A DNA stretch of 32,317 nucleotides from a virus. A program made the position numbers and the translations under genes. The notes below the pieces were generated by a model that was not told the origin of the DNA, did no database searches, and was given only the letters and a program-made list of their open reading frames with translations. Every line of letters begins with the position of its first letter. Position 1 is the stretch's first letter. This document shows positions 1 through 32,317 of the stretch, piece by piece. Location of the stretch: IMG/VR virus record IMGVR_UViG_3300044491_000950, positions 1-32,317 of that record, one strand, 5' to 3'.

Positions 1-23
1 AACTGCTATTGAGGAGATCAAGA

Positions 24-773
24 ATGGCGCTAACAAATAAGTTTAGTTATGAGAATGCACTAGAATGTGCAAACCTAAGTAATCTAGCATACCAAGAAGA
101 AAAAGCATTTAAAAAAGCTGCCTCTGCTATGGGATATAAGAATATCAGATTTTTTAATATCGATGGTGCCCAAGCATATGGTATGAGTAAGAACGATTAT
201 GTAGTGTTGGCGTTTAGAGGCACGGAACCCACACAATTCAATGATATCAAAGCAGACCTCAATGCACTGCATGTGCGTAATGAATTAGGTGCAGGCAGAG
301 TGCATAAAGGATTTAAAAGTGAAGTTGACGAACTGTGGGATCAAATTGAAGCATGGTTAGCTAAACGTAAATTTACACAAGTGTACACATGCGGTCACAG
401 TTTAGGTGGAGCTATGAGTACTATTGCTTGTAGTAGATTACCTGAAGGAACAATATGCTATAACTACGGATCACCACGTGTTGGTACTAGAAGTTGGGTT
501 AAAGAGTATAACAGTAAATTTACATGTTATAGATTTGTAAACAACAACGACATTGTACCACGTGTTCCGCCTAGCTTTTTGTTTTATAGACATGCTGGTG
601 AACTACACTATATCAATACATATGGTAACATCAGAAATGCTACTGCTTGGCAAAGATTCAAAGATAGATTCAGAGGATATCGAGCAGCGTTTCGTAAACG
701 TCAGTGGTTTGATAGTATTTTAGATCACAGCATGCCTGGTTATGTTGAACGTATTAGTAAACACACAGACTAG
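24..773 (+). CDS. Class 3 lipase (alpha/beta hydrolase)
   Basis: Predicted 249-residue esterase/lipase of the fungal-type lipase class 3 family. The nucleophile elbow GHSLGG places the serine at residue 126. The Asp of NNNDIVPRVP (residue 176) and the His of DHSMPGY (residue 235) complete a plausible Ser-Asp-His triad, and AFRGTE (63-68) fits the oxyanion region. I chose the ATG at 24 because GAGGAGAT lies just upstream; an in-frame TTG at 9 is less likely. No signal peptide is visible, so the protein would act in the cytoplasm or be released at lysis. It is the only plus-strand protein gene and converges on the next gene with a 4-base overlap. A role in membrane-lipid breakdown or lysis is inference; the family call is firm. 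Confidence 0.88.
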   Translation: MALTNKFSYENALECANLSNLAYQEEKAFKKAASAMGYKNIRFFNIDGAQAYGMSKNDYVVLAFRGTEPTQFNDIKADLNALHVRNELGAGRVHKGFKSEVDELWDQIEAWLAKRKFTQVYTCGHSLGGAMSTIACSRLPEGTICYNYGSPRVGTRSWVKEYNSKFTCYRFVNNNDIVPRVPPSFLFYRHAGELHYINTYGNIRNATAWQRFKDRFRGYRAAFRKRQWFDSILDHSMPGYVERISKHTD

Positions 774-985
774 CCTCCGGGCGTAAATCCTTTTGGTCTA
801 TACCAAATTTTTTGGTCATGTAACCTGCCAAGAAGATCTTGTATCTCTATCATTTCCGCATGGAGTTGAGTAGATACATCGCCTTGAGCAATGGCCATAC
901 CTCTACGGCCAGCCTTTGCTCTTAGTGCTGATTCAATAACTTCAATGTCTCTTACTGTTAATTCAAAGTTGTTGTTGGGTTTCAT
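770..985 (-). CDS. Small hypothetical protein, 71 aa
   Basis: Not recognised. The product is charged and largely helical, with a central RAKAGRRGMAIAQGD segment and no membrane segment. AAAGGAAAT lies about 10 bases before the ATG. Its stop overlaps the end of the lipase gene on the other strand by 4 bases, so the two transcripts converge here. It follows the oxygenase gene at a short gap and is probably cotranscribed with it. Confidence 0.65.
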   Translation of the reverse strand: MKPNNNFELTVRDIEVIESALRAKAGRRGMAIAQGDVSTQLHAEMIEIQDLLGRLHDQKIWYRPKGFTPGG

Positions 986-1000
986 ATAAAAGTATTTCCT

Positions 1001-1564
1001 TTAAGTAAAGTTAGGGCCACGAGCCCAAACAATTAAACTTTGTCTGTTGCCTTTTGTAATAGGCGTTACTGTGTGTGGCATAAAGCTAGGAAAAAACAAT
1101 GCACTATTTTTTTTAATTTTTCCTACTTCCCAGCCGTGTTGTTTACTTGCAAAATGAAAATCTCCGCCTTCGTAATCGTCGTTAAGTAATATACTACAAC
1201 TAATTTTACGAATTGGTCTCCTGTCAGAATATCTTAACATACAATCCACATGCCAGTCAAATTCATCATTTACATCATAACTTAAATGTTGTAAATTCTC
1301 TATTACATCAAGTGCAAAATGAAATTTCGCATCATTAACAAATTTAATAGCATTTTCTAAATGTTTGTAGATGTCTTGCATTGGGCCTTTATTTTCAAGC
1401 CAAGTTGGTGTGTTTTTTCTAATCTGACAGTCAGCCTGACTGCTGGGATCTGTGTTCTCTACTGCTTGGTTAATAATATCCAATTGTCCTTGACTAAAAA
1501 TATCTTCAATAATGTAATGCCAAGTTTGATCTATGGGATCTGGATTTCTTAAGAAATGTGTCAT
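1001..1564 (-). CDS. 2OG-Fe(II) oxygenase (prolyl 4-hydroxylase-like)
   Basis: A 187-residue protein with the double-stranded beta-helix signature of 2-oxoglutarate/Fe(II) dioxygenases. The iron ligands are H105 and D107 (WHVDCML) and H164 (MPHTVTP), and R174 (GNRQSLIVW) would bind 2-oxoglutarate. Such enzymes couple decarboxylation of 2-oxoglutarate to hydroxylation of a protein or small substrate, and are common in marine T4-like phages; the substrate cannot be told from sequence. A promoter (TTGACA, 17 bases, TACATT) ends only 5 bases before the ATG, so the mRNA may have little or no leader. The nearest SD-like run, AAGGA, lies inside the promoter, too far upstream to be typical. Confidence 0.87.
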   Translation of the reverse strand: MTHFLRNPDPIDQTWHYIIEDIFSQGQLDIINQAVENTDPSSQADCQIRKNTPTWLENKGPMQDIYKHLENAIKFVNDAKFHFALDVIENLQHLSYDVNDEFDWHVDCMLRYSDRRPIRKISCSILLNDDYEGGDFHFASKQHGWEVGKIKKNSALFFPSFMPHTVTPITKGNRQSLIVWARGPNFT

Positions 1565-1569
1565 AATTC

Positions 1570-1598
1570 AATGTAACATCCTTTTTATTATGTGTCAA
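1570..1598 (-). promoter_or_regulatory. Sigma70-type promoter of the oxygenase gene
   Basis: On the minus strand: -35 TTGACA (1593-1598), 17-base spacer, -10 TACATT (1570-1575). The -10 box ends 5 bases before the ATG at 1564, so the start of transcription should fall on or next to the start codon. Confidence 0.65.
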
Positions 1599-1599
1599 C

Positions 1600-1755
1600 C
1601 TACAATCCTAAGCAAGGAATTAGTATACTTTGTTTGCAGTTGTCTGGATAAGCAATTGCTGACCCAAGTATAGGCATCCCTACCATTCCGATAATAATAA
1701 TTAGAAAAGCCCAGCCTAGGCCTTTGGTTGTGCAATAGTTAGTTTGTTCACTCAT
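1600..1755 (-). CDS. Small single-span membrane protein, 51 aa
   Basis: The start is the ATG at 1755 (MSEQTNY), chosen because GGAGG lies 10 bases upstream; a longer reading to 1797 has no comparable site. Residues about 13-35 (LGWAFLIIIIGMVGMPILGSA) form one transmembrane helix. The C-terminus carries two Cys (YPDNCKQ, IPCLG). The size would fit an inner-membrane regulator or holin-like protein, but nothing specific identifies it. It follows a stem-loop that separates it from the tiny-gene cluster upstream. Confidence 0.6.
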   Translation of the reverse strand: MSEQTNYCTTKGLGWAFLIIIIGMVGMPILGSAIAYPDNCKQSILIPCLGL

Positions 1756-1779
1756 TATTAGTGCCTCCATATAATATAT

Positions 1780-1813
1780 ATAGCAGGCTTTGAACAAAAA
1801 TCAAGCCTGCTAT
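1780..1813 (-). terminator. Stem-loop between tiny genes (possible terminator)
   Basis: A perfect 11-base inverted repeat (ATAGCAGGCTT and AAGCCTGCTAT, 12-base loop) lies after the gene ending at 1846. On the minus strand it is followed by an AT-rich run (ATATATTATAT) rather than a pure T tract, so termination may be partial or the stem may protect the RNA end. Confidence 0.5.
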
Positions 1814-1845
1814 TGTAGTTTTTAGTGCGCTAAAACGTAGCAGTC

Positions 1846-1980
1846 TTAGTGTGTTGGATACATGGTATGCTTGTACTCAGAAATCTTATTAGCTTCTTTA
1901 AACATACCTTTGTTGCGCAATTCACGAATTGCCATGCAGTATGAACGATATTCCATTGCTTTCAAAAATCTCTTAAACAT
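1846..1980 (-). CDS. Tiny basic protein, 44 aa
   Basis: Starts at the ATG at 1980 with GGAGATAAAG directly upstream, and overlaps the previous gene by 8 bases, which supports translational coupling. A longer reading in the same frame, to 2100, would lie inside the neighbour and is not used. The core RELRNKGMFKEANKI resembles RAAAELHRQGYYKEAKALM in the preceding gene, so the two look like diverged paralogues. Function unknown. Confidence 0.6.
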   Translation of the reverse strand: MFKRFLKAMEYRSYCMAIRELRNKGMFKEANKISEYKHTMYPTH

Positions 1981-2167
1981 CTTTATCTCCAAGCATAAGT
2001 GCTTTGGCTTCTTTGTAGTAGCCTTGACGATGTAGTTCAGCGGCAGCCCTGGCTCTACCTGCTGATTCACCAAATGCCCATACGCCCATAGCAAATGCAA
2101 CGGCGTACTTGTTGAGTGTTTTGATAAATGTTGGTGTTTCTACTGGTGTGTTTCCTACTGCTTCCAT
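1973..2167 (-). CDS. Tiny protein, 64 aa, paralogue of its neighbour
   Basis: The ATG at 2167 overlaps the stop of the DUF1127-like gene by one base (TAATG) and has GAGAGG upstream. The N-terminal half includes a mildly hydrophobic stretch (KYAVAFAMGVWAFGESAG), followed by RARAAAELHRQGYYKEAKALM. The R-x-x-x-E-L pattern recalls the short Arg-rich helix of alphaproteobacterial DUF1127-type proteins, but the match is too weak to call. Confidence 0.62.
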   Translation of the reverse strand: MEAVGNTPVETPTFIKTLNKYAVAFAMGVWAFGESAGRARAAAELHRQGYYKEAKALMLGDKDV

Positions 2168-2427
2168 TATACCCAACCTCTCAAGTTACGGTTTGCTTGT
2201 ACAACACTTCTGTTATCGTGAAAGGTTCCATTAGCAATTGAAGTAATATCACTGCGACCAATGCCCACGTCTTTTAACTCAGAGTCTGAAAGTCTTGACA
2301 GTTCAATTTTTGTTTTACGTACCAATGCACGTTTTTGTGATTTAATTTTCATGTCATGTACAAGGTCCATTAGTCCTTGTACTGCGTCTGTTAAGATAGT
2401 TGATGCTGTTAAAATTGCTTGTGTCAT
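2167..2427 (-). CDS. DUF1127-like protein, 86 aa
   Basis: Residues about 40-62 (IELSRLSDSELKDVGIGRSD) match the DUF1127 (YjiS-like) signature, typically L-x-x-L-S-D-x-x-L-x-D-I-G-I-x-R-x-D. The family is abundant in Alphaproteobacteria, where small members have been linked to RNA turnover and phosphate or carbon metabolism; some bind RNA through Arg-rich helices. The N-terminal half is a separate helical stretch. The start is the ATG at 2427 with GGGAG upstream; it overlaps the upstream stop by one base. A phage copy could mimic or disturb a host regulator, which is inference. This gene is also a clue to an alphaproteobacterial host. Confidence 0.75.
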   Translation of the reverse strand: MTQAILTASTILTDAVQGLMDLVHDMKIKSQKRALVRKTKIELSRLSDSELKDVGIGRSDITSIANGTFHDNRSVVQANRNLRGWV

Positions 2428-2597
2428 TAGTTGTGTACTCCCATTCGTGGCCCAGCGCCGTTGTGTGTCATCATGTAGTGATAGGCAAACTGCCAATCAT
2501 TTTTATACTCTGTTTTTGCGTATAGTCGCATGTCATCAGAGTGCTTAGTTTTCCTCGCAAACAAGCTCGCAAGGTTATTGTATAGTATATTAACCAT
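2427..2597 (-). CDS. Tiny protein, 56 aa (MVNILYNN...)
   Basis: A 56-codon reading frame from the ATG at 2597, with GGAG 8 bases upstream, ending TAATG into the DUF1127-like gene. The product begins MVNILYNNLASLFARKTKH and contains several Tyr and His residues (YKNDWQFAYHYMM). No family recognised. The good ribosome site and one-base overlap with the next gene support it over an overlapping 79-codon frame. Confidence 0.6.
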   Translation of the reverse strand: MVNILYNNLASLFARKTKHSDDMRLYAKTEYKNDWQFAYHYMMTHNGAGPRMGVHN

Positions 2598-2645
2598 TTT
2601 GAATCTCCATATTCAGTTTTGTGGATGCTTGAGGAAAGCAATACC

Positions 2646-2661
2646 CCAGGTCTTTTCCTGG
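2646..2661 (-). other. Leader stem-loop upstream of the tiny-gene cluster
   Basis: CCAGG and CCTGG flank a 6-base loop in the roughly 130-base untranslated leader between the late octamer at 2737-2744 and the ATG at 2597. A second possible stem (CCTCA with TGAGG) lies nearer the transcript start. No known riboswitch is recognised. Confidence 0.35.
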
Positions 2662-2736
2662 CGTCATTCGCTTGATATGGCAGTCTGCGCCTGCCCCTCA
2701 TTTTTTGCAAGCTGAGGACGCTTGTTGTTGTACTTT

Positions 2737-2744
2737 TATTTATT
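2737..2744 (-). promoter_or_regulatory. Late promoter octamer AATAAATA (tiny-gene cluster)
   Basis: AATAAATA on the minus strand, one mismatch from the T4 late consensus TATAAATA. Transcription would begin near 2731 and read through a structured leader into the genes from 2597 to 1600. Confidence 0.45.
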
Positions 2745-2759
2745 TTAATATAACACTAA

Positions 2760-2810
2760 AAACCATGGTTTACTAGTGCTGTATGCGCAAAGACGATATG
2801 CGCTTTGCGC
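2760..2810. other. Inverted-repeat cluster after the 455-aa gene
   Basis: Two dyads follow the stop at 2833: GCGCAAAG...CTTTGCGC (2785-2810, 10-base loop) and the 12-base palindrome AAACCATGGTTT (2760-2771), which is flanked by imperfect CACTA/TAGTG arms. The second could act as a weak terminator for the upstream gene, being followed on the minus strand by TTTAGTGTTATATT. No operator or origin can be assigned. Confidence 0.4.
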
Positions 2811-2832
2811 AACTGTGCGTATCTGCACATCT

Positions 2833-4200
2833 CTATTTTAGTTTGAATCCTATACGACCTTTTTGCCCTGTAGCAAAATAAGTCTTGTTAACCAATTGAC
2901 TGTCACCTGCAAACACTGCTGGAAATTTAGTAAAGTAAGATAACTTTACTGCATCATTCGTTTGTTTACCTTGTGTTACTAATTGTACATATTGGTTATT
3001 GTTTAGCGTGGCTAGCATTGCAGATTTAAATTCATCCATACTGTTTACTATGGGAACCATTTGATTAACAATCGCTGTCATAGCATGCCAAAATACTCTA
3101 TAGTCCGGTCTTTGTAGTGTACCACTTTGTACGCCTTGTTCAGTTGTCATACGTTGCAAACGTTCTGTACCCAAGTCTTGAATACTTTGACTGCGCTTGT
3201 CTAAATCATTGAGTGCAACAATGTCTTGCTGATTAATTAATTGTAAACTACGTGCTACTTTTAATGGACCGTTTATTGCGCTTTCTGTTGCCAGTGTCTT
3301 GATAATAAGACTACCACGTGGGTACTGCGCTTCAATCTCAGGTGTCATCTGTTTGTATACACCACTAAGACTACTAGCAGCTCCGCCGCTTGTACTAATC
3401 TTACTACTGATCTGTACTTGGCGTCCATCTGCTAGTTGTATATAACTGTCAATTAGTTCTTGTGATACGTTTTGTGGGAACATAATTTTTGCCCCTAGGA
3501 AGTTATTAACTTCAAATGCTGCAAATAATTTACCTGTGTCGCCTCTAACACTAGCGCCTCCTACTGTACTGGTTAATGCAATAGGTCCCAAATACTCACC
3601 TGCATATTTTTGCAGTACATTGAAGTACTTTCCTGCGCCTGGAATATCTTCTGTTCGACCTGTTTTTGCTTGCTCTACAGCAGATTTCATTACTACTGCC
3701 AAGTCTTCGTTACCTGTACCTTGTACTAATTGTTCTGTACCTTGTACTACTGAATTAGCTAGTTCATCACGACTGCGATAGTTTTCGTCTGTGATGATAT
3801 CACTTGGTTTAATTGGAAGGCTTTCTTTTTCAACGCCTGCACTAAACTTGTAACCATTTAGCGTTTTCCATGTACCGTGTACTCCAGCTGCTGGAATACT
3901 TTTCAAGTAACGTACCCAATATTGTGGAATGCCATCTTTGTCTGTTACAGTAGCAATTACAGCGGCAAGTGAGCCGCTGTTTGGATTGTTGTCATTAACT
4001 TGAGCATATTCGCCAGGAACAGCACCTTCAACTGCACTTAGCATTTCATCCATATCTCTAAATGCATTACCTTCTTTTGGTAATACAAGTATGTCTTGTA
4101 TGGTTAAAACGTCATTTTCGTCGGTGTTACTGATGTAGGTTTCACCCTGCGTTCTCGCGGTTACACCTCTAGATTCTGATAATAGTTCAAATGCTCTCAT
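2833..4200 (-). CDS. Conserved phage protein, 455 aa, capsid-targeting-like N-terminus
   Basis: Not assigned to a family with confidence. It starts MRAFELLSESRG, a short N-terminus like those of several other late proteins here, with L-S-E as a possible prohead-protease site. The rest looks globular. Near residues 250-280, ADGRQVQISSK followed by a Gly/Ser-rich turn resembles the D...(E/Q)-x-K arrangement of PD-(D/E)XK nucleases, but this is weak. A late octamer lies exactly 5 bases before the ATG and no Shine-Dalgarno sequence is close, so a leaderless late mRNA is likely. It follows the GMP reductase gene closely. Packaging in the virion is inference. Confidence 0.75.
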   Translation of the reverse strand: MRAFELLSESRGVTARTQGETYISNTDENDVLTIQDILVLPKEGNAFRDMDEMLSAVEGAVPGEYAQVNDNNPNSGSLAAVIATVTDKDGIPQYWVRYLKSIPAAGVHGTWKTLNGYKFSAGVEKESLPIKPSDIITDENYRSRDELANSVVQGTEQLVQGTGNEDLAVVMKSAVEQAKTGRTEDIPGAGKYFNVLQKYAGEYLGPIALTSTVGGASVRGDTGKLFAAFEVNNFLGAKIMFPQNVSQELIDSYIQLADGRQVQISSKISTSGGAASSLSGVYKQMTPEIEAQYPRGSLIIKTLATESAINGPLKVARSLQLINQQDIVALNDLDKRSQSIQDLGTERLQRMTTEQGVQSGTLQRPDYRVFWHAMTAIVNQMVPIVNSMDEFKSAMLATLNNNQYVQLVTQGKQTNDAVKLSYFTKFPAVFAGDSQLVNKTYFATGQKGRIGFKLK

Positions 4201-4205
4201 ACAAC

Positions 4206-4213
4206 TATTTATT
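4206..4213 (-). promoter_or_regulatory. Late promoter octamer AATAAATA, 5 nt before ATG 4200
   Basis: AATAAATA-GTTGT-ATG on the minus strand. The octamer overlaps the TAA stop of the upstream gene (4212-4214). With T4 spacing (-13 to -6) the first base of the ATG is +1. Confidence 0.65.
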
Positions 4214-5372
4214 AATTTCCAGTCGTTGTTCTTTCATAAGTTTTATTGAATTGATTGTTTACTTTAATAAACGTTGTACATTTGTTGAGTTGTTTGAGAC
4301 AGTTTGCACCGACGTATGTGAGTGTACTACGTACACCTCCTAGTACATCTTGTAGTGTTACTACAACTGGTCCGCGATACGGTACAAGCACTGTGCGGCC
4401 TTCGCTGCTACGATAGTCTTTGAGACCTTCGAAGTGTTTGTTGTTGGCTGTAGCACTACTCATACCGTAGAACTGTACAAATTGTTTTCTTTCAATTACA
4501 CGTTCGCCGTGTAAATCTTCTAGCTGGTTAGTTTCATAAAACTTTTCAATTACTTCACCACCGCCTTCGTCGTGTCCAGCAAGCATTCCGCCTAGCATTA
4601 CAAAGTCTGCGCCGGCAGCAAAAGCCTTAGCCACGTCGCCAGGGCAGGTACAGCCGCCATCAGCAATAATATGTCCACCAAGACCATGAGCCGCGTCTGC
4701 ACATTCGATAACTGCCGAAAGTTGGGGATACCCCACGCCAGTCTGAATGCGAGTAGTGCATACACTACCAGGGCCAATTCCCACTTTAACAATATCTGCA
4801 CCATTTAGTATTAACTCTTGTGTTTGGTCTGCGGTAACTACATTACCTGCAATGATTACGATAGTAGGGTACAACAGTCTAAACTCAGCAACATATTCAA
4901 TGAAACGCTGACTGTATCCGTTTGCTACATCTATACATACATATTTTAGTTTATCGCCAACTTGTTTGTATACGTCACTGAATTTCTGTTGATCTGAATC
5001 TTTAATACCGATGCTCATAGCAACATGTTCTGTACGTTTGGGCACTTCTCCATTAAAGTAATCTACTAGTGCTTGTACACTGTATGTTTTAACAAGACAA
5101 GTAAACACATTAAGTTCGCTTAGTCTATCTGCCATAGCAAATGTTCCAACTCCATCCATATTACTAGCCATAATAGGAATGCCTTCGTAATCATAATCGC
5201 CGTGTGCTGGATAACCATAAGGCAATTCATTGGAGTTATGTTTGGGATTTCTATAATTTCTAAATGCAAAACTTCGTTGCATTTCTACTTCTTTTCGTGA
5301 TCCTAGTGTACTACGCTTTGGTCTAATCAAGACATCAGAGTAGTCTAATTTTGTTTCATCTTCTATTCGCAT
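4212..5372 (-). CDS. guaC: GMP reductase
   Basis: A 386-residue TIM-barrel enzyme of the IMP dehydrogenase/GMP reductase family. GPGSVCTTR puts the catalytic Cys at 205, with Thr207 close by. IIADGG (235-240), GADFVMLGGMLAGH (254-267) and FYGMSSATAN (301-310) bind the nucleotide phosphate and base. The C-terminal part, with FYGMSS, YRSSEGRTV and LGGVRSTLTYVG, follows GMP reductase rather than IMP dehydrogenase, and no CBS domains are present. The reaction is GMP + NADPH to IMP + NH3, which would draw host guanine nucleotides back to the purine branch point during DNA replication. The ATG directly follows the clpS stop (TAAATG), so the two are coupled. Confidence 0.9.
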   Translation of the reverse strand: MRIEDETKLDYSDVLIRPKRSTLGSRKEVEMQRSFAFRNYRNPKHNSNELPYGYPAHGDYDYEGIPIMASNMDGVGTFAMADRLSELNVFTCLVKTYSVQALVDYFNGEVPKRTEHVAMSIGIKDSDQQKFSDVYKQVGDKLKYVCIDVANGYSQRFIEYVAEFRLLYPTIVIIAGNVVTADQTQELILNGADIVKVGIGPGSVCTTRIQTGVGYPQLSAVIECADAAHGLGGHIIADGGCTCPGDVAKAFAAGADFVMLGGMLAGHDEGGGEVIEKFYETNQLEDLHGERVIERKQFVQFYGMSSATANNKHFEGLKDYRSSEGRTVLVPYRGPVVVTLQDVLGGVRSTLTYVGANCLKQLNKCTTFIKVNNQFNKTYERTTTGN

Positions 5373-5675
5373 TTAAGCCTCTTCTATGTCAAAACTGAGT
5401 GGATATCCGGCTGTTCTGCTGAATAGTAAACTTTCGCTTACTTTTTGTTCAGCAATTTCATAGTAGTATATACCCGCAACACCTTTGCCTTCGTTGTGTA
5501 CATGTAATGTAACTTCTTCAGCACTACTTTGGTTGTGATTATATACATTTATAAGCAATTCGATAACAAACTCCATGGGTGTGTGGTCATCGTTGTGTAA
5601 CACGACTTTATACTTACTAGGTCTAGGTGTGTTTAGCCCAATATTATCTATAGTTTGTTCTGTTGATTGTTCCAT
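5373..5675 (-). CDS. clpS: ClpS-like adaptor of ClAP protease
   Basis: A 100-residue protein matching the ClpS fold. KYKVVLHNDDHTPMEFV (21-37) carries the N-degron pocket Asn28/Asp29 and Met34; HVHNEGKG (58-65) is the second pocket segment, followed by YYYEIAEQKV, which contacts ClpA in cellular ClpS. ClpS delivers proteins with bulky N-terminal residues to ClpAP. A phage version could redirect host proteolysis; ClpS homologues are known in some marine myoviruses. The gene has a late octamer exactly 5 bases before its ATG and no Shine-Dalgarno sequence, so it appears to start a leaderless late transcript continuing into guaC. Confidence 0.88.
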   Translation of the reverse strand: MEQSTEQTIDNIGLNTPRPSKYKVVLHNDDHTPMEFVIELLINVYNHNQSSAEEVTLHVHNEGKGVAGIYYYEIAEQKVSESLLFSRTAGYPLSFDIEEA

Positions 5676-5680
5676 GCTAA

Positions 5681-5688
5681 TATTTATC
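5681..5688 (-). promoter_or_regulatory. Late promoter octamer GATAAATA, 5 nt before clpS
   Basis: GATAAATA-TTAGC-ATG on the minus strand. Spacing predicts +1 on the A of the start codon. No purine-rich ribosome site lies in the upstream 20 bases. Confidence 0.65.
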
Positions 5689-5723
5689 GTAAATTGTGGG
5701 GGATATTACTCCCCCACTTTTGG

Positions 5724-6158
5724 TTACTTGATTTGAATAGTGCGTGGTTTCTTCTCGTCTGGAACAATACGCTCTAATTCGATGAATAGCATACCATTTT
5801 CCATTCTAGATCCATTTACTACAATGTCGTCGCTAAGTGTAAAGTTGCGTTTGAAATGACGCTGGCTGATGCCTTTGTGTAACCATTCCCATCCGCTAGA
5901 CTCTACTTCGCCTTCTGGTGTGTGTTCAACTGTAAGTACACCTTCTGCTACAGTAATCTCCAAATCTTCTTTGGCAATACCAGCTAGTGCAATTTCAATT
6001 TGAAACTTCTCACCATCACGTACAATGTTGTAGGGTGGATATCCTCCTGTACTATTTTGGTTATGATTTACATATTTGAACATGTCGTCAAATACTCTAT
6101 CAAAGCCAACTGCATATGGAGTAAGTTTATTGATGTCTAATGTTGTTAATCTATTCAT
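5724..6158 (-). CDS. Small heat shock protein (Hsp20/IbpA-like)
   Basis: A 144-residue alpha-crystallin-domain chaperone. PPYNIVRDGEKFQIEIALAG begins the domain. GISQRHFKRNFTLSDDI, then the NGMLFIELERIVP segment and a C-terminal PRTIQIK with the I-x-I oligomerisation motif, match IbpA-type proteins. It would hold unfolding proteins in an ATP-independent way. The start is the ATG at 6158 because AAGGGG lies 7 bases upstream; an ATG at 6164 is too close to that site. It follows the phasin-like gene after 11 bases and precedes clpS. Hsp20 genes are common in marine T4-like phages. Confidence 0.92.
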   Translation of the reverse strand: MNRLTTLDINKLTPYAVGFDRVFDDMFKYVNHNQNSTGGYPPYNIVRDGEKFQIEIALAGIAKEDLEITVAEGVLTVEHTPEGEVESSGWEWLHKGISQRHFKRNFTLSDDIVVNGSRMENGMLFIELERIVPDEKKPRTIQIK

Positions 6159-6169
6159 ATCCATTCCCC

Positions 6170-6367
6170 TTACGCTTTCAATGCCGCTGTATAAGCAGTG
6201 GTCATTGATTCTGTTGCAGTTGCCCAAGATTTAGCAAACTCTGTGTTTGCGTCAGCCATTGCCCGTAGAGGCGTTGTGTACTGTTCACTTGGATCAATTG
6301 TATTGAGGAAAGTTTTTGTTTGTGTGTGGATTTGGTCCACTAGTCCGTTGATGTAATTTGCTTGCAT
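6170..6367 (-). CDS. Small phasin-like protein, 65 aa
   Basis: A short, fully helical, Ala/Thr-rich product. The stretch ANTEFAKSWATATESMTTAYTAALKA resembles the amphipathic helix of alphaproteobacterial phasins (granule-coating proteins of polyhydroxyalkanoate bodies), and the protein is shorter than typical phasins (about 110-190 aa). AAGGAG lies 8 bases before the ATG. The neighbouring Hsp20 is notable because some phasins have chaperone-like activity. The family call is tentative; an unrelated small helical protein is possible. Confidence 0.6.
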   Translation of the reverse strand: MQANYINGLVDQIHTQTKTFLNTIDPSEQYTTPLRAMADANTEFAKSWATATESMTTAYTAALKA

Positions 6368-6397
6368 AGTAATCTCCTTTTAAAGCAAGATTGATAA

Positions 6398-6420
6398 TGT
6401 AGACCCTATTGGCATCTACA
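6398..6420 (-). other. Leader stem-loop upstream of the phasin-like gene
   Basis: TGTAGA and TCTACA pair around an 11-base loop in the leader between a late-type octamer (6425-6432) and the ribosome site at about 6372-6380. Confidence 0.4.
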
Positions 6421-6424
6421 TGTT

Positions 6425-6432
6425 TATTTAGT
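6425..6432 (-). promoter_or_regulatory. Late-type octamer ACTAAATA upstream of the phasin-like gene
   Basis: ACTAAATA on the minus strand, two mismatches from TATAAATA and the same variant found at 31038-31045. Transcription would start near 6419 and give a leader of about 50 bases. Confidence 0.4.
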
Positions 6433-6435
6433 AAT

Positions 6436-6459
6436 TTAGGGACTAACCGTGGTCCCTAA
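6436..6459. other. Perfect 8-bp stem-loop
   Basis: TTAGGGAC and GTCCCTAA flank an 8-base loop. No T tract follows on either strand. It lies between the minus-strand octamer for the phasin-like gene and the divergent plus-strand promoter, so it may separate the two units. Confidence 0.5.
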
Positions 6460-6489
6460 CGTGCGTATTATGGCGCAACCCCTACTACG

Positions 6490-6518
6490 TTGTTTTTCTT
6501 TTATAGTGCCACTATAAT
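6490..6518 (+). promoter_or_regulatory. Plus-strand sigma70-type promoter for the structured RNA
   Basis: -35 TTGTTT (6490-6495), exactly 17 bases, -10 TATAAT (6513-6518, perfect consensus). It points opposite to every nearby protein gene. Predicted start is about 6525. Confidence 0.55.
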
Positions 6519-6524
6519 TCTTAT

Positions 6525-6944
6525 CTAGTGGGGTCCTTTCTTGTTACAGTTAGGATATAAAGTAACTAAATGTCAAAGCTACTTTGAAATACACACTCAC
6601 TTGTGCCCTTGTGAGGTCTTGTCCTATGCACAGGAAAGTAGGTGCATCTACTCTGGTGTGTATTTCAAAATACTATGTTAAAGTGATAGGGAGGATTGCA
6701 GTCTACCTCCAACAACCTAGTAAGTATTTCATACCTTCAGTTGCGCCTAGTATCAAACAGTTACGTTCGAAATACGTATCTTCATGTCTCCATGCTCATA
6801 CGCTGCCACTACAGCTACTAGCCAAGTTATCGTCCTTACGAAACGACATTTCCTTGCACTATCTAACCTAGACCGTCGTCTAACTTATGTATTTAATATA
6901 GTATGTTTTACTTATGAAGTCAAGAGTTTTTTAACTCTTTTTAT
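6525..6944 (+). ncRNA. Candidate structured RNA, about 420 nt, not assigned to a family
   Basis: This protein-free stretch has promoter, structure and terminator in one orientation. The core (6583-6669) is closed by a perfect 14-bp stem (TTTGAAATACACAC with GTGTGTATTTCAAA). Inside are three hairpins: 6597-6614 (TCAC/GTGA, 10-base loop), 6622-6635 (TCCT/AGGA, loop ATGCAC) and 6637-6652 (AGTAG/CTACT, loop GTGCAT). The last two loops are exact reverse complements, so they can form a 6-bp kissing interaction on top of a four-way junction. Further hairpins follow: GGAGG/CCTCC (6690-6710), TACGT/ACGTA (6762-6778), GCTG/CAGC (6802-6815) and TAGAC-CGTC-GTCTA (6869-6882). Reading frames here lack ribosome sites and recognisable products. 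The symmetric core would also fold from the minus strand; promoter and terminator favour plus. Function unknown. Confidence 0.55.
6922..6944 (+). terminator. Intrinsic terminator, plus strand
   Basis: AAGAGTT-TTTT-AACTCTT stem-loop (6922-6939) running into a T tract (6938-6942) on the plus strand only. On the minus strand the stem is followed by GACTTC, so it does not serve the gene ending at 6931, although it overlaps that gene's last codons. It fits the 3' end of the candidate RNA. Confidence 0.55.
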
Positions 6945-7680
6945 CACTTTTTTGTCCAGCTATTTTGTAACCGTTATCAAATTTACTCATTGTATTATAA
7001 TGAGCTGCCGCAGTCATCCTCTGAGTTTTTTCATCGTAATCTCGCTTTACAAGATCAAGTTTTTCTCTACGATAAGGTATAAGCCAAACAAACGGATCTC
7101 CTCTTTTTAATGTAACAGTAGTACCCAACATGTGTTTTGGAAACACTACAGGAACATTTATTTCATGACTGATGTCTGTGCGTATGCTACCACTAAGTGG
7201 TTGTACTTCATTAAAATGATACAGAGGGGAGTGTTGATAACAACTCCATCCTTCGGGTGTTTTGACACGCCAAGGATTTTCAGCTTTTAAACTTAGGCAC
7301 CATTTATCCTGTTCATGATCTGGTAACCAATTAAGATACTGATCAGGATGATGCCACTCCCATCCATAATTACCAGGAGTAGCTGATTCCCATGTCCAAG
7401 ACCCATCTTGTTTTATGTGTATTTTAAAGTCGCACCACAATGGAATAATATATCCTTGAGTCATAAACTCTGGAAATATTGGACATTTTCTAATTGTAGG
7501 TTTGTTAATATCATTGTCTAAGTTGCGTGGAACATTTTTAAACCATTCAGGGAAAAATTGACTAGCAGGTTGTGGCCACAAGTGGTTTAATCTTTCATCA
7601 TTTAATGGATCAAACACACTCCAAAACTCAAAGGCTGATTCGTGCGATGGTTGTTTCTTTTTCCAAAACTTCCAGCTCAT
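6931..7680 (-). CDS. Trp-rich conserved phage protein, 249 aa
   Basis: Unusually rich in Trp and His (for example WTWESATPGNYGWEWHHPDQY). Motifs such as SPLYHFNEVQPLSGSIRTD, FPKHML and LKRGDPFVWLIPYRRE recall the DUF6065-type phage proteins, from memory and not firm. No signal peptide or membrane segment; the C-terminus is Lys-rich. The ATG at 7680 lies 4 bases after the bS21 gene, with only a weak GGTAAA ribosome site, so it is probably translated by coupling. Function unknown. Confidence 0.75.
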   Translation of the reverse strand: MSWKFWKKKQPSHESAFEFWSVFDPLNDERLNHLWPQPASQFFPEWFKNVPRNLDNDINKPTIRKCPIFPEFMTQGYIIPLWCDFKIHIKQDGSWTWESATPGNYGWEWHHPDQYLNWLPDHEQDKWCLSLKAENPWRVKTPEGWSCYQHSPLYHFNEVQPLSGSIRTDISHEINVPVVFPKHMLGTTVTLKRGDPFVWLIPYRREKLDLVKRDYDEKTQRMTAAAHYNTMSKFDNGYKIAGQKSDKKS

Positions 7681-7684
7681 AGTT

Positions 7685-7924
7685 TTACCAACTATCTTTG
7701 TTTTTTTCTAATTCTTTAAGATGTCGTTTACGTGCTTGTGCTTTTTCACGTTTTTTAATTGCGCTGGGCTTTTCGTAGAATTCTTTTTTACGCATGTCTT
7801 TGACCATACCTTCTGCGTTTACTAGTTTCTTAAGTTTTCGTAATGCACGAGCTACGTCATTACCACGTACCTCTACATATAATCCACGTTTTTCGTATGA
7901 CGGTTTTTTATAATCTTTATTCAT
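7685..7924 (-). CDS. rpsU: Ribosomal protein bS21
   Basis: A 79-residue basic protein. YVEVRGNDVARALRKLKKLV, then EGMVKDMRKKEFYEKPS and the Arg/Lys-rich KKREKAQARKRH tail, follow the bS21 family along its whole length. bS21 sits on the 30S platform beside the anti-Shine-Dalgarno end of 16S rRNA and affects mRNA selection at initiation. It is the ribosomal protein most often found in phage genomes, including those of marine phages. Its ATG overlaps the IF3 stop by 4 bases (ATGA), so the two are made together. Replacement of host bS21 in the 30S subunit is inference. Confidence 0.9.
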   Translation of the reverse strand: MNKDYKKPSYEKRGLYVEVRGNDVARALRKLKKLVNAEGMVKDMRKKEFYEKPSAIKKREKAQARKRHLKELEKNKDSW

Positions 7925-8442
7925 TCTTTCCTCGTTAATATGCCTATTAGGCGGTTTCCGTTTAAACTGGGATTAGCGTCCCAGTGACTATTTTCAAGGC
8001 TATCTGCAATACGCTCCATAATCCCGAAGCCTTGCTGTTTATTAGCGTTTTCTCTACCTCTGTAGCGTATAACACACTTAACCTTGTTGCCTTTGTCTAA
8101 AAATTTATCTATGTTTTTTAGTTTAGTTTCAAAATCGTTGTCGCCAATGCCCAGTTTAAACTGCATTTCTTTAACGACAATTTGACTTTCACGTTGTCGT
8201 TTGGCTGCTTCTTTTTCTTTACGTTTTTGTTCGTAAAAGTATTTACCTGCATCTAATAGTTTAGCTATAGGAGGTTCTGCTTTTTCATTTATAACAACAA
8301 GATCTTTACCATGATTTTCTGCGAGTTTTACTGCATCGTATCGAGACAATATCTGTTGTTGTCCATCTTCTTTTATAACTCTGAGATTGGAATGCTTGAT
8401 ATCTTTATTAATTAGTTTACGAGTTTCTGCTTGTTTACGCAT
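7921..8442 (-). CDS. infC: Translation initiation factor IF-3
   Basis: A full-length 173-residue IF3 (cellular IF3 is about 180). The N-terminal domain (8-72) has RKLINKDI, NLRVIKEDG, DLVVINEKAEPPIAKLLDAGKYFYE. A Lys/Arg-rich linker helix follows, and the C-terminal domain (89-173) starts VVKEMQFKLGIGDNDFETK and carries the rRNA-binding VIRYRGREN...QQGFGIMERI. The Tyr/Arg residues typical of 30S binding are kept, so activity is likely. IF3 keeps subunits apart, checks start codons and the initiator tRNA, and in bacteria disfavours leaderless mRNAs. It overlaps the upstream gene by 8 bases and bS21 by 4. A phage IF3 beside bS21 suggests control of host initiation. Confidence 0.92.
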   Translation of the reverse strand: MRKQAETRKLINKDIKHSNLRVIKEDGQQQILSRYDAVKLAENHGKDLVVINEKAEPPIAKLLDAGKYFYEQKRKEKEAAKRQRESQIVVKEMQFKLGIGDNDFETKLKNIDKFLDKGNKVKCVIRYRGRENANKQQGFGIMERIADSLENSHWDANPSLNGNRLIGILTRKE

Positions 8443-8857
8443 CGTAATCTAATCCCTCGATTACAAACTCACTATAATCATCTACACTTTCAAAAATTTG
8501 TTTACCTATACTATTCAATATTTTCACTACTCCTGACTTTTTATTTTTTTCATTTATGTATACATTTTTAGTATCCGCAGTTAAAACCAATGCAATGCCT
8601 AATTCGTCCAGATCGTCTAAGTCTACATAAACAGTGTCACTCAGACGCATAACACTTAGCATCCATGCTAAGTTTTTATCTGTAATTTTTCCGTTTGGAT
8701 GATATAATACTACACTTACTGTATTAAAAATATTATCATATAATGTTTCTATCGTTTGTACAAACTTAATATTTGAACTTACGATTGTCACCATTGGCCC
8801 ACTTGAAGGAAGCATTAGTTCCGGCGGTGTTACTGTAAAAATTGCATTTTCCCTCAT
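8435..8857 (-). CDS. Hypothetical protein, 140 aa
   Basis: Not recognised. It contains a beta-rich first half (MVTIVSSNIKFVQTIETLYDN), an acidic centre (TVYVDLDDLDELGIALVLTAD) and an acidic C-terminus (VIEGLDYDA). No membrane segment. The stop overlaps the IF3 start by 8 bases, tying its translation to the IF3-bS21 pair. No close Shine-Dalgarno sequence precedes its ATG; AAAAGGA lies about 16 bases away. Confidence 0.75.
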   Translation of the reverse strand: MRENAIFTVTPPELMLPSSGPMVTIVSSNIKFVQTIETLYDNIFNTVSVVLYHPNGKITDKNLAWMLSVMRLSDTVYVDLDDLDELGIALVLTADTKNVYINEKNKKSGVVKILNSIGKQIFESVDDYSEFVIEGLDYDA

Positions 8858-8868
8858 TGGGTTTATGT

Positions 8869-10896
8869 TTAATCCTTTTTAATTTTTATACTTTTGATAG
8901 TTTTTCCTGAACCAGCAAGTCTTCCATCAGGACTATATAATTTCATATTATGTCTCTGACTTAATTGCTGTGCATTAAGTTCACTGTCTTCTCTATTGTC
9001 AGTATACGGGTCATATGGTGTTTTGTCAACTTCTTTTTCAAGTTCATTGGCAACCTCTTGTAAAACTTCAGGGTCTGCTTTTTCTAATAACTCTTCGATA
9101 TCACTATCTTTAAACTCGTCGTCTATAAGTTGTTGATCGACATCTTCGTATACTGGATCTTCTTGCACTGGATCTTCTTGCACCGGTGCTGACTTTTTTA
9201 CGTTTGGTTTTCTATTCCATTCGAACGTATACTGTGCTGCAATCAATAACATAACTGCCAGTGGATCGAATACAAATATAATTGTAAGTATAACCCAACG
9301 TACTGCTTCCTCTAGTATATCTCTATCTGCTTCTCCGCCATATACAAATTCAGCAATGTATTTTACTGGACCAACTTCTGCTTCTAGTTTACGTGCTTCT
9401 GCTTGTAGTGCAAACTTTGTTTCAATTATACTATCAATTTCATTGTTTGCAAGTCTGACACGTTCATTTTGTTCATCAATAAGTGTATCTAAATCAACAT
9501 TATCGCCAACTTGTATTTGATCTCTCAGTCGTTGTATAACTGTTTGGCTATTTGCAATCTCGTCTTCTGCAACTGCACGTATTCTAGCTATTTCTATTCT
9601 AGCACTTTCGATTCTAGGATCTTCTTTATTACGCAATTCTGTAATTGTGCTTTGTGCAGTTTTACGTGCTTCTCTGTTAGTAGGAATATCTGTAGTTAGT
9701 ACACTGTCTATCTTCGCTTGTATGTTTGCTTTTGTTGTGTCTAATCCACTAGCTGCATCGTTTCGTATAGTGTCGATAGTATCCAACAACGATTGCTTAC
9801 GCTCGTCGATACGTGTTGTTTGTGTGCCACGCAGGTCTTTTACCAGATCAGTGAGTCGAGTACGTTCAGCATCGACTGTGGTTTGTGCTTGTGTTCTTAG
9901 TTGTGTTTCTTGTGATTGTAATTGTGCAATTCGTGCTTGTTGTGCTTCGACCCAAGTCTGTAAAGCTCTACGTGTATTACCTCCAAAAAGACCATCACTA
10001 GTTACACCTATAACTGCTTGGCCTTCTTGTATCTTAGCACGTTCAGTACTTTGTAGTTTATTTGTAGTAACAACAATAGATTCTTCAACTGCGGCAATTT
10101 GTGCTTTCAAACTATCAACTGCACTTGTGTCTATATCAATATTGCTGATACGTGCCTCATACTCATTTGCTTGTGTGTTGATACGTTCTAAATCTATATC
10201 CAACTGTGCAATTTGATCTCTGTAAGGCTGTACCTGTTCCTCAACACTAGCAACACTAGTGCCTTGTAGTTCATCTCTGTAGCTGTTAACTACACCATTT
10301 AATCTTGCTAATTCGGTATCCAAACTGGCAATTTCATCTTCGTATACCGCTACACGATTTGCTAGTGCGTTTTCTTGTGCTGTAATAATGGCTTGCTGTT
10401 CATCGATACTAGGCTGACGTCTAGTATACGCATTGTCGATTCGAGCTTGTTCAGCATCAATCTTATCTTGAATGCCTACGTCCTGGTTATCAGCATCAGC
10501 TTCGCCTTTGACAATACGTGCTTCTGCTCTAGCAATAATGTCTTGTTGACGAACTATTTCGTCTTCCATTCTTTCCAGTTGTGCTACTTGTTCATTTGCA
10601 GCACTAGTTTGTTCGATGTGTGCTTTGGATAAGAATCCAAAAATACCCATGCTTGTAATAAACATGAGTACAACAACTGATATACTTAGATAAGTTTTGA
10701 GCCACCACGCCGATTTCTGCCAATATCGGTGTAGCCATACAGCGGTTACAAGTTTACCGACTTCTAATACACCTCCCATAATTACAATCGGCAATGCAGC
10801 GGCGGCAAAAATTGCGACCAGTCCTGCTACACTATAATATATTGCTACGGCACTGATACACAGTGCAATAAACATTACTAATATTCCAAAAATCAT
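8869..10896 (-). CDS. Large coiled-coil membrane protein, 675 aa
   Basis: Three hydrophobic helices lie near the N-terminus (about 3-22, 26-52, 67-90) and a fourth at about 533-555. Between them is a long heptad-type, Gln/Glu/Arg-rich coiled coil (about 95-510). Within the coil, VTSDGLFGGNTRRALQTW (298-315) resembles the peptidoglycan-binding domain 1 helix (DG-x-FG-x-x-T), suggesting contact with the wall. The acidic tail has a PVQEDPVQEDPVYED repeat. The start is the ATG at 10896, one base after the upstream stop with GGGGAC before it; a TTG at 10929 would add 11 residues. Similar long membrane coiled-coil proteins occur in marine T4-like phages; their role is unknown. Confidence 0.8.
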   Translation of the reverse strand: MIFGILVMFIALCISAVAIYYSVAGLVAIFAAAALPIVIMGGVLEVGKLVTAVWLHRYWQKSAWWLKTYLSISVVVLMFITSMGIFGFLSKAHIEQTSAANEQVAQLERMEDEIVRQQDIIARAEARIVKGEADADNQDVGIQDKIDAEQARIDNAYTRRQPSIDEQQAIITAQENALANRVAVYEDEIASLDTELARLNGVVNSYRDELQGTSVASVEEQVQPYRDQIAQLDIDLERINTQANEYEARISNIDIDTSAVDSLKAQIAAVEESIVVTTNKLQSTERAKIQEGQAVIGVTSDGLFGGNTRRALQTWVEAQQARIAQLQSQETQLRTQAQTTVDAERTRLTDLVKDLRGTQTTRIDERKQSLLDTIDTIRNDAASGLDTTKANIQAKIDSVLTTDIPTNREARKTAQSTITELRNKEDPRIESARIEIARIRAVAEDEIANSQTVIQRLRDQIQVGDNVDLDTLIDEQNERVRLANNEIDSIIETKFALQAEARKLEAEVGPVKYIAEFVYGGEADRDILEEAVRWVILTIIFVFDPLAVMLLIAAQYTFEWNRKPNVKKSAPVQEDPVQEDPVYEDVDQQLIDDEFKDSDIEELLEKADPEVLQEVANELEKEVDKTPYDPYTDNREDSELNAQQLSQRHNMKLYSPDGRLAGSGKTIKSIKIKKD

Positions 10897-10897
10897 T

Positions 10898-11245
10898 TTA
10901 GTCCCCGAATCTCTCAGCGAAGCCTTCAACTATCATCTTCTCGCCCACGTCAGATTTTGTACCTGCGGCGTCGATGGTATAAAGTTTTCCCATTATACGT
11001 CCTGCTTTACCTCTTTTATTTAAAATGGTTTCGCATATAAATTCATTACCTAATAGCTCTGTTAGTCGATTTTTACTCGCTACGGCCTTGCTTCTGTCTT
11101 GCTCGTTATTGCTACGAACATCTAATACATTAGCGCCATATAATTTAATCCGTTGTCTTATAGTAACGTTGAATCCAAGATCAATAATTGCATCAATGGT
11201 ATTCCCGTCTATTACTCGTATTATGCTGCATTGGTATGTATACAT
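10898..11245 (-). CDS. SNase-like (thermonuclease fold) protein with altered active site
   Basis: A 115-residue OB-fold protein. RVIDGNTIDAIIDLGFNV and IKLYGANVLDVR match the staphylococcal nuclease family as found in marine phages. Compared with the nuclease, calcium ligand Asp21 is Asn15, Arg35 is Lys34 and Glu43 is Asp42, while Arg87 is kept as Arg83 (GRIMG). The changes are conservative, but three catalytic positions at once suggests reduced activity or a binding role. A late octamer lies about 30 bases upstream and AAGGA serves as ribosome site. Confidence 0.78.
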   Translation of the reverse strand: MYTYQCSIIRVIDGNTIDAIIDLGFNVTIRQRIKLYGANVLDVRSNNEQDRSKAVASKNRLTELLGNEFICETILNKRGKAGRIMGKLYTIDAAGTKSDVGEKMIVEGFAERFGD

Positions 11246-11273
11246 TTATTGCAAAATCCTTTATTACTTTATA

Positions 11274-11966
11274 CTATTTATCGGATTTTGACTGAATTGC
11301 TAGCCAAGCGTTTGCTTGTCTATTGCGTACAGGGGTGTTTACCCAGTTTCTAACATTTTTATAAATCTGTTCAAAGTTTTGTTTACGCTCTGGATCTTCT
11401 TGTCCGCCGCTGTTATCAACTACAAAGAAATTACTTGCACCAAATACTTGTTGGAAGCCCATGATATTATCTTGTACTTGATTCCACATTTGGTTAACAA
11501 CTTTAGTAGGTAATCGACGAGCTCGTTGCGTATTACGTGCTTGCGCTACATCTTCGCTAGTGTTTACAAACAACATCATTGTTTCATACCCTAGCAATTT
11601 AAGAGACTCACTTTGTTTTTTTACTTTATCAACGTTCTTACCGGTACCGTCAATAATTAAACCAAGTCTGCCATGAAGATAACCGGCTTGCTGTGACATA
11701 GTAAGTTCTTTTGCACGATTACGTACTTCCTGTCCTCTGTCACTGTAAACTTGATCTGGGTCACTTAAATCCAAGTCTTGTTTTTTAGCCAAATATTCGT
11801 AAATATCATCACTGTTTACAGTTTTCAAACCAAACCCACTCAAAAGTTTACCGGCAACGTAGCTTTTGCCACTGCCGGGTCCTCCTGCTAGGAATACTGC
11901 TTTAAAAATATGAGGGTCATTTGGACCCTCATTAAGTTCGTGTGATATGATTTCGTTTATTAGCAT
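11274..11966 (-). CDS. P-loop kinase (zeta-toxin/polynucleotide kinase type)
   Basis: A 230-residue P-loop NTPase. The Walker A is GGPGSGKS (28-35). VNSDDIYEYL follows beta-2 as in zeta toxins and polynucleotide kinases, LIIDGTGKN is the strand-3 loop, and ARNTQRARRLPTKVV is an Arg-rich lid. The family phosphorylates small molecules, nucleotide-sugars or nucleic-acid 5' ends; the substrate here is unknown. The N-terminus MLINEIISHELNEG has the form of a capsid-targeting peptide (L-N-E as possible cut site). A late octamer is exactly 5 bases before the ATG and no Shine-Dalgarno sequence is present, so this is one of the candidate leaderless genes. Confidence 0.82.
   Translation of the reverse strand: MLINEIISHELNEGPNDPHIFKAVFLAGGPGSGKSYVAGKLLSGFGLKTVNSDDIYEYLAKKQDLDLSDPDQVYSDRGQEVRNRAKELTMSQQAGYLHGRLGLIIDGTGKNVDKVKKQSESLKLLGYETMMLFVNTSEDVAQARNTQRARRLPTKVVNQMWNQVQDNIMGFQQVFGASNFFVVDNSGGQEDPERKQNFEQIYKNVRNWVNTPVRNRQANAWLAIQSKSDK
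11275..11282 (-). promoter_or_regulatory. Late promoter octamer GATAAATA (SNase-like gene)
   Basis: GATAAATA on the minus strand, overlapping the last codons of the kinase gene. The predicted leader of about 23 bases includes an AAGGA ribosome site, so this is a conventional, not leaderless, late unit. Confidence 0.55.
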
Positions 11967-11971
11967 ACATA

Positions 11972-11979
11972 TATTTATG
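11972..11979 (-). promoter_or_regulatory. Late promoter octamer CATAAATA, 5 nt before the kinase gene
   Basis: CATAAATA-TATGT-ATG on the minus strand. Predicted +1 is the A of the start codon at 11966. Confidence 0.62.
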
Positions 11980-11988
11980 CTAGGAGTA

Positions 11989-12486
11989 TTACTCCCAACG
12001 ATAAAAAATGTGTGCGCCTATTCGTCCAACTAGTTGTAGCGTTGAGGCCCAGCGTGGTTCTACATAGTCTGCATGATAATGTGTAGCACCTTCTGTAATA
12101 CCGCGATATTTGTTTTCTTCCACCATGTTCCATGCAATTGATTGTGCTTCTACCCAACGATCCTCGTCTTGTGGCTTATCGTGTTTTCCGTCACAGTACC
12201 AACTGAATTGACATTTGTTTCGACGCATATTCCCGTTAGCATCTTGCAATCCTTGTTTGACTACTTCGCAGATTGTATTAGGATAACGTGTGTCATTTAC
12301 ACGATTTAGCACTACGTCTGCTACTGCGGCTTGGTCTGCTAAATTACTTCCTCTTGCTTCATAGTATATGTTCAGTGCCATGCACTGCACCTGTGGGAAT
12401 AGTTTTTCCAGTTCAAAGTTCTGAGCTGATGCCGGTAATGGAGCGGCTGATAACAACAACACTACTGCTGCAATAAAATGTTTCAT
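11989..12486 (-). CDS. SleB/CwlJ-type cell wall hydrolase with signal peptide
   Basis: A 165-residue exported wall hydrolase (Hydrolase_2 family). Residues 1-21 are a Sec signal (hydrophobic core IAAVVLLLSAAPLP, cleavage after ASA). The catalytic domain has CMALNIYYEARG with the probable catalytic Glu43, AVADVVLNRVNDTRYPNTIC, CQFSWYCDG and GATHYHADYVEPRWA near the C-terminus. SleB-type enzymes are lytic transglycosylases cutting peptidoglycan. As a secreted phage enzyme it is the best endolysin candidate in the window. AGAGG precedes the ATG at 12486. It sits at the end of the small-gene region. Confidence 0.9.
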   Translation of the reverse strand: MKHFIAAVVLLLSAAPLPASAQNFELEKLFPQVQCMALNIYYEARGSNLADQAAVADVVLNRVNDTRYPNTICEVVKQGLQDANGNMRRNKCQFSWYCDGKHDKPQDEDRWVEAQSIAWNMVEENKYRGITEGATHYHADYVEPRWASTLQLVGRIGAHIFYRWE

Positions 12487-12501
12487 AGTTCTGCCTCTTG
12501 A

Positions 12502-12735
12502 TTATATTAGTTCGCCAAGACTCAACTGTTCTCTGACTTTTCCGTGTTCGTCAACTAGTTGTACAGTTCCGTCTTTGATTTTACCACGTTGCACCAGATA
12601 GCTTTTTTGTTTAATCTGTCCGTTCATGTGACTTACTGCCTGTTTTTTAGAACTAAACAAATCAAAGTTTTTTGTCTTAACGCCGCCGTGGGTATTGTAA
12701 AATACAGTTTCAACTTCGTAGGTAGTCTTATTCAT
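12502..12735 (-). CDS. Small hypothetical protein, 77 aa
   Basis: Not recognised. A compact mixed alpha/beta protein with a basic centre (KKQAVSHMNGQIKQKSYLV). It has a good AGGAG ribosome site and its own sigma70-type promoter inside the end of the upstream gene, so it can be expressed early, apart from or together with the neighbours. Confidence 0.7.
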   Translation of the reverse strand: MNKTTYEVETVFYNTHGGVKTKNFDLFSSKKQAVSHMNGQIKQKSYLVQRGKIKDGTVQLVDEHGKVREQLSLGELI

Positions 12736-12761
12736 TATTATGTACGCTCCTAATTACGCAT

Positions 12762-12790
12762 AATATAATATAGAAATTGTTAAATGTCAA
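12762..12790 (-). promoter_or_regulatory. Sigma70-type promoter
   Basis: -35 TTGACA (12785-12790), 17 bases, -10 TATATT (12762-12767) on the minus strand. It overlaps the last codons of the gene ending at 12780 and drives the 77-residue gene and probably the wall hydrolase. Confidence 0.68.
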
Positions 12791-12962
12791 GTTGAAACTG
12801 ATAGTCCGGAGCTTGCTTTTCAAACTCTTCAACAATTGCTTTCTTTGTTGCAATCATATTTTCTAGCGAATATAATGCCATTCGCTTTTCATCACTTGCA
12901 CCTTCTTGAAATGCAATGATTGCATTTTCAAGTGTTTGGATATCTTGAAGTTCTTGTACCAT
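12780..12962 (-). CDS. Small helical protein, 60 aa
   Basis: Not recognised. Acidic and helical (MVQELQDIQTLENAIIAFQE...), probably a short coiled coil. CTAGGAG lies 8 bases before the ATG. It belongs to the early operon read from the promoter at 13492-13520. Confidence 0.65.
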   Translation of the reverse strand: MVQELQDIQTLENAIIAFQEGASDEKRMALYSLENMIATKKAIVEEFEKQAPDYQFQLDI

Positions 12963-12972
12963 ATTTGGTCTC

Positions 12973-13158
12973 CTAGTCTAAATCACACTGCCAATAAGAA
13001 CCATCATACTCAGCACGTAATGCACCAAGTGGATAATCCTTATGCTCAAACAGTATATAAGGTTTTGCATTATAGTCAATCTTTTGTGTCACAACATTAA
13101 CTTCGCTAAAGTCTATAATACGCTCGCCGGGTACAGCTGAATTAAAAATCCGTATCAA
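12973..13158 (-). CDS. Small protein, 61 aa, TTG start
   Basis: Not recognised. It begins at TTG 13158, overlapping the upstream TGA by 3 bases (TTGA), with GGAG 8 bases before; no ATG occurs near the N-terminus. The product is beta-rich (PYILFEHKDYPLGALRAEYDG). The unusual start codon and overlap suggest translation by coupling. Confidence 0.6.
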   Translation of the reverse strand: MIRIFNSAVPGERIIDFSEVNVVTQKIDYNAKPYILFEHKDYPLGALRAEYDGSYWQCDLD

Positions 13159-13457
13159 ACCATTGCTCCTTCAATTTCATCTGCGGCATGCTCGAACCAG
13201 CTAGTATAATTTTCACCGTCTAACAACACACTCCACTTAGCAAACATATCACTATCGATAAAGTTCCAATTAATGCCACCATCTGTATCTTTGTTTTCAT
13301 CTAGTGCAATAAAGGATTTCATATCCGCTTTAAATTGGTTATGCATCTTTTCTTCTGCTGTAAGAGCATCAAACAAACGTTCTGGAATAACTTGCAGTCC
13401 TTGTTGTGCTCTAGCAGTGGTGTATGCAGTGTAGCTGGAATAATGAATCGCTTGCAT
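13155..13457 (-). CDS. Hypothetical protein, 100 aa
   Basis: Not recognised. It has an aromatic N-terminus (IHYSSYTAYTTARAQQG), an acidic middle (LDENKDTDGGINWNF) and a Trp-containing helical end. GAGG precedes the ATG at 13457. It is the first gene after a strong promoter (13492-13520), so it is likely expressed early. Confidence 0.72.
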   Translation of the reverse strand: MQAIHYSSYTAYTTARAQQGLQVIPERLFDALTAEEKMHNQFKADMKSFIALDENKDTDGGINWNFIDSDMFAKWSVLLDGENYTSWFEHAADEIEGAMV

Positions 13458-13491
13458 TGTTAGTACCTCGTTTTGTTTAACTTATACATAC

Positions 13492-13520
13492 AGTTTAGCA
13501 CCAAGATGTCTTGTTGTCAA
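13492..13520 (-). promoter_or_regulatory. Strong sigma70-type early promoter with dyad in the spacer
   Basis: -35 TTGACA (13515-13520), 17 bases, -10 TAAACT (13492-13497). The spacer holds the dyad CAAGA-CA-TCTTG (13502-13513). GTATGTATAAGTTA follows the -10 box, exactly as at the promoter 14243-14271. The terminator of the preceding unit lies just upstream. Confidence 0.75.
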
Positions 13521-13521
13521 C

Positions 13522-13551
13522 AAAAAAGTGCAAGAAAGAATCCTTGCACTT
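13522..13551 (-). terminator. Intrinsic terminator after the 83-aa membrane protein gene
   Basis: A perfect 9-bp stem (AAGTGCAAG and CTTGCACTT, 8-base loop) running into TTTTTT on the minus strand, 19 bases after the stop at 13570. It ends the operon from 14243 and insulates the promoter at 13492-13520. Confidence 0.82.
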
Positions 13552-13569
13552 CAATGACTTGTAATTTTT

Positions 13570-13821
13570 TTACAGTTCTAAGTCTGGATATTTCTCCTTC
13601 ATCTTAGCTGTGTGCTTTGCTGAATCAAACATGCACCACACTGCACCCATGACCAAGTATACTAACATGCCGCCAAACAAGGCAGTGTCGCCTCGCCAGC
13701 CAATTAGATACATCAATCCAATGCAGGATATTAGTGCTGTCATTGATACTGCAATGATTTTTGTAGCGTTGTATGCAATCTTTACAAATTCGATTGCGAT
13801 TTGTTTACGAATGTTACTCAT
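13570..13821 (-). CDS. Small two-span membrane protein, 83 aa
   Basis: The start is the ATG at 13821 (MSNIRKQ) with AAGGAA upstream; a longer frame to 13944 overlaps the previous gene and has no site. It has two transmembrane helices: about 18-40 (KIIAVSMTALISCIGLMYLIG) and 46-66 (LFGGMLVYLVMGAVWCMF), and a Lys/Glu-rich tail. Size and topology would suit a holin or inner-membrane regulator, but its early-type promoter argues against lysis. Function unknown. It is the last gene before a strong terminator. Confidence 0.68.
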   Translation of the reverse strand: MSNIRKQIAIEFVKIAYNATKIIAVSMTALISCIGLMYLIGWRGDTALFGGMLVYLVMGAVWCMFDSAKHTAKMKEKYPDLEL

Positions 13822-13894
13822 GAGGGTTCCTTTCAGTTGAGTAATGGGTGGGCTCGTGCCCGTTGCTTGTATCCTCCCAAATACTGCTCCTGTA

Positions 13895-14209
13895 TTATAC
13901 TGCCTCAAAGCCGCACATTGCGACTTTATATTTCTTATTGCCAATCAACATCTGGTCTCCCATCGATGTTGACCGTAGTCCCATGCCACCTTCGTTCAAT
14001 GGTGCCATAACAGTTACGTTAGGGTTATGGTCGCCGTTGTTTTCGATATCGTTACGGCTCCAACTACCCATAATATTATTTGTCCAACGGTATGCATATT
14101 CTAAACATTCATCTGTAGTGCCAAACGCTGAGATTTCTTCTGGTACATCAACAAATGCTACTGTACGTGGTGTATCTTCGAACGCTGTGTGTATTACTGC
14201 TACTTGCAT
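13895..14209 (-). CDS. Hypothetical protein, 104 aa
   Basis: Not recognised. It is acidic, with DVPEEISAFGTTDECLEYAYRWTNN and a C-terminal GDQMLIGNKKYKVAMCGFEAV. GGAGAAG precedes the ATG at 14209. First gene after the early promoter at 14243-14271 and cotranscribed with the membrane protein that follows. Confidence 0.7.
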   Translation of the reverse strand: MQVAVIHTAFEDTPRTVAFVDVPEEISAFGTTDECLEYAYRWTNNIMGSWSRNDIENNGDHNPNVTVMAPLNEGGMGLRSTSMGDQMLIGNKKYKVAMCGFEAV

Positions 14210-14242
14210 ATTTCTTCTCCGTTGTATCTAACTTATACATAC

Positions 14243-14271
14243 ATATTAGCATCAAGACGTCTTAGTGTCAA
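14243..14271 (-). promoter_or_regulatory. Strong sigma70-type early promoter with perfect palindrome in spacer
   Basis: -35 TTGACA (14266-14271), 17 bases, -10 TAATAT (14243-14248). The spacer contains the perfect 10-base palindrome AAGACGTCTT (14254-14263), a candidate operator. The downstream GTATGTATAAGTTA is identical to that at 13492-13520. Confidence 0.75.
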
Positions 14272-14597
14272 CCTTTTTCATCGTCTAAATTGAAATTAAA
14301 TTCATATGTATCATCAAAGTTCGCATCAATGGTTACAGTATACGGATACGATTGATCTGGATCTACTGCTTTGATGTCTGCTAGTAAACGCTTAATAGCT
14401 TCATCTGTCCATGCATCATCTGTATACAGTGTTTCGTTCAGTTGTCCTTCGAAGTTCTTCCAACTGTAATAGTTGTCCAATTCAACTGGGTCACTTGGAT
14501 CAAATCCAGTGTCAATGATATCTTCTAGTAGCCTTGGATCATGTATTCCGCTTTTACGTTTTGCACGTTCTTTTACAAAGTCAATAATATTGCTCAT
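14268..14597 (-). CDS. Acidic hypothetical protein, 109 aa
   Basis: Not recognised. It is very acidic (IIDTGFDPSDPVELDNYY; NFDDTYEFNFNLDDEKG), with a short basic N-terminal helix (DFVKERAKRKSG). The ATG at 14597 overlaps the upstream TGA by one base (TGATG), which I prefer to a GTG 9 bases earlier. Such acidic early phage proteins are sometimes DNA mimics or inhibitors; there is no direct evidence of that here. Confidence 0.68.
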   Translation of the reverse strand: MSNIIDFVKERAKRKSGIHDPRLLEDIIDTGFDPSDPVELDNYYSWKNFEGQLNETLYTDDAWTDEAIKRLLADIKAVDPDQSYPYTVTIDANFDDTYEFNFNLDDEKG

Positions 14598-14950
14598 CAA
14601 TCGCACTCTGGAAATTTAAATTTTACCACTTGATGAATTGGTTGAAAATTACCGTTCATATGTTCTGCAACATATACTTTAGGTTCTTCGGTGCCCCAAC
14701 GGAATATAGCGTTCTTTGCCATATTAAATATTTCTCTTTTGTTGCTGTTAGCAATTGTATCCGTAGGATCATCGTCGCCAACTTCTACTAGATATCGCAA
14801 TGCATATGTTGTAATATCTTCTACGCTTAATGGGACCTCTACTTTTGCCAGTATACGCCTTCCGTTGCCAGTGTCTTTCGACCTCATTGTTTTATGCCTT
14901 TCATCTTGCCTATTCTTTAGTTCAATAATTGTGCCATGACGTCTGTCCAT
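14597..14950 (-). CDS. Hypothetical protein, 117 aa
   Basis: Not recognised. It has a basic N-terminus (RHGTIIELKNRQDERHKTMRSK) and then a mixed alpha/beta domain ending VKFKFPECD. Two starts are possible: ATG 14950 (chosen; 18 bases after the -10 box) or ATG 14887, which has the better AAAGG ribosome site and would give 96 residues. It is preceded by both an early promoter and a late octamer. Confidence 0.65.
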   Translation of the reverse strand: MDRRHGTIIELKNRQDERHKTMRSKDTGNGRRILAKVEVPLSVEDITTYALRYLVEVGDDDPTDTIANSNKREIFNMAKNAIFRWGTEEPKVYVAEHMNGNFQPIHQVVKFKFPECD

Positions 14951-14968
14951 AGCTTCTTGTATAGTAAG

Positions 14969-14997
14969 AGTTTATGGCAAGACGACTCGAATGTCAA
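14969..14997 (-). promoter_or_regulatory. Sigma70-type early promoter
   Basis: -35 TTGACA (14992-14997), 17 bases, -10 TAAACT (14969-14974). The spacer keeps GTCTTG, which matches half of the palindrome seen in the promoters at 13492 and 14243. Confidence 0.72.
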
Positions 14998-15037
14998 GCG
15001 AAAAAGACAAAAAAGATTGATTTTCTGCTTGACACAG

Positions 15038-15045
15038 TATTTATA
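15038..15045 (-). promoter_or_regulatory. Late promoter octamer TATAAATA (perfect)
   Basis: A perfect TATAAATA followed by CTGTG. It contains the TAA stop of the 844-residue tail gene (15041-15043). Together with the sigma70 promoter at 14969-14997 it would give the downstream genes both early and late expression. Confidence 0.6.
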
Positions 15046-17575
15046 CTTCTAGGAATGTAAATCTAACGTCCCAATCAACGCTAGCGGCAGTGGCATCGCC
15101 TTTTACTTTAACACGGAAATTATTGTTGACTATCTGTGCAGTAAAGTTCCAGCCTGTGTAGGTCACAGTCCAGTTGCTGTTTTGATCGGGACTTAGTTCG
15201 TTACCAGCAACAGCGGTATTAGCTTCGTATATGTTGCCGTCATATTCAACAGCTTCTCCTGTTGTGTATGCGACCATTGGATCCCATATTGCTGTTATTG
15301 CATCGCTTGTACTACGTTGGTAATCTGTTTTCATAATACTATTACCAACAATAGTAGGAGTACCTGTTTGATTATCAACTGTGCCTTCAATTTTAAAACT
15401 CTGCACTTGTCCTGTATTAGCACGACCTATTGCAAATGCTGTGAAGAACCAAGTTTTTCCGCTAGCAGGCTGCGTATATCCATTGTTGAACTGTACATCT
15501 GTTGCGCCGGCGTCGGTGGTTGTTATTGAAGATTTCTTCACATTTGGGTCGCCACTAATATCGACAGTGTCTGTATTTTGTGTGATTGTTACACTACTGT
15601 CTACACTTGTGATTGTTTTAAACTGAAAATTATCAGTATTCCTGGTTTTAAATAAATTTGCGCCACTTCCAACATTACTTGCTGTAAGATTATCGCTAAT
15701 AAAAATATCATCGTTGTTTTGTGTTAACTGAATACTGCTACTGCTAGTTAAGGAACGTAACTCACTGTTGTTGTTTAAAGTTTGTTTGAATATTTCTTTG
15801 CCACTGCCGATATTACTTATAAAACTACTACTAGATAATATGTCTGGTAATATAGCTAAACTCTGCCAAGTAGTGCTTGGGCCAAAATATGCTTCTATTC
15901 TATCGCTGTCTGTATTGTAACGTATTTCGCCTACTTCTGTATTCGGTCGCTGTGCAGTTGATCCGCTTGGTATTTTAATAGCGGCAGTTCCTGGTATTCT
16001 TGTATTTTCTTCTAATTCAACTTTGATATTGCCGCCCAAGCCGTCTCCGTTAATAACTCGAGTTTGGCCGCTAGTGCCTTCAACACTTCTAGCTTTACTT
16101 GTGCCACTATCTTTAACAACTATTCCACTTTGAGTTTCGGTATTCAAATTTGATAAGAAATCAAATAATGTAGAGGTTGCTTGTTGATAATCAGAAAGCG
16201 TTCCGCTATTATTGAGCCCACTGTCTTTTCTAGTAAAAATAGTTAAAATGTCTGTTCTTACAACAATATCATCTGTGTTGGTTTGTAAGGCTAACATACC
16301 TTCCTCACTACTAACAAGATATAAATTACTTCCACTATTATTAAAATTATTAATTACAGTAGTGCCACTAACAGCGTTACTACTACCTGCAGTAGTTGTG
16401 CCATCTGTAATAAATCCTCCTGCTCTAAATCCAGGACTATTAGGAACTGTAGGCGTATTTCCAGCACTAGTTTCTATTTCTTGTTGAGTGTATTCAGCTG
16501 TATAACCAATGATATTTCCACAATAGTCATACACCGGTGTCTGTGTGTCTATGTTTGGCTGCGGATCATCTGCTGCTTTTAATAGTGCTAACATTTCATC
16601 GTCTAATAATAAATGAAAAATATTAGGATATTCAATAATATCACCACCAAAGACTCTGTTGCCGTTTTGATCGTATTGGTGTCCAGCGCCTGTCGCTTCG
16701 CCTAAGCTGTACTGCACCGGATAAGCAGCTAGTCTATCATATAAACTTTTTAACTGGCTAGTAAGTCTACTATTTCCACTTATCGGTCCGTTACCCGGAT
16801 TGTGCAACATTCCAATTTCACTATTGCAATTGCTATCTGGTGTAGCAAATTGGCTCCCGCCTGGTGCATACGATCCGGATATGCTGTTTTCAAAGTTAAT
16901 CATATTGGACATTCTATCTCCAATACCACTAACTTGTGATACAATATTATCTATTTCACTTTGAATTAAACTACCGTTTGTAATTGCATCAATTTGATTT
17001 GCTATATTTCCTAGCACTCCGCCATTAAATACACTAGCATTAAAGCCGCCACTTGTACTAATACATGCACACATGTTGCCCGGGTCTATACTTCCGATAT
17101 CATTTGCAAGTTGTTTACCTGCGCCTAAGAAGCTGCCCATGGCACGTTCTAACATATTCGGAATAGCAATAGGATTAACCGGAGCACTACAGAAATTAAT
17201 TAAGTTTGCAACATTTTGTGCTTCTGCTAGCACTAGGTTTAGTCTGCCTAGCACACTGTCTATCTTAGTATGATCCATAAAACTTTCTACACTGCCTAAT
17301 AGATTGTTTAATGCATCAGCTATTTCGCTTTGAATGTTAGGAAGTTTTAGTAGTTCTTGGATATTAGCATGTAAACATAATTGCACATTTGGTAGTTTTA
17401 TACCATTTCCGCTAAGTGCTTGACATAACAGTTCTCTGAGTGTGAAACTATACTGTGCCTGTGTTACTATCCTAGCCGCATCTTCACCAGCAGCAAGTGT
17501 TCCGCTAATATGATGTCGTGCATCTAAATAGTCGTTTGCATTTTGCAAACCTGACGCAAAATCTTTGAAACTCAT
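15041..17575 (-). CDS. Large tail-type structural protein with carbohydrate-binding-like module, 844 aa
   Basis: The N-terminal third is helical with several Cys (LCQALSGNGIKLPNVQLCLH; MCACISTSGG). The remainder is a Ser/Thr/Asn-rich beta protein typical of tail fibres or baseplate proteins (for example SSSIQLTQNNDDIFISDN). Residues 764-802 (WDPMVAYTTGEAVEYDGNIYEANT through SNW) follow the pattern of CBM5/12 chitin-binding modules: W, Y-x-x-G, V-x-Y-x-G-x-x-Y-x-A, final W. GGGGG precedes the ATG, which abuts the PAAR gene. Position after the spike tip suggests a baseplate or adsorption role; the host glycan is unknown. Confidence 0.78.
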   Translation of the reverse strand: MSFKDFASGLQNANDYLDARHHISGTLAAGEDAARIVTQAQYSFTLRELLCQALSGNGIKLPNVQLCLHANIQELLKLPNIQSEIADALNNLLGSVESFMDHTKIDSVLGRLNLVLAEAQNVANLINFCSAPVNPIAIPNMLERAMGSFLGAGKQLANDIGSIDPGNMCACISTSGGFNASVFNGGVLGNIANQIDAITNGSLIQSEIDNIVSQVSGIGDRMSNMINFENSISGSYAPGGSQFATPDSNCNSEIGMLHNPGNGPISGNSRLTSQLKSLYDRLAAYPVQYSLGEATGAGHQYDQNGNRVFGGDIIEYPNIFHLLLDDEMLALLKAADDPQPNIDTQTPVYDYCGNIIGYTAEYTQQEIETSAGNTPTVPNSPGFRAGGFITDGTTTAGSSNAVSGTTVINNFNNSGSNLYLVSSEEGMLALQTNTDDIVVRTDILTIFTRKDSGLNNSGTLSDYQQATSTLFDFLSNLNTETQSGIVVKDSGTSKARSVEGTSGQTRVINGDGLGGNIKVELEENTRIPGTAAIKIPSGSTAQRPNTEVGEIRYNTDSDRIEAYFGPSTTWQSLAILPDILSSSSFISNIGSGKEIFKQTLNNNSELRSLTSSSSIQLTQNNDDIFISDNLTASNVGSGANLFKTRNTDNFQFKTITSVDSSVTITQNTDTVDISGDPNVKKSSITTTDAGATDVQFNNGYTQPASGKTWFFTAFAIGRANTGQVQSFKIEGTVDNQTGTPTIVGNSIMKTDYQRSTSDAITAIWDPMVAYTTGEAVEYDGNIYEANTAVAGNELSPDQNSNWTVTYTGWNFTAQIVNNNFRVKVKGDATAASVDWDVRFTFLEV

Positions 17576-17865
17576 TAACCGCCCCCTGCTCGTACATTAG
17601 GACTAGCAGTGGTTGCTTTAGGATTACAATGAGAACCTCCGGGACAAAGATTGTCTGCGTTTGCGTTATTATTTAAAACAATAACAGGTATATTCATTGC
17701 TCTAACTTTGCCAACAGTTTCGCTTGCTATCAATCCACCCGATCCGTGATTGTTAACATCGCCATCTATACTAATAAATCTTCCGTTAACTCTAACATTA
17801 GGAACACGAGTTATAGTCGTTGCGCCGCATGCTCTCGAATCAAATTGTCTGTGTACGTAATTCAT
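17575..17865 (-). CDS. PAAR-like spike tip protein
   Basis: A 96-residue beta-strand, Gly/Asn/His-rich protein. RACGATTITRVPNVRVNG, ISIDGDVNNHGSGGLI and NLCPGGSHCNPKATTASPNVRAGGG follow the PAAR pattern, in which repeats form a cone capping the gp5-type spike and Cys/His residues may hold a metal. It would be the membrane-piercing tip, like T4 gp5.4. A late octamer lies exactly 5 bases before the ATG and no Shine-Dalgarno sequence is visible. The stop abuts the large tail protein. Confidence 0.78.
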   Translation of the reverse strand: MNYVHRQFDSRACGATTITRVPNVRVNGRFISIDGDVNNHGSGGLIASETVGKVRAMNIPVIVLNNNANADNLCPGGSHCNPKATTASPNVRAGGG

Positions 17866-17870
17866 ACTAC

Positions 17871-17878
17871 TATTTATT
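17871..17878 (-). promoter_or_regulatory. Late promoter octamer AATAAATA, 5 nt before the PAAR gene
   Basis: AATAAATA-GTAGT-ATG on the minus strand, overlapping the TAA stop of the upstream gene (17877-17879). Predicted +1 is the A of the ATG at 17865. Confidence 0.65.
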
Positions 17879-18215
17879 AGAGTTTTAAACTCTCGGTTAA
17901 CCCGCCTAATGAACTTGCAGGTGCAATTCCGCTAGTGCTTTGCATGTAACTGTCTGCAAGAGATTTAATCGTTCTTGCTGTTGCTACAATTTGACTGCCT
18001 TTGACACTAACCGGTTCACTGTTGTGTGCATCAATACTCATCAGCCATGCAATAAGCATTGCTTGTCCATTCTGAGGATTAAGTGTAAGCACAGTGGGTT
18101 TTACTAGTTTAAGTTCGTCTGAGTTAGAACTTTCGAATCGTGACACTAGTTCTTCCCCTGTGCTTAGTTTTACGGTGATCACATCACCTTTTTTAAAGTT
18201 TGAAATCACCAACAT
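17877..18215 (-). CDS. Conserved phage protein with small beta-barrel-like N-terminus, 112 aa
   Basis: MLVISNFKKGDVITVKLSTGEELVSRF...LKLVKPTVLTL reads like a five-strand Sm/SH3-type barrel. The C-terminus is helical and then flexible (SIDAHNSEPVSVKGS...TSGIAPASSLGG). GGAGAAG precedes the ATG, which lies inside the end of the glutaredoxin gene (23-base overlap). An RNA-binding Sm-like role is possible but not shown; a structural role next to the PAAR gene is equally possible. Confidence 0.7.
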   Translation of the reverse strand: MLVISNFKKGDVITVKLSTGEELVSRFESSNSDELKLVKPTVLTLNPQNGQAMLIAWLMSIDAHNSEPVSVKGSQIVATARTIKSLADSYMQSTSGIAPASSLGGLTESLKL

Positions 18216-18468
18216 CTACAACTTCTCCTATGAGTTTTTTTACTTGGTTTGGGTCCATACGTACAAGCGCCATACCTCCACCTGCTACTAAGAGTTTACC
18301 ATCATGATAAATTTGAGGCATAGTTCTATGCCCTTCATTGATGAGAAACTCCCGAGCTTCTGGATTGGTATCCACTCGTATTTCTTCGTACTGGATATTG
18401 TTTTTCTTTAAATAGTCTTTGGCCATGTCACAGTATCCGCACAGTGGTTTACTGTATACTGTGATCAT
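18193..18468 (-). CDS. Glutaredoxin
   Basis: A 91-residue thioredoxin-fold protein. The active site CGYC (10-13) follows a beta strand (MITVYSKPL); TMPQIY has the cis-Pro, and LLVAGGGMALVRM has the glutathione-contact Gly pair. It would recycle the disulfide formed in ribonucleotide reductase (T4 nrdC role). The start overlaps the nrdB stop by 4 bases, so NrdA, NrdB and this protein are made as one set. Confidence 0.93.
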   Translation of the reverse strand: MITVYSKPLCGYCDMAKDYLKKNNIQYEEIRVDTNPEAREFLINEGHRTMPQIYHDGKLLVAGGGMALVRMDPNQVKKLIGEVVDVGDFKL

Positions 18469-19592
18469 AGCTTCATACCTGAGAATGTATTACCATTAAC
18501 ATCTTGTTTAGTACCGCCAATAACATAACTACTAATTTCTGTTTCTTGCGGTGCCACTTGTACTTCTGCACCAGCAATCCATTTAGCAGTCCACGGTAAA
18601 GGATTACTTCCGCCTTTGTATGGGCTAGGTAGTCCTACAGCGGTCATACGCTTATTGGCAGTCCATTCAACATATTCGTGCAACAGTTGTGCATTAAGGC
18701 CAATCATCGATCCGTCTTTGAACAAATAGTCAGCCCATGCTTTTTCTTGGTCTACTGCGTCTACAAATAGTTGTACCATTTCGTCCTGAGTTTCTTGTTG
18801 GATACGAGCAAAGTCAGGATCATCTTTGGGCATCAGTTTAAGTAACGTTTGGGTACTACCCAAGTGTACATTCTCATCTCTACAAATAAGTTTAATAATC
18901 TTAGCATTGCCTTCCATCTTTTTAAGTTCAGCAAATGCCCAGCTACATGCAAACGACACATAAAAGCGAACGCCTTCAAGGATGTTTACACTCATCATAG
19001 CTTTCCAGATTAGTTTTTTAAGTTCATATTTGTCCACTGTAATTTTCTTACCGTTGACTGTGTGTGTTCCTTCACCTAGTAGGTTATACCACATACCCAT
19101 TTCAATAAGATCATCGTAGTGCTTACTAATATCGCCTGCACAATCCATAATTTCACTAATATCCATCATCTCGTCGAATACGATACTTGGATTACTGTAT
19201 ACATTACGAATAATATGTGTGTAACTGCGACTGTGGATCGTTTCATTGAACGTCCATGTTGTTACCCAGTTTTCTAATTCAGGCAAACTAACTAGTGGAT
19301 TGAAACTGTCAGCTGGTGCACGACCTTGTACACTGTCCAACAAGATTTGTCTTTTAAGATTACTTGTAAAGATATGCTTTTCATGTTCTGTTAGCTGTTT
19401 AAAGTCTGCACTGTCTTTGAGTACGTCTACTTCTTCTGGACGCCAAAAGAATCCTAGTTGTTTGTCTGTTAGTTTATCAAACTGTTTATATTTCAATGTG
19501 TCATAACGTTGGATATCTACACCGCCGTTTGGATCCAAAAACATTAAACTGTCGAGGTGCTTGTTCCGTTGGTTTTGATTTAATACGCTCAT
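18465..19592 (-). CDS. nrdB: Ribonucleotide reductase class Ia, beta subunit
   Basis: A 375-residue R2 protein. The di-iron ligands are visible: Asp86, Glu117 and His120 (FNETIHSRSYTHI), Glu206 (NILEGVRF), Glu240 and His243 (RDENVH). The radical Tyr124 is in SRSYTHI, so this is the Tyr-radical Ia type. The C-terminal tail (TFSGMKL) would dock on NrdA. AAGGAAAT precedes the ATG 9 bases after nrdA. It makes deoxyribonucleotides from host ribonucleotides for phage DNA. Confidence 0.96.
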   Translation of the reverse strand: MSVLNQNQRNKHLDSLMFLDPNGGVDIQRYDTLKYKQFDKLTDKQLGFFWRPEEVDVLKDSADFKQLTEHEKHIFTSNLKRQILLDSVQGRAPADSFNPLVSLPELENWVTTWTFNETIHSRSYTHIIRNVYSNPSIVFDEMMDISEIMDCAGDISKHYDDLIEMGMWYNLLGEGTHTVNGKKITVDKYELKKLIWKAMMSVNILEGVRFYVSFACSWAFAELKKMEGNAKIIKLICRDENVHLGSTQTLLKLMPKDDPDFARIQQETQDEMVQLFVDAVDQEKAWADYLFKDGSMIGLNAQLLHEYVEWTANKRMTAVGLPSPYKGGSNPLPWTAKWIAGAEVQVAPQETEISSYVIGGTKQDVNGNTFSGMKL

Positions 19593-19601
19593 GTTATTTC
19601 C

Positions 19602-21908
19602 TTAAATTGTGCAGCTATCGCAGGCTTCTTCTTCTAATAGATATTCGTCTGTGACTTCTATATTAGCAGATTCATTGAGTTTGTCAATATCTATTTCGCC
19701 TTGTCCATCAAACGTATTAAAATAGTACAATTGCTTTCCGCCATATTTGTAAAAGATCATCAAGTGTCTTAGCATTTCGCTCATATTGATCTTTTCGTCT
19801 TCATAGAACACCGGATTATAGCTGGTGTTTACACTGATACCTTGGTCAATATATTTTTGCAATACTGCCATGATACTCATATAACCCTCTGGGCTTCGTT
19901 GATCCCACAGCAATTCGTATTTGTTTTTAAGGTGATGGATACCAGGCACAACTTGCTTGAGTACGCCATGTTTACTTTGCTTAACACTTACCAGGCTACG
20001 TGGCGGCTCAATGCCGTTTGTAGCATTACTAATCTGTGCCGATGTTTCAGCAGGCATAAGTGCCATTAGTGTACTGTTACGAATACCTGTGCGTTTTAAT
20101 TGATCACGCAGTTCTCTCCACGGCATGCGTTCTTTGTGTGGTACTAGTTCATCTACATCTTGTTTGTATGTTTGATTAGGCGTAAGACCTTCACTATATT
20201 TTGTTTCTTCATTCCACAAGCATGCACCCTGCTCCACTGCTAGGTCTGCACTTGCTTTGATTAGATAGTAACTCCATGCTTCTGCAAATGTATCAATCAT
20301 TTCCAAGTTTGGATTACTGTATGTCATGCCATTCTTTGCCATCCAGTATGCTAGGTTAATAATACCAACACCAAGAGGACGTCTACCTGCTGTAGCACGT
20401 TCTGCGGCTTTAACTGGATAGTTCTGATAACTTAATAATGCATCAAGACCACGCACTGCTAGTTCGCATGGCTTTGCAAAGTCTTCTGGCTTTTTAATAT
20501 TGCCCCAATTGATTGCACTTAGTGTACACAATGCAATCTCACCCTCTTCGTCATTGAAGTCGTTAAGAGGTTTAGTTGGCAGGTCAATCTCTGCACACAA
20601 GTTACTTTGTCTGATTGGTGCTACATCTTGTTTAAACGAACTGTGCGTGTTTGCATTGTCTACGTTCTGTAAGTAAATGCGTCCTGTGTTTTTACGCTCT
20701 TCCATAAACATACTGAATAGCTCAGTTGCACTAATAGTTTTCTTACGTAGTTTTGTATTACGTTCTGCACGTTCATATAACTCTTTAAACTTGTCTTGGT
20801 CTGCAAAAAATGCTTCATACAGTCCAGGAACATCACTTGGACTAAACAGTGTAATTTGTCCGTTATTGATCAGTCTTTCATAAAACAACTTACTAAATTG
20901 GACACCATAGTCCATTTGACGCACACGATTTTCTTCTGTGCCTTTGTTGTTCTTTAGCACAAGCAGGTCTTCTACTTCATAGTGCCATATGGGGTAATAT
21001 AAGGTTGCGGCACCGTTTCGCACACCACCCTGGCTACAACTCCTTGTAGCACTTTGGAACATTTTAAAAAATGGAATGACTCCGGTGTGATAGGCGTCAC
21101 CTCGACGTATGGGAGATCCGAGAGCCCGTATACTTCCGGCTCCGATACCAATTCCTGCTTTTTGTGATACGTATTTGACAACGGCACTGGTAGTAGCATT
21201 AATACTATCAAGGCTGTCATCAGATTCGATAAGAACGCAACTACTAAATTGGCGTTGCGGAGTGCGTACACCTGCCATAACAGGAGTAGGCAAACTAATA
21301 GAAAAATTGCTAACTGCATCGTAATAATCCTTTACCCAACGTAAACGATTAGACTTATCGTAGTTTGCAAACAGTGTAGCCGCAATCAACATGTATGCCA
21401 CTTGTGGCGTTTCTTTGATTTCTTTTGTTACACGATTTTGTACTAGATACTTACCGCGGAATTGTTCCATCGCAGCATAGGTAAAGTTTTCGTCTCTGTC
21501 ATGTTTGACGTAATCGTTTAGTTCGTTCCATTCTTCTTCTGTGTAATCTTCCAACAGTGCAGGATCATACCATCCTTCTGCAACATTGTCTTTGACTATA
21601 GTTAATAGATGATAAGGTTCGTAACTGCCATATACCATTTTGCGTAGATGATACACAATTAGTCGTCCAGCTACCCATTGATAGTTTGGCGTGTCTTCAC
21701 TGATTAAATCAGCTGCACTTTTAATAAGCGTTTCTTGAATCTCACTACTGGTGATACCATTATAAAACTGTAAACTACTTTTAATTTCTACTTCACTTGG
21801 GCTTACGCCATTAATATCTCTGCATGCATGAAATACTACTTTGTGTAACTTTTCTAAGTCTAATGTATCTTTACTACCATTTCGTTTGATTACTTGAATT
21901 TCGCTCAT
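19602..21908 (-). CDS. nrdA: Ribonucleotide reductase class Ia, alpha subunit
   Basis: A 768-residue R1 protein. An N-terminal ATP cone (about 4-95) provides activity control. FSSCVLIESDDS has the first redox Cys, NLCAEIDLP the radical Cys and Glu, and ALCTLSAINWGN the second redox Cys. LMPAETSAQISNATNGIEP binds substrate. The C-terminal CDSC (763-766) is the shuttle pair re-reduced by glutaredoxin. GGAGAGG precedes the ATG, and a sigma70-type promoter (21937-21965) lies just upstream. No intein or intron interrupts the gene. Confidence 0.96.
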   Translation of the reverse strand: MSEIQVIKRNGSKDTLDLEKLHKVVFHACRDINGVSPSEVEIKSSLQFYNGITSSEIQETLIKSAADLISEDTPNYQWVAGRLIVYHLRKMVYGSYEPYHLLTIVKDNVAEGWYDPALLEDYTEEEWNELNDYVKHDRDENFTYAAMEQFRGKYLVQNRVTKEIKETPQVAYMLIAATLFANYDKSNRLRWVKDYYDAVSNFSISLPTPVMAGVRTPQRQFSSCVLIESDDSLDSINATTSAVVKYVSQKAGIGIGAGSIRALGSPIRRGDAYHTGVIPFFKMFQSATRSCSQGGVRNGAATLYYPIWHYEVEDLLVLKNNKGTEENRVRQMDYGVQFSKLFYERLINNGQITLFSPSDVPGLYEAFFADQDKFKELYERAERNTKLRKKTISATELFSMFMEERKNTGRIYLQNVDNANTHSSFKQDVAPIRQSNLCAEIDLPTKPLNDFNDEEGEIALCTLSAINWGNIKKPEDFAKPCELAVRGLDALLSYQNYPVKAAERATAGRRPLGVGIINLAYWMAKNGMTYSNPNLEMIDTFAEAWSYYLIKASADLAVEQGACLWNEETKYSEGLTPNQTYKQDVDELVPHKERMPWRELRDQLKRTGIRNSTLMALMPAETSAQISNATNGIEPPRSLVSVKQSKHGVLKQVVPGIHHLKNKYELLWDQRSPEGYMSIMAVLQKYIDQGISVNTSYNPVFYEDEKINMSEMLRHLMIFYKYGGKQLYYFNTFDGQGEIDIDKLNESANIEVTDEYLLEEEACDSCTI

Positions 21909-21936
21909 TATTGTTTACCTCTCCATCATTCTTATA

Positions 21937-21965
21937 TTAATAACTGCTTTTCACCACATTGTCAA
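21937..21965 (-). promoter_or_regulatory. Sigma70-type promoter of the nrdA-nrdB-glutaredoxin operon
   Basis: -35 TTGACA (21960-21965), 17 bases, -10 TATTAA (21937-21942) on the minus strand. It lies in the end of the upstream gene and gives a leader of about 22 bases with GGAGAGG. Confidence 0.65.
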
Positions 21966-22392
21966 TGTCTATCTTGTAGACAATTGTATCTGTGGTTGGT
22001 CTATTACTTATGACACCATGTGTATAATTAAGCAGGTGTTTTTCTGCTACAATAGCACACAGGCGTTGTATACTGTCTTTTTTGTTTTGTACAAATACCA
22101 ACTCAATCGGTATCTTATTATTAGCATAGTATATAGTGTACGCCATTCCTAGTGCAAGACTGTCCTCACAAAAATCTCCTTTGTGCAACATCTCCCAAGG
22201 CGTAGGCCAACTTCTGTGGTCAACCGGGTCTATCGTCATGCTACTTATAGGCGCACTTTTCCACCAATCCATTACAGTTTGACAGACTTCTAGTGTATTA
22301 TCGATGTCTAGGCTTCGTCTGAATTCTCGCCACATCGCTAATCGATTTTTGGGAGATTCAAACCAAGCTCTATGGTTTAATTGCTGTTCCAA
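21937..22392 (-). CDS. Conserved phage protein, 151 aa
   Basis: Not recognised with confidence. WPTPWEMLHKGDFCEDSLALGMAYTIYY has Trp, Cys, Glu and Asp residues typical of a conserved active or binding site, and similar proteins occur in marine T4-like phages. The frame opens at TTG 22392, overlapping the upstream gene by 16 bases; the next ATG, at 22338, would remove 18 residues, including HRAWFESPKNR. Function unknown. Confidence 0.7.
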   Translation of the reverse strand: MEQQLNHRAWFESPKNRLAMWREFRRSLDIDNTLEVCQTVMDWWKSAPISSMTIDPVDHRSWPTPWEMLHKGDFCEDSLALGMAYTIYYANNKIPIELVFVQNKKDSIQRLCAIVAEKHLLNYTHGVISNRPTTDTIVYKIDIDNVVKSSY

Positions 22393-23039
22393 AGTTTATA
22401 TGTATATTTAAATTTGCTGATTAAGTTGTCAAAATCTGAGTATTGTAATTTCATCGTCGAACCCACAGATATGTCTACGTTAAACTGCACATTGATTGTA
22501 GCAGTTTCTGTATAACTGTCGTCGATTGTACTGGTGGCTGCACTAACGTCTGTGGCCATACGAATCTGTCCAACTCTTACACCGTTTGTGCTTTCTAATG
22601 TATAATCGATAATAGCAATATTATGTCCTGTGGTGTCGACACTAAATCCAGTATCACTGTTACTAGCATTAGCAGCTAATTGCACTTGATCAATTTGTGT
22701 TACATCACTGTCAATTTCAATTTCACTATTGAATCCAACTGTCACTGCTCCGCTTGCTGGAGCACTTGGAAAAGTTAGTGTAGTGCCTGTAATACTATAA
22801 ATGCTAGGATCTTGTACGAAGCCGTTTACAAACACTGTTACAATATTTGGTTGACTAAGAGCAATTGGTACTACAAACTGTGTAAGTACACCATTGGCAG
22901 TTCCTACGTTTACTGTATCGTTGCCGATGAATAAACGCCTAACATCTTTCGCATATCCAATTTCACCTGGATCTAATACTGGCAAGTCTGAAAAATCACC
23001 TTGCCTAACTTTAATTTTACTGATTCGTGTGTCTGCCAT
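22377..23039 (-). CDS. Virion tail/fibre-type protein, 220 aa
   Basis: Near the N-terminus, VRQGDFSDLPVLDPGEIGYAKD followed by RRLFIGN is the motif repeated at the start of many phage fibre and receptor-binding proteins. The rest is beta-rich with Ser/Thr/Val repeats (for example TFPSAPASGAVTVGFNSE). GGAG precedes the ATG, and a late octamer 18 bases upstream gives a conventional short leader. Tail or neck fibre role is inferred. Confidence 0.78.
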   Translation of the reverse strand: MADTRISKIKVRQGDFSDLPVLDPGEIGYAKDVRRLFIGNDTVNVGTANGVLTQFVVPIALSQPNIVTVFVNGFVQDPSIYSITGTTLTFPSAPASGAVTVGFNSEIEIDSDVTQIDQVQLAANASNSDTGFSVDTTGHNIAIIDYTLESTNGVRVGQIRMATDVSAATSTIDDSYTETATINVQFNVDISVGSTMKLQYSDFDNLISKFKYTYKLWNSN

Positions 23040-23057
23040 TGCTTGCTCCTGATACAG

Positions 23058-23065
23058 TATTTATG
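23058..23065 (-). promoter_or_regulatory. Late promoter octamer CATAAATA (fibre-type gene)
   Basis: CATAAATA followed by CTGTATCAGGAGCAAGCA and the ATG at 23039. The octamer contains the TAA stop of the nuclease gene (23061-23063). This leader does hold a ribosome site. Confidence 0.58.
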
Positions 23066-23726
23066 ACAAGTTGTAGAACTCTGCTACCCTGTTTGCCCAT
23101 TTTTCTTCCCAAACTTTAAACTCTTCTGGTCCTGCTTCCCACAGTTGCCATTCACAATCTCGACTACACATAAAGATAGCAGTGTGTTCAATCTTTGTAC
23201 CAAACACTTCGTTGTGTGCCATTCCATAAGCGGCAGCTTGCATAAAGTAATCGTCAATCCATTCACGCTTTTTAGGACGATTTGTTTGTTTAAAGTCCAT
23301 AATAGTTGGACGTCCTTTGTATATGCCCACCAAGTCAGTGGTTCCTGCATATAGTCCTGGGTAACACAAGTTTACCTCACTGCCCCAAACTTCGTCAATG
23401 TCAGCTTCAACGTTTTTAATAACGGTCTCTGCCATCATCTTGGCTTGTAGCATGTTCTTGCCTGTATACTCTTGATTAAGGCTCCACGCTTCCAACATTT
23501 CGTGCATTATTGAACCTACACCAGCAGCTTCAGTTACAATCTCCTGTGCTTTCTTTTCACCTACTCGCTTTTTCCAAGCATTGAGGTGTGTCATATCCTT
23601 TGTTTTACTGAGGATAGTAGTCACACTAGGCACAGGATCGCCATAAGGGTTTTCGTATAGACGTTTGCCGCCTACACTTTTACGTTTAAATTCTTTATAC
23701 GGGTATGGTGTGGTAATTTTTAACAT
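23061..23726 (-). CDS. PD-(D/E)XK nuclease (RecB-like exonuclease family)
   Basis: A 221-residue nuclease. The core has HEMLEAW (helix), YAGTTDLVGIYKGRPTIMDFKQTN with the catalytic Asp and D-x-K (MDFK), and the later helix DYFMQAAAYGMAHNE, whose Gln and Tyr are typical of RecB-like nucleases. It probably acts in DNA recombination or host DNA breakdown. The promoter -10 box is only 6 bases before the ATG and no Shine-Dalgarno sequence is seen, so this early gene may also be leaderless. Confidence 0.85.
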   Translation of the reverse strand: MLKITTPYPYKEFKRKSVGGKRLYENPYGDPVPSVTTILSKTKDMTHLNAWKKRVGEKKAQEIVTEAAGVGSIMHEMLEAWSLNQEYTGKNMLQAKMMAETVIKNVEADIDEVWGSEVNLCYPGLYAGTTDLVGIYKGRPTIMDFKQTNRPKKREWIDDYFMQAAAYGMAHNEVFGTKIEHTAIFMCSRDCEWQLWEAGPEEFKVWEEKWANRVAEFYNLS

Positions 23727-23732
23727 GTTGCT

Positions 23733-23761
23733 AGTGTAACACTAACAGTATGTGATGTCAA
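23733..23761 (-). promoter_or_regulatory. Sigma70-type promoter of the nuclease gene, at the start codon
   Basis: -35 TTGACA (23756-23761), 17 bases, -10 TACACT (23733-23738), then AGCAAC and ATG. Usual -10 to +1 distances put the start of transcription on or beside the ATG at 23726. Confidence 0.7.
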
Positions 23762-24378
23762 TAACTAATTACCCATTTGAAAGTTTTGTTTGTAGCAGTG
23801 TTTGTTAATCTGCTAATGGTGTAGCCTAAGTTTTCAAAATAACTAATAACTTGATTCATTTGATCAGTTTTAGCTCTGTCGTTGGTCACGCCTTGCCACA
23901 CACTAAAGTAATCAACACTACTTGGATTTGTAGCTGATGTTGTTCCTGCTGTTAATCCCAGGTCTGCATTTGCAGTTCCACTACCAATTGCTACACTCCA
24001 GCTAGCTTGTTGTGGGTGTGTATAAGATAAAACTAAGTTATTGCCAGCGTCTTTACTGGCCACTAGTCCTGTTACACCGGCATCATTAATGTCGGCTACT
24101 ACTGCATTTAAATTAGTTCCACTTGTGCCCAATGTGATTGTAACTCCAGCAATTATTAGCGTAGGTGTGCCTGTGATTGTTGGGTTAACTTGTGTTCCAG
24201 TAATTGTACTTGTTGGTGTACTCTCTGTCATTGTAGTGCCATCACTGACAGTAGTTTCGTACAGACCATTTCCTGCATCGGTAATGATCTGCTTCATTAT
24301 TGCATTTACTTCATTGAATATTGTGAGATCTGCTCTAGCCATTGATCTGGCTTCTTGTTTGTTAATATAGTACGTCAC
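23758..24378 (-). CDS. Structural protein with flagellin/hook-like insert, 206 aa, GTG start
   Basis: The start is GTG 24378, forming a GTGA overlap with the upstream stop and preceded by AAGGA. The helical ends (NKQEARSMARADLTIFNEVN; QMNQVISYFENLGYTISRL) surround a Thr/Gly-rich beta domain. Within it, VTITLGTSGTNLNAVVADIND followed by ADLGLTAGTT resembles the IN-type domain of flagellar hook-associated proteins. Probably a virion protein; its exact position is unknown. Confidence 0.75.
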   Translation of the reverse strand: MTYYINKQEARSMARADLTIFNEVNAIMKQIITDAGNGLYETTVSDGTTMTESTPTSTITGTQVNPTITGTPTLIIAGVTITLGTSGTNLNAVVADINDAGVTGLVASKDAGNNLVLSYTHPQQASWSVAIGSGTANADLGLTAGTTSATNPSSVDYFSVWQGVTNDRAKTDQMNQVISYFENLGYTISRLTNTATNKTFKWVISY

Positions 24379-24692
24379 AGTTCGTCATCCTTATTCATTT
24401 GCTTTTTAGCCATCTTTTCCACAGTGTCATCAGCTGGATCAACGTTAGAACGGGGTAACGCTGTATCCAGTGTGATGTCTTTTTTATTGCTTGATCCGAC
24501 ACTTGTAATATTGTTTAGTAGATCAAGTAAACTTTTGATGTCGATACTAAATCCCATTGCACGAAGTTTAGCAAGAACCATGTTGGTTGGTATTTTAGTT
24601 TTGCCATTGGCTTTTGCTCTGGTGATTATTTCCTCCAGAACATTTAATACCTCAACTTGATCTTCTTTTACTATAACTTCGTTAATTAGCAT
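24375..24692 (-). CDS. Small protein with capsid-targeting-like start, 105 aa
   Basis: It begins MLINEVIVKEDQVEV, nearly identical in its first eight residues to the kinase at 11966 (MLINEIIS). The centre is helical (LEEIITRAKANG; LLDLLNNI), and the C-terminus is acidic and disordered. The ATG directly follows the stop of the upstream structural gene (TAAATG). Function unknown; it may be a packaged or scaffold-associated protein. Confidence 0.72.
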   Translation of the reverse strand: MLINEVIVKEDQVEVLNVLEEIITRAKANGKTKIPTNMVLAKLRAMGFSIDIKSLLDLLNNITSVGSSNKKDITLDTALPRSNVDPADDTVEKMAKKQMNKDDEL

Positions 24693-25838
24693 TTACTTTG
24701 ACCTCATAGCTGCAACATTTCTGCGTTGTGGCTTTACTTCGTCGTATCCGCCTGCAGTGTTTCTGTTTTGAGGCTTTACTTCGTCGTATCCGCCTGTGGA
24801 AGGTGTACTACGCATCCCCATAGTATTAGGTCTGCGTTGTGGCTTTACTTCGTCGTATCCGCCTGCATCAGCCTGAGGTTGCCCTATACTGCGCATTGTA
24901 CCTACATTATTAGTAGCAGGTGTTTCTTTGTCTAATCCCAAAAATTTTGCAATCTTCGGAGTCATCTTACCTGGCATTTTTTGGATACCTGTTGAATCTA
25001 ATTCATTAATAATATTAATAAACTGATCATGTGACATAGTTCCGCTTTCGACCATTTTAAAGAGTTTGTCTTTACTCTCTAAAAACTTTTTTTCAGCTAA
25101 CGCACCCATCTCCATACTACGGATAGCACTTTCGCCTTTTAGTTCTCTGCCAATAGTGTTTTCTTCGCCTGCGGCTGCATCATCTGCTTCGAAGTCGTCT
25201 CCTGTGTCAACATCTACATCCATATCATCTTCTGGTGCGTCCATTGCCATGTCTGTTGGCATTGGTGTTGCTGGAGCTTCTCCTCTAGCAGCTAGTGTGG
25301 CATTTTCTGCTAGTTCTTTTGCTGCTTTGGCCTGATCCAACAAAGCACCTAATGCGCCGTCCATTGCATTATTGTACGCTTCGGCTTGTTCAAAGCCAAC
25401 TTGTTCTTTCATAGCGTCAACAATTGGCATGAGTTTTTGTACTTGCATTTCTGCAATATTTTCTACCATTTTTTGAACTTCGTCAACAAGCTCTTGAGCA
25501 GCTAGCATAACTTCTGCTTGCTCAAGATCACTCTCTTGTAACCAACTTTCGTTTGTTCTGTTTCGCATTGTTTTACCACTGCGCACCGGAGCAACTTCAT
25601 TGATATAAGTTTTAAGCTGATGTTGGATAAGTCCTAGTTTGTTGTACTGTGCGTTCTCCCAGTATTGGAGATCACTTTCTTTAATAGCTATCATTTTAGC
25701 TTCTGTAGTGTTCAACATACGTTTTAGGCTTTCCATGTTCATTGAAGATAAGTCAACCTCATGGTTAAAACTATCTGCTAGAACACGGTTTAGCTTTTCT
25801 ACATTGTGTTTTGCACTGTTTAAATCATTTAGATACAT
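24693..25838 (-). CDS. Virion structural protein with GGYDEVKPQ repeats, 381 aa
   Basis: The N-terminal half is helical and coiled-coil-like (about 1-180, for example ELVDEVQKMVENIAEMQVQKL). A very acidic low-complexity segment follows (DAPEDDMDVDVDTGDDFEADD). A second helical domain precedes a C-terminal tail with three copies of GGYDEVKPQ. The charge pattern recalls prohead core or scaffold proteins, but it may instead be a structural protein. A perfect late octamer lies 25 bases upstream with GGGA as ribosome site. Confidence 0.75.
   Translation of the reverse strand: MYLNDLNSAKHNVEKLNRVLADSFNHEVDLSSMNMESLKRMLNTTEAKMIAIKESDLQYWENAQYNKLGLIQHQLKTYINEVAPVRSGKTMRNRTNESWLQESDLEQAEVMLAAQELVDEVQKMVENIAEMQVQKLMPIVDAMKEQVGFEQAEAYNNAMDGALGALLDQAKAAKELAENATLAARGEAPATPMPTDMAMDAPEDDMDVDVDTGDDFEADDAAAGEENTIGRELKGESAIRSMEMGALAEKKFLESKDKLFKMVESGTMSHDQFINIINELDSTGIQKMPGKMTPKIAKFLGLDKETPATNNVGTMRSIGQPQADAGGYDEVKPQRRPNTMGMRSTPSTGGYDEVKPQNRNTAGGYDEVKPQRRNVAAMRSK
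24730..24865 (-). repeat. Three identical 25-bp in-frame repeats
   Basis: The same 25 bases occur at 24730-24754, 24772-24796 and 24841-24865 (starting GGCTTTACTTCGTCG on the plus strand). Distances of 42 and 69 are multiples of three, and each encodes GGYDEVKP. Identity at the DNA level suggests recent duplication or gene conversion. Confidence 0.85.
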
Positions 25839-25863
25839 GTGTTTGTTCCCGTTCTATATATTG

Positions 25864-25871
25864 TATTTATA
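25864..25871 (-). promoter_or_regulatory. Late promoter octamer TATAAATA (perfect; repeat-bearing gene)
   Basis: A perfect TATAAATA, preceded by AC and followed by CAATAT. It contains the TAA stop of the upstream gene (25867-25869). Confidence 0.65.
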
Positions 25872-26349
25872 GTTTTTGTAGTATTTTATTTTTGGCATGC
25901 TGCATTTTTTCTTTAGCATTGCTTAATTTAGCAACAGCGATATCTTCGTTAATTTTGCCGCTTTTAATTCTGAAATTGTGAGCATACACTTCGTATAAGT
26001 TATTAGCGTAATCATGATCATGTCTGACCAGCTCATTGACTTTACTACTTTTATTACTCATTAGATTTTTTACAACACCCATTGCTGTTTCAAATAGTGC
26101 AAGCTCTTGATGAATAATTTTATTGCCTTCTACAACATTATAAAATTTCTTTTGTTTACCAGCAAATTCTTGCAGTACAATATCGATTCGATAGTTTTGT
26201 ACACTAACACTATTTTCTGTTACTTTTGAATTAATTGCCACTTTAAGATCTATATCTTTTTCAGCACGTTCAGCTACTATACGTGACGTATTATCCACAC
26301 TGCCTAATTTGTTTAGAATATCATACATAGCCTTAGTATTGGGATCCAT
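25867..26349 (-). CDS. Hypothetical protein, 160 aa
   Basis: Not recognised. Mostly helical and basic at the C-terminus (KLSNAKEKMQHAKNKILQKL), with a His/Asp cluster (VRHDHDYANNLYEVYAHN). GGAG precedes the ATG, directly after the 75-residue gene. By position it is part of the late virion-associated block. Confidence 0.72.
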   Translation of the reverse strand: MDPNTKAMYDILNKLGSVDNTSRIVAERAEKDIDLKVAINSKVTENSVSVQNYRIDIVLQEFAGKQKKFYNVVEGNKIIHQELALFETAMGVVKNLMSNKSSKVNELVRHDHDYANNLYEVYAHNFRIKSGKINEDIAVAKLSNAKEKMQHAKNKILQKL

Positions 26350-26577
26350 TTAATTTCTCCGAGTCCTGTTAATGTTTAATTTGTAACTGGATTTGCCTTG
26401 ATCCACATCTTTGTCTAGTACGCCTCTGCTTACTAGGCTTTGGGCAATATACAGCTCACGTTCACTGAGTGATTTACCTTCCAGCAAACTGTCTGTTTGA
26501 AAATACTGTTCAATGAAACTATTTTCTCTGGTGTTGATCCAGGTCTGAATTCCGCCTTTTGTTGTTATTGCTCTCAT
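26350..26577 (-). CDS. Small protein, winged-helix-like, 75 aa
   Basis: LSERELYIAQSLVSRGVLDKDV followed by SSYKLNINRT reads like a winged helix with its C-terminal hairpin; a DNA-binding or structural role is possible but not shown. It overlaps the upstream gene by 4 bases (ATGA). It starts MRAITTKGG, only loosely like the capsid-targeting pattern. Confidence 0.65.
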   Translation of the reverse strand: MRAITTKGGIQTWINTRENSFIEQYFQTDSLLEGKSLSERELYIAQSLVSRGVLDKDVDQGKSSYKLNINRTRRN

Positions 26578-26954
26578 GACTGTTGTTCCGGCGCCTGTGC
26601 TTGTTGTGGATTTAGTATACGCTGTGGTACACCAGTAGCTTGTTTACGCTGTAGTCTATTGATGCGTCTGTTAGTACTTTTATTAGCAATGTTTATTTCT
26701 CTATTAGCATCTGCGGCTTTGTTGTTTATGCGCTTATTAACATTAATATAATCTGCGGCAGCTTGTCGTTGCGCGGCGACGCCAGTATTGCTCATGCCGT
26801 ATCTTTCATTTAGCTTGTAACAGTCACAGTGTTCGCAATCTGGACCACATGTACATTCAGTAACAGGTTGTCCACAACAATCCTTGCTGCACATTTCAAC
26901 ACCGTCTTTCATCCAAGTCTTTTTATCTTCTGCAATAACTTCAAATATTTTCAT
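26574..26954 (-). CDS. Cys-rich protein with capsid-targeting-like start, 126 aa
   Basis: It starts MKIFEVIAEDKK, close to the T4 internal-protein start MKTYQEFIAE, with I-A-E as a possible protease site. Residues 22-46 (CSKDCCGQPVTECTCGPDC...CDCY) hold nine Cys and probably bind metal. The second half is a basic helix-rich stretch (NKRINNKAADANREINIANK...RRINRLQRKQ) ending in a Gln/Pro tail. It overlaps the upstream gene by one base. Function unknown; a head-internal nucleic-acid-binding protein is a guess. Confidence 0.72.
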   Translation of the reverse strand: MKIFEVIAEDKKTWMKDGVEMCSKDCCGQPVTECTCGPDCEHCDCYKLNERYGMSNTGVAAQRQAAADYINVNKRINNKAADANREINIANKSTNRRINRLQRKQATGVPQRILNPQQAQAPEQQS

Positions 26955-27250
26955 TAGCGTTTTCCCACTTTGTTTAGTCTCTGCACTGCTTTACTAGCAG
27001 GATTAAACTTTTTAGTCTTTTGTGCTTTACGAGTCATGCGTTTGCCCATCCGTGCTTTTGTTCTCCGAAGGGTCATTCTTTTCTTAATATCAATCGGAGC
27101 GCCGCATTGACTGGGATTGCTTACTAATCTACCTGCACGTTGCCCAACACTACAGCGATATTTTCTTGCAATCTTATTACCCTTACGAGCCCAAACAAGT
27201 TGAGCTTCAATTATAGGCGCGGCAGTAGTGTTAAGTTCATTTAAATTCAT
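26954..27250 (-). CDS. Very basic protein, possible head-internal protein, 98 aa
   Basis: After MNLNELNTTAAPIIEAQ (I-I-E as a possible cut site), the rest is strongly basic: ARKYRCSVGQRAGRLVSNPSQC, then RMTLRRTKARMGKRMTRKAQKTKK. It would bind DNA or RNA, as T4 internal proteins and capsid-packed proteins do. Two Cys frame a loop that may bind metal. A perfect late octamer lies exactly 5 bases before the ATG, with no Shine-Dalgarno sequence. Confidence 0.72.
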   Translation of the reverse strand: MNLNELNTTAAPIIEAQLVWARKGNKIARKYRCSVGQRAGRLVSNPSQCGAPIDIKKRMTLRRTKARMGKRMTRKAQKTKKFNPASKAVQRLNKVGKR

Positions 27251-27255
27251 ATATG

Positions 27256-27263
27256 TATTTATA
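27256..27263 (-). promoter_or_regulatory. Late promoter octamer TATAAATA, 5 nt before ATG 27250
   Basis: A perfect TATAAATA-CATAT-ATG on the minus strand; predicted +1 is the A of the start codon. There is no purine-rich ribosome site upstream. Confidence 0.72.
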
Positions 27264-27270
27264 CGGAAAT

Positions 27271-27513
27271 TTAATTCATTATCAGAACGATAATGGTTGA
27301 CAGTATACCTGCTGTCACAGTAGCGGCTGCACCGATTAGTATTTTATTACTACCTTGATGCATTTTGAGATTTTCTTCGCGCATCTCAATAACGGCGCTG
27401 TGAAGAGCAGACACTGCTTCTTCAACTTTGTCCAGTCGTGTTTCCAATCCCTTGTACCTTTCTGCACAAAGATCTACGTGGGCTTCTAAGTTTGTTCGTT
27501 CCAGAGCGGACAT
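27271..27513 (-). CDS. Coiled-coil protein with C-terminal membrane anchor, 80 aa
   Basis: Residues 1-52 form an amphipathic coiled coil (CAERYKGLETRLDKVEEAVSAL...EMREENLKM). Residues about 57-79 (ILIGAAATVTAGILSTIIVLIM) are a single membrane helix at the C-terminus. Size and order match XhlA-type phage lysis-associated membrane proteins, but the similarity may be only in architecture. An octamer lies about 150 bases upstream. A role in lysis is tentative. Confidence 0.72.
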   Translation of the reverse strand: MSALERTNLEAHVDLCAERYKGLETRLDKVEEAVSALHSAVIEMREENLKMHQGSNKILIGAAATVTAGILSTIIVLIMN

Positions 27514-27592
27514 GTATTACTTCTCTATATTCATCCAGTGTCGTCAACTGTTGATGGATCTTCATATTGAATTTATTAATGCCTTTTGATAT

Positions 27593-27614
27593 CGGAGGCT
27601 AGTGACTAACTCCG
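27593..27614 (-). other. Stem-loop in the leader of the coiled-coil membrane gene
   Basis: CGGAG pairs with CTCCG and TAGT with ACTA around a one-base centre (which would need to open). It lies in the 165-base gap between the octamer at 27667-27674 and the ATG at 27513. On the minus strand it is followed by ATATC, not a T run, so it is not an obvious terminator. Confidence 0.4.
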
Positions 27615-27666
27615 TAGTTATGTGCCTTAGTGTACCGTTGTGTGCCTTTGTATTTGCCTATGCTAA

Positions 27667-27674
27667 TATTTATA
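27667..27674 (-). promoter_or_regulatory. Late promoter octamer TATAAATA (perfect), followed by ATA
   Basis: TATAAATA-TTAGC-ATA. The sequence AAATATTAGCAT is shared with the clpS promoter, but the expected ATG is ATA here. Transcription would begin near 27661 and read a 148-base leader into the coiled-coil gene. Confidence 0.55.
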
Positions 27675-27678
27675 ATGA

Positions 27679-28095
27679 TTAGGAGGTTTTGTTAAACAGT
27701 ATGTTAATATAATTCTTGTTGACAGTTTCAAAACATTTAGTTTTTATTTCTGCTGTTTCTTCTAATTTGGTAATAATCGCAACTCCATCACAGTCATTCA
27801 TTAAATGATACATATCGTTGTCTTTGAACTTAAACACATCCGTATGCTCTATACTAAAGTCAATTCTCCATACAGTATGTAGTCCTTTATACCGTTTTCC
27901 AAAGCCATATTCAGCTATATCTTGTGTCAATAATCTAGTGGTTACAGGGTTTATAGGCTGACTTCTTAGCCCAATTGTTTGTATTAATGTATTGTGATTT
28001 TGTTGTTGATGATATCCAAAAGTGTTGTTTTTTTTGCTTCTAGTTTCATCTGATTGTGTAACATCTACAAGTGTAAATGCCGTATAATTTATCAT
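27679..28095 (-). CDS. Hypothetical protein, 138 aa
   Basis: Not recognised. Beta-rich centre (YKGLHTVWRIDFSIEHTDVFKFKD) followed by DCDGVAIITKLEETAEIKTKC. It overlaps the upstream gene by 4 bases (ATGA), and only a weak GGTG precedes it, so coupling is likely. Position suggests the virion-associated late block. Confidence 0.72.
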   Translation of the reverse strand: MINYTAFTLVDVTQSDETRSKKNNTFGYHQQQNHNTLIQTIGLRSQPINPVTTRLLTQDIAEYGFGKRYKGLHTVWRIDFSIEHTDVFKFKDNDMYHLMNDCDGVAIITKLEETAEIKTKCFETVNKNYINILFNKTS

Positions 28096-28883
28096 TTAAT
28101 GGCACCACGTCCAATTGCTCTACCTACTGCAAATCCGCCAGCCGCTCCAGCTGCCGCCGCGGCAATACTAGCCATTGTGTCACTGCCACGCATTTTTGGT
28201 GATTCTGCGTTATGTGCATTCTTAACTTCTAATCCTTGACTGCGAGCCATATCTCTAATAAAACTATACAACTCACTTCGCAATGCATTTGTTCTAAAAT
28301 ACTGTAACATACGAGTAATTACTAGTTGTTTTTGCATACCATTTAATCGAGGCCAGTCTTGTGTTAATCTTCTAATGCTACGATAGTTTGAGTTTTGGAT
28401 ATCAAGACCTCGTTCTAATTGCATAAAAAAACTTTGTGGGCCAGTAATTGGTCTGCCCATTTTCATTTGATTTAAAAAGTTTTTAATTTTTACTTCAGGC
28501 AAATTAATTCTATCTTGCTGCATCTGATCTTTTTCTCTTGCAGTACTGGTTCCGTTTTTTAAGCTATTAAGAGTCATGTATAAATCAGTGCCACCAGTTC
28601 TAAAATTATTAAAGTTGCCGTTTTGTATTGTCTTTTTAGCATATGATTTCGCAACAGGGGCAAAATCATATTCATGATATAAAATATACAAAGCTAACAT
28701 ATTCATAAATGCAAGGTCAGCCATCGCTCTATTACTAGTGCCTTCGACTTTTCCCTTGGATCTGAACATGCGACTTTCAGTAACTTCTTTGCCTATAAAA
28801 CTAAGACTCAAGCCTTTTTTGTTTTCACTCATAGTGTGACCGCCTTCGATCTCTGCCCATTGCTTTGCTGTATATTGTTCCAT
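28092..28883 (-). CDS. Hypothetical protein with C-terminal glycine zipper, 263 aa
   Basis: The start is the ATG at 28883 (MEQYTAKQW), because the region above it is the end of the ligase-like gene and a late octamer lies exactly 5 bases upstream. The body is basic and helical. The C-terminus (MASIAAAAAGAAGGFAVGRA) is a Gly/Ala zipper of the type that inserts in membranes. Such a tail could help a virion protein enter or cross the host membrane, which is inference. Function unknown. Confidence 0.7.
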   Translation of the reverse strand: MEQYTAKQWAEIEGGHTMSENKKGLSLSFIGKEVTESRMFRSKGKVEGTSNRAMADLAFMNMLALYILYHEYDFAPVAKSYAKKTIQNGNFNNFRTGGTDLYMTLNSLKNGTSTAREKDQMQQDRINLPEVKIKNFLNQMKMGRPITGPQSFFMQLERGLDIQNSNYRSIRRLTQDWPRLNGMQKQLVITRMLQYFRTNALRSELYSFIRDMARSQGLEVKNAHNAESPKMRGSDTMASIAAAAAGAAGGFAVGRAIGRGAIK

Positions 28884-28888
28884 AGTAG

Positions 28889-28896
28889 TATTTACC
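28889..28896 (-). promoter_or_regulatory. Late-type octamer GGTAAATA, 5 nt before ATG 28883
   Basis: GGTAAATA-CTACT-ATG on the minus strand. It has two mismatches to TATAAATA, but the following CTACT resembles the extended T4 consensus CTATT. It lies directly after the upstream stop (28897-28899). Confidence 0.55.
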
Positions 28897-29973
28897 TTAC
28901 AAGTTTGGTTGCCAACGATGACGTGGAACCAACTTAATTTTATCTCTGGTAGCAACATATCCTTCGCCACCACGCTCACCTTTTGTAGTTGCTATAACAT
29001 CTGCACCAGCACTATCTAACTGATCAATAATATCGTTCTTTGCTGACTGTATTTTAACAACTAATTCTAGTATAGCATCCAATCCCTTGACATCTCCTGC
29101 CATAAGTTTAGTTTGCTGTCCTGCACTGACCTTGCTGGTTTTTAGCCAATCGAAGAATCCTGTCCTGAGACGATCTAACTTACCTTGCTTGGTCATTTGG
29201 TTAACATAGTTGTAGAGAATTGCATCTTTTCTACTCAGTCCCTGTTCCGGCGCTAACCATGTGTCTATTATTTGTGCGTTCGCATTCGCCGTACTAACTA
29301 TATCCTGAACTACACTGGTATCAACCTTAGGCTGATGTGTTACATATGTTTGACCTAGTACTACTACGTCATTGCTGTTTAGGCTTTTGGTATCTTTAAT
29401 AACAGTGCCATTGTTATCTCCAAATGCATCGTGGTATGTGTGTACTACTACACCCACACTGCTGCCCGCTACACGCTTGCCTAACGCACTGTTGGGGTCA
29501 ACAGTGTATGTAACTTTGTTAGGTGTAAACTGTAATCCTGCTTGTGAGCTTGCTATTGGCTTACGTGGACTGTACAATAAGTCTCCGTATACATATCCTC
29601 GCATATCACCGGGTGTGTTTGCTTCCAGTACATCAAACACTCCTGCCATTTCACTGGCAAAGTCTTTGCGCCATTCTTCACCTTTGCCTGTACTCATAAC
29701 AAAGTCTGCTAGTCCCTGACTGCTGGTTGTTTTGTTTTTGCCCCAGCCGTTTTTGCCAGTCATTACAAATTCACCATCTGGTTCTCTACCCCAAAACAGT
29801 GTAGGGTTACCATCCCATTTGATAGCTACATCGTTGCTGTCTTGTCCTAGTCGCTGTAGTATTTCTGCTGCTTTGAGTGCGCCTTTAGCGCCTTCAAACG
29901 TTACAAGGTCTTCGAGATGATTATACTCTCTGCCTTTTTGTGTAGCTTCTGTTAAAAACTGATTGGCTCTCAT
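28897..29973 (-). CDS. Nucleic-acid ligase-like nucleotidyltransferase, 358 aa
   Basis: Motifs of the covalent nucleotidyltransferase (ligase/capping) superfamily occur in order. IKWDGNPTLFWG (51-62) is motif I, with Lys52 as the adenylation site. RGYVYGDLLYS (125-135) resembles motif IIIa, GEGYV (336-340) motif IV, and KIKLVPRHRW (345-354) motif V. Spacing between IIIa and IV is longer than in T4 ligase, so it is a distinct branch, similar to proteins of marine T4-like phages. It starts MRANQFLTEA, with L-T-E as a possible prohead-protease site. The ATG overlaps the stop of the nucleotidyltransferase gene (TAATG). DNA versus RNA substrate cannot be told. Confidence 0.75.
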   Translation of the reverse strand: MRANQFLTEATQKGREYNHLEDLVTFEGAKGALKAAEILQRLGQDSNDVAIKWDGNPTLFWGREPDGEFVMTGKNGWGKNKTTSSQGLADFVMSTGKGEEWRKDFASEMAGVFDVLEANTPGDMRGYVYGDLLYSPRKPIASSQAGLQFTPNKVTYTVDPNSALGKRVAGSSVGVVVHTYHDAFGDNNGTVIKDTKSLNSNDVVVLGQTYVTHQPKVDTSVVQDIVSTANANAQIIDTWLAPEQGLSRKDAILYNYVNQMTKQGKLDRLRTGFFDWLKTSKVSAGQQTKLMAGDVKGLDAILELVVKIQSAKNDIIDQLDSAGADVIATTKGERGGEGYVATRDKIKLVPRHRWQPNL

Positions 29974-30794
29974 TAGTCAAGTTCTTTCCAATTTGGATCA
30001 TTTGCTCTGATGTTTGCTAATAGCTGTTCGCCTTCTTTGCCCAATGCTGCTACGATAGATTCAACACTGCCCATATCTTCTTTTCGGGCATTAGGGCCTA
30101 ATAATAATTTAGCAATCTCATTGATGTCACTGGTAATAAGTCCGTTGGGATCTTTTTTACCGTTTGGTAAACGTTTAAACAATCCAACATAGTTACTCCA
30201 CAGCATACCTTTTTCTCTGGCAATAATACTCAACAGTTGATGCTTGTTGGTACCTTTGAAAGGACTGCCTTTTGGAATACTATGTGTATGAAATTGTGCT
30301 GCATTGGCTGCATTAGGTACAACCATAATGTCTACTTGGTGCGTAGCATCGCCGCTTTTTACTTCTACGTGTACACTAGTACCGCTTTGTCCTGTATTAA
30401 ATCCTGCTAGGTCAAACACCTGTCGCAGTTTTTTACGGATGTCAGCATCTTTAGCGTCTTCCATATTGAAGTGTTGCTTGAGTTGATCCACATCAACAAT
30501 CATATCTAAGTCTCCACTTACTTTACCTGGAGTTGGTGTTGCGCCCGATCCAATGGGTATAGCAGTACTATTGGTCTTTGTCAACACACTGTTGATTGTT
30601 TTCATAATATCGGGTATTTTTTCGTGTGGAAAGTCGGTTGTGCCAGGAAAGACGTTGCCGCCTTCTTTCACATACTTTTTAAGTAGCTTGTTCTTTGTCT
30701 TTTTGTTGAAAAGACTTTTGCCTGTTAATCTACTGACTCTAAGTCCACGTTTTTTACGCTGCTTAGTCCCGCTTAATATGTCTGCTATTTTCAT
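29973..30794 (-). CDS. Nucleotidyltransferase-fold protein, 273 aa
   Basis: PIGSGATPTPGKVSGDLDMIVDVD (80-103) gives the pol-beta-type signature: G-S (82-83), then D-x-D (95, 97). HQVDIMVV (152-159) supplies the third Asp (155). The N-terminus is Lys/Arg-rich (KQRKKRGLRVSRLTGK). I chose ATG 30794 (MKIADILSG), which resembles the other late N-termini; a TTG 12 bases earlier with AGAGG is also possible. The family adds nucleotides to RNA, DNA, proteins or small molecules. Directly upstream of the ligase-like gene and coupled to it, it suggests a two-enzyme end-processing set. Confidence 0.75.
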   Translation of the reverse strand: MKIADILSGTKQRKKRGLRVSRLTGKSLFNKKTKNKLLKKYVKEGGNVFPGTTDFPHEKIPDIMKTINSVLTKTNSTAIPIGSGATPTPGKVSGDLDMIVDVDQLKQHFNMEDAKDADIRKKLRQVFDLAGFNTGQSGTSVHVEVKSGDATHQVDIMVVPNAANAAQFHTHSIPKGSPFKGTNKHQLLSIIAREKGMLWSNYVGLFKRLPNGKKDPNGLITSDINEIAKLLLGPNARKEDMGSVESIVAALGKEGEQLLANIRANDPNWKELD

Positions 30795-31029
30795 CGACTT
30801 TACCAATACCTCTTTGAAACTTACGTGGATCTTTGGTACGTATGCTATTAATCAAACGCTTGTTTAGGTCAGCGGCAGTTTCACTATCAAAACTTTCATT
30901 AATTAACTTAATTAAGTTTATCGCTGTAACTATCACTTGTTGTGCATTCGACTCAACAATATGCTTCTTGTCCCGTTTTGGTGACATAGCATTAATTTCT
31001 TCCAATAATGATCTCGTTTTACGCTTCAT
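30763..31029 (-). CDS. Small basic helical protein, 88 aa
   Basis: The start is the ATG at 31029 (MKRKTRSLLEEINAMSP); the frame extends to 31065 but would include the promoter. Both ends are basic (MSPKRDKKH; RTKDPRKFQRGIGK), with helical segments between. It overlaps the next gene by 32 bases. LLEE after a short basic start could be a protease site, but this is weak. Function unknown. Confidence 0.65.
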   Translation of the reverse strand: MKRKTRSLLEEINAMSPKRDKKHIVESNAQQVIVTAINLIKLINESFDSETAADLNKRLINSIRTKDPRKFQRGIGKVDENSRHIKRD

Positions 31030-31037
31030 CTTAATAG

Positions 31038-31045
31038 TATTTAGT
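31038..31045 (-). promoter_or_regulatory. Late-type octamer ACTAAATA, 8 nt before ATG 31029
   Basis: ACTAAATACTATT is followed by AAG and ATG. The 5-base tail CTATT matches the extended T4 late consensus as I recall it. The predicted leader is only 3 bases. Confidence 0.55.
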
Positions 31046-31256
31046 AAATATTGTTGCTGGAGCATTGGTGACTAGCACTTATGGCAGTTGCAAGAAAAAG
31101 GTTCTCAACATAGGATCCATTAAAAATAAGAGCAAAATCATCAATGGCATGCAAGGTACAAAACACAGGCACAACACAGGCTCATATTAATGACTCACCG
31201 TACTTTGCAGTTCAGAACACATATAGATAAAAGATAAGGTATACTGCACCTTTGCT
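31046..31256. other. Non-coding gap, no clear signal
   Basis: About 210 bases between the late octamer and the GNAT-like gene. I see no convincing gene, tRNA or terminator. Short A- and CA-rich stretches (AAAATAAGAG, ACACAGGCACAACACAGG) are present. Confidence 0.4.
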
Positions 31257-31679
31257 TCAGCACACTATATATTCAAAGTTTTGGCAATCTTTGTGTTTTG
31301 CCAAAAACGTTGCGCCATTCTTTAAGTGAAACTTTTCTGCCATCTCTGTTAAAGGACTCAATGTGACAAATCTTTTAACCCATTTTCGCTGCATACTGAT
31401 GAGCTCAGCTACTTCGTTTACTAATTCTCTCCCTGCTCTTGGTTTATAACTCCAAACAGTGTAAAACACTGCTACTTCATCACCAGCAAAATCCAAATCA
31501 CTTTCATTTGTTGGCACTTCTGTTGTGTACGCTACACATATACATGCAGCAATTTCTCCGTCACGCTCCAACACATACACTTCTCTGCCGCTACGTATGC
31601 GCCATTCTTTGCTAATGTGTGGTCTAACTGGATCATTTTCTATATGTTCTAATTCTTTTTCAGTTGCTAACCTGATCAC
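31257..31679 (-). CDS. GNAT-like acetyltransferase-fold protein, 140 aa
   Basis: MIRLATEKELEHIE, then REVYVLERDGEIAACICVAYT, and YKPRAGRELVNEVAELI (a weak version of the acetyl-CoA loop) followed by FHLKNGATFL fit the GNAT fold. The usual R/Q-x-x-G-x-G/A loop is only partial (RAGREL), so catalytic activity is uncertain. It overlaps the helicase stop by 4 bases (ATGA). Similar small GNAT-like proteins sit by helicase genes in other marine T4-like phages. The substrate is unknown. Confidence 0.7.
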   Translation of the reverse strand: MIRLATEKELEHIENDPVRPHISKEWRIRSGREVYVLERDGEIAACICVAYTTEVPTNESDLDFAGDEVAVFYTVWSYKPRAGRELVNEVAELISMQRKWVKRFVTLSPLTEMAEKFHLKNGATFLAKHKDCQNFEYIVC

Positions 31680-32317
31680 TCGCTTTTCCTTAACAAACTT
31701 TTTAATCTATCTGTAGCATCAACTTGTGGATTGGCGTCCATGTTATTCTCTGTAACACTTTCACCTGCTGGTGCTACACTGCTTTTTGTTTTTAGTTTTT
31801 GATAGATGCTGGTTACTGCACCTTCATCTTCTTGATCGTCTGGATCTAAGTCTTCAATTTTCAAACTGTCCATGTTAAATGCCAAGTCCAGTTTACTACC
31901 GACCCCACTACTACTACGTGTTTTCATAAATTGTATTTGTACTCTGCCACGCTCTCGCATAGCTCTACTGCTGAAAATACCAATCAAGTTGTCTGCTGTG
32001 TTAATCTTACTAATACCGCCTGCAATGTGGCTGTGGTCAAATTCAATCTCATCAACTGCACTACGATTCAACTGCGATGCTGTTACAAATAATATACCAA
32101 GTTCAGTTGCCAAGTTACGCAATTCCTCACTAACAAATTTATCTTTAATAAATTGATCGCTTGGGTTAACTTTAACTGTGACTGGCATCATAAGATCCAA
32201 ATAGTCGACTAGTAGTGCATCAACATGCAAATTGTGTTGTATTTGATATTCTCTCATATATGCTTTGATGTCGTTAACAGTAGTACCATTCTTCATTTGT
32301 ATTACTTGTAGTTTGCC
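31676..32317 (-). CDS. 41: Replicative DNA helicase, gp41/DnaB type, C-terminal part
   Basis: 213 residues are visible; the N-terminal part lies beyond the window edge, in frame from GKLQVIQMKNG. HVDALLVDYLDLMMP is the Walker B strand, and LGILFVTASQLNRSA is the DnaB H3 strand with the Gln sensor. DHSHIAGGISKINTADNLIGI and RGRVQIQFMKTRSSSGVGSKL are motif H4 and the C-terminal beta-hairpin, with the lysine and arginine that bind ATP in trans. It is the hexameric helicase of the phage replisome. The C-terminal acidic tail (DLDPDDQEDEG) is disordered. It is coupled to the GNAT-like gene. Confidence 0.9.
   Translation of the reverse strand, partial: GKLQVIQMKNGTTVNDIKAYMREYQIQHNLHVDALLVDYLDLMMPVTVKVNPSDQFIKDKFVSEELRNLATELGILFVTASQLNRSAVDEIEFDHSHIAGGISKINTADNLIGIFSSRAMRERGRVQIQFMKTRSSSGVGSKLDLAFNMDSLKIEDLDPDDQEDEGAVTSIYQKLKTKSSVAPAGESVTENNMDANPQVDATDRLKSLLRKSE

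What the first reader, a model, noticed from the sequence alone, without database searches (positions are those of the whole stretch)
6490..6944. Plus-strand structured RNA with a kissing-loop four-way junction, own promoter and terminator
All neighbouring genes are on the minus strand. The plus strand here has TTGTTT-17-TATAAT, then a core closed by a perfect 14-bp stem (6583-6596 with 6656-6669), three internal hairpins, and a terminator hairpin with a T tract at 6922-6944. Loops ATGCAC (6626-6631) and GTGCAT (6642-6647) are exactly complementary, so two adjacent arms can lock together. No protein signal explains the region. I cannot match it to a named RNA family. Possible roles are an antisense RNA to the phasin-Hsp20 leader, a protein-binding decoy, or a ribosome- or RNase-targeting RNA; all are speculation.
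Basis: partly seen in the sequence, partly recalled or inferred. Interest (0 to 1): 0.88.

Follow-up and report, generated by a model that had tools for sequence, protein, structure and literature searches.

The report
Roaming phage RNA beside manA RNA

Summary
The 14-bp stem, three inner hairpins and complementary loops exist exactly as stated, but the RNA runs on the minus strand. A late-type promoter, a ribosome-site hairpin, a 65-aa ORF and Hsp20 follow. In relatives the modules come and go: A+B+C, A+C, B+C or none. B has no Rfam match. It is a four-way junction with P2-P3 loop-loop pairing, supported by compensatory changes. It occurs on 74 IMG/VR contigs: 38 inside the excised segment of permuted tmRNAs, 14 in Hsp20 leaders, 9 in stand-alone manA-B units ending in a terminator, 13 in tRNA arrays; one copy per record (40 of 40). 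It was not found in 84,980 prokaryote genomes or isolate phages at the sensitivity used. Best reading: a single-copy, relocatable phage noncoding RNA released from its carrier transcript and acting in trans; target unknown. The plus-strand RNA is not supported.

The parts
6895..6923 (-). Early (sigma-70 type) promoter TTGACT-17-TATATT that starts the leader
   Evidence: the same -35/-10 with exactly 17 nt and a variable spacer sequence in 28 of 28 related Hsp20 loci and in the stand-alone manA-B units
6680..6883 (-). Module A: divergent manA RNA (Rfam RF01745), full length
   Evidence: 51.0 bits, E 4e-12, model 1-192; E 4.8e-14; orthologous leader L023 scores 75.6 bits, above the cut-off of 55.2
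6583..6669 (-).
   Evidence: precisely absent in L002, L004, L021 and L039, present without A in L003
6654..6669 (-). B, P1 5' strand (pairs with 6583-6599, one bulged A)
   Evidence: ten of 16 P1 pairs change on both sides among homologues; coordinates
6583..6599 (-). B, P1 3' strand
6636..6653 (-). B, hairpin P2, loop AUGCAC at 6647-6642
6623..6634 (-). B, hairpin P3, loop GUGCAU at 6631-6626, complementary to the P2 loop
   Evidence: L003 changes both loops together to AUAUAC/GUGUAU; L289 changes P3 C-G to U-A
6606..6616 (-). B, hairpin P4 (3 bp), flanked by conserved ACAAG and CACAAG
   Evidence: five standard pair types at its outer pair among homologues
6438..6551 (-). Module C: conserved structured leader segment, found only in these Hsp20 leaders
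   Evidence: helices change together (CCACUA..UAGUGG versus CACCUA..UAGGUG; AGGGAC..GUCCCU versus GGAGGC..GCCUCC)
6425..6432 (-). Late-type promoter candidate ACTAAATA (relatives: [AGT]ATAAATA and similar), 6-7 of 8 to T4 late TATAAATA
   Evidence: motif inference only
6399..6419 (-). Hairpin GUAGAUGCCAAUAGGGUCUAC just before the ribosome site, present in nearly all relatives
   Evidence: in L028 the promoter abuts this hairpin with A, B and C all missing
6170..6367 (-).
5724..6158 (-). Hsp20 small heat-shock protein
   Evidence: PF00011 E 3.9e-18, phrog_432

Best explanation
The interval is the minus-strand 5' leader of a marine T4-like phage operon (65-aa ORF - Hsp20 - ClpS). It is transcribed early from TTGACT-17-TATATT and built from insertable RNA modules: a divergent manA RNA (A), the kissing-loop four-way-junction RNA (B) and a third structured segment (C). 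A late-type promoter below them probably serves the proteins on its own. This anatomy is shown, apart from the promoter activities, which are inferred from conserved sequence; I put it at about 0.95. The inferred mechanism is that B is a single-copy, relocatable phage noncoding RNA that rides in transcripts that get processed (the intervening segment of permuted tmRNA, tRNA arrays, manA transcripts). It would be cut out of its carrier at its long P1 helix or by the flanking tRNA/tmRNA processing, and then act in trans as a compact folded RNA. The likeliest partners are translation or RNA-decay machinery, because its neighbours are tRNA, tmRNA, S21 and IF-3. Release, trans action and the target are not shown.
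For: Shown: manA match; minus promoter conserved in 28 of 28; modular gain and loss of A, B, C; B structure with compensatory changes; B in permuted tmRNA intervening segments, tRNA arrays, manA units and Hsp20 leaders, always in sense orientation; manA-B as its own unit between a promoter and an intrinsic terminator in L116, L130, L136 and kin. For trans action: exactly one strong B per record in 40 of 40 records although the carrier differs; phages with a permuted tmRNA lacking B carry B elsewhere. By definition the permuted tmRNA intervening sequence is absent from mature tmRNA (PMC11915505), so B there would be released. Neighbours IF-3 and S21 upstream, Hsp20 and ClpS downstream.
Against: No transcript data. 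One copy per genome is also what a single regulated operon would show, and most records are fragments. In the Hsp20 leader B sits in an mRNA 5' UTR, where a cis role is simplest. Close relatives (L002, L004) lack B at this site, and G008 (L004's record, 107 kb) has none at all, so B is dispensable there. Loop-loop covariation rests on few sequences, because the loops hardly vary (one double change).
Confidence: 0.45

Rival explanations
1. A and B are tandem ligand-binding (riboswitch-like) domains that control Hsp20-operon expression in cis.
For: manA was proposed as a cis-regulatory riboswitch candidate, seen before ibpA (Hsp20-type) chaperone genes among others (PMC2864571); P-SSM2 has manA just before purL-hsp20; B has a near-invariant core with variable helices, as aptamers do.
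Against: The same B sits in tmRNA intervening segments and between tRNAs, where no protein gene follows directly. The stand-alone manA-B units end in a terminator followed by a late-type promoter. A, B and C can all be missing with promoter and ribosome site intact (L028). I saw no terminator after B or C in the window leader, but did not model alternative folds.
Confidence: 0.25
2. B is a processing, stability or insulating module: a hard-folded cap on a long helix that blocks exonucleases or offers an RNase III site, useful to whatever RNA carries it.
For: B caps a helix of about 14-26 bp in every context and directly abuts manA or tRNA ends. In tmRNA, P1 continues the acceptor stem.
Against: Only one copy per genome although tRNA arrays have many junctions. 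Loops and junction bases are far more conserved than a generic cap needs. Other tmRNAs use different caps, small ORFs or a minimal loop in the same slot.
Confidence: 0.2
3. The element acts as DNA (hairpin for recombination, replication origin or packaging) and its transcription is incidental.
For: Single copy per genome and movement between sites; G-U pairs do not strongly favour one strand (96.1% versus 94.4%).
Against: Always in the sense orientation of the carrier RNA, in 74 contigs; sits precisely between RNA domains; no tie to replication genes seen.
Confidence: 0.05
4. The first reader's plus-strand, ~420-nt RNA with its own promoter and terminator.
For: A TATAAT-like hexamer and a weak T-tailed hairpin exist on plus.
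Against: Plus fold z -1.0; promoter and terminator not called and not conserved; the plus ORFs have no family; homologues are always read in the window's minus sense.
Confidence: 0.03

Closest known systems
manA RNA (Rfam RF01745; Weinberg et al. 2010, PMC2864571)
   Same: Module A is a full-length match upstream of an Hsp20 gene in a marine phage, the published distribution and gene class.
   Different: The window copy scores 51.0, below the 55.2 cut-off; it is joined to B, and in other phages manA-B sits in tRNA arrays or as a terminated stand-alone unit, which the published 5'-UTR description I read does not mention.
Permuted tmRNA (RF01849 alpha_tmRNA, RF04321 tmRNA_permuted)
   Same: 38 B copies lie exactly in the intervening segment between CCACCA and the tmRNA 5' end.
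   Different: The window has no tmRNA; B is not part of the mature tmRNA and is not modelled by those families (it aligns as an insert).
ROOL and GOLLD phage RNAs (PMC12286853)
   Same: Structured phage RNAs of unknown function near tRNA islands that use kissing loops.
   Different: They are far larger and form cages; B is ~87 nt and matches no Rfam model.
Glutamine riboswitch (RF01739) beside the phage Melnitz tmRNA
   Same: A compact RNA domain attached to a marine-phage permuted tmRNA (PMC9004378).
   Different: It lies 3' of that tmRNA, not in the intervening segment, and B does not match its model.
Purine-riboswitch-type architecture
   Same: Adjacent hairpins joined by loop-loop pairing over a junction (general knowledge, a lead only).
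   Different: B has four helices rather than three, and no purine-riboswitch Rfam hit.

Membership tests
manA RNA (RF01745), module A | Covariance-model score at or above the curated cut-off (55.2 bits) | tested here: not met
   Window copy 51.0 bits. The orthologous leader L023 (75.6) passes. I therefore call A a divergent manA homologue, not a cut-off-passing member.
manA RNA (RF01745), module A | Full-length alignment with significant E-value | tested here: met
   Model positions 1-192, E 4e-12 and 4.8e-14
manA RNA (RF01745), module A | Marine phage or metagenome, upstream of published gene classes (ibpA/Hsp20) | tested here: met
manA RNA (RF01745), module A | Ligand-dependent regulation | not testable with these tools
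   No ligand is named in the papers read
Any Rfam 15 family, module B | A match by covariance model | tested here: not met
   No hit over 6583-6669 at E up to 5 in 631 bases nor at gathering score
Permuted tmRNA, window locus | tRNA-like domain and tag reading frame around the element | tested here: not met
   No tmRNA in the window by ARAGORN or Rfam
New RNA family 'B' | P1-P4 four-way junction with compensatory changes | tested here: met
   14 pairs with changes on both sides; covariation 0.322 versus 0.140 shuffled
New RNA family 'B' | P2-P3 loop-loop pairing kept through change | tested here: met
   6 of 6 complementary in all viral homologues, including AUAUAC/GUGUAU (L003) and AUGCGC/GUGCAU (L147); 0 of 31 pattern hits in prokaryote genomes reach 6 of 6. 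Only one double change, so the support is modest.
Trans-acting small RNA | Released as a separate RNA and active on another molecule | not testable with these tools
   Needs RNA-seq, northern or genetics

The most novel reading that the evidence does not exclude
Marine phages carry an interchangeable set of compact noncoding RNAs that travel as cargo: they are loaded into the intervening segment of permuted tmRNA genes (excised when tmRNA matures), into tRNA arrays or into manA transcripts. B is the most widespread member seen here, a single-copy RNA that acts in trans on the infected cell's translation or RNA machinery.
Probability: 0.3. Interest if true: 0.9.

Novelty: new variant of a known kind. 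Interest (0 to 1): 0.72.

Why it matters
It adds an RNA with a well-supported fold that has no Rfam family and was found only in uncultured marine phages, in places that ordinary annotation skips (tmRNA intervening segments, gaps between tRNAs). It shows that manA RNA, usually described as a cis-regulatory motif, also exists as a stand-alone terminated unit and inside tRNA arrays, which reopens the question of what manA does. It also suggests that the tmRNA intervening segment is a cargo slot for phage RNAs and small genes, which can be tested directly.

Tried and rejected
Plus-strand gene model: rejected. Isolate phages: no B by blastn and none in six phage genomes by covariance model. Prokaryote genomes: 31 pattern hits, none with 6 of 6 loop pairing, so chance; 0 of 289 genomes of one class by model, with strict filters. 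Glutamine riboswitch inside the tmRNA intervening segment: suspected from the Melnitz paper, but it lies 3' of the tmRNA. C outside Hsp20 leaders: the extra pattern hits were unrelated sequence. Using G-U pairs to prove the strand: too weak. Literature search for a published description of B: none found in the open library. The first call for Hsp20 relatives used wrong coordinates.

Full report
What was checked. The stem, hairpins and complementary loops are at the stated coordinates. On the plus strand the full interval folds like shuffled sequence (z -1.0); on the minus strand it folds far better (z -4.2). A permissive Rfam scan finds a full-length manA RNA on the minus strand at 6883-6680 (51.0 bits, cut-off 55.2, E 4e-12; E 4.8e-14 in a whole-record search). 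The orthologous leader in L023 scores 75.6 bits, above the cut-off. Weinberg et al. 2010 described manA RNAs in marine metagenomes and T4-like cyanophages, upstream of genes that include ibpA chaperones (PMC2864571); Hsp20 is of that type, and P-SSM2 also has manA just before purL-hsp20.

The leader. Relatives of the Hsp20 gene were fetched from IMG/VR and their upstream regions aligned. TTGAC[A/T]-17-TATATT is present in 28 of 28 loci, hexamers and spacing unchanged and spacer sequence free to vary. Downstream come three modules. L001, L005, L007, L008 and L015 have A+B+C; L002, L004, L021 and L039 have A+C with B cleanly missing; L003 has B+C with A cleanly missing. Most of L012-L027 read as an A-like plus a C-like segment without B (by eye; only some reach E 0.001 with the manA model), and L028 has the promoter joined straight to the ribosome-site hairpin with A, B and C gone. 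A late-type motif (ATAAATA in most; CTAAATA in the window) follows C. So the modules are insertions in an early leader, and the protein genes can do without them.

Module B elsewhere. Pattern scans of IMG/VR for the B core gave 72 true contigs plus two chance hits in coding sequence (L144, L154), plus L289; L020's contig adds a variant. Contexts over these 74 contigs are: 38 inside the intervening segment of circularly permuted tmRNAs, confirmed on representatives by ARAGORN and by RF01849/RF04321; 14 in Hsp20 leaders; 9 directly after manA in a stand-alone unit bounded by an upstream terminator, a TTGACA-17-TATATT promoter and a downstream terminator (AGCTAGC-CTTGT-GCTAGCT-TTTTTTT), followed by a GATAAATA motif and a structural-type gene; 11 as manA-B directly before tRNA-Pro in tRNA arrays; 2 between tRNA-Pro and tRNA-Asn without manA. 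B is always in the sense direction of its carrier.

Structure of B. Twenty-eight distinct sequences were aligned. With P1-P4 and the loop-loop pairing, 96.1% of cells are standard pairs, 14 pairs have changes on both sides, and the covariation score is 0.322 against 0.140 in shuffles (0 of 500 reach it); slid versions score 0.03-0.08. These shuffles ignore relatedness, so I weigh separate events: different P1 sequences in tmRNA, tRNA and leader contexts; five pair types at the outer P4 pair; a C-G to U-A change in P3 (L289); and in L003 both loops changed together from AUGCAC/GUGCAU to AUAUAC/GUGUAU. The loops otherwise hardly vary, so the kissing interaction rests mainly on its invariance plus that one double change. 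Strand choice from G-U pairs alone is weak (96.1% versus 94.4%); orientation and promoter carry that argument.

Distribution. The same pattern in 84,980 prokaryote species gave 31 hits, none with full loop pairing. A covariance model found nothing in 289 genomes of one class (strict filters), and isolate phages gave nothing. Each B-bearing record has exactly one strong copy (40 of 40); weaker hits are antisense echoes or other tmRNA caps. Phages whose B is in the Hsp20 leader or in a tRNA array often also have a permuted tmRNA, and then its intervening segment holds something else: another structured cap, a small ORF or a short loop. Two of those other caps are letter-identical in strongly different tmRNAs, so caps appear to move as units.

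Mechanism. Shown: conserved early minus-strand promoter sequence, modular leader, divergent manA homologue, structured B, relocation of B between processed RNAs, one copy per record. Inferred: that B is released and acts in trans. For this speak the excision that defines the intervening segment (PMC11915505), the single copy regardless of carrier, and the stand-alone manA-B unit. Against it: no RNA data, and B's absence from close relatives. A translation or RNA-decay target is suggested only by the company it keeps: IF-3 and S21 upstream, Hsp20 and ClpS downstream in the window, tRNAs and tmRNA elsewhere. I put the mechanism at 0.45, cis regulation at 0.25 and a processing or insulating cap at 0.2.

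Novelty. A is a divergent homologue of a published motif, in a published gene context. B has no Rfam 15 match, and I found no description of it in the open papers searched; closed literature was not searched. As a phage RNA of unknown function near tRNAs it belongs to a known kind, next to ROOL and GOLLD (PMC12286853), but its size, fold and tmRNA location are new as far as tested.

Noticed in passing
L342, L348 (G008:C1:59500-60200), L311 (Melnitz): Intervening segments of phage permuted tmRNAs can hold small ORFs (37 aa in L342, 62 aa in L348; an ATG frame also begins in Melnitz) instead of a structured cap.
   Followed up: partly
L353 versus L354/L356; L359/L360/L363 versus L361/L362/L148/L365: Two other structured tmRNA intervening caps are letter-identical between phages whose tmRNA bodies are very different, as if swapped as modules.
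   Followed up: partly
window 7688-8442 (minus): The phage encodes ribosomal protein S21 and a full translation initiation factor IF-3 upstream of the leader.
   Followed up: partly
window 4215-5675 (minus): ClpS protease adaptor and an IMPDH/GMP-reductase-like enzyme follow Hsp20; ClpS and Hsp20 together suggest proteostasis control.
   Followed up: partly
L122 4166-4405: About 240 nt of apparently noncoding sequence between tRNA-Arg and the next ORF in the manA-B tRNA array may be another structured RNA.
   Followed up: no
P-SSM4 164829-165014; HTVC008M 5037-5223: manA RNA lies directly after pstS in P-SSM4, overlapping an annotated small ORF; a weak manA-like hit (25.9 bits) overlaps small gp008 in HTVC008M.
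   Followed up: partly
window 6399-6419 (minus): Hairpin GUAGAUGCCAAU..GGGUCUAC before the Hsp20-operon ribosome site is kept even when A, B and C are all missing (L028); possibly a translational control element for the operon.
   Followed up: no
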